64,000 bases of DNA from Rhizobium tumorigenes. GTDB taxonomy: Bacteria > Pseudomonadota > Alphaproteobacteria > Rhizobiales > Rhizobiaceae. Each line of letters starts with the position of its first letter. The stretch's first letter is position 1. The DNA lies in assembly GCF_003240565.2 (NCBI RefSeq), contig NZ_CP117255.1, forward strand, positions 2,480,001 to 2,544,000, in the 5' to 3' direction. Both the position numbers and the translations under genes were made by a program. The notes beneath the pieces were generated by a model. That model was not told where the DNA came from and ran no database searches. It saw only the letters and a list, made by a program, of their open reading frames with translations. Positions 1 to 64,000 of the stretch are shown piece after piece.

Positions 1-602
1 CCGTAGCGATCGCCGATGATGAAATCTGGACGCGCGTGGCTGCCGGCGACGCGGATATTGCCGGGCATCGAGTGACAGTCGACCAGCACACCAAAGCCGA
101 ATTCCAGGTGGGTGCGGGCCATCAGGCGGCGCAGGGCCGCGTGGTAAGGCTTGTAGATCGTCTCGATCCGCTGGAGCGCATCGGCCACCGGCACACGGCT
201 CGCATAGATCTCCATGTTTTCGGCAACGATTCGCGGGATGGTTCCGAGCCCGCCGGCCACCCGAACCGAATTGATATTGGCATAGGACGGCAGCGCACCC
301 TCGAACATGCGCGGGTCGAGTTCGTAAGGTTCGCGATTTACGTCGATATAGGCACGTGGAAAATTGGCTATCAACAGCGGTGCGCCGAGTGCGCTGGCGG
401 CCGAGAAAAGCTCGTCGACATAGTGGTCCTCCGAGCGCCGGATGGCAACGCCCTGAAGCCGTGATTGCGCAATGAATTCAGGAGGATAAATGCGACCGCT
501 GTGGGGCGATGAGTAGACAAAGGGGATGGTCTGCGACACCGGTTCGAGTATCTCGAAAATCTCGAAACTTCCTACGTCTGCGGGCATCCACGTCTTTACC
601 AT
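1..602 (-). CDS. N-formylglutamate amidohydrolase family protein (partial, 3' end outside window)
   Basis: The minus-strand frame starts at ATG 602 and stays open to the window edge, giving about 200 residues. It contains SSPHSG near residue 30 and DCHSMPG near residue 180, the metal-binding/catalytic signatures of the N-formylglutamate amidohydrolase (HutG-like) family, which hydrolyses N-formylglutamate or related N-acyl amino acids. No his-utilisation genes lie nearby, so a role in histidine breakdown cannot be inferred. It is divergent from cpdR, with about 170 bp between the two starts. The family is clear; the substrate is not. The C-terminus is missing. Confidence 0.85.
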   Translation of the reverse strand, partial: MVKTWMPADVGSFEIFEILEPVSQTIPFVYSSPHSGRIYPPEFIAQSRLQGVAIRRSEDHYVDELFSAASALGAPLLIANFPRAYIDVNREPYELDPRMFEGALPSYANINSVRVAGGLGTIPRIVAENMEIYASRVPVADALQRIETIYKPYHAALRRLMARTHLEFGFGVLVDCHSMPGNIRVAGSHARPDFIIGDRY

Positions 603-770
603 GTCAAGAACTTTTCGCAGGTGTATGTTGCCAGTTGCGCACCACCAAGTCCATAGTATGTATGAACTTCAATGTGACCGTCGACGCCGCATTCATCGCT
701 TGTTTACGGCCCGCGACTAACGTGAACGGCTGATTAGCCGCGAGAGAAGATAGTGATTGACGGTCCAGTA

Positions 771-1133
771 ATGACTCAGAAGATTTTGCTTGCTGAAGAC
801 GACAACGACATGCGTCGTTTCCTGGTAAAGGCCCTCGAAAAGGCCGGCTACAAGGTATCGTCCTTTGACAATGGCGCCAGCGCCTACGATCGGTTGCGCG
901 AAGAACCGTTTTCGTTGTTGCTGACCGATATTGTCATGCCGGAAATGGACGGGATAGAACTGGCGCGCCGCGCCACCGAACTCGATCCTGACCTCAAGGT
1001 GATGTTCATCACCGGCTTTGCCGCAGTCGCCCTCAACCCCGATTCGAAAGCGCCGAAGGATGCCAAGGTGCTTTCCAAGCCTTTCCACCTGCGCGAACTG
1101 GTCGATGAGGTCAACAAACTCCTTGCCGCATAG
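771..1133 (+). CDS. cpdR: CpdR-like single-domain response regulator
   Basis: This 120-residue receiver domain has no output domain. The acidic pocket is E9/D10/D11, the phospho-acceptor is D53 in LLLTDIVMPEMDG, and the switch residues are T81 and K103. The stretch VMFITGFAAVAL and the KVLSKPFHLR ending are typical of CpdR, which in Caulobacter and Sinorhizobium controls ClpXP localisation and turnover of CtrA and other cell-cycle regulators through the CckA-ChpT phosphorelay. I chose ATG 771 because the residues from there match the family start; a GTG at 753 in the same frame would add six residues. It is followed closely by tRNA-Val. Confidence 0.9.
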   Translation: MTQKILLAEDDNDMRRFLVKALEKAGYKVSSFDNGASAYDRLREEPFSLLLTDIVMPEMDGIELARRATELDPDLKVMFITGFAAVALNPDSKAPKDAKVLSKPFHLRELVDEVNKLLAA

Positions 1134-1173
1134 GCAATCTCGGCGGCGGGATCAGAAAACTTGAAAAAGGCCA

Positions 1174-1203
1174 TTGACGGCCCCCAGGTTTTTTGATCTA
1201 TGC
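1174..1203 (+). promoter_or_regulatory. Candidate promoter of tRNA-Val
   Basis: TTGACG (1174-1179) and CTATGC (1198-1203) are separated by 18 bases and resemble the TTGAC/CTATAT housekeeping promoter of alphaproteobacteria. Transcription would begin a few bases before the tRNA 5' end at 1217. The -10 match is only partial. Confidence 0.4.
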
Positions 1204-1216
1204 GCCGCCATCGGAT

Positions 1217-1291
<75 letters not shown>

Positions 1292-1301
1292 TCCTTTTTT
1301 C

Positions 1302-1331
1302 AAGGGCTTAGCGAGAAATCGCTAGGCCCTT
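1302..1331 (+). terminator. Hairpin downstream of tRNA-Val, possible terminator
   Basis: A 13-bp stem with one G-U pair (1302-1314 with 1319-1331) closes a GAAA tetraloop eleven bases after the tRNA. There is a T-rich run on the 5' side (1295-1300), but the 3' side has only a broken T tract, so efficiency is uncertain. Confidence 0.45.
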
Positions 1332-1986
1332 TGTCGTTGGGCCTCTGGCCGCCTGCCGCTGCATTTCGGCCGCCGATCGCCTCGCCTATCGTTCGGGTAA
1401 ATTTTCTGGCGTCGCTTCGTTGAGCCCTTTATGCCGCGTGTCACTCGTTGAAAAGAGATATGCTTAACAAAACAACTACTCAGGGATGCATTGCAGTTCA
1501 GGGTTATCAAAACCGTCGTACCCTAACCATCTCCAAGTATAAGACCAAACTCTATGCTTTCTTACAGTCCAGATTGTCATTGACTAATTTTAATTTTAAC
1601 GATCTAGACCGAATCAATAGAGGGTTGGAAGGTGCTAGCGGCGACTTATGCAGACCGTTAAATGAAAATTTACAAGTTCTCCAATACATAGTCGTATATC
1701 GCGGCACTGCTAACGAAGAATCAGTGCCTTCGATTGTGTGAAAACAGATTCCGGATTGGCGCTGCTGCTATTGCGTAGTGTTTTATTCCGTGGCGTGGGG
1801 ATCAGAGCTGTAACGGCTTTTGACGCATGATGCTCTCCTAACGTGTTGGCTTATACGAGCCATGTTCTGCGTAACATCTATTTCTCCTGACGAATCCCGA
1901 TGGCTGATGCTCATGACGGCAATCACGCCTGTTAGACGGTGGGAGAACGATGTCTTGCATTCCGTTAACCCGAGGGGCACGTTTCC
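1332..1986. other. AT-richer gap with no convincing gene
   Basis: This stretch between the tRNA hairpin and the giant repeat gene has visibly lower GC than its surroundings, especially 1445-1760. The longest open frame (1460-1741 on the plus strand from ATG, 93 codons) has no recognised motif and a poorly spaced ribosome binding site. Several very short frames at 1780-1980 also lack support. The last part holds GAGGGGC at 1971-1977, a usable ribosome binding site for the ATG at 1987. It may be a long upstream regulatory region or the remnant of an insertion beside the tRNA. Confidence 0.4.
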
Positions 1987-4900
1987 ATGACTTCCATCAT
2001 CTCTTCCTTGTCAGCCACGCAGATCCAGAATCTTTCCACAGCCACGATAGCGAGCCTGAAAACCGCCGACATCGCAGCGCTGAACTCGACCCAGATCAAG
2101 GCCTTGAGCTCCACCCAGCTCGGCGCCATCACCACAGACGACATGCAGGCCTTCAGCTCGACGCAGCTGGGCAGCATTTCGGCAGCAGCCGTCGTCGGCC
2201 TTAGCGCCGCCCAGCTCGGCATTCTCTCCTCCGTGCAGGAAGCCGGACTGAGCTCGACCGCGATCGCCGCGCTGACAACCCAGCAGGTCGCCGATCTCAC
2301 CACCAGCAACGCCGTCGCGCTGACCTACGGGCAGATTGCGGCACTCGGCACGAAGATCTCGGCTCTGACCACCGATGACGTCGCTCTGCTCTCGACCGGC
2401 CAGATCAGCGCAATGACGACCGCCCAGGTCGGCGCCCTCACTTCCGACCAGCTTGGCGCGCTGACGACGACCGAAGTCGCCGCGCTGAACACGAAGCAGA
2501 TCGCAGCCCTTGAATCGAATGACATCGCAGCACTCTCGTCGGATAACATACTTGCCCTTTCCAGCGGCGCACTTGCTGCCATCACCACCAAGGCTCTCGC
2601 CGGCCTGTCCAGCGCCAATCTCGCCCTGCTCAGCTCCGACAAGATCGGTGCCCTGACGAGCGGCCAGATGGCAGCTCTTAGCACCGACCAGATCGCTGCC
2701 TTGACGACCGACCAGACCCCTGGCCTGAAGAGCTCGCAGATCGCAGCCCTTTCGACCAAGCAGATCGTCGCCCTTTCCACCGGTGATATCGCCCTGCTGA
2801 CGACCAGCCAGATCGGCGCGCTCACCACAGCCCAGGTTGGCGCCCTGACCTCCGACCAGCTCGCCGCCCTGACGACGACGGAAGTTTCCGCCCTCAGCAG
2901 CAAGCAGATCGCCGCCCTGGACTCCAGCGACATCGCGGCCCTCTCCTCGGACGATATCCTCTCCCTGTCGACCGGTGCCCTGGCTTCGATCACCACCAAG
3001 GCCATTGCCGGTCTTGCCAGCGCCAACCTCGCCCTGCTCAGCTCCGACAAGATCGGTGCCCTGACGAGCGGCCAGATGGCAGCCCTCAGCACCGACCAGA
3101 TCGCTGCCCTGACCACCGACCAGACCCCTGGCCTAAAGAGCTCGCAGATCGCAGCCCTTTCGACCAAGCAGATCGTAGCCCTCTCCACCGGTGACATCGC
3201 TCTCCTCACCACCAGCCAGATCGGTGCCCTGACCTCGGCTCAGGTCGGCGCGCTCACCTCCGACCAGCTTGGTGCCCTGACGACCACCGAAGTCGCCGCC
3301 CTCAGCAGCAAGCAGGTCGCAGCGCTGGAATCGAACGACGTCGCAGCCCTCTCCTCGGATAACATCCTGGCTCTGACCAGCGGTGCCCTGGCTGCCATCA
3401 GCACCAAGGCCATTGCCGGTCTTGCCAGCGGCAACCTCGCCCTGCTCAGCTCCGACAAGATTGGTGCCCTGACGAGCGGCCAGATGGCAGCCCTCAGCAC
3501 CGACCAGATCGCCGCACTGACCACCGACCAGACCCCTGGCCTGAAGAGCTCGCAGATCGCAGCCCTCTCCACCAAGCAGATCGTCGCGCTCTCCACCGGT
3601 GATATCGCTCTCCTCACCACCAGCCAGATCGGCGCGCTCACCACAGCCCAGGTTGGCGCCCTGACCTCCGACCAGCTCGCAGCCCTGACGACGACGGAAG
3701 TTTCCGCCCTCAGCAGCAAGCAGATCGGAGCCTTGGACTCCAGCGACATCGCGGCCCTCTCCTCGGACGATATCCTCTCCCTGTCGACCGGTGCCCTGGC
3801 TTCGATCACCACCAACGCCATTGCCGGTCTTGCCAGCGCCAACCTCGCCCTGCTCAGCTCCGACAAGATCGGTGCCCTGACGAGCGGCCAGATGGCAGCC
3901 CTCAGCACCGACCAGATCGCTGCCCTGACCACCGACCAGACCCCTGGCCTAAAGAGCTCGCAGATCGCAGCCCTTTCGACCAAGCAGATCGTAGCCCTCT
4001 CCACCGGTGACATCGCTCTCCTCACCACCAGCCAGATCGGTGCCCTGACCTCGGCTCAGGTCGGCGCGCTCACCTCCGACCAGCTTGGTGCCCTGACGAC
4101 CACCGAAGTCGCCGCCCTCAGCAGCAAGCAGGTCGCAGCGCTGGAATCGAACGACGTCGCAGCCCTCTCCTCGGATAACATCCTGGCTCTGACCAGCGGT
4201 GCCCTGGCTGCCATCAGCACCAAGGCCATTGCCGGTCTTGCCAGCGGCAACCTCGCCCTGCTCAGCTCCGACAAGATTGGTGCCCTGACGAGCGGCCAGA
4301 TGGCAGCCCTCAGCACCGACCAGATCGCCGCACTGACCACCGACCAGACCCCTGGCCTGAAGAGCTCGCAGATCGCAGCCCTCTCCACCAAGCAGATCGT
4401 CGCGCTCTCCACCGGTGATATCGCTCTCCTCACCACCAGCCAGATCGGCGCGCTCACCACAGCCCAGGTTGGCGCCCTGACCTCCGACCAGCTCGCAGCC
4501 CTGACGACGACGGAAGTTTCCGCCCTCAGCAGCAAGCAGATCGGAGCCTTGGACTCCACCGACATCGCGGCCCTCTCCTCGGACGATATCCTCGCCCTGT
4601 CGACCGGTGCCCTGGCTTCGATCACCACCAAGGCCATTGCCGGTCTTGCCAGCGCCAACCTCGCCCTGCTCAGCTCCGACAAGATCGGTGCCCTGACGAG
4701 CGGCCAGATGGCGGCCCTCAGCACCGACCAGATCGCTGCCCTGACCACCGACCAGACCCCTGGCCTAAAGAGCTCGCAGATCGCAGCCCTTTCGACCAAG
4801 CAGATCGTAGCCCTCTCCACCGGTGACATCGCTCTCCTCACCACCAGCCAGATCGGTGCCCTGACCTCGGCTCAGGTCGGCGCGCTCACCTCCGACCAGC

Positions 4901-5991
4901 TTGGTGCCCTGACGACCACCGAAGTCGCCGCCCTCAGCAGCAAGCAGGTCGCAGCGCTGGAATCGAACGACGTCGCAGCCCTCTCCTCGGATAACATCCT
5001 GGCTCTGACCAGCGGTGCCCTGGCTGCCATCAGCACCAAGGCCATTGCCGGTCTTGCCAGCGGCAACCTCGCCCTGCTCAGCTCCGACAAGATCGGTGCC
5101 CTGACGAGCGGCCAGATGGCAGCCCTCAGCACCGACCAGATCGCCGCACTGACCACCGACCAGACCCCTGGCCTGAAGAGCTCGCAGATCGCAGCCCTCT
5201 CCACCAAGCAGATCGTCGCGCTCTCCACCGGTGATATCGCTCTCCTCACCACCAGCCAGATCGGCGCGCTCACCACAGCCCAGGTTGGCGCCCTGACCTC
5301 CGACCAGCTCGCAGCCCTGACGACGACGGAAGTTTCCGCCCTCAGCAGCAAGCAGATCGGAGCCTTGGACTCCACCGACATCGCGGCCCTCTCCTCGGAC
5401 GATATCCTCGCCCTCTCGACCGGTTCGCTGGCTGCCATCACCACCAAGGCGATCGCCGGTCTTGCCAGCGAAAATCTTGCCCTCCTCAGCTCCGACAAGA
5501 TCGGTGCCCTGACGAGTGGCCAGATTGCAGCCCTCGGCACCGAGCAGATCGCCGCCTTGACGACCGATCAGACGCTTGGCCTGAAGAGCACGCAGATCGC
5601 GGCCCTGACCACCAAGCAGATCGCCGCCCTGACGACTGCGGATATCGCCCTCCTGAACAGCACGCAGCTCGGCGCCCTGAGCTCCACTCAGATCGCCGCC
5701 CTGACAACCGAACAGGTCGAAGCACTGACCTCAACGGAAGTCTCGCAGCTCAGCAGCAAGCAGATCGCGGCCTTCGGCTCTGAAGACATCGCAGTGATGT
5801 CGACGGACGACATCGCAGCCCTGACAAGCTCTGGACTGGCGGCCATCAGCACCAAGGCGCTGGCCGGTCTGTCGACGGACGACATCGCGGCGCTGAGCTC
5901 CGCCAAGCTGTCCGCCCTCACCACGGCTCAGGTCCAGGCGCTGACCACGACGCAGGTTGACGCGGTCATCGCCGCCTACAACGCAGTGTAA
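1987..5991 (+). CDS. Giant Ser/Thr-rich octapeptide-repeat protein
   Basis: This 1334-residue protein is almost entirely a degenerate octapeptide, [ST][ST]-x-[QDE]-[ILV]-x-A-[LI], repeated about 160 times (for example LTTDQIAAL, LSTKQIVAL). It has no Cys, Trp or His, very few aromatic residues, no N-terminal signal peptide and no transmembrane segment. Seventeen octapeptides form a 136-residue module, seen by the recurring DQTPGLKSSQIAAL at 408-bp spacing (DNA 2713, 3121, 3529, 3937, 4345, 4753, 5161, and a degenerate copy at 5569). Modules pair into 816-bp units. The S/T-x-x-Q/D/E pattern resembles a helix capping box, so short helices in a solenoid are possible. Function is unknown. It could be a surface or exported repeat protein, or a glycosylation substrate of the glycosyltransferase encoded next. 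Codon use looks native. Confidence 0.85.
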   Translation: MTSIISSLSATQIQNLSTATIASLKTADIAALNSTQIKALSSTQLGAITTDDMQAFSSTQLGSISAAAVVGLSAAQLGILSSVQEAGLSSTAIAALTTQQVADLTTSNAVALTYGQIAALGTKISALTTDDVALLSTGQISAMTTAQVGALTSDQLGALTTTEVAALNTKQIAALESNDIAALSSDNILALSSGALAAITTKALAGLSSANLALLSSDKIGALTSGQMAALSTDQIAALTTDQTPGLKSSQIAALSTKQIVALSTGDIALLTTSQIGALTTAQVGALTSDQLAALTTTEVSALSSKQIAALDSSDIAALSSDDILSLSTGALASITTKAIAGLASANLALLSSDKIGALTSGQMAALSTDQIAALTTDQTPGLKSSQIAALSTKQIVALSTGDIALLTTSQIGALTSAQVGALTSDQLGALTTTEVAALSSKQVAALESNDVAALSSDNILALTSGALAAISTKAIAGLASGNLALLSSDKIGALTSGQMAALSTDQIAALTTDQTPGLKSSQIAALSTKQIVALSTGDIALLTTSQIGALTTAQVGALTSDQLAALTTTEVSALSSKQIGALDSSDIAALSSDDILSLSTGALASITTNAIAGLASANLALLSSDKIGALTSGQMAALSTDQIAALTTDQTPGLKSSQIAALSTKQIVALSTGDIALLTTSQIGALTSAQVGALTSDQLGALTTTEVAALSSKQVAALESNDVAALSSDNILALTSGALAAISTKAIAGLASGNLALLSSDKIGALTSGQMAALSTDQIAALTTDQTPGLKSSQIAALSTKQIVALSTGDIALLTTSQIGALTTAQVGALTSDQLAALTTTEVSALSSKQIGALDSTDIAALSSDDILALSTGALASITTKAIAGLASANLALLSSDKIGALTSGQMAALSTDQIAALTTDQTPGLKSSQIAALSTKQIVALSTGDIALLTTSQIGALTSAQVGALTSDQLGALTTTEVAALSSKQVAALESNDVAALSSDNILALTSGALAAISTKAIAGLASGNLALLSSDKIGALTSGQMAALSTDQIAALTTDQTPGLKSSQIAALSTKQIVALSTGDIALLTTSQIGALTTAQVGALTSDQLAALTTTEVSALSSKQIGALDSTDIAALSSDDILALSTGSLAAITTKAIAGLASENLALLSSDKIGALTSGQIAALGTEQIAALTTDQTLGLKSTQIAALTTKQIAALTTADIALLNSTQLGALSSTQIAALTTEQVEALTSTEVSQLSSKQIAAFGSEDIAVMSTDDIAALTSSGLAAISTKALAGLSTDDIAALSSAKLSALTTAQVQALTTTQVDAVIAAYNAV
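2425..5688 (+). repeat. Tandem 816-bp repeat units (2 x 408 bp, built of 24-bp repeats)
   Basis: Inside the giant gene, units begin at 2425, 3241, 4057 and 4873, exactly 816 bp apart. Each is two diverged 408-bp halves of seventeen 24-bp repeats. Units 2 and 3 (3241-4056 and 4057-4872) differ at only about four bases that I can see by eye. The first and last units are more diverged. The pattern indicates tandem duplication with recent homogenisation. Confidence 0.92.
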
Positions 5992-6029
5992 TCCATACGG
6001 CGCGGCGCAGGCCGCCCCGACAAGACCAG

Positions 6030-6064
6030 GACGCCGCGCAAGAAATTGCGCGGCGTCTTCTTTT
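6030..6064 (+). terminator. Rho-independent terminator after the octapeptide-repeat gene
   Basis: A perfect 12-bp stem, GACGCCGCGCAA (6030-6041) with TTGCGCGGCGTC (6046-6057), encloses a GAAA tetraloop and is followed by TTCTTTT. It lies 38 bases after the stop codon, so the repeat gene is probably transcribed separately from the glycosyltransferase. Confidence 0.88.
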
Positions 6065-6205
6065 GTATTGCCGGCTGCAAATTCCGGTCAAGGCTAGACA
6101 AAGGCGAGCGCCAGCCCGACGCAAGCTAGTCAAGGTAGCAAGACGCAAGCGCTCTGCGCACTGGCTCACGCTTTGGCCGCCAGGCCGAATTTTCGTAGGA
6201 TCGTC

Positions 6206-8254
6206 ATGACCATCAATGTCGCATCGGCCACGGCTCAGCTCCCACTGCTCACCAATTCGCTCGAGCGCGCGCGAAATCAGCAGCTGGCCCTTGGCGACCT
6301 GTTCAACATTGCGACGATCCTCGCCAACGGCGGCCACCAGGCGCAGGCGGTCGAGCTCTACAAAGGCTGGATTGCCTATAACGACGGCAATCCGCTGCTG
6401 CATCTCGCCTATTTCAATTATGCGGTCGCGGCCAACGTGATCGGCGACCGCGCGGGCGCGATCAATGCCTTTCGTGCCTGCCTCAAGCTCGATCCCCAGT
6501 TCGGCCCGGCGCATATCAACCTTGGTCGCGTCCTCGAGGACAGCGGATTGATAAACCCCGCCGTCGAGCAGTGGCGTTCCTATGCCGAGATCACTTCCGA
6601 TATCACTGCCGACCGTCTCGGCCACCGGCTGATGACCCTGAAGCACATCGGCCGCGTGCTGGAAGGTGCCGGCAGGATGGAGGAAGCGGAAAAGGTTCTT
6701 TGGCAGGCCATGGAGCTTCAGCCCGAAAAGACCGACGCAGGCCAGCATTGGACATCGCTGCGCCAGCGCCAGTGCAAGTGGCCGGTGCTGGTCCCTTCGG
6801 AGCATGTCTCGCTTCGCCAGTTGCTGGATGCCGTCTCCCCCTTGACGCTAGGCTGCTACGCCGACGACCCGCTGTTCCAGCTTGCCAAGGCGCATCGCTA
6901 CAACAAGTCGCTGATCGGGCAGCCCGATATCGACGAGGCCACTGCCAACACCGTTCCGCGCCACAAGACAGGAACCGGCCAGCGTCTGCGCGTCGGCTAT
7001 GTCTCGTCGGACCTGCGCGACCACGCAGTCGGCTTTGCCCTCAGAGAAGTGCTGGAGCTGCATGACAAGAGCAGCGTCGAGGTCTTCGCCTACTATTGCG
7101 GTGACCGGCGCGCCAACGATGCCACGCAGGAGCGCATCAGGAACGCTGTCGATTGCTGGCGCGATATCGCCGAACTGAGCGACGCAGATGCCGCAAAGCT
7201 CATCGCCAAGGACAAGATCGACATCCTGATCGACGTCAACGGCTACACCAAGCTCGCCCGCACCAAGATCTTCGCCTATCGCCCGGCTCCGGTCGTCGTC
7301 AACTTCTGCGGTTATCCTGGCTCGCTGGCCAGCCCCTTCCATCAGTATATCATCGCCGACGAGCACATCATCCCGCCCGCCAACGAAATCTACTATACGG
7401 AAAAAGTGCTGCGTATCGCCTGCAACCAGCCCATCGACCGCAAGCGCCAGATCGACCCGCGCCCTACCCGCGCAGACGCGGGCCTGCCCGAGGATGCCTT
7501 CGTCTATGCTTGCTTCAACGGCATGCAGAAGATCACAGAAAACTGTTTCGACCGCTGGATGACGATACTGTCGGAGACACCCGGCAGCGTGCTTTGGCTG
7601 CTTGCCGACGACGACACGGTCAACCAGCGGCTTCGCGAAGTAGCCGCGAAAAGAGGCGTCGATACCGACCGCATCATCTTCGCGGCAAAGGCACCCAATC
7701 CGAAGCATCTCGCGCGTATCGGGCTGGCCGACCTGTTCCTCGATACCTTCCCCTACGGTGCGCATTCGACAGCGGCCGATGCCATTACCGTCGGATTGCC
7801 GATCCTAACCGTTTCCGGAAAGACATTTGCCTCGCGCTTCTGCGGCAGCATCGTCGCTGCCGCCGGATTGCCCGAACTAATCTGCGGCGGCCCGGACGAG
7901 TACGTCCGCCAGGCCATAGCCTTTGCCCACGATCGGGAAAGCCTGCAGGATGTCAGGGACAGGCTGCAGAGCCAGCGTGAAACGAGTGCGCTGCGCGACA
8001 TCCCCGGCCTCGCACGCCGTCTCGAGCAGCTGTTCTGGCAGATGCAAGACGAAGCTGAACGCGGCGAAGTTCCCGTGCCGGATATGCGCAACCTCGAAAT
8101 CTATTACGAAATCGGCGTCGACATCGTCCTGTCCAACGTCGAGTTCGAGGACGAAATCGCCTACCGCAACCGATACCTCGAAAAGCTTGGCCAGCTGAAC
8201 GCGAACACACCTATTCCGTTCGATCGCCGTTTGTGGACCGAACCCGCTGAATAG
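6206..8254 (+). CDS. TPR-containing OGT/SPINDLY-like glycosyltransferase (GT41-like)
   Basis: A 682-residue protein. TPR-like helices lie at about residues 30-180 (HLAYFNYAVAANVIGD, LDPQFGPAHINLGRVLED, GRMEEAEKVLWQAMEL). The catalytic part resembles bacterial O-linked GlcNAc transferase homologues: LRVGYVSSDLRDHAVG near 260-275 with the family histidine, DILIDVNGYT and RPAPVVVNFCGYPGS near 345-373, and FPYGAHSTAADAITVGLPI near 515, the nucleotide-sugar binding region. Such enzymes transfer sugar from UDP-GlcNAc or a related donor to Ser/Thr. I chose ATG 6206, preceded by AGGA; a TTG at 6173 is in frame but weaker. Its neighbours are the Ser/Thr octapeptide protein and a DUF3431-like protein, which suggests a shared glycosylation role. 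That is inference. Confidence 0.85.
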   Translation: MTINVASATAQLPLLTNSLERARNQQLALGDLFNIATILANGGHQAQAVELYKGWIAYNDGNPLLHLAYFNYAVAANVIGDRAGAINAFRACLKLDPQFGPAHINLGRVLEDSGLINPAVEQWRSYAEITSDITADRLGHRLMTLKHIGRVLEGAGRMEEAEKVLWQAMELQPEKTDAGQHWTSLRQRQCKWPVLVPSEHVSLRQLLDAVSPLTLGCYADDPLFQLAKAHRYNKSLIGQPDIDEATANTVPRHKTGTGQRLRVGYVSSDLRDHAVGFALREVLELHDKSSVEVFAYYCGDRRANDATQERIRNAVDCWRDIAELSDADAAKLIAKDKIDILIDVNGYTKLARTKIFAYRPAPVVVNFCGYPGSLASPFHQYIIADEHIIPPANEIYYTEKVLRIACNQPIDRKRQIDPRPTRADAGLPEDAFVYACFNGMQKITENCFDRWMTILSETPGSVLWLLADDDTVNQRLREVAAKRGVDTDRIIFAAKAPNPKHLARIGLADLFLDTFPYGAHSTAADAITVGLPILTVSGKTFASRFCGSIVAAAGLPELICGGPDEYVRQAIAFAHDRESLQDVRDRLQSQRETSALRDIPGLARRLEQLFWQMQDEAERGEVPVPDMRNLEIYYEIGVDIVLSNVEFEDEIAYRNRYLEKLGQLNANTPIPFDRRLWTEPAE

Positions 8255-8368
8255 CCGCCATCGGGAGAAGTGCACCGCCGGCCCCTCTCCCTCGACACCT
8301 GGCGCCCGTCATTGAACTACACTCTCGTCCAGAGCGCGTGATCGAGAGGCTTAGAGGAGGCATCTCTC

Positions 8369-9145
8369 GTGAACACCGTGATTTTGGCGCGATACAACGA
8401 ATCCCTGGACTGGATTCATCAGATCCCGGATGATTTCGACATCATCATCTACAACAAGGGCGAGAAAATCGTCGCCCCCGAAGTGCTCGATCGCGCTTTT
8501 CGCATCATCGATCGACCGAATGTCGGCCGCGAATCAGAGACCTATCTACATCACATGATGACGCAGGTGGGCAACGACCAGGACTTCACCGTCTACGCAC
8601 AGGCCGACCCGCACGCGCACAGCCCCGATTTCATCGAGCTTCTGCAGAACTGGCGCGACTGGGACGACGTGCAGCCCTTGTCGTGGTGCTGGATCGCTGA
8701 GAACAACATTCCACCGGCAGCCCTGCTGGACGATTACCAGGCGCAGCTCGGGGGACGGTTGCGCGTCCGGCCGGAGCGTTTTTCGCTCACGGCCTGGGGA
8801 GCTCCAGAATTCGTCGACGCGGGCGCCAACGGCATGGGCATGGTCTACCGCATCCTCCACGGCCTGCCGGATGGCGGCAACATCGCAGCTCACTTCCTCA
8901 GGCACTGCAAACTAGACCACATCGCCGAAAAGGCCGACCGTCACTCGCTCGGCGTCTTCTCCTACGGCGCCATCTTCGCTGCCCGAAATGCGCGTGTGGC
9001 TGCTATTCCGCCGATCTCGCTGAGGCTGGCAATCGACTTTTCAACTGCAGGTGTCGTTGCACACGGCTACATTCTCGAGCGAATGTGGATGCATATGCTG
9101 GGCGTCGATTTCATCCTGCCAAAAAATCAGCCGTCGAAAATATAG
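8369..9145 (+). CDS. DUF3431-like protein
   Basis: A 258-residue protein beginning with VILARYNESLDWI and containing NVGRESETYLHHM near residues 53-65, followed by a phrase on planned movement in an acidic stretch (QADPHAHSPDFIELL). These features match the DUF3431 family, found in bacteria and fungi beside glycan genes and thought to have a glycosyltransferase A-like fold; no activity is established. The GTG start at 8369 is supported by AGAGGAGG at 8353-8360. It lies 114 bases after the TPR glycosyltransferase on the same strand, so the two may be co-transcribed. There is no signal peptide or membrane segment. Confidence 0.7.
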   Translation: MNTVILARYNESLDWIHQIPDDFDIIIYNKGEKIVAPEVLDRAFRIIDRPNVGRESETYLHHMMTQVGNDQDFTVYAQADPHAHSPDFIELLQNWRDWDDVQPLSWCWIAENNIPPAALLDDYQAQLGGRLRVRPERFSLTAWGAPEFVDAGANGMGMVYRILHGLPDGGNIAAHFLRHCKLDHIAEKADRHSLGVFSYGAIFAARNARVAAIPPISLRLAIDFSTAGVVAHGYILERMWMHMLGVDFILPKNQPSKI

Positions 9146-9297
9146 CGATCCGAACTGCAAAGGCGGCGGAAAAAGTGCCGTCGATGGCTCTGGCCGGAGA
9201 TGGTGCTCGCCGTCCGGTTGCTCGACAAATGTAACGCCTGCGCTTGACGATCGTCACCAGGTCGCCAAATAGCTGTCACATCAGATCGAGGAATCAT

Positions 9298-9546
9298 ATG
9301 ACAGCTGACCTGGACCAGGCCATGACCGAATTCGTCCGCACGGCCGCAATGCACGTGCTTGAGATCGATGCGGAAGATCGGGACGACTATATCAACGGTC
9401 TGCACGAAAGCTGGGTCAGCATCGGTCTGCAATCGGGCATGGACGACGCTGCAGCCCATGAAAATGCCGATCTGCTAGCCGACAGCACCCGCGAGATGGT
9501 ATCGGCTATCGAGAAAAGCGGAGGTGCAGGCGGCGGCACCGCCTGA
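9298..9546 (+). CDS. Small conserved-looking hypothetical protein
   Basis: An 82-residue acidic protein, mostly helical in appearance, ending in a Gly-rich tail (SGGAGGGTA). I see no domain. The start ATG 9298 has GAGGAA five to six bases upstream, which is convincing. It is single and convergent with the exported-protein gene at 9566-9877. Function unknown. Confidence 0.6.
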   Translation: MTADLDQAMTEFVRTAAMHVLEIDAEDRDDYINGLHESWVSIGLQSGMDDAAAHENADLLADSTREMVSAIEKSGGAGGGTA

Positions 9547-9565
9547 ACCAGGTCGATTGTGTAGC

Positions 9566-9877
9566 TTATCTGTCGATGAAGTGGTCGAGCCCGAGCGTGA
9601 TCGGCAGCGCGGAGTAGACGCCGCGGTCGATGAAATTGTAGCGGGCGAGGCAGTTCCGCATGGCGACCGTGTGGATGTAGCTGTGGACATCGGTAGAGCC
9701 GCGGTCGGGCCGGCTGGCTTCGACTGAGCAGTAGTCCGACGCCCTGTCGAATTTTGCCGCGAGGGTTGGGGTCTGGTCGATGGGACCGCCGAAATAATAC
9801 TGATATTCGCCCGGGCTTGCAGCGGCCGAAACGCAAGCAAGACTTAAGGCAAGTCCCAGTCCAAGCATAATCTTCAT
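9566..9877 (-). CDS. Small exported protein, function unknown
   Basis: A 103-residue protein with a clear signal peptide (MKIMLGLGLALSLACVSAAAS, cleaved around residue 20-22). The mature part has two cysteines (DYCSVEAS and RNCLARYNF) that could form a disulphide bond in the periplasm. I chose ATG 9877 over an in-frame start six codons upstream because AGAGAG lies just before it and the signal peptide begins there. No family is recognised. Confidence 0.6.
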   Translation of the reverse strand: MKIMLGLGLALSLACVSAAASPGEYQYYFGGPIDQTPTLAAKFDRASDYCSVEASRPDRGSTDVHSYIHTVAMRNCLARYNFIDRGVYSALPITLGLDHFIDR

Positions 9878-10000
9878 GATGGCTCTCTCTGTCACGACCG
9901 AACGGCACGATTGCCCGGTTCGGAATGCTGACCGCGCTCTTTTGTTCCATTGCCGGCGGTCGGTGCGTGATGTTACTAAGCCGGGGTTAAGGAGTTGTCC

Positions 10001-10099
10001 ATGTCACGCGCCATCGTCTTTTCCGTCATCATCATCATGGCCCTACTGTCTATTGCCGGCAGCCTGATAGGGTCCGCGCGTCTCATGGGCTGGTTTTAA
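10001..10099 (+). CDS. 32-residue single-pass membrane peptide
   Basis: A short frame encoding MSRAIVFSVIIIMALLSIAG and 12 further residues, ending MGWF. Residues 5-24 form one hydrophobic segment. AAGGAG at 9989-9994 with six-base spacing to the ATG supports translation. Most of the protein is a membrane anchor, so it may be a small inner-membrane modulator. Function unknown. Confidence 0.5.
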   Translation: MSRAIVFSVIIIMALLSIAGSLIGSARLMGWF

Positions 10100-10230
10100 A
10101 CCGCCATCTGAGACGCTACCACCGGCATACGTGGAGCGTGTGTGGCGGCGGAACATCCGCCTGTACCGACGCGTTGCCCTCGCAGTGACTGCGGCTGTCA
10201 TAGCCGAGCCGTGTACGCGAGGGACAGCCC

Positions 10231-10473
10231 ATGCCGGGATTTCGCAAGATGATCGTCGTGACAGCCTTTGACCGCAATGCGGATGGCAGGCTCGAGCCTG
10301 CCTTCGGCCCACGACAAATGGAAACCGAGGAATCAGCCGTCTACGCTGCGCAGACGCTCATCAACGATCACGCCGGTGTGGTGGCATGGAGCCGCGAGGC
10401 AAACCCCGCCGTTGGCGAGGAAGGCCCGACGATCATCCTCTACCAGCATGGCCAGATCCCGGAATTCGACTGA
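10231..10473 (+). CDS. Small hypothetical protein
   Basis: An 80-residue soluble protein (MPGFRKMIVVTAFDRNADG at the start, IILYQHGQIPEFD at the end). GAGGGA lies before ATG 10231; an internal ATG at 10249 is a second option. No domain is recognised. The next small gene begins 11 bases after its stop, so the two are probably co-transcribed. Confidence 0.55.
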   Translation: MPGFRKMIVVTAFDRNADGRLEPAFGPRQMETEESAVYAAQTLINDHAGVVAWSREANPAVGEEGPTIILYQHGQIPEFD

Positions 10474-10484
10474 GAGGCGCCGCG

Positions 10485-10700
10485 ATGACAAGTTTGCCCA
10501 AAGATATCGACGCCGCTCTGGCACGGTACATGGCTGACCACGGCCTCGGTCGCGATGCAGCCGTTTCGAAAATACTGGCTGAATGGCTTGGAGCCCACGA
10601 TTACCTCGGCGACGCCGGAACGGCACAATCTGGAGACACGCAGCAAACCGTGCAGTACCCGGAATTCATGGACGATGCGTCAGGCGGCGCGGGCGGCTAG
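10485..10700 (+). CDS. Small hypothetical protein
   Basis: A 71-residue protein. Residues 5-36 (PKDIDAALARYMADHGLGRD, then AAVSKILAEWL) look like two short helices reminiscent of ribbon-helix-helix or Arc-type segments, but the similarity is weak. The tail is Gly/Ala-rich (DDASGGAGG). ATG 10485 has AGAGG upstream. It follows the 10231 gene by 11 bases. Confidence 0.5.
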   Translation: MTSLPKDIDAALARYMADHGLGRDAAVSKILAEWLGAHDYLGDAGTAQSGDTQQTVQYPEFMDDASGGAGG

Positions 10701-10757
10701 GACCGCAGTCGTAACAAAACGGCATGCGCACCCTTGAGCGCACATGCCGGAAAAACA

Positions 10758-11153
10758 CTAGTCGAGGCTTGGGCATCCGCGCACATTGCCGAAAACCATC
10801 TCGTCCGGCCCGCGGCGGGTGAAGCCGTCTACCGTAATCCGACGCGGAGAGACATCCACGACGTGAGCGTGCCGGAGCCCGTTGCGACTGGCCATGGCAA
10901 CGGCCTGACGGGGATCGCACCCGCGCCTTCCATAGTCGCGCGGCGGAGGACGATCATAGTCAGGGCGCGGACGCCGGTAGCCATATTCCGGCTGTGGAGC
11001 ATCCTCGTCGTCCTGCTGATAATCCGGTGGTGGCGGACGGTGGCGTCCGATTTCAAACTGGACGTCCTGCGCTGCTGCCACCGGCGGCAAGGAAACCACC
11101 GTGCCCCCCACCAGCATTGCGGCCAAAATGGCCGTCGAAATTTTTGTTGTCAT
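10758..11153 (-). CDS. Exported protein with Pro/Tyr/Arg-rich linker and C-terminal PepSY-like domain
   Basis: A 131-residue protein. Residues 1-28 are a signal peptide (AILAAMLVGGTVVSL, cleavage near VAAAQ). Residues 36-75 are low-complexity, rich in Pro, Tyr, Arg and Asp (RPRPDYDRPPPRDYG). The last 55 residues, from GCDPRQAVAMASRNGLRHA to GNVRGCPSLD, form a small domain with two cysteines. The alternation of a DPRQA helix and the VVDVSPRRITVDGF strand pair recalls PepSY-like periplasmic domains. Function unknown; probably periplasmic. Confidence 0.65.
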   Translation of the reverse strand: MTTKISTAILAAMLVGGTVVSLPPVAAAQDVQFEIGRHRPPPPDYQQDDEDAPQPEYGYRRPRPDYDRPPPRDYGRRGCDPRQAVAMASRNGLRHAHVVDVSPRRITVDGFTRRGPDEMVFGNVRGCPSLD

Positions 11154-11369
11154 GGTCCCCTCCTCATTGATCCCGACCTGCGGCGCACCCGGTCGAGCGA
11201 TGATATCCTTTAATCAGAGCAGAATGAATGGGTCTGGAGCAACGCCTTCATTTTCCATTCATCTGCCTGCCTTTAAAGAAACTGCCCTTGCACCATATGG
11301 CTGGGCGTATGCTTCTTGGTCGGCCTCGATGCCGGACGACGCTACAGGTTGAAAATCGGAGACTTTTGA

Positions 11370-11843
11370 ATGCGGACGACAAGCCTGGCACTCGCAACGA
11401 CCCTTATCGCTCTTACGGCAGGCGCTGCCTCGGCGCAGACCTTTCCCGGCGGGCCCGGCGCCATCGTGCTGAAAGGCAAATGTGCCAAGCTGGTGGTCGG
11501 CAAGCTCGACGCCACGAAGAAGTGCAAGAACGAGCTAGCAAGCGTGACCGCCCCGAATGGCACCGTGACCTTCATCTTCACATCCGAGGGCAAGATGCTC
11601 GGCTTCGCCGGCGACGGCAAGACGATCAAGGCCGCATCCAACGGCAACGTCCGCCTGGCGCTGAACATGGTCGTCTCCGGCGCCGGCACGACCATGACCG
11701 GCCAGGTCAAGGCCGCTGGAACCTGCACGTTCGGAAATCCTTACAGCGGCAAGGAGGTCGCGATTGAATGCTCGGCGGAATCGAAGGATTCGAAGTTCAC
11801 CGGCAGCTTCCGCACCGGTGGCGACGTCCCCGCAAAGAAGTAG
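11370..11843 (+). CDS. Exported hypothetical protein
   Basis: A 157-residue protein with a signal peptide (MRTTSLALATTLIALTAG, cleavage after AASA near residue 22). The mature part has four cysteines (GKCAK, KKCKN, GTCTF, IECSA) and is rich in beta-type sequence (GTVTFIFTSEG, NVRLALNMVVSG). CGGAG upstream supports ATG 11370. It is probably a periplasmic or outer-surface protein; no family is recognised. A GC-rich inverted repeat without a T tract follows the stop at about 11849-11873. Confidence 0.6.
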   Translation: MRTTSLALATTLIALTAGAASAQTFPGGPGAIVLKGKCAKLVVGKLDATKKCKNELASVTAPNGTVTFIFTSEGKMLGFAGDGKTIKAASNGNVRLALNMVVSGAGTTMTGQVKAAGTCTFGNPYSGKEVAIECSAESKDSKFTGSFRTGGDVPAKK

Positions 11844-11898
11844 ATTTCGCGGCGCCGGTTACCCGGCGCCAGTTGGCCAGTTATCGAGAGACGCTGCT

Positions 11899-12105
11899 TC
11901 AGCCCTGCCGGTCGATACGCTTCGACATCACGCCACCGCTTATGGTTGCCGGCACGCGGAGATCGTCGCGCGGCGCCGACGACAGGGTGATGTCTACCTG
12001 GTGTGGCGGCAGGACCTGAGCCTTCCGCAAGGCATTAGGTCGGCCGAACTGTCGTGGCTGCACCGCGTCGAATTTCGTGCCTGTCTGTTGAGTGGTATGC
12101 ACCAT
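11899..12105 (-). CDS. Small hypothetical protein
   Basis: A 68-residue frame (MVHTTQQTGTKFDAVQPRQF at its start). It was kept because a strong GGAGGAGG ribosome binding site sits just upstream of ATG 12105 on the minus strand. No domain, signal peptide or membrane segment is visible. The frame is open upstream to 12201, but that part lacks a comparable start. Confidence 0.4.
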   Translation of the reverse strand: MVHTTQQTGTKFDAVQPRQFGRPNALRKAQVLPPHQVDITLSSAPRDDLRVPATISGGVMSKRIDRQG

Positions 12106-12481
12106 GACTGCCTCCTCCGCAATCCGGTTGCAGGACGCAACCTGCGGTTCAACGTCGACGCGTTGATTTGGTTCCCGCTCCGCTCTTGACCGCGGCGGCA
12201 ATCTCCTTACCTATGAGGCTCTGCGGATAAAGGACATCTGCCGCGGATAACACTGGTGCCGGGCCCCTCTGGCGAGAGTTTTTACGGCGCTCTCGTGATG
12301 TCGGTACCGCCTGCAGACAAGCCGGCGGATTTATCCCCATGAACAAGCTGACCATGCTTTACTCGCATGCCGTCGAAGGCACGCGACGTCGACCCGCATT
12401 TCGCCTTCCCGCGTCCCCAACCCCACAGGTGCACCCATGACGCGCCCGACATCAGGCTCAGGGACTGGCCAAGGATCGGGC

Positions 12482-13555
12482 ATGCCGGTCCTATCCTATT
12501 TCAGATGGGCCATTATCGTTACCGTCGTCGGTCTGATCGGCGGCGGATTTCTCGGCTGGAAGATGACGGGAACGCTGGGTGGCATGGCCACCGTGTTTTT
12601 CATCTGCGTCGTGCTTGCCGTCCTGGAAATCTCTCTCTCCTTCGACAATGCCATCGTCAATGCCAACAAGCTCAAGCAGATGACGCCTGTCTGGCAGCAG
12701 CGGTTCCTGACATGGGGCATCCTGATTGCCGTCTTCGGCATGCGGATCGTCTTCCCGCTGGCAATCGTTGCCGTCGCCGGCGAGATCGGCCCATGGGAAG
12801 CGCTGCGCATGGCGGCGGTCGAACCCGAACAATATGCCACCATCATGAAGACAGCGCATCTGCCGATCGCAGCCTTCGGCGGCAGCTTCCTGATGATGGT
12901 GGGACTGACCTATTTCTTCAACAACGAGAAAGACGTCCACTGGATCGCTTTTCTTGAAAAAGCCATGGCGCGGTTTGCCACCATCAAGGGCGTCGAGATC
13001 TCGGTCGTGCTGATCACGATGCTGGGCTTTGCCGCGCTTCTCGATGGCGACGATGCCACCCGCTTCCTCTACGCAGCCATCTACGGCCTGTTGACGTTCC
13101 TGCTCGTCGAAGTGCTTGGCGGCCTGCTCGATGCATCGCAGCGGACCATGAGCGAGGCTGCCCGAGGCGGCGTCGGCGCTTTCATCTACCTCGAGGTGCT
13201 CGATGCCAGCTTCTCCTTCGACGGCGTCATCGGCGCGTTCGCACTGACCCAGAACCTGTTCGTCATCGCCATCGGCCTCGGAATCGGTGCGATGTACGTC
13301 CGCTCCATGACCATCATGCTGGTCGAGAAAGGCACACTTGCCGAATACCGTTACCTCGAACACGGAGCCTTCTACGCCATCCTCATCCTGGCGGTGATCA
13401 TGTTCGTCCAGACGCTGGTTCACATCCCGGAGGTCATCACAGGCCTTGGCGGTGCGGCCTTGATCGGCCTCTCTTTCTGGTCTTCGGTGCGCTATAACAG
13501 GCGTCACGAGAATAGCGCACACTCGACCAGCCTGCGTCCAGACGAAACCCCCTGA
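12482..13555 (+). CDS. DUF475/TerC-like integral membrane protein
   Basis: A 357-residue polytopic membrane protein with about nine hydrophobic segments. It has the paired acidic signatures of the DUF475/TerC group: EISLSFDNAIVNANK in the second segment and DASFSFDGVIGAFA in the C-terminal half. The group is linked to metal-ion handling (tellurite resistance TerC, manganese export Alx/MeeF relatives), but the ion here is unknown. I prefer ATG 12482 because AAGGA (12471-12475) precedes it; ATG 12437 is in frame and would add 15 Gly/Ser/Thr-rich residues. It is monocistronic. Confidence 0.82.
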   Translation: MPVLSYFRWAIIVTVVGLIGGGFLGWKMTGTLGGMATVFFICVVLAVLEISLSFDNAIVNANKLKQMTPVWQQRFLTWGILIAVFGMRIVFPLAIVAVAGEIGPWEALRMAAVEPEQYATIMKTAHLPIAAFGGSFLMMVGLTYFFNNEKDVHWIAFLEKAMARFATIKGVEISVVLITMLGFAALLDGDDATRFLYAAIYGLLTFLLVEVLGGLLDASQRTMSEAARGGVGAFIYLEVLDASFSFDGVIGAFALTQNLFVIAIGLGIGAMYVRSMTIMLVEKGTLAEYRYLEHGAFYAILILAVIMFVQTLVHIPEVITGLGGAALIGLSFWSSVRYNRRHENSAHSTSLRPDETP

Positions 13556-13813
13556 GACGGATCGAAGCAAGGTTTTGCGCAGGTCGGACTATGCCGAAAT
13601 CGCAAACTGCCTTAACCTTGCCTTTGATTTAATGACATATTTCAAAACGAACGGTTGGAGAAACAGAAATACCCGGTAGAATCGCGCTGCTTTTGGCGGC
13701 TAAAAAGGGCCGCAGAGATTTGCGTTAGACGACCTTGCAGGAGTTTTGCAGGGCGGCCAGGGCGGCCTCGCCTGCAGAAATTCATCGACGAAGTTTTAAA
13801 GAGGATCGAATTC

Positions 13814-15241
13814 ATGGCAGCAAAAATCGTCCCGGTCATCATGGCCGGTGGCAAGGGAACTCGATTGTGGCCGCTGTCGCGCGCCACGGCGCCAAAGCAG
13901 TTTATCCAGTTCGTGGGAGACCAGACACTGTTTCAGAACACCCTGTCGCGCGTTTCCGACAGGGACCTTTACGAAGCGGCCATCGTCGTCACCAATGAGG
14001 AGTTCCGTTTCCTCGTGGCAGAGCAGGCCCGCGAACTCGGCATCGAACTTGCAGCCGTGCTGCTCGAGCCCGTCGCCCGCAACACAGCCCCCGCCGTCGC
14101 CGCCGCAGCAACGCTCGCCAACGATCTTTTCGGCAAGGACACCATCATCCAGGTTCTGGCCTCCGACCACGAGATCACGGCAGACGCCACCTATTTCGAG
14201 TGCATCCGCATCGCCCGTGCGACGGCCGCAGAAGGCAAGCTGGTCACCTTCGGCATCACCCCGACAGAGCCTGCCACCGGCTACGGTTACATCGAAGTCG
14301 GAAAGTCGCTGGCCTCGGGTGCCCATGCGGTCAAGCGCTTCATCGAGAAGCCACCCGCAGACAAGGCTGAGGCGATGCTCGCTGCCGGCGGCTTTTACTG
14401 GAATTCCGGCATCTTCGTTTTCCCGGTGACGCCGTTGCTGGCGGAGTTGAACGAATTTGCACCGGCCGTGGTCAAGGCGGCCAAGGAAGCCCTTTCCAAG
14501 GGCGTTCGCGATCTCGACTTTACCCGTCTCGACAGCGAAGCTTTTTCGAAGAGCCCCGACATCTCCATCGACTATGCCGTCATGGAAAAGACGTCGAATG
14601 CCGCCGTCGTTCCCTCGTCCTTCCTATGGTCTGACCTTGGAAGCTGGGACTCTGTCTGGAAGGTCGGCAAGCAGGACGAGGACGGCAACGTCTCTGCCGG
14701 TAACACGACGCTCGTCAACACCAAAAACTCTCTCGTCATGACCCACGGCACCCATCTCGCCGTGCAGGGTCTCGAGAACATCGCCGTCATCGCATCCGAA
14801 GATGCCGTCTATGTCGGACATCTGAAAGACAGCCAGGACGTCGGCAAGCTGGTCAAACTGCTGGCCGCCCACAAGAAGACTGCGACGCTCACCGAAACCC
14901 ATCCGACGTCCTATCGCCCCTGGGGCGGCTACACGTCGCTGATCAAGAGCGACCGCTTTCAGGTGAAGCGGATCTTCGTGACGCCCGGCAAGAAGCTGTC
15001 GCTGCAGAAACACCACCACCGCTCCGAGCACTGGATCGTCGTCAAGGGAACGGCTGAAGTCACCATCGGCGACAAGGTGCAGGTCGTGCGGGAAAATGAG
15101 TCCGTCTACATCCCGCTCGGCGAAGTCCACCGCATGGCCAATCCGGGCAAGATCCTGCTGGAGTTGATCGAGGTGCAGACCGGCTCCTATTTCGGCGAGG
15201 ACGACATCATCCGCCTCAACGACGAATTCGGGCGCACCTGA
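13814..15241 (+). CDS. manC: Mannose-1-phosphate guanylyltransferase / mannose-6-phosphate isomerase
   Basis: A 475-residue bifunctional enzyme of usual length. The N-terminal nucleotidyltransferase carries MAGGKGTRLWPLSR and PKQF (residues 10-30) and makes GDP-mannose from mannose-1-phosphate and GTP. The C-terminal cupin-type isomerase domain carries PWGGYTSL, KHHHRSEHWIVVKG and IPLGEVHRMANPG. The product feeds GDP-mannose-derived sugars for exopolysaccharide or lipopolysaccharide. ATG 13814 was chosen because the conserved sequence begins there; the frame is open back to 13655 without family similarity. No sugar-polymer cluster is adjacent. Confidence 0.92.
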   Translation: MAAKIVPVIMAGGKGTRLWPLSRATAPKQFIQFVGDQTLFQNTLSRVSDRDLYEAAIVVTNEEFRFLVAEQARELGIELAAVLLEPVARNTAPAVAAAATLANDLFGKDTIIQVLASDHEITADATYFECIRIARATAAEGKLVTFGITPTEPATGYGYIEVGKSLASGAHAVKRFIEKPPADKAEAMLAAGGFYWNSGIFVFPVTPLLAELNEFAPAVVKAAKEALSKGVRDLDFTRLDSEAFSKSPDISIDYAVMEKTSNAAVVPSSFLWSDLGSWDSVWKVGKQDEDGNVSAGNTTLVNTKNSLVMTHGTHLAVQGLENIAVIASEDAVYVGHLKDSQDVGKLVKLLAAHKKTATLTETHPTSYRPWGGYTSLIKSDRFQVKRIFVTPGKKLSLQKHHHRSEHWIVVKGTAEVTIGDKVQVVRENESVYIPLGEVHRMANPGKILLELIEVQTGSYFGEDDIIRLNDEFGRT

Positions 15242-15390
15242 GGATAGACATCGACATTCTACCAGCGGCGGGCGAAGGCTCGCCGTTGGCGCTTCAGGGC
15301 CAGGATATGTGCGCGGCCGGTAAAGCGCCTTGCTTTCTGTCGTTGCATTGCACACTATCCCTTCGGGAATAGCTGGCAGAAGAAAAAAAT

Positions 15391-18300
15391 ATGTCCATCA
15401 AAGCAAGTATCTACCACCTGACGCACTATAAGTACGACACGCCGGTCCGGCTGGGACCGCAGATTATCCGCTTGAAACCAGCGTCGCATTCTAAGACACG
15501 CGTCATCAGCCATTCGCTGAAAATTTCGCCGGAAAATCATTTCGTCAATCTGCAGCAGGATCCTTACGGCAACTACCTGGCGCGCTACGTTTTTCCCGAT
15601 CCGGTGACCGAATTCAAGATCGAGGTCGATCTCGTCGCCGACATGACGGTCTACAATCCGTTCGACTTCTTCGTCGAGGAGGCCGCGGAAGTCTGGCCTT
15701 TCGAATATCCGGAAGATCTGCGCGACGACCTGAAGATCTACATGCAGCCGGAGCCGATGGGCGAGGCACTGGCTGCCTTCATGGCAACCATCGATCGCAC
15801 GCCTACCCGCACCACCGACTTCGTCGTCGGTCTGAACGCCCGCCTGCAGCGCGACATCAACTACGTGATCCGCATGGAGCCCGGCGTCCAGACGCCGGAG
15901 GAAACGCTGCTGGCAGCGCTTGGCTCGTGCCGCGACACAAGCTGGCTGCTTGTCGAAGTGCTGCGCAACCTCGGCTTTGCCGCCCGTTTCGTTTCCGGCT
16001 ACCTGATCCAGTTGGCCCCGGACCTCAAGGCGCTCGACGGACCCTCGGGCACGGAAGTGGATTTCACCGACCTGCACGCCTGGTGCGAGGTTTACCTGCC
16101 CGGCGCAGGCTGGATCGGCCTCGACCCAACCTCCGGCCTGTTGACCGGCGAAAGCCATATTCCGCTGGCCGCCACCCCGCACTATCGCAATGCCGCACCG
16201 ATCTCCGGCGCCATCTTCGGCCAGGCCAACACCGAATTCGATTTCGCCATGAACGTGACCCGCGTCGCCGAGCATCCGCGGATCACCAAGCCGTTTTCAG
16301 AAGAGTCTTGGCAAGCGTTGAACGCACTCGGCGAGGCCGTCGACAAGGTTCTGGTCGACCAAGATGTCCGCCTGACGATGGGCGGCGAACCGACCTTCGT
16401 GTCGATAGACGACCTGCAGGGCGAGGAATGGAACACCGCTGCCGTCGGCCCGACGAAGCGCGATCTCGCCGACAAGTTGATCCGCAAGCTGCGCGAACGC
16501 TTTGCACCCGGCGGCTTCCTGCATTACGGCCAGGGCAAGTGGTATCCGGGCGAAAGCCTGCCGCGCTGGACCTTCTCGCTTTACTGGCGCAAGGACAGCA
16601 AGCCGATTTGGCAGAACCCCGCCCTCATTGCCGCCGAAGGCGCCGACACGGGCGTCAAGGCCGAAGATGCCGGCAATCTTCTGACTGCCATCGCCAGGGA
16701 ACTCGCCATCGAGCCCGACATGGTGCTGCCAGCGTATGAGGATCCGGCCGAATGGATCATCAAGGAAGGCAGCCTGCCGGAAAACGTCGATCCGTCCAAT
16801 TCGAAGCTGAAGGACCCCGAGGAGCGCAACCGCATCGCTCGCGTTTTCGAGCGCGGCCTGACGGTTGCGACCGGCTACATCCTGCCGGTGCAGGCGTGGA
16901 ACGCCAAGGCCAGCGGCCAGCGCTGGATCAGCGAAAAATGGAAGACCCGCCGCGGCAAGATCTTCCTCGTGCCCGGCGACAGCCCCGTCGGCTATCGCCT
17001 GCCGCTCGGCACCTTGCCCTACGTGCCGCCTTCGAGCTATCCCTACATCCACGAGGCAGATCCCTCGATCCCCCGCGTACCGCTGCCTGATGTCGTGGTG
17101 CCGGCCGGCCGCGCCATGCCGGAAGCCTCCTTCCAGACCGACGACAGCGGCCAATCGCGGGTCGAGCAGACCATCGGTGAAATCGGTGGCGCGGTGCGCA
17201 CGGCCATGTCTGTGGAGCCGCGCGATGGCCGCCTCTGCGTGTTCATGCCGCCGGTCGAGCGCATCGAGGACTACCTCGAGCTGATCGCTGCCGCTGAAAA
17301 CGCAGCCGCCGAGCTCAACCTTCCGATCCATATCGAAGGCTATCCGCCGCCCCACGACGAGCGCATCAACGTCATCCGCGTCGCGCCCGACCCCGGCGTC
17401 ATCGAGGTCAACATCCACCCGGCCGCCAGCTGGCAGGAATGTGTCGCCATCACCACGACCGTCTATGAAGAGGCGCGCCAGACCCGTCTCGGCACCGACA
17501 AGTTCCTGATCGACGGTCGCCACACCGGCACCGGCGGCGGCAACCACGTCGTCGTCGGTGGTAAGAACCCTGCCGACAGCCCGTTCCTGCGCCGCCCGGA
17601 TCTTCTGAAGAGCCTGGTGCTGCACTGGCAACGCCATCCCTCGATGTCCTACCTCTTCTCCGGCCTGTTCATCGGCCCGACGAGCCAGGCGCCACGCTTC
17701 GACGAAGCCCGTCACGACAGCCTGTACGAGTTGGAAATAGCCATGTCCCAGGTCCCCGCGCCGGGAATGGGCGAGCCGCCGCTTCCGTGGCTCGTGGACC
17801 GGTTGTTCCGTAACGTGCTGATCGACGTCACCGGCAACACCCACCGGTCGGAAATCTGCATCGACAAGCTGTTTTCCCCGGATGGCCCGACGGGCCGCCT
17901 CGGCCTCGTCGAATTCCGTGGATTCGAAATGCCGCCGAATGCCCGCATGAGCCTTGCCCAGCAACTGCTGGTCCGCGCGCTCATCGCACGCTTCTGGAAG
18001 GAGCCGATTGACGGCCGTCTTGTGCGCTGGGGAACGTCGCTGCACGACCGCTTCATGCTGCCGCACTATATCTGGCAGGATTTTCTGGACGTGCTCGCCG
18101 ATCTCAAGGCCCACGGCTTCGACCTCAGGCCGGAGTGGTTCCAGGCACAGCTCGAATTCCGTTTCCCGTTCTCGGGCGAAGTCGAATACGAAGGCAACAA
18201 GCTGGAACTTCGCCAGGCACTCGAACCATGGCATGTCATGGGCGAGGAAGGGGCAATCGGCGGAACTGTTCGCTTCGTCGATTCATCGGTCGAGAGGCTG

Positions 18301-18711
18301 CAGGTTAAGCTGGAGAGCAACAACCCGTCTCGCTACACGGTCGCCTGCAACGGTCGCGCCGTGCCGCTCACACCGACGGGCGTGGCGGGCGTCTCCGTCG
18401 CCGGCGTGCGTTTCAAGGCTTGGCATCCGGCCTCCGGCCTGCACCCGGTACTGCCCGTCAACACGCCGCTGACCTTCGATATCTACGATACGTGGTCGCA
18501 GCGGTCGATCGGCGGCTGCATCTACCATGTTGCGCATCCCGGCGGTCGCAACTATGAGACTTTCCCGGTGAACAACAACGAGGCGGAAGCTCGCCGCCTT
18601 GCCCGCTTCGAACCGTGGGGCCACACTGCTGGCGCCTATCCCCTGCGGCCAGAACTGACATCCCCGGAATTTCCGCTGACCCTGGATCTCAGGCGTCCGA
18701 CCGGAATTTGA
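15391..18711 (+). CDS. Transglutaminase-like/DUF2126 fusion protein
   Basis: A 1106-residue fusion. Residues 1-300 are a transglutaminase-like domain: N-terminal beta domain ([18 protein letters not shown]), then the catalytic triad C180 (LGSCRDTSW), H229 (LHAWCEV) and D245 (LDPTSGL). Residues about 300-1100 are DUF2126 (COG4196), including [22 protein letters not shown] and [15 protein letters not shown]. In comparative studies this architecture occurs with circularly permuted ATP-grasp and alpha-E genes as a predicted peptide ligation/hydrolysis system. It starts a three-gene set, 12 bases before the next gene. Substrate unknown; cytoplasmic, since there is no signal peptide. Confidence 0.9.
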
Positions 18712-18723
18712 ACTGAGAACGCG

Positions 18724-21141
18724 ATGTCCAAGAAACCGGCAACTATAGGTACGCAAAAGGCAACGGCTGACATCGGCATAGATCCGGCCTTTGCCTATGC
18801 TGCCATGCCCGGCGTCGCCGATGAGATGGTCGACAAATCCGGCGCCGTGCGTCCCGTCTGGCAGAAGTTTCTTGCGGGCCTAAGCCGCATGCCGGAAAAG
18901 GAACTGCACGAGCGCTTTGCCCGCGCCGATCGCTATCTCCGCGATGCCGGTGTCTTCTACCGCGACTACGGCACCAAGGGTGTCACCGAACGCAACTGGC
19001 CGATATCGCATATTCCCGTGCTCATCGACGAGCGCGAATGGAAAACCCTGTCGGAAGGCTTGGTGCAGCGCGCCGACCTTCTGGAAAAGGTCATCGCCGA
19101 CATCTACGGCGACAACACCTTGGTCAAGGAGGGCTATCTCCCGCCGGCATTGGTGGGCTCCAACCCGGAATTCCTGCGACCGCTGGTCGGCGTGAAACCG
19201 GCGGGCGGCCATTATCTGCATTTCCTGGCCTTTGAGATCGGCCGTGGGCCCGATGGCAACTGGTGGGTGCTGGCCGATCGGACGCAAGCCCCGTCGGGAG
19301 CCGGCTTCGCGCTTGAAACCCGCGTTGCCACCACCCGTGCCTTTTCCGATCTCTACGCCGATGCCAGCGTGCATCGGCTGGCCTCGTTCTTCGGCGCCTT
19401 CCGCGATACGTTGCAGGCCATGAAGCAGGGCGGTGACGGCAGGATCGCAGTTCTCTCGCCCGGCCCCGCAAACGAAACCTATTACGAGCACGCGTACATC
19501 GCCCGCTACCTCGGCTTCATGCTGCTCGAGGGCGAAGACCTCACCGTCGTCAACAATCAGGTGATGGTACGCACCGTCGCCGGACTGAAGCCTATCAGCG
19601 TCCTCTGGCGTCGCCTGGACTCCAACTACGCCGATCCGCTGGAACTCGCGCAGCACTCCCATATCGGCACGCCCGGCCTAGTCGAGGCTTTGCGCTCGCA
19701 ATCGGTGACCATCGTCAATGCGCTTGGCTCTGGCGTCCTCGAGACGCGGGCACTGCTGGCCTTCATGCCCACGATTTCGCGCCACCTGCTGGGCGAAGAG
19801 CTGAAACTGCCGTCGATCGCCACCTGGTGGTGCGGCCAGAAGGCCGAGCGCGCGCAGGTCGCGCGCAATATCGAGAAGATGGTAATCGGGCCGGCATACT
19901 CCCGCCTGCCCTTCTTCGACGACAACGGCCAGTCCGTGCTCGGCTCGACCCTGCGCGCCACGGCAAAGGAATCGATTGCCGATTGGTTGAAGAGCGACGG
20001 CCGCAAGCTGGTCGGGCAGGAGGTCGTCACACTGTCGACCACTCCGGCCTGGATAAACGGTAAGCTGCAGCCCCGACCGATGAGCCTGCGTGTCTTTGCC
20101 GCCCGCACCGAGAACGGCTGGAAGATCATGCCCGGCGGCTTTGCCCGCATCGGCAGCGGCGACGATGTGGCCGCCATCGCCATGCAGGCCGGCGGCTCGG
20201 CCGCCGACGTCTGGATCGTCAGCGACAAGCCAGTCGAGCGCCACACGCTGTTGCCGGCCGAGGAAACTTTTACGCGCAACATGCCCGGAAGCCTTCCGAG
20301 CCGCGCTGCCGACAACCTGTTCTGGCTGGGCCGCTATATCGAGCGGGCCGAAGGAGCGCTGCGCATCCTGCGCGCCTGGCATGGCCGTTTTGCCGAATCC
20401 GCCGATCCGAAGCAGCCGCTGCTGGCCGACGTCAGCGACTATCTCGGCATCGTCGACATCGACACCAAGGAGGCCGTGCCGGAAACCCTGCTGCGCAATA
20501 TCGAGAGCGCCGTGTATTCCGCGAGCAACATCCGCGACCGGTTTTCCCCCGACGGCTGGCTGGCGCTCAACGATCTCGCCAAGACTGCGCGCCGCTTCAA
20601 GGGCCACGTCAAGGCAGGCGATGATGCCAGCCATGCGATGACGATCCTGTTGCGGAAGCTTGCGGGCTTTGCCGGCCTGGTGCATGAAAATATGTACCGC
20701 TTCACCGGCTGGCGTTTCCTGTCGCTCGGTCGCTATATCGAGCGCGGCCTGTTCATGACCCGCGTGCTCGGCCATATGTCCGGCCCGGATGCGCCGGACG
20801 GCTCGCTCGACATGCTGCTGGAAATCGGCGACAGCGTCATGACCCATCGCCGGCGCTACAACGTCAATACCGCACGCCTGACGGTGACGGACCTCCTGGC
20901 CCTCGACCCGCTCAATCCGCGCTCGATCCTGTTCCAGCTGAACGAGATCCACCGCGAAGTGGCGCAACTTCCCGGCGCCACCGTCAATGGCCAGATGTCG
21001 CCCTTCTGTCGCGAGGCTCTCAGACTACAATCGGGCCTGGCAGTGCTAACGCCTGAAACCATGACGGCCGACGCCTACCAGCGGCTTGAGCGCGAACTCG
21101 AACATCTGTCGGACCTTCTGGCTCACACTTATCTGGGATAG
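18724..21141 (+). CDS. Circularly permuted ATP-grasp / alpha-E domain fusion
   Basis: An 805-residue protein fusing two proteins that are separate genes in many bacteria. Residues about 60-490 are the circularly permuted type 2 ATP-grasp module (COG2308), with NWPISHIPVLID, LSPGPANETYYEHAYIAR and the VLWRRLDSNYADPLEL stretch. Residues about 510-805 are the all-helical alpha-E domain (COG2307): NLFWLGRYIERAE, FTGWRFLSLGRYIERG and an HREVAQLPG segment. The ATP-grasp part is predicted to form amide bonds through an acyl-phosphate. It lies between two transglutaminase-like genes, with 12-base and 3-base gaps, so all three are one operon. Confidence 0.9.
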   Translation: MSKKPATIGTQKATADIGIDPAFAYAAMPGVADEMVDKSGAVRPVWQKFLAGLSRMPEKELHERFARADRYLRDAGVFYRDYGTKGVTERNWPISHIPVLIDEREWKTLSEGLVQRADLLEKVIADIYGDNTLVKEGYLPPALVGSNPEFLRPLVGVKPAGGHYLHFLAFEIGRGPDGNWWVLADRTQAPSGAGFALETRVATTRAFSDLYADASVHRLASFFGAFRDTLQAMKQGGDGRIAVLSPGPANETYYEHAYIARYLGFMLLEGEDLTVVNNQVMVRTVAGLKPISVLWRRLDSNYADPLELAQHSHIGTPGLVEALRSQSVTIVNALGSGVLETRALLAFMPTISRHLLGEELKLPSIATWWCGQKAERAQVARNIEKMVIGPAYSRLPFFDDNGQSVLGSTLRATAKESIADWLKSDGRKLVGQEVVTLSTTPAWINGKLQPRPMSLRVFAARTENGWKIMPGGFARIGSGDDVAAIAMQAGGSAADVWIVSDKPVERHTLLPAEETFTRNMPGSLPSRAADNLFWLGRYIERAEGALRILRAWHGRFAESADPKQPLLADVSDYLGIVDIDTKEAVPETLLRNIESAVYSASNIRDRFSPDGWLALNDLAKTARRFKGHVKAGDDASHAMTILLRKLAGFAGLVHENMYRFTGWRFLSLGRYIERGLFMTRVLGHMSGPDAPDGSLDMLLEIGDSVMTHRRRYNVNTARLTVTDLLALDPLNPRSILFQLNEIHREVAQLPGATVNGQMSPFCREALRLQSGLAVLTPETMTADAYQRLERELEHLSDLLAHTYLG

Positions 21142-21144
21142 ATC

Positions 21145-22023
21145 ATGCAATACGACCTGTCCCTGAAAATGGGCTATACCTACCAGATCCCGGCCTCCAA
21201 CGCCCGTCACATGCTGCGCTTGCTGCCCCTGTCGCTGCCGGGCCGCCAGCGGCTGGTAGCGGGTTCCCTGACGATCTCGCCTGTCCCGGAAGAGCAGAGG
21301 CTGTTTACCGACTTCTTCCTGCATCCGACGACCTCGCTCCTGGTGCGCAAGCCCCATGAAAAGCTCGAGATTCGGATGAAGGCCCGGGTGCACGTCGAAA
21401 GCCTGGCAGGCACGGCAGATTTTTCACCACTTTTGCCGGACCTAGCAGACGAGATCGCCGATTGCTGGTCTGTCGATGCGCTGTCTCCGCACCATTTCCT
21501 GAGCGCCAGTCCGCGCCTGTCGGAAAGCACCGAGATTGCCGACTATGCCCGCCAGTGGGCATCGAGCCCGCTGACCGTGATGCAGATCGCCCGCGCCATG
21601 TGCACGAAGATCTACGAGGACTTCACCTATGACGGCAAGGCAACGAGTGTCGACACGACGCCAAACGAGGCCTTCAAGCTGAAGCGCGGCGTCTGCCAGG
21701 ACTTTTCGCATATCATGATCATAGCGCTGCGCAGCCTCGGCATCCCCGCCGGCTACGTTAGCGGCTTCCTGCGCACCATCCCGCCACCCGGCAAGACGCG
21801 GCTCGAAGGTGCCGATGCAATGCACGCCTGGGTGCGCGCGTGGTGCGGTGAAACCGTCGGCTGGATCGAACTCGACCCGACCAACGATATCCCGGCGAGC
21901 ACAGACCACATCGTCGTCGCCTACGGCCGCGACTATTCCGATGTCGCACCGGTCATCGGCGTGCTGAAGAGCTACGGCAGCCAGAAGATCGACCAGGCAG
22001 TCGACGTCATCCCGCTCGGCTAG
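21145..22023 (+). CDS. Transglutaminase family protein
   Basis: A 292-residue COG1305 protein. The N-terminal beta domain (residues 1-150) precedes the papain-like core with catalytic C184 in KRGVCQDFSH, H227 in DAMHAWVRAW and D244 in ELDPTNDIPA. Bacterial members of this group usually act as peptidases or amide-bond exchangers. It starts three bases after the ATP-grasp/alpha-E gene and ends the operon. With a second transglutaminase domain in the first gene, the operon encodes two Cys-His-Asp enzymes around one ligase. Confidence 0.9.
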   Translation: MQYDLSLKMGYTYQIPASNARHMLRLLPLSLPGRQRLVAGSLTISPVPEEQRLFTDFFLHPTTSLLVRKPHEKLEIRMKARVHVESLAGTADFSPLLPDLADEIADCWSVDALSPHHFLSASPRLSESTEIADYARQWASSPLTVMQIARAMCTKIYEDFTYDGKATSVDTTPNEAFKLKRGVCQDFSHIMIIALRSLGIPAGYVSGFLRTIPPPGKTRLEGADAMHAWVRAWCGETVGWIELDPTNDIPASTDHIVVAYGRDYSDVAPVIGVLKSYGSQKIDQAVDVIPLG

Positions 22024-22140
22024 ATTCCCGAAACTGGAATATGCAGCCGGATCGCTCAATTCGTACCTAAGTTGTCAATGCAATGAAAAGGATTACCCAA
22101 CTAGGGTACCCAGAGTTGTGGGGCAATACTTTAGGTGAAC

Positions 22141-23334
22141 ATGATGAGCACCAGTTTCAAATCCGGTTTCGGCGTGCGCCGTTTTTTCAGCGACCGGAGC
22201 GGCAATTTCGGCATTCTCACGGCGCTAGCAGTGCCCGTCGTATTTGCCGGCGCCGGAGTGGCGGTAGATGTTTCCAACATGGTGCTGTCGAAGAACCAGG
22301 TTCAGAATGCGACCGATGCCGCAGCACTAGCAACAGCCAGCGCATTGGCCGCTGGCGACATTGACAGCACCACGGCAACTCAATTTGGCAAGGACTTCGT
22401 TACCGGTCAGATGGCCAACTATATGGCGGGCGACGCAACGGCCTTGGCAGCGATCAAGTCGAGCACCACCGTCAGTGTGACGCAAGCCGCCAATGGTGCA
22501 ACAGGCAAGATCTTCAGCGTATCGGTCAGCTCCGGATATAACATGAACGTCAACGGCCTGACGCGTCTCTTAGGCTTGAACACCGTCAAAATCGGTGCGG
22601 GCAGTTCAACCTCGAGCGCAACGGAAAGCAAGAATGCGCTGTCGATGTATTTGGTCCTCGACCGGTCCGGCTCGATGGATGAGGACACTGCGACCGTCAA
22701 CGCCACGACTCCGACGAAAACGGTATGCGATTTAGCAATCGGCAACTTTTGTTTCCGCCAGCGGACCGTCACCAACTACTATAGCAAAATGGAATCTCTC
22801 AAGATTGCCGTGACCAATCTCACCGCGCAGTTGAAGAAAGCTGATCCGAACATGCTCTATGTCCGAACCGGCGGCGATTCCTACAACAACCAGGCCCAAA
22901 CCGCATCGGCCCTGACTTGGGGAACGTCAGACATCAGTTCCTATGTCAACAAGTTAACTGCTGATGGCACAACCGATTCAAGCGGCGCCTTTAAAAATGC
23001 ATACGAAGCTCTAATGGCTTCGACCGAAGACACCGCCCATCACAACAAAAATGGCCAAGTTCCAACCAAATATATCGTTTTCATGACGGATGGCGACAAC
23101 AACGTTGCCAATGCCGATGCTACGACCAGAACTTATTGCGACAAAGCTAGAACTGCGGGCATGCAGGTCTACACGGTAGCTTTGATGGCGCCGTCAAACG
23201 GCCAGGCCTTGCTCAACTACTGCGCGACCTCGCCATCGACTTACTTCAAAGCGGAAAATTCCGATGACCTGATTGCCGCCTTCAAGGCAATCGGCGAGAA
23301 AGCCACGCTGCAGTTGACATTGATGACCAAGTAG
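22141..23334 (+). CDS. TadG-like protein with von Willebrand A domain
   Basis: A 397-residue protein. Residues 18-45 form a TadE/TadG-type N-terminal segment (FFSDRSGNFGILTALAVPVV), a hydrophobic anchor followed by VDVSNMVLSKNQVQNATDAA. A von Willebrand A domain from about 165 carries the metal site DRSGSMD near residue 175 and MTDGDNN. Such proteins are associated with Tad/Flp pilus assembly or the envelope. I chose ATG 22141 (AGG just upstream; ATG 22144 is equally possible; a GTG at 22135 is in frame). No other tad genes lie in the window. Confidence 0.85.
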   Translation: MMSTSFKSGFGVRRFFSDRSGNFGILTALAVPVVFAGAGVAVDVSNMVLSKNQVQNATDAAALATASALAAGDIDSTTATQFGKDFVTGQMANYMAGDATALAAIKSSTTVSVTQAANGATGKIFSVSVSSGYNMNVNGLTRLLGLNTVKIGAGSSTSSATESKNALSMYLVLDRSGSMDEDTATVNATTPTKTVCDLAIGNFCFRQRTVTNYYSKMESLKIAVTNLTAQLKKADPNMLYVRTGGDSYNNQAQTASALTWGTSDISSYVNKLTADGTTDSSGAFKNAYEALMASTEDTAHHNKNGQVPTKYIVFMTDGDNNVANADATTRTYCDKARTAGMQVYTVALMAPSNGQALLNYCATSPSTYFKAENSDDLIAAFKAIGEKATLQLTLMTK

Positions 23335-23367
23335 CGAGTTCGCTCTACCTTATTACCCAACCACCCT

Positions 23368-23398
23368 ACCCGCTCCACCCCTCGGAGCGGGTTTTCTT
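23368..23398 (+). terminator. Rho-independent terminator after the TadG-like gene
   Basis: ACCCGCTCC (23368-23376) pairs with GGAGCGGGT (23384-23392) around a 7-base loop, followed by TTTCTTTC. It lies 33 bases after the stop and separates the TadG-like gene from the glycogen operon. Confidence 0.88.
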
Positions 23399-23597
23399 TC
23401 GCGTCCAGGGTGTCGCTTGCTGCCGAAATCTGCCCTTTGGCGCGCGCAATTGTCGTGCCGCACCAACCTCTCCGGCTATTTTCCGCTTTCGCGATATTCC
23501 TTTGTTGCAACTGCTCTATATCGGTGCATAAACTGGAGGCAGAGACGCGTTCGGAAAACGATTTATTCAGATTTAACACTCTGATTACAAATCATAA

Positions 23598-26072
23598 ATG
23601 GCGAGACCAACCATGAATACGATTTCAAAGGCCTCACTCCCCGCGCCCGCGCCCCGCAGTTCCCGTCCTGAGATTCTGGCCGAAGAAATCATCGAGCGCC
23701 TGACCTACCGCATCGGCAAGGATGCCAAGGTCGCCAAGCCGCACGACTGGCTCACCGCAACCATCCTCGTCATCCGGGACCGGATCATCGACCGCTGGAT
23801 GGAATCCACCCGCAAGACCTACGCATCCGGCGCCAAACGCGTCTATTACCTGTCTCTGGAATTCCTCATCGGTCGCCTCATGCGCGATGCCATTTCCAAT
23901 CTCGAATTGATGGAAGAGATCACCGAGGCCCTCACCTCGCTCGGTGTCGACGTCAACGTCATTGCTGGCCTCGAGCCGGATGCAGCGCTTGGCAACGGCG
24001 GCCTCGGCCGTCTCGCCGCCTGCTTCATGGAGTCGATGGCCACGGTCGACGTGCCCGCCTACGGCTACGGCATCCGCTACGTGCACGGCCTGTTCCGCCA
24101 GCAGATGGCTGATGGCTGGCAGGTCGAGTTGCCAGAAACCTGGCTGGCGCACGGCAACCCCTGGGAGTTCGAGCGCCGCGAGAGTGCCTACGAAATCGGC
24201 TACGGCGGTGCCGTGGAAATCGTCGCCGGCAACGAGGATGCGCCGCGCTATGTCTGGAAGCCCGCAGAGCGCGTTATAGCGGCGGCCTTCGACACACCTG
24301 TCGTCGGCTGGCGCGGCAAGCGCGTCAACACGCTGCGCCTCTGGGCAGCCCAGCCGATCGATCCAATCCTGCTCGACGCCTTCAATGCGGGCGATCATAT
24401 CGGCGCACTGCGCGAGAGCAACAAGGCTGAAAGCCTGACGCGCGTCCTTTACCCGGCAGACGGCACGCCGGCCGGCCAGGAGCTGCGCCTTCGCCAGGAG
24501 TTTTTCTTCTGCTCGGCCTCGCTGCAGGACATCATCCGCCGCCACCTGCAGCAATATGACGACCTGACCTCGCTGCCGGACAAGGTCGCCATCCAGCTGA
24601 ACGACACCCATCCGGCCGTCTCCGTTCCCGAACTGATGCGCCTGTTGGTCGACGTCCACGGCTTCGAATTCGACGCCGCGTGGGACATCACCCGCAAAAC
24701 GTTTTCCTACACGAACCACACGCTGCTGCCGGAGGCGCTGGAAAGCTGGCCCATCCCCTTGTTCGAACGCCTGCTGCCGCGCCACATGCAGATCGTCTAT
24801 GCGATCAACACCACGGTGCTGCTCGAAGCGCGCAAGGTGCATAACTTCACCGACGCAGAAATCCGCAGCGTTTCCATGATCGACGAGAGCGGCGACCGTC
24901 GCCTGCGCATGGGCAACCTCGCTTTCATCGGCTCGCATTCCATCAACGGCGTGTCTGCCCTGCACACCGAGCTGATGAAGGAGACGGTGTTTGCCGACCT
25001 GAACAAGCTCTATCCCGACCGCATCAACAACAAGACCAACGGCATCACGCCGCGCCGCTGGCTGATGCAATGCAATCCGGGGCTGACAAGCCTGATCCGC
25101 GAAACCATCGGCGACGCCTTCATGGATGATGCCGAGAAGCTGAAGCCGCTCGACGCCTTCGCCGGCGATGCCGCCTTCCAGGAAAAATTTGCCAGGATCA
25201 AGCGCGACAACAAGGCACGGCTTTCCAATCTGGTCGCCGGCCGCATGGGCATCAAGCTGGATCCGAATGCCATGTTCGACATCCAGATCAAGCGCATCCA
25301 CGAATACAAGCGCCAGCTCCTCAACATCGTCGAGACGGTGGCCCTCTACGACCAGATCCGCTCGCATCCCGAACTCGACTGGCAGCCGCGCGTCAAACTG
25401 TTCGCTGGCAAGGCAGCGCCGAGCTATCACAACGCAAAGCTGATCATCAAACTGATCAACGATGTCGCCAAGGTCATCAACAACGACCCGTCGGTGCGCG
25501 GCCTCCTGAAGGTCGTGTTCATCCCGAACTACAACGTCTCGCTTGCCGAAGTGATGGTGCCTGCTGCCGACCTGTCGGAGCAGATCTCGACCGCCGGCAT
25601 GGAAGCGTCCGGCACCGGCAACATGAAATTCGGCCTCAACGGCGCGCTCACCATCGGCACGCTGGACGGCGCGAATGTCGAGATGCGCGACAATGTCGGC
25701 GCCGACAACATCGTCATCTTCGGTCTCACCGCCGAGCAGGTCGCCAAGGTCAGGACAGACGGCCACAACCCGCGCCAGGTGATCGAGCAGTCCCGCGAAC
25801 TGGCACAGGCGCTGGCCGCCATCTCCTCGGGCGTCTTTTCGCCGGACGACCGCAATCGCTACACTGACCTGATCGAGGGTATCTATGCCCATGACTGGTT
25901 CATGGTCGCTGCCGATTTCGACAGCTACGCCGCCGCCCAGCGCGACGTCGACCTTCTCTGGGCTGATAAGGCGACCTGGTACAACAAGACCATCTGCAAT
26001 ACGGCGCGCATGGGCTGGTTCTCATCCGACCGGACTATCCGCCAGTATGCGGATGAGATCTGGAGAGCTTGA
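23598..26072 (+). CDS. glgP: Glycogen phosphorylase
   Basis: An 824-residue enzyme of family length (GT35). It releases glucose-1-phosphate from glycogen ends using phosphate and pyridoxal phosphate. The PLP-site region EASGTGNMKFGLNGALTIG (near residues 665-690) and the upstream KRIHEYKRQL and NDTHPAV motifs are present. First gene of the glg operon; its stop overlaps the glgB start by one base. The start is uncertain: ATG 23598 and ATG 23613 are both possible and neither has a strong ribosome binding site. The 190 bases upstream hold the probable promoter. Confidence 0.96.
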   Translation: MARPTMNTISKASLPAPAPRSSRPEILAEEIIERLTYRIGKDAKVAKPHDWLTATILVIRDRIIDRWMESTRKTYASGAKRVYYLSLEFLIGRLMRDAISNLELMEEITEALTSLGVDVNVIAGLEPDAALGNGGLGRLAACFMESMATVDVPAYGYGIRYVHGLFRQQMADGWQVELPETWLAHGNPWEFERRESAYEIGYGGAVEIVAGNEDAPRYVWKPAERVIAAAFDTPVVGWRGKRVNTLRLWAAQPIDPILLDAFNAGDHIGALRESNKAESLTRVLYPADGTPAGQELRLRQEFFFCSASLQDIIRRHLQQYDDLTSLPDKVAIQLNDTHPAVSVPELMRLLVDVHGFEFDAAWDITRKTFSYTNHTLLPEALESWPIPLFERLLPRHMQIVYAINTTVLLEARKVHNFTDAEIRSVSMIDESGDRRLRMGNLAFIGSHSINGVSALHTELMKETVFADLNKLYPDRINNKTNGITPRRWLMQCNPGLTSLIRETIGDAFMDDAEKLKPLDAFAGDAAFQEKFARIKRDNKARLSNLVAGRMGIKLDPNAMFDIQIKRIHEYKRQLLNIVETVALYDQIRSHPELDWQPRVKLFAGKAAPSYHNAKLIIKLINDVAKVINNDPSVRGLLKVVFIPNYNVSLAEVMVPAADLSEQISTAGMEASGTGNMKFGLNGALTIGTLDGANVEMRDNVGADNIVIFGLTAEQVAKVRTDGHNPRQVIEQSRELAQALAAISSGVFSPDDRNRYTDLIEGIYAHDWFMVAADFDSYAAAQRDVDLLWADKATWYNKTICNTARMGWFSSDRTIRQYADEIWRA

Positions 26073-28279
26073 TGAAGAAACGAAAAGCCGGCGCTGAAGG
26101 CACGGCCGCAAAGAATGTCTCCGCCGAGACCATCGCAGCGATACTCAACGCAGAGCATACTGACCCGTTTTCCGTCCTCGGGGTGCAGCAGACGGACGAA
26201 GGCTATGTCGTCCGCTGCTTCGTTCCCGGTGCCGAAGCGGTCAGCGCGACCACCATCGACGGTACGTTGATCGGCGAACTCGAGATGCTCGATCCGGCCG
26301 GATTTTTCGCCGGTCCGGTAACTCTTTCGAAGCTGCAACCGGTGCGCTACCGCGCCCGCCGCGACGATGCGGAATGGGCCGTCACCGATCCCTATTCCTT
26401 CGGCCCCGTGCTCGGCCCGATGGACGATTATTACGCCCGCGAAGGCTCCGATCTTCGCCTGTTCGACAAGATGGGCGCCCACCCGCTGAAGCATGAAGGC
26501 GTCCACGGCTTCCATTTCGCCGTCTGGGCACCGAACGCGCGCCGGGTTTCCGTCGTCGGCGAATTCAACGGCTGGGACGGCCGCCGCCACGTCATGCGTC
26601 TGCGCAGCGACAGCGGCATCTGGGAAATCTTTGCCCCGGACGTCCGGGCCGGCGTCACCTACAAGTTCGAGATTATCGGCAAGGATGGCGATCTGCAGCC
26701 CCTCAAGGCCGATCCCTATGCACGACGCGGCGAGATGCGTCCGAAGAATGCATCGGTGACGACGCCGGAACTGGTGCAGGACTGGGAAGACGACGCCCAC
26801 AGGAAGCATTGGTCGGATGTCGACCATCGTCGCCAGCCGATTTCCATCTACGAAGTGCATGCCGGCTCCTGGCAGCGCAACGACGATGGCACGATGTTGT
26901 CCTGGGACGAGATGGCCTCACGGCTCATCCCCTACGTCGTCGACATGGGCTTTACCCACATCGAATTCCTGCCGATCACCGAGCACCCCTACGATCCCTC
27001 CTGGGGCTACCAGACCACCGGCCTCTATGCCCCGACGGCCCGGTTCGGCGAGCCCGAAGGCTTCGCCCGCTTCGTCAACGGCGCCCACAAGGTCGGCGTC
27101 AGCGTCATCCTCGACTGGGTGCCGGCGCACTTTCCGACCGACGCCCACGGCCTCAGGCATTTCGACGGCACGGCCCTTTACGAGCATGCCGACCCACGCC
27201 AGGGCTTTCATCCTGACTGGAACACTGCGATCTACAATTTCGGTCGCACCGAGGTCGTCTCCTACCTGCTCAACAACGCCGTCTACTGGGCCGAGAAATT
27301 CCATCTGGACGGCTTGCGCGTCGATGCCGTCGCCTCGATGCTCTACCTCGACTATTCGCGCAAGCACGGCGAATGGGTGCCCAACGAGTACGGTGGCAAC
27401 GAAAACCTCGAGGCCGTGCGTTTTGTCCAGGAGATGAACAAGCGCCTCTACGGCAGCCATCCCGGCGTCATGTCGATCGCCGAGGAATCCACCTCGTGGC
27501 CCAAGGTTTCGGCGCCCGTGCACGAAGGCGGACTGGGGTTCGGCTTCAAGTGGAACATGGGCTTCATGCACGACACGCTGAGCTATCTCGCCCGCGAGCC
27601 AGTGCACCGCAAGCACCACCACAGCGAACTTACCTTTGGCCTGATCTACGCCTACTCCGAAAATTTCGTCCTGCCGATTTCCCACGACGAAGTGGTGCAC
27701 GGCAAGGGCTCGATGATCGCCAAGATGGCAGGCGACGACTGGCAGAAATTCGCCAACCTGCGTGCTTTCTACGGCTTCATGTGGGGTTATCCCGGCAAGA
27801 AGCTGTTGTTCATGGGCCAGGAGTTTGCCCAGTGGAGCGAATGGAGCGAGGAGCGTGCGCTCGACTGGAACCTGCTCCAATACCGCATGCACGAGGGCAT
27901 GCGACGGCTGGTGCGCGACCTCAACTTCACCTACCGCAGCAAGCCGTCGCTGCATGCGCGCGACTGCGAGGGTGAAGGCTTTGAGTGGCTCGTCGTCGAT
28001 GACGATACGAACTCGGTCTATGCCTGGCTGCGCAAGGCACCGGGTGAAAAGCCCATTGCCGTGATCACCAATTTCACGCCAGTCTATCGGGAGAACTACG
28101 CGCTTCCATTGCCAGCGGAGGGGCGCTGGCGGGAGATCCTTAACACTGATGCCGACATCTATGGCGGCAGCGGAAAAGGGAACGGAGGACGGGTGCAAGC
28201 CGTTAATGCCGGGGGAAGCATCATGGCCAACATCACACTGCCGCCGCTGGCGACCATTCTGCTGGAACCGGAATTTTAA
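26072..28279 (+). CDS. glgB: 1,4-alpha-glucan branching enzyme
   Basis: A 735-residue GH13 enzyme that forms alpha-1,6 branches in glycogen. N-terminal CBM48-type domains (about residues 20-230) precede the barrel, which carries DWVPAHF, nucleophile D418 in [10 protein letters not shown], the acid pair E471/E472 in AEEST and D539 in SHDEVVH. ATG 26072 shares its A with the glgP stop (TGATG), suggesting translational coupling. Length and order match the Agrobacterium glycogen operon. Confidence 0.97.
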
Positions 28280-28299
28280 GAATCGATTGGGAGGATAAA

Positions 28300-29562
28300 A
28301 TGGTAGAGAAACGCATTCAGCCCTTGGCGCGCGACGCTATGGCCTATGTCCTCGCAGGTGGCCGAGGAAGCCGCCTGAAGGAACTGACCGACCGCCGCGC
28401 CAAGCCTGCGGTGTACTTCGGGGGCAAGGCGCGCATCATCGATTTTGCGCTCTCCAACGCGCTGAACTCCGGTATCCGCCGCATCGGTGTGGCGACGCAG
28501 TACAAGGCGCACTCGCTGATCCGCCACATGCAGCGCGGCTGGAACTTCTTTCGCCCCGAGCGTAACGAAAGCTTCGACATCCTGCCTGCCAGCCAGCGCG
28601 TTTCCGAGACGCAGTGGTACGAGGGTACCGCCGACGCCGTCTTCCAGAATATCGACATCATTCAGGACTACGGCGTCGAGTACATGGTCATCCTCGCGGG
28701 CGACCACGTCTACAAGATGGACTATGAATACATGCTGCAGCAGCATGTCGACTCAGGCGCTGATGTCACCATCGGTTGCCTCGAAGTGCCGCGCATGGAA
28801 GCCGTTGGCTTCGGCGTGGTGCACGTCGACGAGCACGACCGCATCATCGATTTCGTCGAGAAGCCTGCCGATCCACCCGCCATCCCGGGCAAGCCGGAAA
28901 GCTCCTTCGCGTCGATGGGTATCTATGTCTTCCGCACCAAGTTCCTGATCGAGGAGCTGCGCCGCGATGCCGCCGATCCGAACTCCAGCCGCGACTTCGG
29001 CAAGGACATCATCCCTTACATCGTCAAGAACGGAAAAGCCGTCGCTCACCGCTTTGCCCAGTCCTGCGTTCGCTCCGATTTCGAGAACGAGCCCTACTGG
29101 CGCGACGTCGGTACCATCGACGCCTACTGGCAGGCCAATGTCGATCTGACGGCCATCGTCCCGGAACTCGATATCTACGACAAGAGCTGGCCGATCTGGA
29201 CCTATGCCGAGATCAATCCGCCGGCGAAATTCGTCCATGACGACGAAGATCGCCGCGGCTCGGCCGTATCCTCTCTTGTCGCGGGCGACTGCATCATCTC
29301 GGGCGCGACACTGTCGAGCAGCCTGCTGTTCACTGGCGTCAGGGCGAACTCATATTCGCGCCTCGAAGGTGCCGTCGTGCTGCCGAGCGTCAAGATCGGG
29401 CGCCGGGCACAGCTGAAGAACGTTGTCATCGACCACGGCGTCACCATTCCGGAAGGTCTGGTTGTCGGCGAGGACATCGAGCTCGACGCCAAGCGCTTCC
29501 GCCGAAGCGAAGGCGGCATCTGCCTGATCACCCAATCGATGATCGATAAACTGGATATTTGA
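28300..29562 (+). CDS. glgC: Glucose-1-phosphate adenylyltransferase (ADP-glucose pyrophosphorylase)
   Basis: A 420-residue enzyme that makes ADP-glucose from glucose-1-phosphate and ATP, the committed step in glycogen synthesis. The nucleotide-binding start [19 protein letters not shown] and [19 protein letters not shown] are present, as is the FVEKPADPP loop. The C-terminal part is a beta-helix ([20 protein letters not shown]). Strong GGGAGGA (28289-28295) sits before ATG 28300, 20 bases after glgB. In rhizobia and Agrobacterium this enzyme is activated by fructose-6-phosphate and pyruvate; that is family knowledge. Confidence 0.97.
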
Positions 29563-29566
29563 TAAT

Positions 29567-32645
<3,079 letters not shown>

Positions 32646-32653
32646 TCCGGCAG

Positions 32654-34621
32654 ATGGCAAAAAAGCTGCAGCAGGGCGGCGTCGTCCTCACAACCGACGG
32701 CGCCGAATTTGCGGTATGGTCCAGCCACGCCACCCTGCTCGAGCTCTGCATCTTTGATAAAGCGGGCACCGAAACCGCACGCCTGCCGATGACGCGTGAT
32801 GGCGATGTTCACCGCGTCGTCGTGCCGGGATTGAAAGAGGGTGCGCGCTACGGCTACCGGGCGCACGGTCCCTACGATCCCGATAACGGCCTATGGTTCG
32901 ATCCGGCTAAACTCCTCGCCGACCCCTATGCCAGGATCTTCGACCGTCCCTTCGTCTACGACAGCCGGCTCGGAATTTTCAGCAAGGATACGGCAGCGCT
33001 GATGCCGAAGGCGGTCGTCACAGCCGACATCGTCGCAAGGCGCGAGGCACCACGGTTCGCGCCCGGTGGTCTCATCTACGAAGTGGCCGTCAAGCCCTTC
33101 ACCATCCTCAATACCGATATCCCCGAGGCCCGGCGCGGCACGGTCGGCGCCTTGGCCCATCCCGCAGTTATCCGCCATTTGAAGCGGATCGGCGTCGATG
33201 CCATCGAGCTGATGCCGATCACCGCCTGGATCGACGAGCGGCATCTGCCACCGCTCGGGCTGACCAACGGTTGGGGATACAATCCGGTGTCGTTCATGGC
33301 GCTCGACCCACGGCTGGTCCCAGGCGGCATGACGGAGCTTCGCGACACGGTCGCAGCGCTGCATGCGGAAGGCATCGCCGTCATTCTCGATCTGGTCTTC
33401 AACCACACCGGCGAGAGCGACCGAGAGGGCAGCACCCTGTCCCTGCGCGGCCTCGACAACCTGTCTTTCTACCGTCATGTCGAAGGCCGCCCCGGCGAAC
33501 TCGTCAACGACACTGGCACCGGTAACACGGTGGCCTGCGACCATCCCTATATCCGCCAGCTGATCATAGACAGCCTGCGTCATTTCGTGCTGCAGGCCGG
33601 CATCGACGGTTTCCGCTTCGATCTGGCGCCGATCATCGGCCGTACCGCCGAAGGTTTCCAGGCCCACGGCGAAACCCTCAGCGCCATGCTGGCTGATGAC
33701 GTACTGGTCGACAGGATCATGATCGCCGAACCTTGGGACATCGGCCCCGGCGGCTACCAACTCGGCAATTTCCCGGCGCCGTTTCTCGAGTGGAACGACC
33801 GCGCCCGCGACGACACGCGCCGCTACTGGCGAGGCGACCACGGCATGACCGGCGATCTTGCGACCCTGCTCGCCGGCTCTGCACCATCATTCGAGCGCGA
33901 CGGCCGCAAGCAGACCCGCAGCGTCAGCTTCCTCGCCGCCCATGACGGGTTCACACTGATGGACCTCGTCTCCAACACCCAGAAGCACAATGAGGCCAAC
34001 GGCGAGAACAACCGCGACGGCCACAGCGACAATCTCTCCTGGAACAACGGTGTCGAGGGTGAAACCGACGACAGCGAGATCATCACGAGACGTCGCACTG
34101 ATGTCATGGCGATGCTGTCGACCTTGTTTGCAACGCGCGGCTCGATCATGTTGACATCCGGAGATGAGGCCGGACGTTCGCAGCGCGGAAACAACAACGC
34201 CTATTGCCAGGACAACGCCATCACCTGGGTGGACTGGGCGGCATTCGACGAGGAACTCGTCAGCCACACCGCGTTTCTCGCAGACGTCCGCAAGCGCTTC
34301 GTGATTTTTTCGCAAACCGACTTCCTTACTGACGGGGACGTCGCCTGGCTCTCGCCTTCGGCAGCGCCGATGACCGTAGAGCAATGGCAGACACCCGATC
34401 TATCCACGTTGACGATGGTGTTGAACACGGTCGACCGTCTCGAGCAAAAGCCGGCGCGTCTCGCCGTCGTGATCAACCGCACGCATGCGGAGCAAACGTT
34501 CACGCTTCCGGGCTCGGGCAACCATCCGTGGCGCCTACTCTCCGCCGGCAGTGAGGCGGAGGTTCCCGAGCATATTTCGGTCTCCTCACGCAGCGTCCGT
34601 TTCTTGGTCCAGAGGCGATAA
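32654..34621 (+). CDS. glgX: Glycogen debranching enzyme
   Basis: A 655-residue GH13 enzyme that hydrolyses alpha-1,6 branches left by phosphorylase. Residues 1-130 form a CBM48-like domain. The barrel carries DLVFNHTGE, nucleophile D323 in GFRFDLAPI, acid E359 in IAEPWDIGPG and D431 in AAHDGFTL. It is the last gene of the glg operon, eight bases after pgm. The length matches bacterial GlgX. A 76-base gap follows before the MaoC-like gene. Confidence 0.95.
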   Translation: MAKKLQQGGVVLTTDGAEFAVWSSHATLLELCIFDKAGTETARLPMTRDGDVHRVVVPGLKEGARYGYRAHGPYDPDNGLWFDPAKLLADPYARIFDRPFVYDSRLGIFSKDTAALMPKAVVTADIVARREAPRFAPGGLIYEVAVKPFTILNTDIPEARRGTVGALAHPAVIRHLKRIGVDAIELMPITAWIDERHLPPLGLTNGWGYNPVSFMALDPRLVPGGMTELRDTVAALHAEGIAVILDLVFNHTGESDREGSTLSLRGLDNLSFYRHVEGRPGELVNDTGTGNTVACDHPYIRQLIIDSLRHFVLQAGIDGFRFDLAPIIGRTAEGFQAHGETLSAMLADDVLVDRIMIAEPWDIGPGGYQLGNFPAPFLEWNDRARDDTRRYWRGDHGMTGDLATLLAGSAPSFERDGRKQTRSVSFLAAHDGFTLMDLVSNTQKHNEANGENNRDGHSDNLSWNNGVEGETDDSEIITRRRTDVMAMLSTLFATRGSIMLTSGDEAGRSQRGNNNAYCQDNAITWVDWAAFDEELVSHTAFLADVRKRFVIFSQTDFLTDGDVAWLSPSAAPMTVEQWQTPDLSTLTMVLNTVDRLEQKPARLAVVINRTHAEQTFTLPGSGNHPWRLLSAGSEAEVPEHISVSSRSVRFLVQRR

Positions 34622-34697
34622 ACCTAAAGAATTCATATCGCTTTCATCGCCTGAGCGATGTACGTCTTGGTCATCGATACCGATCGAAGGAGAGACA

Positions 34698-35189
34698 ATG
34701 CCACGCGAGATTTCACTGTCGGACGTCCAGCATATCGTCGGCACGGAAGTCGGACTGTCTGCCTGGATGCTCGTCGACCAGACGATGATCGACGCATTTG
34801 CCGATGCCACACACGACCATCAGTTCATTCATGTCGATCCGGAACGTGCCCGCGCCGAGACCCCGTTCGGTGGCACGATTGCCCACGGTTTCCTGACATT
34901 GTCGCTGCTGTCGGCCATGAACTACGATTGCCTGCCGAAAATCCGCGAGCAAACGATGGGCATCAATTACGGCTTTGAAAAAGTCCGCTTCATGTCTCCG
35001 GTCAAGCCCGGCAATCGCATCCGTGGCCACTTCATCCTCACCGAGGCCCGCTTCCGCGGCGCCGGCATGATCATGCTCACCTACGAGGTGACGGTCGAGA
35101 TCGAGGACGAACGCAAGCCCGCCCTCACCGCCACCTGGATCACCATTACCCAGTTCGATCCGAAGGACCGGCCGGAGGACCACGAGTAA
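34698..35189 (+). CDS. MaoC-like hydratase
   Basis: A 163-residue single hotdog-fold protein of the MaoC/R-specific enoyl-CoA hydratase group. The hydratase-2 signature is visible as FADATHDHQFIHVDPERA (about residues 33-50), with the catalytic Asp and His, followed by GGTIAHGFLTLSLLS. It probably hydrates trans-2-enoyl-CoA. GGAGAG upstream supports ATG 34698. Independent of the glycogen operon, though such enzymes can feed polyhydroxyalkanoate storage; that link is speculation. Confidence 0.87.
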   Translation: MPREISLSDVQHIVGTEVGLSAWMLVDQTMIDAFADATHDHQFIHVDPERARAETPFGGTIAHGFLTLSLLSAMNYDCLPKIREQTMGINYGFEKVRFMSPVKPGNRIRGHFILTEARFRGAGMIMLTYEVTVEIEDERKPALTATWITITQFDPKDRPEDHE

Positions 35190-35283
35190 GCTCATGGCGC
35201 TCGACGGCACTTGCTGCCTCGCTCAACGCTTGAACCAAAGAATCCCGTCGAGGTATCCCCGCAACCGTTAAGCAAAACCGAAC

Positions 35284-35307
35284 GAAAAATCCCCGCGCGA
35301 GGCGGGG
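35284..35307 (-). terminator. Terminator of the sox operon
   Basis: Read on the minus strand, CCCCGC (35307-35302) pairs with GCGGGG (35296-35291) around a 5-base loop and is followed by ATTTTTCG (35290-35283). It lies 26 bases after the soxG stop. Confidence 0.8.
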
Positions 35308-35332
35308 ACCATGGCTTCAGCGAAATGTTCGC

Positions 35333-35881
35333 TCAGTGCGCTGCATCTTCCGAGGCTTCGGCGAGAAGCCCGAAAACATAATCCGAAAACGATCGCCAGC
35401 ACTCGACCTTGAAAGTCTCCGCATCCAGCCGCACCAGCACGATCTCCACCTTTCCGAACAGCGTGCGCGAGCAGGCGCCGACCGGAAAGACGCCGAGCGA
35501 CAGGTCCTGCGGGCAGCCGGCCGAAAGGCAGGCTTCGGCATCAGGTCCCGACACGATAATGCCGGTGTTGCGGTGGGACACATCGGCTGCCGAATGCAGC
35601 ACGCCCGAGCCGCCCGCGATGGCAACCAGATCGACTTCACCGTCGTCGATGACCAGCCATTCGTCCGGCCCAAGCCACAGCGCCATCCGGTTTCCCGTCT
35701 GGGCCGACGTCTTCGGGCTTGTCGGCAGGGCCAGACCCAGCGCGGATGACAGGGCTGCAACGGAGGCATCGGGCGCGCGCAGCGATATTCGGCTGGCGGG
35801 CTTGGCCGGTGTCAGGCGAACGCCGGCGGAGCCGCCGTGGCGCCCGGCGAGCGGCGATGTGCGAATTGCCTGATCAACCAT
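35333..35881 (-). CDS. soxG: Sarcosine oxidase gamma subunit
   Basis: A 182-residue protein of usual length for SoxG, the small subunit of heterotetrameric sarcosine oxidase. It contains GRHGGSAGVRLTPAKPASR at the start, LWLGPDEWLVI mid-protein and DVSHRNTGIIVSG, all typical. ATG 35881 overlaps the soxA stop by eight bases. It is last in the minus-strand order soxB-soxD-soxA-soxG and precedes a terminator. The complex demethylates sarcosine to glycine with hydrogen peroxide and methylene-tetrahydrofolate as products. Confidence 0.88.
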   Translation of the reverse strand: MVDQAIRTSPLAGRHGGSAGVRLTPAKPASRISLRAPDASVAALSSALGLALPTSPKTSAQTGNRMALWLGPDEWLVIDDGEVDLVAIAGGSGVLHSAADVSHRNTGIIVSGPDAEACLSAGCPQDLSLGVFPVGACSRTLFGKVEIVLVRLDAETFKVECWRSFSDYVFGLLAEASEDAAH

Positions 35882-38867
35882 GAATCCGGCCTCCTTCCTT
35901 GTCAAAGAACACCATGTCGGTCACCTCGACGGCGATTGTCTTGTCGGGCATCGGCACATAGAGCGTTTTTCCCATGCGCTCGCGGCCGCCGGCCACCAGC
36001 GCGAAGGCGATGGACCGACCGCAATTTTCCGACCAGTAGGCCGACGTCACGTGGCCAAGCATCGTCATCGGCTTAGGCTCGTTCGGATCGGCAACGATCT
36101 GGGCGCCCTCCTCCAGAACGACGTTCGGATCCTTGGTAACCAGCCCGACCAGCTGCTTGCGGCCCTGCTTGACGAGATCCGGCCGCTTCAGGCCGCGGAT
36201 TCCGACAAAATCCGTCTTCTTCTTTGAAACCGCCCAGTTGAGGCCGGCATCGTCTGGGGTAACGGTGCCGTCGGTATCCTGGCCAACGATGATGTAACCC
36301 TTCTCGGCGCGCAGCACGTGCATGGTCTCGGTACCGTAGGCACAGGCGCCGAGTTTCTCCGCACGGGCCCAGACAGCTTCGAGCACCGACTGTCCATAAT
36401 CCGCCGGCACGTTGATCTCGTAGCCGACATCGCCGGTAAACGAGACGCGGAAAAGCCGTGTCGGAACGCCACAGAATTTGCCTTCCGCAACACTCATATG
36501 CGGAAATGCCTCGTTAGACAGGTCGATGCCCTCGACGAAGGGCTCGATGATCTCGCGCGCCTTCGGGCCTTGGACAGCGATGACCGCCCATTGCTCGGTT
36601 GTCGATGTCAGCCACACCTTCAGATGCGGAAATTCCGTCTGCAGGTAGTCTTCCATGTGATGCATCACGCGCGGCGCACCGCCGGTCGTCGTCGTCACGT
36701 GGAAGCGGTCCTCGGCCAGCCGCCCGACGACGCCGTCGTCATAAACGAAGCCGTCTTCGCGCAGCATTATGCCGTATCGGCAGCGGCCGGGCTTCAGCGT
36801 ATCCCAGGCATTGGTATAGATGAGGTTGAGGAATTCTGCAGCATCCGGGCCGACCACCTCGATCTTGCCGAGCGTCGAGGCGTCGAAGATGCCCGCCACT
36901 GCACGCACGGTTCGGCACTCGCGGTTGACCGCCTGGTGCATCGTCTCGCCGGCACGCGGATAGAACCAGGCGCGCTTCCAGTTGCCCACATCCTCGAAGA
37001 TCGCTCCGTGCGCCTCTTCCCAGGCGTGCAGAGGCGTCTTGCGAGCGGGATCAAAGTGATCGCCACGCGAATGGCCGACCAGCGTGCCGTAGGTGACCGG
37101 CGTATAGGGCGAGCGGAAGGTCGTCAGGCCGACCTGGGGAATGGGGCGGTCCAGCACTTCTGCGGCAATCGCCAGCCCGTGCATGTTCGACAGCTTACCC
37201 TGGTCGGATGCCATGCCATTGGTCGTGAAGCGCTTGATATGCTCGATCGAGTGCATGCCTTCGCGCACTGCGAGCCGGATATCCTTGGCGCAGACATCGT
37301 GCTGGAAATCGACAAAGGCCTTGGCGGAGGTATCCGGGCCGGCACCTTCGGCAGCGCCGACCATGCCGCCAGTCCACTCGAAGGCCTGTTCGCCGGTCAG
37401 CAGGATCTTGCCGTCGCCGGTGGCACCTGTGGCCCGCGCCATCAGTTCGCCGGCAGCCAGCGATTCCTCGATGGTCTGCTGCAGGCCGTCGGTACCGTTG
37501 CAGGCGCCGATGGACAGGCAATCCTGCGCATAGGTGCCGGGCAGGAAGCGCTGCCCCTCTGCATCGAACCTCAGCTTTCCCCGCGACTGCGAGAACATAT
37601 GCACCGACGGCGTCCAGCCAGCCGACATCAGCAGCGCATCGACGGCAATCTTGCGCTTGGCACCGCCGCCGTTGCGCGCAACTGTCATCGACGATACCCG
37701 AAGCCGGCCCGAGGTATCGATGACCGAATGGCCTGCGAGAACTTCGATGCCGAGACGGCGGGCTTCCGCCAGCACCGCCTCGCCGGGCCGGGTGCGGCAA
37801 TCGACGATGGCCGACACAGACACGCCGGCCTTTTTGAGGTCGAAGGCAGCTTCATAGGCCGAATCATGGGCCGTATAGACGCCGATCCTGGCGCCGACAG
37901 CGACGCCGTAATGGTTGAGATACTCTCGCGCGGCCGATGCCAGCATGATGCCCGGCCGGTCGTTGTTGGCAAACACCATATGCCGCTCGATGGCGCCGGT
38001 GGCGAGGATCACGCGCCGGGCGCGAACCTGGATCAGCCGTTCGCGCGGCAGCTTGCGGTCAGGGCGGGCCATATGGTCGGTGACGCGTTCGGCCAACGCC
38101 ACGAAATTATGGTTATAGTAGCCAAAAGCCGTGGTGCGGGTCAGCACCTCGACATTCGGCAGGGCCTTCAACCGTGCCGCGACGGACTGCGCCCAGTCAT
38201 AGCCATCGACGCCGTCAATCCGGACGCTGGCATCGAAATGCAGCGCGCCACCGACAGTCGCCTGCTCGTCGCAGAGCAGGACCTTGGCACCTGCTTCGGC
38301 AGCAGCGAGCGCTGCCGACAGGCCGGCAATGCCGCCGCCGACCACCAGCACATCGCAATGGGCAAACCGGCTGGCATAGTGGTCCGGATCGGCCTCAGTC
38401 GGCGCAACGCCGAGACCGGCAGCCCGGCGGATGATAGGCTCATAGACATGCTTCCACGCAGCCTTCGGCCACATGAAGGTCTTGTAGTAGAAGCCGGCCG
38501 CAAAGAACGGCGACAGGAAGTTATTGATGCCGCCGATGTCGAAGCCGAGCGACGGAAAGCGGTTCTGCGAAAGCACCTTCATGCCATCGAAAACTTCCTG
38601 CACGCTGGCCCTCACATTCGGCTGGCGACGCGCCGAATCGCGCGAAATGTCGAGCAGCGCGTTCGGCTCCTCGGCGCCCGACGACAGGATGCCGCGCGGC
38701 CGGTGATATTTGAACGAGCGGCCCACAAGGTGGACGCCATTGGCCAGCAGCGCAGATGCGGCAGTGTCGCCCTCGAGCGCGGTGTAGGTCTTGCCGTCGA
38801 AGGTGAAGCGGGCGGTCTTGGCAGGCGTCAGGCGGCCTGCGCCGGGTATGCGATTGGCGCCGCTCAT
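35874..38867 (-). CDS. soxA: Sarcosine oxidase alpha subunit
   Basis: A 997-residue subunit. Residues 1-100 form a 2Fe-2S-like domain without the iron ligands, as in the family (FTFDGKTYTALEGDTAASAL). Residues 165-430 are a dinucleotide-binding domain (VLVVGGGIAGLSAALAAAEAG, NAD+). The C-terminal 380 residues are a GcvT-like aminomethyltransferase domain that binds tetrahydrofolate (EVVGPDAAEFLNLIYTNAWD, GDVGYEINVPADYG). The start overlaps the soxD stop by four bases (ATGA). It works with SoxB, which holds the covalent FMN/FAD oxidation site. Confidence 0.96.
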   Translation of the reverse strand: MSGANRIPGAGRLTPAKTARFTFDGKTYTALEGDTAASALLANGVHLVGRSFKYHRPRGILSSGAEEPNALLDISRDSARRQPNVRASVQEVFDGMKVLSQNRFPSLGFDIGGINNFLSPFFAAGFYYKTFMWPKAAWKHVYEPIIRRAAGLGVAPTEADPDHYASRFAHCDVLVVGGGIAGLSAALAAAEAGAKVLLCDEQATVGGALHFDASVRIDGVDGYDWAQSVAARLKALPNVEVLTRTTAFGYYNHNFVALAERVTDHMARPDRKLPRERLIQVRARRVILATGAIERHMVFANNDRPGIMLASAAREYLNHYGVAVGARIGVYTAHDSAYEAAFDLKKAGVSVSAIVDCRTRPGEAVLAEARRLGIEVLAGHSVIDTSGRLRVSSMTVARNGGGAKRKIAVDALLMSAGWTPSVHMFSQSRGKLRFDAEGQRFLPGTYAQDCLSIGACNGTDGLQQTIEESLAAGELMARATGATGDGKILLTGEQAFEWTGGMVGAAEGAGPDTSAKAFVDFQHDVCAKDIRLAVREGMHSIEHIKRFTTNGMASDQGKLSNMHGLAIAAEVLDRPIPQVGLTTFRSPYTPVTYGTLVGHSRGDHFDPARKTPLHAWEEAHGAIFEDVGNWKRAWFYPRAGETMHQAVNRECRTVRAVAGIFDASTLGKIEVVGPDAAEFLNLIYTNAWDTLKPGRCRYGIMLREDGFVYDDGVVGRLAEDRFHVTTTTGGAPRVMHHMEDYLQTEFPHLKVWLTSTTEQWAVIAVQGPKAREIIEPFVEGIDLSNEAFPHMSVAEGKFCGVPTRLFRVSFTGDVGYEINVPADYGQSVLEAVWARAEKLGACAYGTETMHVLRAEKGYIIVGQDTDGTVTPDDAGLNWAVSKKKTDFVGIRGLKRPDLVKQGRKQLVGLVTKDPNVVLEEGAQIVADPNEPKPMTMLGHVTSAYWSENCGRSIAFALVAGGRERMGKTLYVPMPDKTIAVEVTDMVFFDKEGGRIHG

Positions 38868-39205
38868 CGGGCGTCTCCTTCCGTCGCTTCATAGGTTTCG
38901 ACGGGCGCATTGGTGACTGCGGTGGCGTCGATATCGGGCTTCGGTTCGCCGGCCTTGTAGGTCTGCAGGAACTTGTCGCTGACGGTATCGCGGGCCGCAT
39001 TGAAGAAGCGGCCGCAGCCATGCATATGGCGCCAGCGCTCGAAGATCAGGCCCTTCGGATTATCCCGCAGGAAGAAGAACTCCTCGAATTCCTCGTCGGA
39101 GATGGCTGAAATGTCGGAAGGACGAACGATATGCGCGTCGCCGCAGTTGCGGAACTCGAGCTCCGAACGCTCTTCGCGGCAATAGGGGCAGTAGATCAGC
39201 AGCAT
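38864..39205 (-). CDS. soxD: Sarcosine oxidase delta subunit
   Basis: A 113-residue zinc-binding subunit. The expected ligands are C6 and C9 in YCPYCREER, and H60 and C64 in WRHMHGCGRFF, which lie at the spacing seen in the structurally known enzyme. ATG 39205 was chosen because the zinc site begins right after it; the frame is open further upstream into the RIME-like repeat without similarity. It is separated from soxB by 235 bases holding that palindrome, unlike the tight packing of the other sox genes. Confidence 0.93.
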   Translation of the reverse strand: MLLIYCPYCREERSELEFRNCGDAHIVRPSDISAISDEEFEEFFFLRDNPKGLIFERWRHMHGCGRFFNAARDTVSDKFLQTYKAGEPKPDIDATAVTNAPVETYEATEGDAR

Positions 39206-39285
39206 GGGGAACTCCCGGCCGGGTGGGCATGGCGGATGTGATATTCGGCGGCAGGACGGAGAGTGGCCCGGATGTGGCGGCCTAT

Positions 39286-39412
39286 CCCCCTCTGCCCCTT
39301 CGGGACATCTCGCCCACAAGGGGAGAGATCATTCATTTCCCTTATGAAAACCGGCGTCGATGGGGATCCCCCCCCTTGTGGGCGAGATGTCACCGAAGGT
39401 GACAGAGGGGGG
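39286..39412. repeat. RIME-like large palindromic intergenic repeat
   Basis: Two arms of about 42 bases, 39286-39327 and 39369-39412, are inverted copies: the left reads CCCCCTCTGCCCCTTCGGGA then CATCTCGCCCACAAGGGG, and the right is its near-exact reverse complement. The arms flank a 41-base centre. Sequence and size match the rhizobial intergenic mosaic elements known from Rhizobium and Sinorhizobium. It lies between soxB and soxD, so a strong hairpin would form in the sox transcript. Confidence 0.8.
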
Positions 39413-39440
39413 TGGCTCCGAACTCGAGACATCGTTGCCA

Positions 39441-40694
39441 TCAATGTGCCACCGCCGCAGCTGCCGCTTCGTCGATCAGGCGGCCGGACCGGAAGCGGTC
39501 CAGCGCCAGGCCAGCCGAGAACCTGTGCGGTTCGTCGCGGGCGATCAGGTGGGCAAACAGATGCGCCGAACCCGGCGTTGCCTTGAAGCCGCCCGTGCCC
39601 CAGCCGCAATTGACGTAAAGCCCCGGCACCGGCGTCCTCGACTGGATCGCCGAACGATCCGGCGTATTGTCGACAATACCGCCCCAGGAGCGCATCATCT
39701 TGACGCGCCGGAACATCGGAAAAAGTTCGCAGATCGCATCGAGCGTATGGGTGATGATCTGCAGGCCGCCAGTCTGGGAGTAGGAATTGTACTGGTCGGT
39801 ACCGGCCCCAATCACCAGCTCGCCCTTGTCGGACTGCGAAATATAGGCATGCACGGTGTTCGACATGACGACGCAGGGGAAGATCGGCTTCAGCGGCTCG
39901 GACACCAGCGCCTGCAGCGGCGTCGACTGCAGTGGCACGCGGACATCGGCCATCTTCATCACGGTCGTCGTATGGCCGGCAGCGGAAACGCCGATCTTCT
40001 TTGTCCCGATCAGGCCGCGCGTCGTATCGACGCCGGTAACCTCGCCGTTCGGCCCGCGCCGGATGCCGGTGACTTCGCAATTCTGGATGATGTGCACGCC
40101 ACGATCGGCCGCAGCGCGGGCATAGCCCCAGGCGACGGCATCGTGACGGGCAGTTCCGCCACGGCGCTGCAGGGCTGCACCGTTGATCGGATAGCGGGCG
40201 CTGGCTGAGATATCGAGCGGCGGACAGAAAGCCTTTGCCTGCTCCGGCGTCAGCCACTCGTTGTCGATGCCGTAGAGCCGGTTGGCATGGATATGGCGCT
40301 TGAAAGACTGCTGGTCGTGGACGTTGTGCGACAGCATCATCACACCGCGCGGCGAATACATGACGTTATAGTTAAGCTCCTGGCTCAGCCCTTCCCAAAG
40401 CTTCAGCGAGTGCTCGTAGATGTGCATGCTCTCTTCGTAGAGATAGTTCGAGCGGATAATCGTCGTGTTGCGGCCGGTATTGCCGCCGCCGAGCCAGCCC
40501 TTCTCGATGACAGCGACATTGGTTATGCCGTGCTCCTTGGCCAGATAATAGGCCGCCCCAAGCCCGTGCCCCCCGGCGCCGATGATGACGACATCGTATT
40601 CCTTGCGCGGCTCGGGCGAGGTCCACTGGGCGTCCCAGCCTTTGTGTCCACGTAACGCCTCGCGAGCCACGGCAAAAACCGAGTATTTCCGCAT
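39441..40694 (-). CDS. soxB: Sarcosine oxidase beta subunit
   Basis: A 417-residue flavoprotein of the DAO family and usual SoxB length. The FAD-binding motif IIGAGGHGLGAAY lies near residues 38-50, followed by EKGWLGGGNTGRNTTI. The C-terminal NCGWGTGGFKATPGSAH region is typical. It catalyses sarcosine oxidation within the heterotetramer. I chose ATG 40694, preceded by AAGGAG at suitable distance; a GTG at 40700 is in frame but too close to it. First gene of the sox operon. The AraC-type regulator upstream on the same strand could control it. Confidence 0.95.
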   Translation of the reverse strand: MRKYSVFAVAREALRGHKGWDAQWTSPEPRKEYDVVIIGAGGHGLGAAYYLAKEHGITNVAVIEKGWLGGGNTGRNTTIIRSNYLYEESMHIYEHSLKLWEGLSQELNYNVMYSPRGVMMLSHNVHDQQSFKRHIHANRLYGIDNEWLTPEQAKAFCPPLDISASARYPINGAALQRRGGTARHDAVAWGYARAAADRGVHIIQNCEVTGIRRGPNGEVTGVDTTRGLIGTKKIGVSAAGHTTTVMKMADVRVPLQSTPLQALVSEPLKPIFPCVVMSNTVHAYISQSDKGELVIGAGTDQYNSYSQTGGLQIITHTLDAICELFPMFRRVKMMRSWGGIVDNTPDRSAIQSRTPVPGLYVNCGWGTGGFKATPGSAHLFAHLIARDEPHRFSAGLALDRFRSGRLIDEAAAAAVAH

Positions 40695-40790
40695 TCGCAC
40701 TTACTCCTTGGGGAAGAGCTCTTCCAATGGGCCATACAAATCGCAAATCGAAAACCGACACAACGGTTCTTTTGCGACGCATTTGACGCA

Positions 40791-40802
40791 GGTGTCGACA
40801 CC
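40791..40802. promoter_or_regulatory. Perfect 12-bp palindrome upstream of soxB
   Basis: GGTGTCGACACC lies in the gap between the AraC gene and soxB, 97 bases before the soxB start. A palindrome this position could be an operator, but the bound regulator is unknown, and AraC proteins usually bind direct repeats. Confidence 0.25.
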
Positions 40803-40952
40803 GGGGGAATTGGGGATGGATTGCGGGGATTTTTGGGGAGTAGGATGTGCGGATAGCGGCAGTCTGGCTGAAGAGGAAGGAAACGCAGCCTTCGGGATGC
40901 ATGGACAGGTGAGCATACCGACTTGCCGAACCGCGTGACGCCTGCGTGACGC

Positions 40953-41828
40953 TTACACCCTCAACGCGCCGGGGGTCAGGCCATCTTCCCGGCGCATGAT
41001 GGCCGTGAGGTGGCTTTGGCTGGAGAAGCCGCAGTCGATCGCGATCTCGGCCAGCGGCAGCCGTCCATTGACGATCAGTGCGCGGGCCTGATCGAGGCGC
41101 AGGCGGGTGAAATACTGGTGCGGGCTCGTCCCCGTCCGGCGCCGGAAGGAGCGCAGCATCTGGCTCGACGAGAGCTCGACCAGCGCGGCCAGGGCGTCGA
41201 GCCGGACGCCGTCTGTAAGATGCGCCTGCATATGGTCGCGCACCTGGCGGAACTGCCGGTCCGACAGGCCGCCCAGATCCTTTTGGGGTCGGGCGACGCC
41301 ATATTGCCGGATGAGGTGGATGCCGAGCAGGTTGAGCAGCGAATCGAGCTCGAGGCTCGCCATCGTCCCGTGCGTACCCGAACGCAGCTCCTCGCGCAGC
41401 ATGCCGCCGAGCAGCCCGACACGGCGGTCGACGACCGGCAAGGCGTCCGCGACGACGGTGGCAGACGGCAGGTCGAGGTCGGACTGGGCGAGGTCATCGA
41501 GCCACTGCTGCGACAGCGAGAACGCCGCCACCTCCTTGGGCTCATGCCAGCGCGCCCAGTAGTCCGCGCCTGCAGGCACGATTTCGCAGCACCCGCTGGC
41601 AGCCGAAGCGGTGCGGATCCGCGTGCCGCCGAGACGCGACTCTCGGTTGCTGAAGGGCTTGAACGACAACAACACAAGATGATGGGGGATCGACTGGCTG
41701 ATCTCGCCGGCGTTCCGCCGGTTCCACGCCGCCGTCCCGAAATCCGACCGGACAAGCCGGCCCCAGTTCGGCACTGGCGCGTCAGCGGTGGCGACATGGG
41801 GAGCTTCGGGTGGAATGGCATCAGACAT
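40953..41828 (-). CDS. AraC family transcriptional regulator
   Basis: A 291-residue regulator. The C-terminal 100 residues hold two helix-turn-helix units (VRLDALAALVELSSSQMLRS and LPLAEIAIDCGFSSQSHLTA), standard for AraC/XylS. The N-terminal half is an AraC-ligand-binding-like domain (PHHLVLLSFKPFSNRES). ATG 41828 is preferred over 41864 because of a nearby GGGGAA and the family length; either is possible. It is divergent from the SDR gene 107 bases away and upstream of soxB, so either may be its target. Confidence 0.88.
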   Translation of the reverse strand: MSDAIPPEAPHVATADAPVPNWGRLVRSDFGTAAWNRRNAGEISQSIPHHLVLLSFKPFSNRESRLGGTRIRTASAASGCCEIVPAGADYWARWHEPKEVAAFSLSQQWLDDLAQSDLDLPSATVVADALPVVDRRVGLLGGMLREELRSGTHGTMASLELDSLLNLLGIHLIRQYGVARPQKDLGGLSDRQFRQVRDHMQAHLTDGVRLDALAALVELSSSQMLRSFRRRTGTSPHQYFTRLRLDQARALIVNGRLPLAEIAIDCGFSSQSHLTAIMRREDGLTPGALRV

Positions 41829-41935
41829 GTCTGTTCCCCGTACGGCGTGCGGATTTACTAACAACGATGCGCGTATCCTGAAAGCCGCACCCCTCCATGT
41901 CGCCTATTGCTTGCTCATCAACAAGGAGAAAGACA

Positions 41936-42709
41936 ATGACAGCGAACGACATGAGCAAAAACATCGATGGCAAGGTAGCGGTCGTGATGGGTGCAACGCG
42001 CAACCAGGGGCGGGCCTATGCCGTCATGCTGGCGCGCAACGGCTGCCGCGGCGTGGCGGTCCACTATCATGGCGAAGCATCGCGGGGCGAAGCGGAAGAG
42101 ACCGCCGCCGAGATCAAGCATTACGGTGCCGAGGCGCTTCTGTTCAGCGCCGACCTGACAGAGGTCGCCGACGTGGTGAAATTGTTCGACGCGGTCGACG
42201 AGACGTTCGGCCAACTCGACATCGTGGTGAACACAGTCGGCAAGGTGGTCAAGAAGCCCTTCGTGGAAATTACCGAGGCCGAGTTCGACCAGAGCTTCGC
42301 GATCAACAGCAAGGCGGCCTTCTTCTGCATGCAGGAAGCCGCAAAGCGGATCGCCGACAACGGCCGGATCATCAACATCGGCACGACGCTGCAGGCGGCA
42401 ACGACCGGGCTCTACGCGATCTACGCAGGCTCAAAGGCACCGCTGGAACACTTCACACGCGCTCTTGCCAAGGAGATCGGCCACCGGGGCGTCACGGTCA
42501 ACACCGTCGCACCTGGCCCGCTCAACACCTCATTCTTCTACCCGGTGGAAACGGACGACTCGAAAGCGTTTCTCTCCGGCATGAGCCCCCAGAACCGCCT
42601 CGGCGAGATCGACGAAATCACGCCATTGATCGAGTTCCTGGTCGGCCCGGGCGGCGGCTGGGTGACAGCCCAGACCCTCTTCATCAATGGCGGCTTCATC
42701 GCCCGCTAA
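41936..42709 (+). CDS. Short-chain dehydrogenase/reductase (SDR)
   Basis: A 257-residue classical SDR with NAD(P)-binding GATRNQGRAYA (residues 19-29), a variant of TGxxxGxG, and the catalytic YAGSK (YxxxK) near residue 163. Where family members have a catalytic Ser, this one reads INIGTTLQ, so Thr may serve. AAGGAG (41923-41928) precedes ATG 41936. Substrate unknown; the divergent AraC gene probably regulates it. Confidence 0.87.
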   Translation: MTANDMSKNIDGKVAVVMGATRNQGRAYAVMLARNGCRGVAVHYHGEASRGEAEETAAEIKHYGAEALLFSADLTEVADVVKLFDAVDETFGQLDIVVNTVGKVVKKPFVEITEAEFDQSFAINSKAAFFCMQEAAKRIADNGRIINIGTTLQAATTGLYAIYAGSKAPLEHFTRALAKEIGHRGVTVNTVAPGPLNTSFFYPVETDDSKAFLSGMSPQNRLGEIDEITPLIEFLVGPGGGWVTAQTLFINGGFIAR

Positions 42710-43237
42710 GCCAATGACCAATCGGCGCCCGCCGCAAGCCGGCGCCGACCCCACCTTGAAAAAAGCCGATGAACCATCCGACCGGGCCATCGGCTGCTCG
42801 ATTTCACGCGACACCTGACAGAGGCACCACCTCGGCCTTGTCGCTCGTCGGCAAGCACGAACCGCCCGCGCGCAACGTCTCCGACCAGTTCGTCCGGGCG
42901 CCCATGTGGCCCCTCACCCTATGACCATATGCGTCCCGCCGATAGAGAGCCGCTTTCGCATTCCGTGGTACAACGTCAGTTGCCTTGATTGGGCCCTGGT
43001 CCGGCGCCGAAGCGTACGATAAGAAGCGGGCTTGTCCGTCCCGAATTACGACGTCCGGTACTTCCCTTTTTCCCGGCCTGCCCCGTCCCTCATCTAGACT
43101 TCCACCCCCCGATCTGCTATCGCCCACGGCCAATCGCCCGGTCTCGGGCCGGGCGATAGACACAATTTTGCCTTCAGGGTCGCTGACTGGCGCAGGCTGG
43201 TTGGCGGGGTGCAATCGAACCGGGGAACGGTGTTCTC
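42710..43237. other. Gap without a convincing intact gene
   Basis: After the SDR stop there is a GC-rich inverted repeat (42722-42729 with 42741-42748, no T tract). The rest shows no recognised gene. A 136-codon minus-strand frame (42804-43214) has no motif or good ribosome binding site. The right-hand part leads into the decayed rpsU copy, so this is probably the old upstream region of that gene. Confidence 0.5.
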
Positions 43238-43324
43238 GTGCAGGTACTTGTCCGCGACAACAATGTCGACTAGGCGCTCCGCGCGCTCAAGAAGAAGATG
43301 CAGCGTGAAGGAAAGATCGGATAG
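43238..43324 (+). pseudogene. rpsU: Truncated rpsU (30S ribosomal protein S21) remnant
   Basis: From GTG 43238 the translation is [11 protein letters not shown], then TAG, then [16 protein letters not shown] and a second stop at 43322. Normal S21 begins [25 protein letters not shown], so the copy has ATG to GTG, CAG to TAG at codon 12, and loses the homologous sequence after codon 25. S21 is normally about 70 residues. The TPR lipoprotein gene follows 122 bases later. A functional copy must lie elsewhere, because S21 is a ribosomal protein. Confidence 0.88.
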
Positions 43325-43446
43325 TCGTTATTTCGACGTTTTCGAATGTATCTGTGGCGGGGCGAATCATTCGCCGCCGCCATCTTAGTTTATGAACAAA
43401 TCTCTCGGCACAGCCCGATCTGACCGCATGGAAAGCGAAATCCGGA

Positions 43447-44319
43447 ATGGCATTTATGACGCATGAACAGTCCCGAACCCCGATCCGGTCCGCTTCTGTT
43501 TCCAGGGCCGGCAAGGCAGCATTGCCGCTTCTGGCGCTCGTCGCAGCGATTGGCCTTGCCGGATGCCAGACAAATTCGACCGACGCGGTTATCCGCATCG
43601 ACAAGGCGCAAGGTTCGCAGGAAAACATCTCCTCGCTGAGCTCCGTCATCGCCACCAATCCATCGGATCCGGAAGGCTACAACGTGCGTGGATCTGCCTA
43701 TGGCCGCGCCGGCGAGTTTTCCAAGTCGCTGGCCGACTTCAACCAGGCGATCCAGCTCAACCCGAAATTCTACCAGGCCTATGCCAACCGCGCGCTGGTC
43801 TACCGCAACATGGGCAAGCAGGCGGAAGCCGCCGCCGACTACTCCTCGGCGCTGCAGATCAACCCGAACTACGATGTCGCCTATATCGGCCGGGGCAATA
43901 TCTATCGCCTCGCCGGACAGGACGACCAGGCCTTCAACGACTTTTCCAAGGCGATCCAGCTCGGCACGACGGACGGACGCGCCTATCACGGCCGTGGCCT
44001 GATCTTCCAGAAGCGCGGCCAGCAGGAGAAGGCGATCGACGATTTCTCCAAGGCGATCTCGCTGTCGCCGAATTCGCCGGAGCCCTACAACGGCCGAGGC
44101 ATCTCCTATATTGCCAACAAGGATCTCGACAACGCCTTTGCCGACTTCAACCACGCCATCGACCTCGACAACAAGGTGGCGGAATCCTGGTCCAACCAGG
44201 CTCTGGTCTATGAACAACGCGGCGACAAGGCGAAGGCACAGAAGTCCTATCAGCACGCGCTCAATCTCGACCCACGCTTCCAGCCGGCCAAGGACGGCCT
44301 CGCCCGTCTTCGCGGCTGA
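43447..44319 (+). CDS. TPR-repeat lipoprotein
   Basis: A 290-residue protein with a lipoprotein signal, hydrophobic ALPLLALVAAIGLAGC, with C40 as the acylated residue after an extended basic N-terminal part. Residues 70-285 are about six tetratricopeptide repeats (for example QAIQLNPKFYQAYANRALVY, NIYRLAGQDDQAFNDFSKAI). It is probably anchored to the inner leaflet of the outer membrane or to the inner membrane and scaffolds protein interactions, similar in style to NlpI. ATG 43447 or ATG 43456 could be the start. It follows the rpsU remnant. Confidence 0.87.
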   Translation: MAFMTHEQSRTPIRSASVSRAGKAALPLLALVAAIGLAGCQTNSTDAVIRIDKAQGSQENISSLSSVIATNPSDPEGYNVRGSAYGRAGEFSKSLADFNQAIQLNPKFYQAYANRALVYRNMGKQAEAAADYSSALQINPNYDVAYIGRGNIYRLAGQDDQAFNDFSKAIQLGTTDGRAYHGRGLIFQKRGQQEKAIDDFSKAISLSPNSPEPYNGRGISYIANKDLDNAFADFNHAIDLDNKVAESWSNQALVYEQRGDKAKAQKSYQHALNLDPRFQPAKDGLARLRG

Positions 44320-44465
44320 TCGGACGATACCCCGGCGCAACCAGCGCCGGGCATTGCGGAAGGCGTCGTTTCGCAATGCCTCGTTGCAAGACCTGCCTGC
44401 GTGACGCAGTCTTCCCGAAGACGCCGCAGACTTCCTTGAGACGCCACTGACATGCGAGGCACCGC

Positions 44466-45578
44466 TTGGCCCAGTCTATATCCGCGTCCCCCAAAATCGT
44501 CGTCATCGGCGCCGGCATCGTCGGCGCATCCATCGCCTGGCATCTGGCAATGCGCGGCGCATCCGTTACCGTCGTCGCCACGAGGACCGGTGGCGACGCA
44601 ACGCCGAATTCCTTTGCCTGGATAAATGCCAGCTGGGGCAACCCGGAATTCTATTTTCGGCTACGGCTGCGCGCCATGCAGGAATGGAAGCGAATGGCCG
44701 AAGACCTGCCAACGCTGCCGCTTCAGTGGACCGGCGGCCTGTGCTTCGACTTATCCGTTGGTCAGTTGGAAGCCTATGCCGTCGAGCATGGTGGCTGGGG
44801 CTACGATCTGCGCTCCGTCACCCGCGACGAAATCCGCGCCATCGAACCGCACCTGACGAATCCGCCGGAATTTGCTCTGTTTGCGGCCGAGGAAGGCTCC
44901 ATCGAGCCCGAAATCGCTGCCCGCTGCCTGCTGGGAGATGCCTTCCGCCTTGGCACGACATTCCTGCCAAATCTCGTCGTTGAAGCGCTCATCGAGAAAG
45001 AGGGTCGCATCGTCGGCATCAGGACGGCCGATGGCCCGGTCATGGCCGATCATGTCGTGCTGGCTGCCGGCACGGGGTCGGCCGCAATCGCTGCTTCCGT
45101 TGGCATCCACCTGCCGGTTACATCGCCGCCCGGCCTCATCGTTCATTCGAAGCCATACGCAAAGCGCTTGAACGGCCTTGTCGTCGCGCCGCATCTGCAT
45201 ATGCGCCAGACAACAGAGGGCCGTATTATCGCCGGCGGCGATTTTGGCGGCAGCGATCCCGGCAGCGATCCGCAGGGCGTCGCCGACCGCCTGTTTGCCG
45301 AGGTGCGGACGATGCTGGACAATGCTGCGGATCTGGAGCTCGAAACATACACCGTCGGATACCGCCCGACTCCCATCGATGGCTTCCCCATCATCGGCGA
45401 TACCGGGCAAGCGCCGGGCCTATACCTCGCCGTGATGCATTCCGGCGTCACCCTGGCGGCACTGGTCGGCCTGCTGGCGGCCAACGAAATCATTGGTGGC
45501 ACGCTCGACGCCTCCCTGGCGCCGCTGCGTTTTAGCCGGTTCACGTCCGGCACCCCTCTGATCAAGCACGGCCGCTGA
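44466..45578 (+). CDS. FAD-dependent oxidoreductase (DAO family)
   Basis: A 370-residue flavoprotein. VVIGAGIVGASIAWHLA near residue 11-28 is the FAD-binding Rossmann motif, and the C-terminal GYRPTPIDGFPIIGDTG and YLAVMHSGVTLA match the glycine/D-amino-acid oxidase group. No ATG fits: the frame starts at TTG 44466 with GAGG six bases upstream. The substrate is unknown; an amine or imino acid is likely. It is independent of the sox operon. Confidence 0.85.
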   Translation: MAQSISASPKIVVIGAGIVGASIAWHLAMRGASVTVVATRTGGDATPNSFAWINASWGNPEFYFRLRLRAMQEWKRMAEDLPTLPLQWTGGLCFDLSVGQLEAYAVEHGGWGYDLRSVTRDEIRAIEPHLTNPPEFALFAAEEGSIEPEIAARCLLGDAFRLGTTFLPNLVVEALIEKEGRIVGIRTADGPVMADHVVLAAGTGSAAIAASVGIHLPVTSPPGLIVHSKPYAKRLNGLVVAPHLHMRQTTEGRIIAGGDFGGSDPGSDPQGVADRLFAEVRTMLDNAADLELETYTVGYRPTPIDGFPIIGDTGQAPGLYLAVMHSGVTLAALVGLLAANEIIGGTLDASLAPLRFSRFTSGTPLIKHGR

Positions 45579-45600
45579 CGCGCGCCGGCGAAATCGGCAC

Positions 45601-45825
45601 TCAGCGGGTCATGATATAGCCGACGAAGGCGACAACCACGAAGATGAGCACGCCACCGACCAGTCCCGCATGTCCAAAAAACCCGCCTGCCATGGCAATC
45701 AGCAGTGCCGCCACGAACACGCTCAGCAGTTTGGCGCCGTTCAGGAATAGGGAATAGGTCTTCTCGTGCTCGTTATAGTCCATCGGAGCGCCGGTTTCGG
45801 ATGGACCGGTCGGATGTTCTGCCAT
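45601..45825 (-). CDS. aa3-type cytochrome c oxidase subunit IV-like protein
   Basis: A 74-residue protein. An N-terminal soluble part (MDYNEHEKTYSLFLNGAK) precedes two hydrophobic segments (residues 32-50 and 53-71, GGVLIFVVVAFVGYIM). The HEKTYSLF motif and size match the alphaproteobacterial subunit IV of aa3 oxidase (PF07835 group). AGAGGAGG lies before ATG 45825. No other oxidase genes are in the window, so it is a stand-alone locus. Confidence 0.85.
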   Translation of the reverse strand: MAEHPTGPSETGAPMDYNEHEKTYSLFLNGAKLLSVFVAALLIAMAGGFFGHAGLVGGVLIFVVVAFVGYIMTR

Positions 45826-46021
45826 GGTATTTCCTCCTCTTGCGCGCCGATCGACCAATGCCCTTACAACAAGGCGCGGTCGATGGCTCTCCCTCGCCGA
45901 TGCTCTCATAAAGCGAGACAAGAGGCAATGCGCGACGCCCTCGCAGCAGGAGATGAGGCTCAGGCCTGCCGCAGCGCTCCAGCACGGTTGGCCGCAGCAA
46001 AGCGCGCGGTCGGAAGGATCG

Positions 46022-46711
46022 TCAGCGCGTCGAGCCCATGGCTTCCGAACGCTGGAACATCATGCGTCGCTCGTAGGGCTCGGAAATGAAGAAGGGAAAG
46101 CGCTCGTAGAGGGCGCTTCGCACTTCTCGTGTGCGCGTCGCCATCAAGGTCAGCGGTATATTGTATTTTCCGACGCCTATTTGTGCCGGAACAACCGTAT
46201 CGGCGGAAAACACCCGTTTGTAGAATGGTGCATGTTGCGGACTGACCAGTTGCAGCACGCGGTCGGCATCGAAGTAGTCGGCCGCCATTGAGGCGATCCG
46301 CAGGGTGAGATACGGCAAGGCCGGCATTTCACCGATGATCTCGGGATCGGCAGCGAAACGGACAGGATCGATCAGCGTCATGCCGCTGTCGAGAAAAGCA
46401 TCGATCTCCTTCGGGTACATATCGCGGGTAATGCTGATGCGGTGATCCGGCGTAACATGGTGAATACGCACCGTGCTGATCAGCCGTTCGTCGAAATAGA
46501 CGCCAAATACATAGGCATGATCGTCGAAATCGACGGCATCGATGAGCTTGGCGCCATCGAGTGTCAGGATGTTGGCGAGCTTGTAGGCGCGGTATCGCAT
46601 CCTCGCCACCTCTTCCATGTCTTCCTGTGTTTCAACGCGCCGGTATTCGATGTGATCCAGAACTTCCAGAAGCTTGTTTGAGAAACTACTTTGAACAACT
46701 TCTTTATGCAT
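46022..46711 (-). CDS. N-acyl amino acid synthase FeeM-like protein
   Basis: A 229-residue GNAT-fold protein resembling the FeeM/LuxI-like group of acyl-ACP-dependent N-acyl transferases. Features are YRRVETQEDMEEVARMRYRA near residue 22, FGVYFDERLISTVRIHHVTP near 70, and LPYLTLRIASMAADYFDADR near 130, with the core layout of autoinducer-synthase homologues. It may make N-acyl amino acids or a lipid-like signal. The start is ATG 46711; the frame is open to 46771 but lacks a better site. It lies on the same strand, downstream of the GGDEF/EAL gene. Confidence 0.72.
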   Translation of the reverse strand: MHKEVVQSSFSNKLLEVLDHIEYRRVETQEDMEEVARMRYRAYKLANILTLDGAKLIDAVDFDDHAYVFGVYFDERLISTVRIHHVTPDHRISITRDMYPKEIDAFLDSGMTLIDPVRFAADPEIIGEMPALPYLTLRIASMAADYFDADRVLQLVSPQHAPFYKRVFSADTVVPAQIGVGKYNIPLTLMATRTREVRSALYERFPFFISEPYERRMMFQRSEAMGSTR

Positions 46712-46771
46712 GACGCCAACGCCCTGAATTCCCAATAGGCGATTAATGCGTGAGCGCGATCCAACTCGCAA

Positions 46772-46898
46772 TGAGTGATTAAAAATTAATTAAGATACAT
46801 TTTATTAGGGTTAACGTCATTCAATTAAGCAAATAAAATCAATATCATAAGGAATTCAGTGTATTAAAATGTGATTTTTTAGCGAAATTTCATATTTT
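46772..46898. promoter_or_regulatory. AT-rich intergenic region, probable promoter
   Basis: A run of 127 bases, strongly AT-rich (for example AAAAATTAATTAAGATACAT at 46780-46799) in a GC-rich genome, sits between the EAL gene stop and the FeeM-like gene start. It probably carries the promoter of the FeeM-like gene. I could not identify an exact operator. Confidence 0.4.
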
Positions 46899-49202
46899 CT
46901 ACGCGACGTATTCAACGACTGTTGCCGCGCGTTTGGCATCGAGAACTGCCACCATCGACAGCAGCGCAGCATTCGCAACGGGCTTCGAAAACACATAGCC
47001 CTGCACGAAATCTGCACAGTGATACTGGTTGATGAGGTGGAGCTGGTCCTGCGTCTCGACTCCCTCGACCACGATCTGAAGTCCTAACTCGCGGGAGAGA
47101 TTGACAGTACCGCGGAGCAGCTTGAGCCGGCGTTCGTCCTCGGTGATGTTGCGCACGAACGAGCGGTCGATCTTGACGACATCGATCGGCAGTGAGTCCA
47201 GGTAGGACAGGCTGGAAAAGCCGGTGCCGAAGTCGTCGATGGCAATGGTGATTCCCATGCTGCGCAGCTCGGTCAGGATGGCCCCCACCGTCGCAAGCTC
47301 ATCCATAAGGCAGCTTTCCGTGACCTCCAGATGGAGGCGCGCCGGCGCCAGGCCCGATCCAGCCAGTGCCTTGCGCACGACAGATACGATGGCACTGCTG
47401 CGCAGGTCCTGGACGGAAAGGTTGACAGAAACGGAAATCGTTTCAGGCCAGGTCATGCAATCGTGGCATGCAAGGTCGAGGATATGGTGGGTGATGCCGG
47501 AAACGATACCCATGTCCTCGGCAATCTGCACGAAGGTGTCCGGCGGGACCATGCCTCGTTCGGGATGGTTCCAGCGTGACAGGGCTTCGCAACAATCGAT
47601 GCGGCTGCCATCGGGCAGGAACATAGGCTGATAGACGACATGCAACTGGCCCTTCTCTATGGCCTCGCGCAGATCGTCCTTGAGCTTCTGACGCTCTATG
47701 TAGCGCTCGTCCATTTCTTCCTCGAAGGCCGAGCAGCTTCCCTTGGAACGGGATTTCGCCTCGAAAAGCGCGAGGTCGGCCTTGATCTGCCATTCCTCCG
47801 GACGGAACTCTTGGCTGCCGATGATGACATAGCCTGCACTGACAGAGATCCGGAAGGTGGTGTCATCGACCTCGTAGTTGCCGCCGATGGCCGCATGCAG
47901 CATCCGTATGCGCTGATCGAGATCGGCTGCATCGTCCTCGTTGGGAAAGAAAACCACGAACTGGTCGCCCATCAACCGCGCCACCAGTGCGACGCCCTTC
48001 GCCTCCCGTTTCAGCCGGGCTGCGATCATGGCCAGGAGGTGGTCGCCGACGATATGCCCCTTGATATCGTTGACATGCTTGAACTCGTCGATGTCGAGAA
48101 CGGCAAAGCCGATCGTTCCAGGCTTCGCACGCGCCAGAATGCTCTCCTTGACGCGATCGATGAAATATTCGCGGTTAGGCAGGCCGGTCAGCGCGTCGTA
48201 GCGCACCATATGCAGGATCTTGCGTTCAGCGCGGATACGGGAGGTCACATCCTCGAAGATCAGGATGACGACTCCGTCGCCACGGCGGCTGGCCGAAAAT
48301 TCAAGGAACAGGTTTTCGCTGAACTGGATGAGCGTCCGCGACAGGGAACCGTCGACAAGCTGCGCCAACTGGCGCTGGATCAACCCGGGCAGTGAACCGT
48401 CGATAAAGGAAGTGCGCACGCCATAGCGCAGCACCACGTCGAGTTCGCAATCCTTGAGCTGCTCCTGGTTTGTAAGATGAAGCAGTTCGCAGGCCTTGCG
48501 GTTGACGACAAGAATGCGATTGTTCGCATCCAGCATGAACAGACCGTGCGTCATGTTGTTCAGCGCCGTGTCGAAGCGGTCGTTGATCAGCGAGATCTCG
48601 CGCGCCGCAATCACGTTCATGTAAAGAAATTCCCGCACGCCTGTAGCCATCGATCGCGTCGTCAGAACGAACGGGATGAGCGTCACTGACAACAGCTGCA
48701 TGTAGGGATCGCGCAATAGCAGAAAGCCGAGACTGATCGGCACCGACACGGAGATTGTCTGAAGGTTGACGGCCTTGGAAGACCCGTAGTTGCGCCCGAC
48801 AACCGCCACCATCGAGGCGAGCGTCACCGCGACGCAAGCGATCTCGGCGAACATGTCCTGCAGCACCAGCACGGCAAATCCGCTACCGATGCCCAGCAGA
48901 GTGGTCGTTGAGACGCCCCCATACAGATAGCGACGCTCCCACAGCGCAATATCCTCACGGCTCATGGCGGCCTTGTCGGAGATGTCGAAGCGGTGGAACC
49001 AGTAGATGCGATAGGCACAGACGGCAATGAAGACAGCGGTGAGGTAGAGGTAGAAATGCGACCCGGATTTTGAAAATACGGCAGCGTAGGTCATGATCTG
49101 CACGATCATGCCCGTGAAAAGCGTGCTGCGATTTCCAAACAGTGAACTTACGAATGACAGGTAGACATCTGTCGGAACGCCGTTCGGGTCTTGAGGCTTC
49201 AT
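46899..49202 (-). CDS. Membrane-anchored GGDEF/EAL protein, degenerate GGDEF
   Basis: A 767-residue protein. Residues 25-195 contain about six hydrophobic segments. Residues 205-320 are PAS-like (RFDTALNNMTHGLFMLDANN). The GGDEF domain (about 330-500) has the signature MGDQF instead of GGDEF near residue 409, so diguanylate cyclase activity is doubtful. The EAL domain (about 515-755) keeps EAL in CEALSRWNHPERG, EVTES, IDDFGTGFSSL, KIDRSF and EGVET, so phosphodiesterase activity is likely and would lower cyclic di-GMP. It ends just before the FeeM-like gene on the same strand. Confidence 0.92.
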   Translation of the reverse strand: MKPQDPNGVPTDVYLSFVSSLFGNRSTLFTGMIVQIMTYAAVFSKSGSHFYLYLTAVFIAVCAYRIYWFHRFDISDKAAMSREDIALWERRYLYGGVSTTTLLGIGSGFAVLVLQDMFAEIACVAVTLASMVAVVGRNYGSSKAVNLQTISVSVPISLGFLLLRDPYMQLLSVTLIPFVLTTRSMATGVREFLYMNVIAAREISLINDRFDTALNNMTHGLFMLDANNRILVVNRKACELLHLTNQEQLKDCELDVVLRYGVRTSFIDGSLPGLIQRQLAQLVDGSLSRTLIQFSENLFLEFSASRRGDGVVILIFEDVTSRIRAERKILHMVRYDALTGLPNREYFIDRVKESILARAKPGTIGFAVLDIDEFKHVNDIKGHIVGDHLLAMIAARLKREAKGVALVARLMGDQFVVFFPNEDDAADLDQRIRMLHAAIGGNYEVDDTTFRISVSAGYVIIGSQEFRPEEWQIKADLALFEAKSRSKGSCSAFEEEMDERYIERQKLKDDLREAIEKGQLHVVYQPMFLPDGSRIDCCEALSRWNHPERGMVPPDTFVQIAEDMGIVSGITHHILDLACHDCMTWPETISVSVNLSVQDLRSSAIVSVVRKALAGSGLAPARLHLEVTESCLMDELATVGAILTELRSMGITIAIDDFGTGFSSLSYLDSLPIDVVKIDRSFVRNITEDERRLKLLRGTVNLSRELGLQIVVEGVETQDQLHLINQYHCADFVQGYVFSKPVANAALLSMVAVLDAKRAATVVEYVA

Positions 49203-49391
49203 CCACAGTCCCCCTGATACGCGGCAGACAATAGGTCAAACCCCTTAAAAAATAATTGCCCAAAAGGCCGTTAACGGACCGGCATTAACGATTGCAACGT
49301 CTATCGAGTAAACGCCACAGTATTGAAACTTCTCTTTTACCGCGATTTTTTAATAGCCAAACTCACCCTGCCTTTAGGTCAGCAACACGGC
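49203..49391. other. AT-rich gap between EAL gene and TRAP binding-protein gene
   Basis: A 189-base stretch, partly AT-rich, with no open frame. It holds the promoter of the GGDEF/EAL gene (minus strand) and the end of the TRAP binding-protein gene. No clear terminator was seen. Confidence 0.4.
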
Positions 49392-50570
<1,179 letters not shown>

Positions 50571-50694
50571 CTAAACATTTCGACCCCCGCGTTTCAACCC
50601 TCAGCATTCCCGCAGACAGCGCGGAATCTTGACTTCGCTGGCATTCTGCGTTCCTAACGATCTTATAAATCGGGCATTTTTACCGGAGACTTGC

Positions 50695-51453
50695 ATGTCC
50701 AAGCCAATCATCGCCATTCCTGCCGACTTCCGGACGATGGAGAATGGCGGATGGCATGCAGTCCAGCACCAGTATATCCGCGCCGCCATCAATGCCGCAG
50801 GCCTGATGGCGCTGATCGTGCCCGCCATAAAAGAGGGCTACGATATCGACGCCATACTCGACCGCGTCGACGGCGTGCTGGTGTCCGGCGCCGCGAGCAA
50901 CGTCCACCCATCGCTCTATGGCAGGGAGGCCACCGAAGAACACGGGCCCTTCGACCCGGCCCGTGACGCGACCTCGCTTCCGCTGATCCGCCATGCCATT
51001 GATCGCGGCATGCCGCTGCTCGCCATCTGTCGCGGCATCCAGGAACTGAACGTCGCACTCGGCGGCACGCTCGACAGCGAGATTCAGGAGAAGCCCGGCC
51101 GCGACGATCATCGTAAACCGCCGGTGCCAGAGCGCGACGCCATGTATGCCATCCGCCAGACAGTGCGGATCAGGGAAGGCTCCTGCATCGCCCGCTATCT
51201 CGGCAGCGAGGATATTCTCGTCAATTCGCTGCATCGCCAGGCCATCGCCATCCCGGCTACGCGCCTCCAGGTCGAGGCAACGGCGCCGGACGGAACAGTC
51301 GAGGCCGTCTCGGTGATCGATGCCAAGGGATTTGCCGTTGGTGTCCAGTGGCATCCGGAATATTGGGCCGAGACCGATACGCCGTCGCGGCAGCTATTCG
51401 AAGCCTATGGCGACGCGGTCCGCGCCTACGTGGCGGCCCGCGCGACGCGGTAG
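50695..51453 (+). CDS. Gamma-glutamyl-gamma-aminobutyrate hydrolase family protein (PuuD-like)
   Basis: A 252-residue class I glutamine-amidotransferase-type hydrolase. Catalytic C112 lies in LLAICRGIQELN, H220 and E222 in VQWHPEY. Relatives hydrolyse gamma-glutamyl-GABA in putrescine breakdown. The ornithine decarboxylase about 7.3 kb downstream is a possible polyamine connection, but the two are not clustered. CCGGAG supports ATG 50695. It is divergent from the TRAP binding protein (193-base gap). Confidence 0.87.
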   Translation: MSKPIIAIPADFRTMENGGWHAVQHQYIRAAINAAGLMALIVPAIKEGYDIDAILDRVDGVLVSGAASNVHPSLYGREATEEHGPFDPARDATSLPLIRHAIDRGMPLLAICRGIQELNVALGGTLDSEIQEKPGRDDHRKPPVPERDAMYAIRQTVRIREGSCIARYLGSEDILVNSLHRQAIAIPATRLQVEATAPDGTVEAVSVIDAKGFAVGVQWHPEYWAETDTPSRQLFEAYGDAVRAYVAARATR

Positions 51454-51466
51454 GGCAGGCCCTGCA

Positions 51467-52426
51467 TTAACGCTTGAGAGGCGTTTCCGGGACGGGCGTG
51501 ACCGCATGCCCCTTGTCTAGCCATGAGATGATATTGCCGGCCACCAGGTCCGCCATCGCATCGCGGGTCTGCACTGTCGCGGAACCGAGATGCGGCAGCA
51601 AGGTTGCATTCGGCAGGGCCAGTAGCGCTTCGGGAACGTCAGGCTCATTGTAGAAAACGTCCAGACCGGCTGCACCGAGAGTTCCGTTGCCAAGTGCGGC
51701 AGCTAGCGCATCCTCGTCCACGGACCAGCCTCGGCCGACATTGATCAGCACGCCCTTCGGCCCGAGCGCCGACATGATTTCGGCATCGATAACCTTGTGG
51801 GTCGCGGCCGTCTTCGGGACGATGGCAACCAGCGTGTCGACCGCCTCGGCCATCTCCTTCAGCGTCGGATAATAGTCGTACTCGACGTCAGGATAGCGGG
51901 TGCGCGTATGGTAGCTGATCTTCACCTTGAAGGGCGCCAGCCGATGGGCGATCTCCTTACCGATGCGGCCAAGCCCGAAAATGCCGACATGACGTCCTGT
52001 CAGCGAGAACGGGGCCAACGGATAGGACCCATTTTTCCAGTTTCCCTGGCGAAGCCACTGTTCGGCCGTGGGGAATTGCCGGAGCGTGTTCAGCAGCAGG
52101 CCGATCGTGGTATCGGCAACCTCGTCGTTCAGCACATCCGGCGTATTGGTGACGACGACGCGCCGCGCCACGGCATGTGCAACGTCGACGCCGTCATAAC
52201 CGACCCCGAAGCTTGCAATCAGCTGCAGGTTTGGCAGTTGGTCCATCCAGGCGGATTCGAAAGTGCCAGACGAGGCGACGGTGTGGATCCGTTCGGCAAC
52301 CGCCGGCTCGATCGCCAGTCGCTGACTGCGTCCGACGACCAGGACATCGAAATGCTCCTTGAGTTTTTCGGCAACACGAGGATGAACGTCGGAAAGAACG
52401 AGGACGGTGGGACGCGTATCTGGCAT
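51467..52426 (-). CDS. D-isomer-specific 2-hydroxyacid dehydrogenase
   Basis: A 319-residue NAD(P)-dependent dehydrogenase. GLGRIG at residues 151-156 is the nucleotide-binding loop. The active-site residues are R232 in NVGRGWSVD, E261 in VFYNEPDVP and H279 in LLPHLGSAT. The family includes glyoxylate/hydroxypyruvate reductases; exact substrate is unclear. Its gene ends 13 bases from the convergent PuuD-like gene. The LacI gene lies upstream on the same strand with a 20-base gap, so the two may form an operon. Confidence 0.9.
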   Translation of the reverse strand: MPDTRPTVLVLSDVHPRVAEKLKEHFDVLVVGRSQRLAIEPAVAERIHTVASSGTFESAWMDQLPNLQLIASFGVGYDGVDVAHAVARRVVVTNTPDVLNDEVADTTIGLLLNTLRQFPTAEQWLRQGNWKNGSYPLAPFSLTGRHVGIFGLGRIGKEIAHRLAPFKVKISYHTRTRYPDVEYDYYPTLKEMAEAVDTLVAIVPKTAATHKVIDAEIMSALGPKGVLINVGRGWSVDEDALAAALGNGTLGAAGLDVFYNEPDVPEALLALPNATLLPHLGSATVQTRDAMADLVAGNIISWLDKGHAVTPVPETPLKR

Positions 52427-52446
52427 GGACTTCTCTCGATGATGGT

Positions 52447-53469
52447 TCAGGAGCGCGGGCGATAGGGCTCCGTGGATTGGCGGATACGCATCTCGGGCTT
52501 TATGAGATGGATACCGTCCGGTTCGTGGCTGCCTGCCAGCCTATCCAAAAGCGCGCGCGCTGCAAGCCTGCCGACCTCTGCCTGGCCGTTCCAGACTGTC
52601 GTCAGAGCCGGCGTGGCGATGGCCGCTTCCTCCAGATCGTCGTATCCGGTGACGGAAATATCCTTGCCGGGGACCAGTCCGGCACGGGCGATACCGTTCA
52701 TCAAGCCGATTGCCACCAGATCGTTCCAGCATACGGCGGCGGTCGGCTTTTGCGGCAGGGAGAGGAAGTGGACGGCGGCCTCGAAGCCCCCCTGCTTGGA
52801 GCGGGGCCCCGGAATGCGCAGGTCCGGATCGACCTCGATGCCGGCCTTTCGCAGCGCGTTGACATAGCCATGATAGCGGTCGCGTCCGGTCGAGGTCTGG
52901 TCGGTGCCGCCGATCATAGCGATTGAGCGGTGGCCGAGGCTGATCAGGTGATTGGTCGCCAGCGAAATACCGTAGCTGTCGTCGCCCCGGAACGTCGGCA
53001 GGCCGAGCGCCTCCATCGAGCGCGCCACGAGGATGGCCGGCATGCCGTTTTCCTCGGCCAGCGCCAGATCTTCCGGCGGCGTGCCGATGGCCGGCGACAT
53101 GATGACGCCGTCGCCGCCAAGCTGCAGCAGCGTCTCGATGAAGGTCCGCTGCTTCTCGACCGAATCGTAGTGGTTGGACAGGATGAAGGTATGGCGGCTG
53201 CGGTCGAGTTCGGTCTCGATAGCCTTCAGGATCTCGCCGTAGAATGGGTTCATGATGTCGTGCACGACAACACCGATGATGCCTGAGCGCGAGGTTCGCA
53301 GGCTGGCGGCGCGGCGATTGTAGATGTAGCCGAGCGCCCGCGCCTGGTCCTTGATGCGCTCCCGCGTGGTGGCCGCGACAAGCGGACTGTCGCGCAACGC
53401 CAGAGATACGGTCGCCGTCGAAATTCCCAGCGTTCCGGCAATCGTCGATAGTTTTATCTTTTGTACCAC
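52447..53469 (-). CDS. LacI family transcriptional regulator
   Basis: A 340-residue regulator. The N-terminal LSTIAGTLGISTATVSLAL is the LacI helix-turn-helix, followed by the hinge region IYNRRAASL, and the effector domain resembles periplasmic sugar-binding proteins (MNPFYGEILKAIE). I chose GTG 53469, with GGGGAG at good spacing; the frame upstream to 53502 lacks the family start. Gap to the dehydrogenase is 20 bases. A sugar or sugar acid is the likely effector. Confidence 0.9.
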   Translation of the reverse strand: MVQKIKLSTIAGTLGISTATVSLALRDSPLVAATTRERIKDQARALGYIYNRRAASLRTSRSGIIGVVVHDIMNPFYGEILKAIETELDRSRHTFILSNHYDSVEKQRTFIETLLQLGGDGVIMSPAIGTPPEDLALAEENGMPAILVARSMEALGLPTFRGDDSYGISLATNHLISLGHRSIAMIGGTDQTSTGRDRYHGYVNALRKAGIEVDPDLRIPGPRSKQGGFEAAVHFLSLPQKPTAAVCWNDLVAIGLMNGIARAGLVPGKDISVTGYDDLEEAAIATPALTTVWNGQAEVGRLAARALLDRLAGSHEPDGIHLIKPEMRIRQSTEPYRPRS

Positions 53470-53563
53470 GTCATCTCCCCGGCACGCCGTCATTCGCGCC
53501 ACCGGGATTTAAAATATTTAGTTCGCGATTAAAATCAACGTTATTTTGACGACATATTTGAAA

Positions 53564-54079
53564 TCAGTCCTCGGCTTCGATCTGCTCCTCGCCCTCCCCG
53601 GCCAGCAGATTATTATCTATGGCTTTCAGAAGGCGCACCGCGGTCCTGATTTCCTTTTCGGAAAACCCGCGCGTTGCCAGCGCGTCGCAGGCTTGCGCCG
53701 AGGCATTGATCTGCGCCACGGTGTTGCGGCCGCTGTCGGTGAGATAGACCTTTGTCAGCCGCGCATCGTCCGCATCGGCGCGGCGTTCGACGAACCCCTG
53801 CGCTTCCATCCGACCGATGGTCCGGGTGATCGTCGGCGCCTTGACGCCGAGCTTGTGGGCGAGGCTGCCGGCCGGCAGGCCGTCTTCCTCGGCAAGCGCC
53901 AGGATGACACCGTCCTGCCCGGCATAGAGACCGCTATCGCCGAGATTGCGAGTGATGGCCGTGCGCATCGACCGGGCTGCCTGGGTGAGCGCCGGCGATA
54001 GATCGGCCAGCGTGTACTCAGCCTGGTCCTTTTTCTTGGCCGACTTGCTTTTCTTGCTGTCCTTGTTCTTCTTCGCCAT
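53564..54079 (-). CDS. MarR family transcriptional regulator
   Basis: A 171-residue protein. The first 18 residues are Lys-rich (KKNKDSKKSKSAKKK). The winged-helix core follows (PAGSLAHKLGVKAPTITRTI), then the DDARLTKVYLTDSGR wing. Such regulators respond to small molecules, usually aromatic compounds, and repress nearby genes. ATG 54079 was chosen because the upstream frame shows no similarity. It is divergent from the creatininase-like gene 85 bases away, the likely target. Confidence 0.87.
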   Translation of the reverse strand: MAKKNKDSKKSKSAKKKDQAEYTLADLSPALTQAARSMRTAITRNLGDSGLYAGQDGVILALAEEDGLPAGSLAHKLGVKAPTITRTIGRMEAQGFVERRADADDARLTKVYLTDSGRNTVAQINASAQACDALATRGFSEKEIRTAVRLLKAIDNNLLAGEGEEQIEAED

Positions 54080-54164
54080 AGTGTGTCCGCCGTCTTTCCG
54101 CTCGTGCCTCACCGGGATATGACATCGCAAACGACGTTGACATAAACAAGGGGCACGTTCGCAC

Positions 54165-54956
54165 ATGACGCGACCGTCATTTCGCTTAGCCGATAATGAT
54201 ACCGATTTGCAGCCGCTCGATCGCGCCGGTTGGATTGCCATCCTGCCACTCGGCGCCCACGAACAACACGGCCCGCACCTGCCGTTCGAGACCGATACGC
54301 TGATTGCCGCAGGCATCGTCGATCGCCTCGAGCAACGCTTGCCCGGTTACCTGCCCGTCACGGTGCTGCCGGTAGAACCGGTCGGCTACTCCCCGGAGCA
54401 TCTGCATGTCGCCGGCACCCGGTCCCTCGCCTATCAGGATGCCATCGAACGCTGGCTCGGCATCGCCGCCGACCTGCATCGCCTGGGCATCTGCAAACTC
54501 GTCCTGCTCAACGCCCACGGCGGCAACGCGCCGCTGATGACCATCGTCGCCACCGAGGCTCGCATCCGCTTCGACATGCTGGTCGTCGCCACAAGCTGGA
54601 CACGTTTTGGCGTGCCCGATGACGTGATATCTCCGGAGAACAAGGCGATCGATATCCACGCCGGCGATATCGAGACGTCGGTCATGCTGGCGCTTCATCC
54701 GGACGCCGTAGACATGACGCAAGCCGCGGATTTCCCGTCCCGCCAGTCTGGGTTTGCCGGGCGCTTCCGCCATCTTCGGGCCTACGGCCCGCACGCATTC
54801 GGCTGGAAGATGTCCGACCTCAACGAACAAGGAGCCGCCGGCAACGCGGCGACAGCTACAGCGGAAAAAGGCGAGGCGCTGATCGCTCATGCCGTTGGCG
54901 GACTGATAGAACTGCTGCAGGATGTAGATGCTTTCGAAGTCGCTGAGTTGCGCTAG
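54165..54956 (+). CDS. Creatininase family amidohydrolase
   Basis: A 263-residue metalloenzyme of the creatininase/creatinine amidohydrolase fold. Metal ligands are E33, H35 and D44 in LGAHEQHGPHLPFETDT, with NAHGGN near 123 and DIHAGDIETS near 165. Family members hydrolyse cyclic amides or formamide-type intermediates. ATG 54165 has AAGGGG about nine bases upstream. The divergent MarR gene may regulate it. Confidence 0.85.
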   Translation: MTRPSFRLADNDTDLQPLDRAGWIAILPLGAHEQHGPHLPFETDTLIAAGIVDRLEQRLPGYLPVTVLPVEPVGYSPEHLHVAGTRSLAYQDAIERWLGIAADLHRLGICKLVLLNAHGGNAPLMTIVATEARIRFDMLVVATSWTRFGVPDDVISPENKAIDIHAGDIETSVMLALHPDAVDMTQAADFPSRQSGFAGRFRHLRAYGPHAFGWKMSDLNEQGAAGNAATATAEKGEALIAHAVGGLIELLQDVDAFEVAELR

Positions 54957-55025
54957 CCAAAACTTGCGCTGCTGCCGAAGATCGCCCATATTGCCTTAGG
55001 CTATATCGCCGAACAGGAGGCGGAT

Positions 55026-55295
55026 ATGCGCATTTCCATCGCCGAGGCAGAAGGGCAACTCACCGAGCTGGTGCGTCTTGCGACACAGGGCGAAGAGGTC
55101 GTCCTGACCCAGGCCGGAGGCCCTGCCGTAAAGCTTGAATTGGTGCCGGAGGCGAGGGTATCGATAACGCCCGAGGAAAAATCGGAATTGATTGCCCGTC
55201 TTCAGGCAGAAGTTCGCCGCAAAAATCTTCCGCCGGGACCGGATGCGGCCCGCAGCCAAGACTTTCTCTATGATGAATACGGTCTCCCGATATGA
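55026..55295 (+). CDS. Phd/YefM-type antitoxin
   Basis: An 89-residue protein. The start RISIAEAEGQLTELVRLATQ and GEEVVLTQAGGPAVKLE match the Phd/YefM antitoxin N-terminus, which binds DNA and its toxin. The C-terminal acidic tail (SQDFLYDEYGLPI) would bind the VapC toxin. Its stop overlaps the toxin start by four bases (ATGA at 55292-55295), typical of antitoxin-toxin pairs. AGGAGG lies before ATG 55026. Confidence 0.85.
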   Translation: MRISIAEAEGQLTELVRLATQGEEVVLTQAGGPAVKLELVPEARVSITPEEKSELIARLQAEVRRKNLPPGPDAARSQDFLYDEYGLPI

Positions 55296-55681
55296 TCGTT
55301 ATCGACACTTCGGCTCTTGTCGCAATGCTGCTACTTGAGCCGAAGGCATCGGTATGCAGTGAGGTCTTCAATCGCGAAACCGAAATCTTGATATCTGCAG
55401 GAACAGTGGTAGAGGCATTAATTGTCGCCAGACGTCGCAACATCTCTGAACAGATGACAGAACTATTAGCATCGCCTTTCATCACGATTGTAGATGTCGA
55501 TAGGGATCGCGCCCGACTGGCCGGCGAAGCATTTGACCGCTGGGGGAAGAGCATCAACGCCGCCGCCCTCAACTTCGGCGATTGCTTCTCCTATGCCACG
55601 GCCCGGGAGTTCGGTTGTCCCCTGCTCTTCATCGGCGATGATTTTGCCCGCACCGACATCGTCCCCGCCATTGCGCCGTGA
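55292..55681 (+). CDS. vapC: PIN-domain toxin (VapC family)
   Basis: A 129-residue PIN-domain ribonuclease with the acidic active site D5 (VIDTSALV), E41 (TVVEALIV), D97 (NFGDCFSYA) and D116/D117 with D122 (IGDDFARTD). It cleaves RNA when free of its antitoxin. It shares the operon with the Phd-type antitoxin. The target RNA cannot be told from sequence. Confidence 0.88.
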   Translation: MIVIDTSALVAMLLLEPKASVCSEVFNRETEILISAGTVVEALIVARRRNISEQMTELLASPFITIVDVDRDRARLAGEAFDRWGKSINAAALNFGDCFSYATAREFGCPLLFIGDDFARTDIVPAIAP

Positions 55682-55687
55682 CGGGAA

Positions 55688-55702
55688 TGTGATTCTATTA
55701 CA
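55688..55702. promoter_or_regulatory. Candidate Zur-type operator upstream of the CobW-like gene
   Basis: TGTGATTCTATTACA is a 15-base near-perfect inverted repeat (TGTNAT half-sites) that resembles the 7-1-7 Zur operator pattern TGTNATANTATNACA of alphaproteobacteria. It lies 92 bases before the CobW-family ATG and just after vapC. Zinc-limitation control of CobW metallochaperones is known elsewhere; here it is inferred. Confidence 0.4.
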
Positions 55703-55793
55703 ATAAAAGCCTTTGAACTGCCGGAACCGTATCCTTATATGGTGACCGACCCCATTTCCGCCCTTGCGGCCCCCTCCAGTTCTCGAGGCTCCC

Positions 55794-56912
55794 ATGACCG
55801 AACCAGTCGCTCTTAAGCCAATCCCCGTCACCGTGTTGACCGGCTATCTCGGCGCCGGCAAGACGACGTTGCTGAACCGCATCCTGTCGGAAAGCCACGG
55901 CAAGAAATACGCCGTCATCGTCAACGAGTTCGGTGAAATTGGCATCGACAACGATCTGATCGTCGAATCCGACGAAGAAATCTATGAAATGAACAATGGT
56001 TGCGTCTGCTGCACGGTGCGCGGCGACCTCATCCGCGTCGTTGAGGGCCTGATGCGCCGCCCCGGCCGCTTCGATGGCATTATCGTCGAGACCACTGGCC
56101 TTGCAGATCCCGTTCCGGTTGCCCAGACCTTCTTCATGGACGACGACGTCCGCACCAAGACCGAACTCGATGCCGTCGTCACGTTGGTCGATGCCAAGCA
56201 CCTACCGCTGCGCCTCAAGGACAGCCGCGAGGCAGAGGACCAGATCGCCTTCGCCGATGTCGTCATCATCAACAAGACCGATCTCGTCTCGCCGGCCGAG
56301 CTTGCCCAAATTGAGGATGTGGTGCGCGCCATCAACCCGGCGGCCCGCGTCCACAAGACCAGCCGCTCCGGCGTCGATCTCGCCCACGTGCTCAACCAGG
56401 GTGCCTTCAACCTGGAACGGGCGCTTGAAAACGACCCGCATTTCCTGACTGCCGGTGACGAGCACGTCTGCGGCCCGGATTGCGACCACGACCACAGCCA
56501 CGATCATCACGATCACCATGATCATGGGCATCACGACCATGGGCACGACCACCACGGACATGATCATCATGGCCACGACCATCATAACCACGGCCCCTCG
56601 CCGATCCACGACGTCACTGTCCAGTCGGTGTCTCTGCGCGGCGGCGAAATGATTGCCGACCGCTTCTTCCCGTGGATACAGAAAATCACCCAGACCGAAG
56701 GCCCGAACATCCTGCGCCTGAAGGGCATCATCGCTTTCAAGGGCGATGCCGAGCGCTATGTTATCCAGGGTGTTCACATGATCATCGAGGGGGACCACCA
56801 GCGCCCCTGGAAGGACGGCGAAATCCACGAAAGCCGCCTCGTCTTCATCGGTCGCGAACTTGACCGCGAGAAGCTGGAAGCCAGCTTCAAGGCCTGCCAG
56901 GCGGCCGCCTGA
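55794..56912 (+). CDS. CobW/COG0523 family GTPase, putative zinc metallochaperone
   Basis: A 372-residue G3E-family GTPase. The P-loop GYLGAGKTT lies at residues 17-25, the metal-binding CVCC motif at 70-73, NKTDLV near 160, and the C-terminal CobW_C domain from about 280. Between the domains, residues about 220-267 hold a His/Asp-rich segment with DHHDHGHH repeats that may bind zinc. Such proteins deliver metal to enzymes when zinc is scarce. ATG 55794 was chosen; the upstream frame lacks similarity. The stop overlaps the next gene start by one base. Confidence 0.92.
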
Positions 56913-57901
56913 TGCCGACAGTTGCGCCGATTGATATCGACGGCCATGTCCTGGCCGTCGAGTTCCTGAACGATGTTCCTTATTTCATTGCAGCCGACGG
57001 CACGGTTCGGAGGTTCGAGGGCGGCGAGAAGGTGACGGAAGCCCATCAGGGCCTGCTCACCTGCGTCCGCGACACCCATAGCGAAAGCCTGATCGTCGGT
57101 GGCGAGAGCGGCAAGGTGCAGCGTATCGCCTCCGATGGCGGCATAACGCAGATTGCCGAAGCACCGCGAAAGTGGATCACCCAGGTGGCGGCGGGTCCCC
57201 AGGGCGCCATCGCCTACGCCCACGGCAAGACGACCTACGTCGTGCTTTCCGATGGAAGCATCCGCGAATTTTCCGAGGAACGCACAGTCGAAGGCATCGC
57301 ATTTGCGCCGAAAGGCCTGCGGGTCGCCGTGGCGCGCTACAATGGTGTGACGTTGCACTGGGTGGGCACGTCGGGAGCCCCCGTCGATCTTGATTGGAAA
57401 GGCGCCCATAACGGCGTTACCTTCTCGCCGGACGGCCAATTTGTCGTCACGACCATGCAGGAAAATGCGCTGCATGGCTGGAAGCTCGACCCGAAGGCAG
57501 GCTCGGACGCCCGCCACATGCGCATGACCGGCTATCCCGCCAAGGTAAAGTCGCTGTCCTGGTCCGCGAAGGGCAAGTGGCTCGCGTCCTCGGGCGCTCC
57601 CGCCGCCATTGTCTGGCCGTTCCAGGGCAAGGACGGGCCGATGGGCAAGGCGCCGCTGGAGCTTGGTACCCGCGCCAACATCATGGCGACCTGCGTGCGC
57701 TTCCATCCGGCCGAGGACATCGTCGCCATCGGTTTCATCGACGGCATGATTCTGGCCGTGCGGGTAGCCGACGGCAAGGAGGCGCTTTTGCGCCGTCCGG
57801 GCAACGGAGGGATTACCTCAATGAGCTGGAGCAAATCCGGCAAGACGATGGCCTTTGCATCGGCTGCCGGCGATTGCGGTGTCGTCGACATAGCGGCATA
57901 G
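56912..57901 (+). CDS. WD40-repeat protein
   Basis: A 329-residue beta-propeller protein. Repeat-like units include GVTFSPDGQFVVTTM, SLSWSAKGKWLASSG and SMSWSKSGKTMAFASA. No signal peptide or membrane segment. ATG 56912 shares a base with the CobW-gene stop, so translation is coupled. A role in the same metal pathway, as a platform for the metallochaperone, is suggested by this coupling but not shown. Confidence 0.87.
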   Translation: MPTVAPIDIDGHVLAVEFLNDVPYFIAADGTVRRFEGGEKVTEAHQGLLTCVRDTHSESLIVGGESGKVQRIASDGGITQIAEAPRKWITQVAAGPQGAIAYAHGKTTYVVLSDGSIREFSEERTVEGIAFAPKGLRVAVARYNGVTLHWVGTSGAPVDLDWKGAHNGVTFSPDGQFVVTTMQENALHGWKLDPKAGSDARHMRMTGYPAKVKSLSWSAKGKWLASSGAPAAIVWPFQGKDGPMGKAPLELGTRANIMATCVRFHPAEDIVAIGFIDGMILAVRVADGKEALLRRPGNGGITSMSWSKSGKTMAFASAAGDCGVVDIAA

Positions 57902-58134
57902 CCGCGTCGAAGGGCTGAGTTGGACGCTCCATCGAGCGCCCGGCGGCTATCTTGCGCGATCCCCGCAGAAGCCAACGGCACGTCGATATCAAACGCGCTA
58001 CCGCAGCTCAAACACCAGGGATGGAAAAAAGGTTCCGCCGAACGCGAGATTGAAGCCGCGAGCGAGGCGGGTTGTGACGCGCATAACATGGGGGAGCTGG
58101 ACGACGCTGTCCATGCAGCGTCGTCAGTCCGAGA

Positions 58135-58725
58135 TCAGGCCGCGCGGCGCGATTTGGCCTGCGTGAGCCTGCGACCGCTGGCGACCAGCATGCCGGCAGC
58201 GCCCTCCAGCCATGCGTCCTTCAGTTCCAGCGCCAGGAAACGATGACGCTCGAATGGGCCGGGCATGACGAGATGGCACGCTTTTTCGGCAAAGAAGCCG
58301 AAGCGTTCGTAATAGGCGGGATCGCCGACCAGCAGGATGGCACCATGGCCGCGCTGCTTGGCCTCGAGAATGGCAGCCCGCATCAGGGCCGCACCAATGC
58401 CCTTGCCCTCGTGGTCCGAATCGACGGCGAGTGGCCCGAGCAACAGGGCATCGACTGCCTGTGTTTCGCGGTTCACACCGGCCTCGATGTTCCAGAGACG
58501 CACGGTCCCGATGACATGGCCGCTGCGGTCGCGGGCAACAAGTGCCAGGCCTTCGGCCGGAATGCAGCCGCGACGCAGCTTTTCCGAGGATTTCCGTGTA
58601 CGACCGGCACCCATGGCGCGGTTCAGCAGGTTCTCGCGGGCAACGACGTCGCCTGCGTTTTCGTGATCGATTGCGAAAGTGGACGGCGCAAAGAGTGCGC
58701 GTACAGAATCAAGAACAGCGGCCAT
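58135..58725 (-). CDS. GNAT family N-acetyltransferase
   Basis: A 196-residue protein. The acetyl-CoA motif A reads LGPLAVDSDHEGKGIGAAL (near residues 96-115), and GDPAYYERFGFFAEKA is typical of the YhbS-type group. ATG 58725 is on the minus strand. It lies in the same direction as, and downstream of, the decarboxylase gene (93-base gap). Substrate unknown; polyamine acetylation would suit the neighbour but is only a guess. Confidence 0.85.
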   Translation of the reverse strand: MAAVLDSVRALFAPSTFAIDHENAGDVVARENLLNRAMGAGRTRKSSEKLRRGCIPAEGLALVARDRSGHVIGTVRLWNIEAGVNRETQAVDALLLGPLAVDSDHEGKGIGAALMRAAILEAKQRGHGAILLVGDPAYYERFGFFAEKACHLVMPGPFERHRFLALELKDAWLEGAAGMLVASGRRLTQAKSRRAA

Positions 58726-58818
58726 GTCGGCCTCCCGTACCCAATACCGTTATGAGCGGCGGTGAATGAAAATTGTGAAGGTGCCGCCCCGGTCTTTCCC
58801 GGGGCCGGCGAAGTCGAC

Positions 58819-59952
58819 CTAGATGACGTAGGACTTCAGCGGGTCGAAACCGTTGAATGCCACAGCCGAATAGGTCGTCGTATAGGCGCCGGTGCCTTCG
58901 ATGAACACCTCGTCGCCGATCGTCAGTGACAATGGCAGCGGATAGAGGTTCTTCTCGTAGAGCACGTCGGCCGAATCGCAGGTCGGGCCGGCAATGATGC
59001 AAGGCTCCATTTCGTCGCCGTCGCGCTCGGTGCGGATCGGGTAGCGAATGGCTTCATCCATCGTCTCGGCGAGACCGCCGAACTTGCCGATATCGAGGAA
59101 AACCCAGCGGGCTTCGTCATTGTCCGACTTCTTCGAGATCAGCACGACTTCCGCCTTGATAACGCCGGCGTTGCCGACCATGCCGCGACCTGGCTCGATG
59201 ATCGTCTTCGGGATCTGGTTGCCGAAGTGATCGCGCAGGCTCTGGTTGATGGCCTTGCCATAGGCTTCGGCAGCAGGAACGTCGCGCAGGTACTTGGTCG
59301 GAAATCCACCGCCCATGTTGACCATCTGCAGGTGGATGCCCTGCTTGCCCAGCGAAACGAACACGCGCTTGGCATCGGCAAGAGCCGAGTCCCAGGCATC
59401 GACCTTGGTCATCTGCGAGCCGACGTGGAACGACACGCCATAGGATTCAAGGCCCAGCTGATGTGCATAAACGAGGACGTCGACAGCCATCTGCGGAACG
59501 CAGCCGAACTTGCGCGACAGCGGCCATTCGGCACCCTCGCCATCCGTCAGGACACGGCAGAATACGCGGGCACCAGGAGCGGCACGGGCCATCTTCTCGA
59601 CTTCTTCATGGCTGTCCACGGCGAAAAGGCTGACACCGAGTGCATGCGCACGGGCGATGTCCCGTTCCTTCTTGATCGTGTTGCCGAAAGAGATGCGAGC
59701 AGCCGTTGCACCAGCGTCGAGCGCCATTTCGACTTCAGCGACGGACGCGCAATCGAAGTTGGAGCCCATGCCGGCCAGAAGCTTCAACACTTCAGGAGCC
59801 GGATTGGCCTTGACGGCATAATAGATAGAGCTGTCCGGCATGGCGTGACGGAAAGCGTGAAAATTGTCGCGGACCACGTCGAGATCCAGCACGAGGCAAG
59901 GGCCGTCGGGACGTCGGGTTGCAAGAAAGTCGCGGATGCGCTGAGTGGTCAT
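58819..59952 (-). CDS. Ornithine/lysine decarboxylase, fold type III PLP
   Basis: A 377-residue alanine-racemase-type (group IV) decarboxylase. The PLP lysine is K48 in YYAVKANP. IEPGRGMVGNAG binds the PLP phosphate, and GPTCDSADVL near residue 325 carries the second-subunit catalytic Cys/Asp. It produces putrescine and/or cadaverine. The sequence resembles the Sinorhizobium ornithine decarboxylase group. GAAGGGACTAACC precedes ATG 59952. A long leader lies upstream (59953-60411). Confidence 0.92.
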   Translation of the reverse strand: MTTQRIRDFLATRRPDGPCLVLDLDVVRDNFHAFRHAMPDSSIYYAVKANPAPEVLKLLAGMGSNFDCASVAEVEMALDAGATAARISFGNTIKKERDIARAHALGVSLFAVDSHEEVEKMARAAPGARVFCRVLTDGEGAEWPLSRKFGCVPQMAVDVLVYAHQLGLESYGVSFHVGSQMTKVDAWDSALADAKRVFVSLGKQGIHLQMVNMGGGFPTKYLRDVPAAEAYGKAINQSLRDHFGNQIPKTIIEPGRGMVGNAGVIKAEVVLISKKSDNDEARWVFLDIGKFGGLAETMDEAIRYPIRTERDGDEMEPCIIAGPTCDSADVLYEKNLYPLPLSLTIGDEVFIEGTGAYTTTYSAVAFNGFDPLKSYVI

Positions 59953-60390
59953 GGTTAGTCCCTTCAATACAGGCTCCGGCGGTCAGACCGGAGGACAAAG
60001 GGCAAACGGGAATCCGCGCTAGGACCCAGCCGGTGGAGACCCCGGATCCTTGGCGAACGCACGATGCTCGATCAGTGAACCAACGCCATAGGATGGCATA
60101 GGTTCGGCTTTGTCTGCCTTGGATTGGAGGTTTCCCTACCGCACTTCCGGCAATGATGGTGTGCCTCTTCAGTAACCCCGGCTGATGGAAAGCCGGAAGA
60201 GAACAAAAAGGCCCGCACCGTCGTTGCTTCAGATGTCCTCGCATTTCTCGGAAGGCCGAGATAGCGACTGGAGGGGTTAATTCCAGGTACCTTACCGTAT
60301 CCTCACCAATTAGAGGACCAGCGGACACCCATGGGCACGTGCGACTTTGGGCTGACCGGGAGATAAGAACATTCGTTGTAACAATCAAGA
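59953..60390 (-). ncRNA. Long structured 5' leader of the decarboxylase gene, speF-type
   Basis: The gap upstream of the decarboxylase, about 430 bases, has no real gene but several strong inverted repeats. In plus-strand coordinates, CTCCGG 59974-59979 pairs with CCGGAG 59988-59993 near the ribosome binding site. A compound hairpin has arms GGTG and CTCTTC (60158-60170) pairing with GAAGAG (60196-60201) and CACC (60216-60219) around an inner CCGGCT/AGCCGG stem (60178-60183, 60191-60196). Position, length and taxon match the Rfam speF RNA, described upstream of alphaproteobacterial ornithine decarboxylases. It probably senses a polyamine or ornithine; I identify it by context, not by covariance search. 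Confidence 0.6.
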
Positions 60391-60595
60391 ATTTTCTTGG
60401 CTGAAGTCAAAAAAAATGCGCGGCGTCAACTGGATGCCGAAAATCGTTACCGACGAGGGCGAAAAGCTATCCGAAGGAAATAGCAGGGTCGTGGCTCTAA
60501 GACCGCCACCCACCTGAAGACACTTGGTAAAACTTGACACCATCCCGGGATTCGTCATGGGTCTATCCGGTCGAAGAACAGGATTACCGCGAAAA

Positions 60596-61489
60596 ATGGA
60601 TACCCTCACCCGCATACGCGCCTTCATCGATGTCGTCGAAGCCGAGGGTTTTTCGGCCGCCGCCCGCAAGACCGGGCGCTCGAAGGCGCTGCTGTCGAAA
60701 TATGTGCGGGAACTCGAAGACGAACTCGGCGCGCTGCTGCTCAACCGGACCACCCGGCAATTCTCCATGACGGAAGCTGGCCACACCTATTTTCGCACCG
60801 CCTCCGATATCCTGAAAGAGATCGACAATCTCGCCGACCTCGTCCGTGAAAACAATGTCCAGCTCAAAGGCCGACTGAAGGTTTCGGTGCCGCGCACCTT
60901 CATGGATGCCGATGTCGGCCAGTCGCTGATCGACTTTGCCAAGGAAAACCCGGATCTTTCGCTGGAGATCGCTGCAGAGGACCGCTTCGTGGACCTGATC
61001 GAGGAAGGCTTCGACGTCGCCGTGCGCGTCACCAAGCTCGAGGATTCCGGCATGATCGCCCGGAAAATCTCGGATTTCCGCGTGCATATCTGCGCCACGC
61101 AGGAGTTTCTCGACCGCCATCAGCCCCTCGATCATCCGAGCGACCTTTCCCGCATCCCCTTCATCATCGACACCAACAACCGCGCGCAGGGCAGCATCCG
61201 ATTCTGCAACGCCGACAGCACCTGGTTTAATGTCCCCGTTACCGGCCCGATGGAGGTCAACAGCCCGCATGCGACATTGCGCGCCGCGCTGGTCGGCATC
61301 GGTTTTGCCATCGTCCCGGACTTTATCGCCCGCAAGAGCATCGAGAGCGGCGCACTGGTGACATTGTTCAACGACTATATACCGACAGATCGCGGCATCT
61401 ACGCCGTCTACCCCCATCGGCGCTACCTGCCGGCAAAGGTACGCATCTTCGTCGACTACCTGCACAACTGGTTTCGCAAGAACGGCTAG
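60596..61489 (+). CDS. LysR family transcriptional regulator
   Basis: A 297-residue LysR regulator. The HTH lies in residues 1-60 (VVEAEGFSAAARKTGRSKAL, then LSKYVRELEDELGALLLNRT), and the effector domain follows (PRTFMDADVGQSL). ATG 60596 was chosen as the start of the HTH. It is divergent from the decarboxylase leader, but its target is unknown. The C-terminal part is complete (WFRKNG). Confidence 0.88.
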   Translation: MDTLTRIRAFIDVVEAEGFSAAARKTGRSKALLSKYVRELEDELGALLLNRTTRQFSMTEAGHTYFRTASDILKEIDNLADLVRENNVQLKGRLKVSVPRTFMDADVGQSLIDFAKENPDLSLEIAAEDRFVDLIEEGFDVAVRVTKLEDSGMIARKISDFRVHICATQEFLDRHQPLDHPSDLSRIPFIIDTNNRAQGSIRFCNADSTWFNVPVTGPMEVNSPHATLRAALVGIGFAIVPDFIARKSIESGALVTLFNDYIPTDRGIYAVYPHRRYLPAKVRIFVDYLHNWFRKNG

Positions 61490-61578
61490 CTCCCTGCCCA
61501 CTCGGACCGGTCCCAATTCCGTCTCATTTTTTCACGAAGTTGCACCATGAACGATGACCTGCGATGCGCCGAGGGCTC

Positions 61579-62223
61579 ATGAAGAAAACAACCCTCCTGC
61601 TCGCCGCAATGCTGTTGATGGCGCCCGCCGCAGCATTTGCCCACCCGCATATTTTCGTGCAGGCGCGGCTTGAGGTGGTGGCCGGCGATGATGGCAATGT
61701 CAAGGAGCTACAGAATGTCTGGCGGTTCGACGAAGTATTCTCGTCTTCGGTGCTGATGGATTTCGACAAGAACGCCAATCTGAAGCTCGACCCGGACGAA
61801 CTGACCGCAGTCGGCGCCACCGTGCGCGATTCGCTTGCCGACTACGATTACTACGTGAACATGTCGTTGAACGGAAAGGCGATTAAGGTGAACAAGCCTG
61901 ATGTCATTCACGTCGACTACAAGGACGGACAGTTGTTGATGTTCTTCAAGGTCTCGCCAGCCGAGCCGATGCCGATGAAGGGCAACCGCCTTTCCTTCGG
62001 CATCTACGACCCGACGCTCTACACCTCGATCGACTTCCCGACAGACGGCGACCTGGTGACCATGGGCAGCACCTTCAAATCCTGCACCACGAAGGTCGTG
62101 CGCCCCGACCCGGACGAGGTCATCGCCGAGAACAAGTCATCGCTGACCGACGCCTTCTTCAACGACCCAACCGGGACGACCATGTCGAAACTGTTTGCAA
62201 CACGGATCGATGCCCAATGCTGA
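61579..62223 (+). CDS. DUF1007 family exported protein
   Basis: A 214-residue protein with a signal peptide (MKKTTLLLAAMLLMAPAAA, cleaved near AFA) followed by HPHIFVQARLEV, the family start; its histidines may bind metal. WRFDEVFSSSVLMDFDKN is typical of DUF1007, which occurs beside NicO transporters. Its stop overlaps the next gene start by seven bases. It is probably a periplasmic metal-binding or receptor component. Confidence 0.85.
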   Translation: MKKTTLLLAAMLLMAPAAAFAHPHIFVQARLEVVAGDDGNVKELQNVWRFDEVFSSSVLMDFDKNANLKLDPDELTAVGATVRDSLADYDYYVNMSLNGKAIKVNKPDVIHVDYKDGQLLMFFKVSPAEPMPMKGNRLSFGIYDPTLYTSIDFPTDGDLVTMGSTFKSCTTKVVRPDPDEVIAENKSSLTDAFFNDPTGTTMSKLFATRIDAQC

Positions 62224-63296
62224 ACCGCCGCCTTGCCTTTGCGTCGCTTGCAGTTGCGCTCCTCCTTGCCGCAACCGGCTTCGCGCACGCCACTGGATCA
62301 CCCCTCGGCATCGGCACCGCCGAACCGAGCTTCCAGCCTATCGGCGGTCCACTTGCGCCTATCTTCCTCTACGTCAACGAACAGCAGCAGGCATTTTACC
62401 GCGCCCTGACCCAGTCGATTGGCGCCATGCGCAAGGATCCCTGGCAACTCTCGACGCTGATCGGGCTATCCTTTGCCTACGGAATTTTCCATGCTGCCGG
62501 TCCCGGCCACGGCAAGGCGGTGATCTCGTCCTACATGGTTGCGAACGAGATCCAGTTGAAACGCGGCATCGCGATTTCCTTCGTGTCCGCCTTCGTCCAG
62601 GGCGTGGTTGCCATTGCCGTCGTTGCTGCCGCCTATTTCGTGCTGCGGGGTAGCGGCATCACCATGACCGAAGCGACCAACGCCATGGAGATCTCCTCCT
62701 TTGTTATGGTCATACTGTTCGGCTGCTGGCTGCTGTTTCGGAAATTGCGCTCTATGATGCGCGCGATGCCCGAGCGCCGCATGGAAATGGCGACCCCTGC
62801 CGGCCCTGTCAGCGTGGCGCTGTTCGACAGCGGCGCCTTCGCGCGCAATGACGCAACCGTGGCATCTGCCGGCCAGTTCAACTGCGATGCCCCGACCCTT
62901 GGAACGGCCGGGGTGGTCTGCGAGGATTGCGGACGCCCGCACCTGCCCGATCCCTTGCTTCTGAAGGCGGAGCATTTCAGCGCGCGTGAAGCCTGGTCGG
63001 CCATTGTCGCAGTTGGCCTTCGCCCCTGCTCCGGCGCCCTACTGGTCATGACCTTCGCAATGCTCAATGGCCTGCTGCTGGGCGGCGTGCTGTCGGTGTT
63101 CGCCATGTCGCTTGGCACGGCCATCACCGTATCGATGCTGGCGATCATGGCCGTTACTGCCAAGGGGCTCGCGATGCGACTGGCCGGCCCGGGATCGGCG
63201 AAATCCACCTGGGTGGGCAACGGCATAGAACTGCTCGGGGCTGTCTTCGTGATTGCAACGGGTATCGTCCTGCTGGGCGCGTCGTTGCAGACCTAG
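62217..63296 (+). CDS. NicO family nickel/cobalt-type transporter
   Basis: A 359-residue inner-membrane protein. After an N-terminal signal-like segment, the family motif HAAGPGHGKAVISSY lies near residue 91, and a second motif region GLRPCSGALLVMTF near 265. About six to seven membrane segments are seen. The long cytoplasmic or periplasmic loop (residues 190-250) holds GVVCEDCGRPH with a Cys pair. It is translationally coupled to the DUF1007 gene. The transported ion (Ni, Co, Zn or other) is unknown. Confidence 0.87.
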   Translation: MLNRRLAFASLAVALLLAATGFAHATGSPLGIGTAEPSFQPIGGPLAPIFLYVNEQQQAFYRALTQSIGAMRKDPWQLSTLIGLSFAYGIFHAAGPGHGKAVISSYMVANEIQLKRGIAISFVSAFVQGVVAIAVVAAAYFVLRGSGITMTEATNAMEISSFVMVILFGCWLLFRKLRSMMRAMPERRMEMATPAGPVSVALFDSGAFARNDATVASAGQFNCDAPTLGTAGVVCEDCGRPHLPDPLLLKAEHFSAREAWSAIVAVGLRPCSGALLVMTFAMLNGLLLGGVLSVFAMSLGTAITVSMLAIMAVTAKGLAMRLAGPGSAKSTWVGNGIELLGAVFVIATGIVLLGASLQT

Positions 63297-63299
63297 AGA

Positions 63300-63515
63300 T
63301 CAGGACCGGTTGCGTCGCTGGTACCGCGCCCGCAGCCAGAAGATCAAGAAGAAGCAAAGAATGACGGCTGCGCCAAAACCCGTCGCCAGCCAGGGCGAAA
63401 ACTGCCCGATCCACAACACCGCGTCCGGCATGAGGTAAAGCACCGTGCCAGCGCCGAGGAGAATGATCGCTGCAGCAATGGCTGACGATCGGTTTTCCGA
63501 CTTTTTATCGGTCAA
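63300..63515 (-). CDS. Small two-segment membrane protein
   Basis: A 71-residue protein with two hydrophobic segments (residues 13-33 and 43-62, TGFGAAVILCFFLIFWL) and a basic C-terminal tail (RARYQRRNRS). The start is TTG 63515 with GGGGTAGG upstream; no ATG is available in the frame before the first segment. It is convergent with the NicO gene (three bases apart). No family recognised. Confidence 0.55.
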   Translation of the reverse strand: MTDKKSENRSSAIAAAIILLGAGTVLYLMPDAVLWIGQFSPWLATGFGAAVILCFFLIFWLRARYQRRNRS

Positions 63516-63614
63516 GCAGCCTACCCCTTGAAGCGCCGACGGCGCCGTGACGCTTCGGTAGCCGATCGATGGCGAACTGCAGGTCCGACCCGGACCGGCA
63601 GTCTCGAACGCGTA

Positions 63615-64000
63615 TCAGCCGCGCAGTGCCGCAGCTTCGGCCGCGAGCTTCGTGATGCCGGCCCAGTCGCCCGAAGCGATCAGTTCCTTTGGCGCCACCC
63701 AAGACCCGCCGACGCAGATCACATTCGGCAACGACAGATAATCGCGAGCATTTTTGAGAGATACGCCACCCGTCGGGCAGAACATCGTGCCGGCCAGCGG
63801 CGACGAAAGCGCCTTGAGATAGCCGGCACCGCCTGCCTGCTCGGCGGGGAAGAACTTCAGCACCTGATAGCCTTCTTCGCGCAGCGCCATGACTTCGCTC
63901 GCGGTCGCTGCACCCGGCAGCAGGGGAACGCTCGACTGTCTCGCGACATCGAGCAACTCCTGCGTCGTGCCGGGGCTGACGATAAATTTCGAACCGGCTT
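63615..64000 (-). CDS. eda: 2-dehydro-3-deoxy-phosphogluconate aldolase (partial, 5' end outside window)
   Basis: The C-terminal 128 residues of a KDPG aldolase. The residues [19 protein letters not shown] enter at the window edge. [11 protein letters not shown] holds the Schiff-base lysine. [19 protein letters not shown] and [14 protein letters not shown] are family hallmarks. The enzyme cleaves KDPG into pyruvate and glyceraldehyde-3-phosphate in the Entner-Doudoroff pathway, a main sugar route in rhizobia. The stop is at 63615; the start lies beyond 64000. Confidence 0.92.

Follow-up and report, generated by a model that had tools for sequence, protein, structure and literature searches.

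A gene pair in a 64,000-nucleotide stretch of Rhizobium tumorigenes DNA (hereafter, the window) quite probably forms a dedicated cytoplasmic O-glycosylation system, in which a TPR glycosyltransferase of the GT41 family would glycosylate Ser/Thr residues at the N1 position of the octads of a neighboring repeat protein, with lineage-specific sugar donors and type I export. The repeat protein is predicted to fold into an elongated screw built from 8-residue helical turns; the TPR-GT41 would bind this screw and add a sugar to the N1 Ser/Thr of most octads, giving well over 100 sites per molecule. In the Rhizobiaceae, a sugar derived from UDP-galactofuranose would be added by GT41 itself or by a second transferase encoded in the third slot of the locus, and this second transferase might extend the N1 sugar before export. 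The glycoprotein would then leave the cell by type I secretion and act at or outside the cell surface. The glycosylation step is suggested by the co-conservation of the pair and by the lower share of N1 hydroxyls in genomes that lack the enzyme, and the export step by the fact that distant relatives have type I secretion genes in the cluster.

The repeat protein and the glycosyltransferase

The first gene (1987..5991, forward strand, ATG start) encodes a 1334-aa chain of 8-residue helical units from a 5.98-Mb Rhizobium genome (G000). Its product matches the Pfam family PF20080 (ALTTAQ_rpt) in 46 stretches, with E 2.3e-278 and 898 bits against a gathering cut-off of 26.4, and the octapeptide register, with the unit A-L-[ST]-[ST]-x-Q-I-x, runs through it almost without breaks. 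The open reading frame is real, and the original prediction of a 1334-residue protein made of Ser/Thr-rich octapeptides is confirmed; the predicted two Ser/Thr per octapeptide hold as "about two," with 363 Ser/Thr among the 1334 residues (27%) and Ser/Thr in 162 of 167 places at one position of the register. Cys, Arg, His, and Trp are absent from the whole 1334-aa protein. At the DNA level, a higher-order tandem array of 8.3 copies of 408 bp occupies positions 2369..5772 of the forward strand, 408 bp corresponding to 17 octads or 136 aa and the basic unit being 24 bp. In the near relative G037, the repeat protein is 1062 aa long, shorter by exactly two 136-aa units, so the repeat copy number varies.

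An AlphaFold2 model of residues 1–250, built on a 14-row alignment, has a pLDDT of 94.4, and almost every octad in it contains a short helix. In the predicted octad, the residue after A-L would be the helix N-cap (Ncap) and the next residue would be N1. The top PDB match of the ALTTAQ model in Foldseek was mesothelin (probability 1.00, low TM of 0.40, 14% identity), whose short helices form a superhelix; mesothelin is a mammalian cell-surface protein, and at this identity and TM no homology is claimed. Another PDB entry, HeliScrew4, matches the repeat by sequence (E 3e-18) and has mostly Pro, not Ser/Thr, at N1, and therefore the N1 hydroxyl is not needed for such octads.

The second gene (6206..8254, forward strand) encodes a TPR-GT41, OGT-like glycosyltransferase of 682 aa; the list of open reading frames starts it with TTG at 6173, and on reading the sequence we preferred the ATG at 6206 behind TAGGA. 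The GT41 catalytic domain PF13844 is recognized with E 5.6e-72 and 243 bits (Pfam cut-off 25), along with TPR matches in residues 79–186 of the 6173-based frame (6407..6730, forward strand), a region that, as in OGT and FlmG, may recognize the substrate. The best PDB relatives are human OGT (2.9e-78), XcOGT (3.3e-71), and SPINDLY (7.7e-49). Aligned with XcOGT and human OGT, the enzyme has a His at 7022..7024 (query residue 21) opposite the catalytic His and a Lys at 7529..7531 (query residue 190) opposite the UDP-binding Lys, both on the forward strand; their counterparts in human OGT are presumably H558 (catalytic) and K842 (UDP-binding). With these domains, relatives, and retained residues, the assignment as a TPR glycosyltransferase with OGT/SPINDLY motifs is secure. 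The enzyme is 97% identical to the GT41 of Rhizobium sp. L51/94, and we propose the product of 6206..8254 as a candidate dedicated O-glycosyltransferase of the repeat protein.

Between the two genes lies a hairpin resembling an intrinsic terminator (6028..6059, forward strand), with 14 pairs, nine of them G-C, followed by CTTTTGT, as had been predicted. Terminator-like sites number eight, against 5.6 expected in shuffled sequences, and this one has the longest stem. The terminator was counted against the proposed glycosylation system.

Conservation of the pair

Among the 60 genomes of the genus sample, ALTTAQ matches occur in 26 and a close GT41 (64–100% identity) in 23, all 23 within the 26 (Fisher 1e-13). 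Co-conservation, the check proposed along with the original prediction, is thus borne out: each genus genome with a close GT41 has ALTTAQ, and the two genes are neighbors in 22 of the 23 maps, the contig of the remaining one (G003) starting at GT41. In the order sample (297 genomes), ALTTAQ matches were found in 20 genomes, 14 of which have at least 20 matches; GT41 at E<1e-150 is present in 13 genomes (the window's included), all of them among these 14, the exception being G320, and in none of the 297 genomes does such a GT41 occur without at least 20 ALTTAQ matches. Nine genomes of this sample with a weaker GT41 (best E from 1.7e-111 to 3.8e-93) have no ALTTAQ. The pair is adjacent on one contig in the ten non-window genomes that were mapped whole (families f11, f20, f23, and f27) and is split over contigs in G195 and G353.

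At the phylum level (398 genomes), ALTTAQ was found in 28 genomes and a GT41 above 400 bits in 16, of which 13 have ALTTAQ. In the family sample (247 genomes), 41 have ALTTAQ; of the 40 besides the window genome, a close GT41 is present in 23 and absent in 17. Together with three genomes of the genus sample, this makes 20 family genomes with ALTTAQ and no close GT41, so the repeat protein can exist without the enzyme.

The order of the two genes varies: they are divergent in G001 and in Rhizobium sp. CCGE531, reversed with the enzyme first in R. daejeonense, and convergent in G841 and G754. That the neighborhood survives such reshuffling is better evidence than a single operon would be. Plasmid records carrying GT41 (13 in number) include Rhizobium anhuiense, R. 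lusitanum, Pseudorhizobium flavum, Shinella, Niveispirillum, Pseudoroseomonas, and a Pseudomonas, and the same pairing is found in further alphaproteobacterial families and in Pseudomonas. In a tree of 38 linked GT41s and 16 others, the latter hand-picked from the order and phylum match lists, 36 of the 38 linked enzymes fall in one 100/100 clade, where the label "linked" covers eight f90/f115 entries of presumed adjacency, one of them (G516) without a PF20080 match. The remaining two linked enzymes, from G686 and Pseudomonas, pair together, and all 38 form one group in 70% of bootstraps. The comparison supports the repeat protein and GT41 as a conserved pair across families.

An alternative explanation is that GT41 modifies other proteins, such as flagellin, and merely shares its neighborhood with the repeat gene. 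In Pseudorhizobium flavum the pair does adjoin flagellin genes, and the case of FlmG demonstrates flagellin glycosylation by an enzyme of this kind (PMC7591256). GT41s with other targets do exist, since a distant GT41 (33–39% identity) is found in 59 of the 60 genus genomes, with or without ALTTAQ (G035 has only a weak TPR match). In three of the 16 phylum genomes with a strong GT41 (G437, G487, and G516) an ALTTAQ match is absent. However, no close GT41 occurs without ALTTAQ in the genus sample, and none at E<1e-150 in the order sample; the neighborhood persists although gene order and strand vary, and Ser/Thr at the candidate acceptor position tracks the presence of GT41, as described below. 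We therefore regard this explanation as improbable.

The candidate acceptor position

Octads of the form A-L-Ncap-N1-N2-Q-I were recognized from the positions that hold hydrophobic and small residues, leaving the three scored ones out of account, and the share of Ser/Thr was counted at Ncap, N1, and N2 with all octads of one locus pooled. In Rhizobiaceae (f1) with an adjacent GT41, N1 is Ser/Thr in 63–98% of octads (median 88, 30 genomes; 98 in the window), whereas in Rhizobiaceae with ALTTAQ and no close GT41 the range is 12–62% (median 37, ten genomes), a difference with a Mann-Whitney p of 3e-6; this and the other p-values of the N1 test ignore shared ancestry. The edges of the two groups nearly touch, at 62% in the enzyme-minus G809 and 63% in the enzyme-plus G714. 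In the enzyme-minus genomes, Ala, Pro, Asp, and other residues replace Ser/Thr at N1. For the same 30 and ten genomes, the Ncap medians are 79 and 78 (p 0.063, just short of significance), a control that is limited in what it can show by the requirement of more than 50% Ser/Thr at Ncap for an open reading frame to be entered, and at N2 the values of 21 and 19 do not differ significantly (p 0.17).

Over all examined genomes, including other families and G320, the N1 values are 80 with the enzyme and 43 without it (43 and 11 genomes, p 1.2e-4). When the genomes are merged by genus, G016 and G040 (both from the window's genus) being kept as separate groups, the ten and seven groups do not overlap at all (p 1e-4). 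The genus outliers were known before the test was widened to the family; seven enzyme-minus family genomes added later fit it. On the enzyme-plus side, the test covers 30 of 46 family genomes (23 from the genus sample and 23 of the 40), the omitted ones being G003, G024, G036, and G048 with cut loci, 11 others, and G919, in which no open reading frame passed the filter. On the enzyme-minus side, it covers ten of 20, with the omission of G008 (no octads), G848, G894, and G744 (no coordinates), and six genomes with one to three matches.

Ten enzyme-plus genus genomes have second, non-adjacent ALTTAQ genes with 57–81% Ser/Thr at N1, as expected if GT41 also acts in trans. Several rows are contrary: G667 has GT41 and a second repeat gene with only 24% at N1 (57% at N2), a second repeat gene of R. 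rhizoryzae has 49%, and G320, from outside the family, has 96% at N1 with no GT41 found, its repeat gene running off the contig end. Outside the Rhizobiaceae, N1 alone is Ser/Thr in 40–78% of octads in the 13 enzyme-plus genomes, N2 often carries the hydroxyl, and N1 or N2 does so in 76–98% of octads, so the acceptor site may shift there.

The Ser/Thr ladder could instead be purely structural or form a binding surface, GT41 being a chaperone or inactive and the protein unmodified. The predicted fold, where Ser/Thr would cap the helices, and the persistence of ALTTAQ proteins in genomes without GT41 agree with this. Capping accounts for Ncap, where the two groups of genomes do not differ significantly, but not for N1, where they do; the HeliScrew4 octads show the hydroxyl to be dispensable at N1, and GT41 keeps its catalytic His and Lys and is often accompanied by nucleotide-sugar genes. 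We thus consider a purely structural role quite unlikely, and Ser/Thr at N1 the probable acceptor site. The original prediction that the repeat protein is a polyvalent acceptor of O-glycosylation gains from the dependence of N1 on the enzyme, the conserved pairing, and the catalytic residues kept, but not from G320 and G667, which run against it.

Neighboring genes, export, and known systems

The third gene of the window (8369..9145, forward strand) is a real open reading frame encoding a DUF3431-like protein of 258 aa, a strain-specific occupant of the third slot. The predicted DUF3431 label falls below the curated cut-off (PF11913, E 0.064, 13.4 bits against 25), whereas some homologs of the protein carry PF11913; the protein itself is a putative glycosyltransferase of the GT-A fold. 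Homologs occur in five of the 60 genus genomes and adjoin the pair in two (G000 and G037), and the gene was rejected as a conserved partner. Hence, of the proposed three-gene glycoprotein system, the repeat/GT41 pair stands across families and the third member does not. In other genus genomes, the third slot is mostly occupied by UDP-galactopyranose mutase and/or a 416-aa protein with an invariant DDD motif (consensus KCDDDIVYMDL). A profile search of the PDB with the latter gave no match, and on the invariant DDD we read it as a putative glycosyltransferase.

UDP-galactopyranose mutase is present in all 23 genus genomes with a close GT41 and in seven of the 37 without it. It adjoins the pair in 14 of the 23 and lies elsewhere in nine, including the window's; these non-adjacent mutases show 47–49% identity, and an equally similar mutase is found in the enzyme-minus G006, G020, G021, and G051. 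By our reading, the unlinked mutase of the window genome sits near a GT2-like gene. In four of the ten mapped order loci (G123, G244, G267, and G339), genes resembling nucleotide-sugar dehydrogenase and/or UDP-glucuronate decarboxylase lie beside or near GT41, and the same holds for Niveispirillum and Pseudoroseomonas; the decarboxylase identity rests on a PDB match of the G339 gene and on the record annotation in Pseudoroseomonas, and none of the epimerase-like neighbors of GT41 reached an NCBIfam equivalog cut-off. Judging from these neighboring genes, the sugar is probably derived from UDP-galactofuranose in the Rhizobiaceae, UDP-xylose or UDP-glucuronate is the likelier donor in other families, and HexNAc would not be the best guess for the attached sugar. 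It is very unlikely that the cluster makes a polysaccharide that the repeat protein merely carries or binds: the third-slot genes (mutase, GT-A-like fold, DDD-motif protein) would fit a longer glycan, as would the location of the window genome's mutase, but the solved relatives of GT41 are named protein glycosyltransferases, and the dependence of N1 on the enzyme would be left unexplained.

Returning to protein O-glycosylation, we saw no Sec-type signal on reading the N-terminus of the repeat protein. Type I secretion genes (ABC and HlyD) share the cluster in six distant genomes, namely G686, where an outer-membrane efflux gene is added, G384 and G416 (both f90), Niveispirillum, Pseudoroseomonas, and Pseudomonas, the Pseudoroseomonas pair and the Pseudomonas HlyD being called by annotation. 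In the Rhizobium and order maps, no such genes were seen adjoining the pair. The window genome has one PrtD-type exporter above the cut-off, unlinked to the pair; rhizobial PrsD-PrsE exports unlinked substrates. The clusters of the six distant genomes favor a repeat protein that is secreted or acts at the surface, in keeping with the surface role initially suggested.

Human OGT, XcOGT, and SPINDLY share with the window enzyme the TPR and GT41 catalytic domains and the aligned catalytic His and Lys. OGT acts broadly in nucleus and cytoplasm with UDP-GlcNAc as donor, and the donor of SPY is GDP-fucose, whereas here the sequences suggest a single dedicated acceptor and probably another donor. Serine-rich repeat adhesins and the heptosylated autotransporters AIDA-I and TibA are also repetitive surface proteins with dedicated glycosyltransferases; by description, they differ in enzyme families, in repeat folds, and in export by accessory Sec or autotransporter routes.

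To our knowledge, the closest functional analog in Alphaproteobacteria is FlmG of Caulobacter. By its description, FlmG performs cytoplasmic O-glycosylation of an exported alphaproteobacterial protein, selecting its substrate by an N-terminal domain (PMC7591256). There, the substrate is flagellin and the sugar pseudaminic acid. In Haemophilus, the GT41 enzyme HMW1C is encoded in the adhesin locus and modifies the adhesin in the cytoplasm before export (PMC3983070). The HMW1A/HMW1B/HMW1C system resembles the present one in encoding at one locus a large surface protein and the cytoplasmic GT41 dedicated to it, in using simple UDP-sugars, and in representing an adhesin-adjacent subset of the enzyme family (PMC3983070). 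In contrast, the target residue of HMW1C is Asn, its fold is AAD in place of TPR, and it serves two-partner secretion, whereas here the enzyme is of the TPR-OGT type, the targets would be Ser/Thr octads, and type I secretion appears where export genes are linked. HMW1C-type structures in the PDB match the window GT41 weakly (E 1.6e-4), and the HMW1C-like N-glycosyltransferase profile NF049992 (NCBIfam) gives 24.5 bits, below its cut-off of 1000; among working systems, that of HMW1C is the nearest analog, with an enzyme of a different subfamily. The titles and abstract openings listed from an open-licence library gave no account of an ALTTAQ/GT41 system.

We know of no function for the PF20080 repeat family, which would gain one if the proposed system is real, and a dedicated GT41 clade would be defined. 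The pair would then offer a natural experiment on site choice by TPR-OGT enzymes, the substrate being regular and polyvalent and its acceptor residues becoming sparser in genomes that lack the enzyme. Donor specificity within GT41 becomes testable; no GT41 with a furanose or pentose donor is known to us, and these enzymes, if so confirmed, would be the first. As a tentative generalization, which may well prove too broad, these loci could encode a widespread and so far undescribed class of screw-shaped, hyper-glycosylated exoproteins, each matched by a TPR-GT41 that has co-evolved with it and places one sugar per turn at N1, galactofuranose in the Rhizobiaceae and xylose or glucuronate elsewhere. 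If the system operates as proposed, the repeat protein would provide a scaffold carrying more than 100 O-glycans at regular intervals, like the rungs of a natural ladder, and plant-associated bacteria would possess a secreted glycoprotein of variable length.

Further ALTTAQ genes and related repeats

A second ALTTAQ gene, encoding 1551 aa, is present in the window genome (G000:C1:1376447-1381103; positions 7448-12103 of the fetched locus L068). No GT41 gene was seen beside it in the map of this locus, and by octad count 66% of its N1 positions, the proposed acceptor positions after the helix N-cap, are occupied by Ser or Thr. Other genomes of the genus likewise carry second, unlinked ALTTAQ copies. 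Among the 14 control genomes, PF20080 was matched in only one, that of Caulobacter vibrioides. Octads like those of ALTTAQ occur in HeliScrew4 (PDB 9zem_A; E 3e-18), a name under which an open-licence literature library gave no paper.

Giant ALTTAQ genes and tandem GT41 genes in distant families

In the family f90 (G393:C4, G416:C37, and G384:C2), the ALTTAQ genes are giant. For G384 and G416, Pfam matches confirm the T1SS genes of this family. Two tandem GT41s lie at most about 30 kb from the ALTTAQ gene in G393 and G416. In Niveispirillum, two different GT41 genes are consecutive (L178 13998-17824), and the NAD-epimerase gene ahead of both is UDP-glucuronate-decarboxylase-like.

Surroundings of the pair in Rhizobiaceae

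The repeat count of very close relatives differs by exactly two 136-aa units (L042 6793-9981, from a close relative, versus window 1987-5991). The pair is adjoined by flagellin genes in Pseudorhizobium flavum (L176 5510-7530) and by curlin genes in Rhizobium sp. CCGE531 (L174 16949-23301). The third-gene homologue in G049 is split in two pieces, with a TGA (G049:C2:1864093-1864844).

Just upstream of the window ALTTAQ gene lies a CheY-like response regulator (753-1133), CpdR-like by our reading; a similar regulator is also found near an enzyme-less ALTTAQ gene of G016, a genome of the same genus (L065 11315-11677). A tRNA-Val gene (1217-1291) likewise lies just upstream, and the flank comprising it and the regulator is possibly an insertion hotspot.
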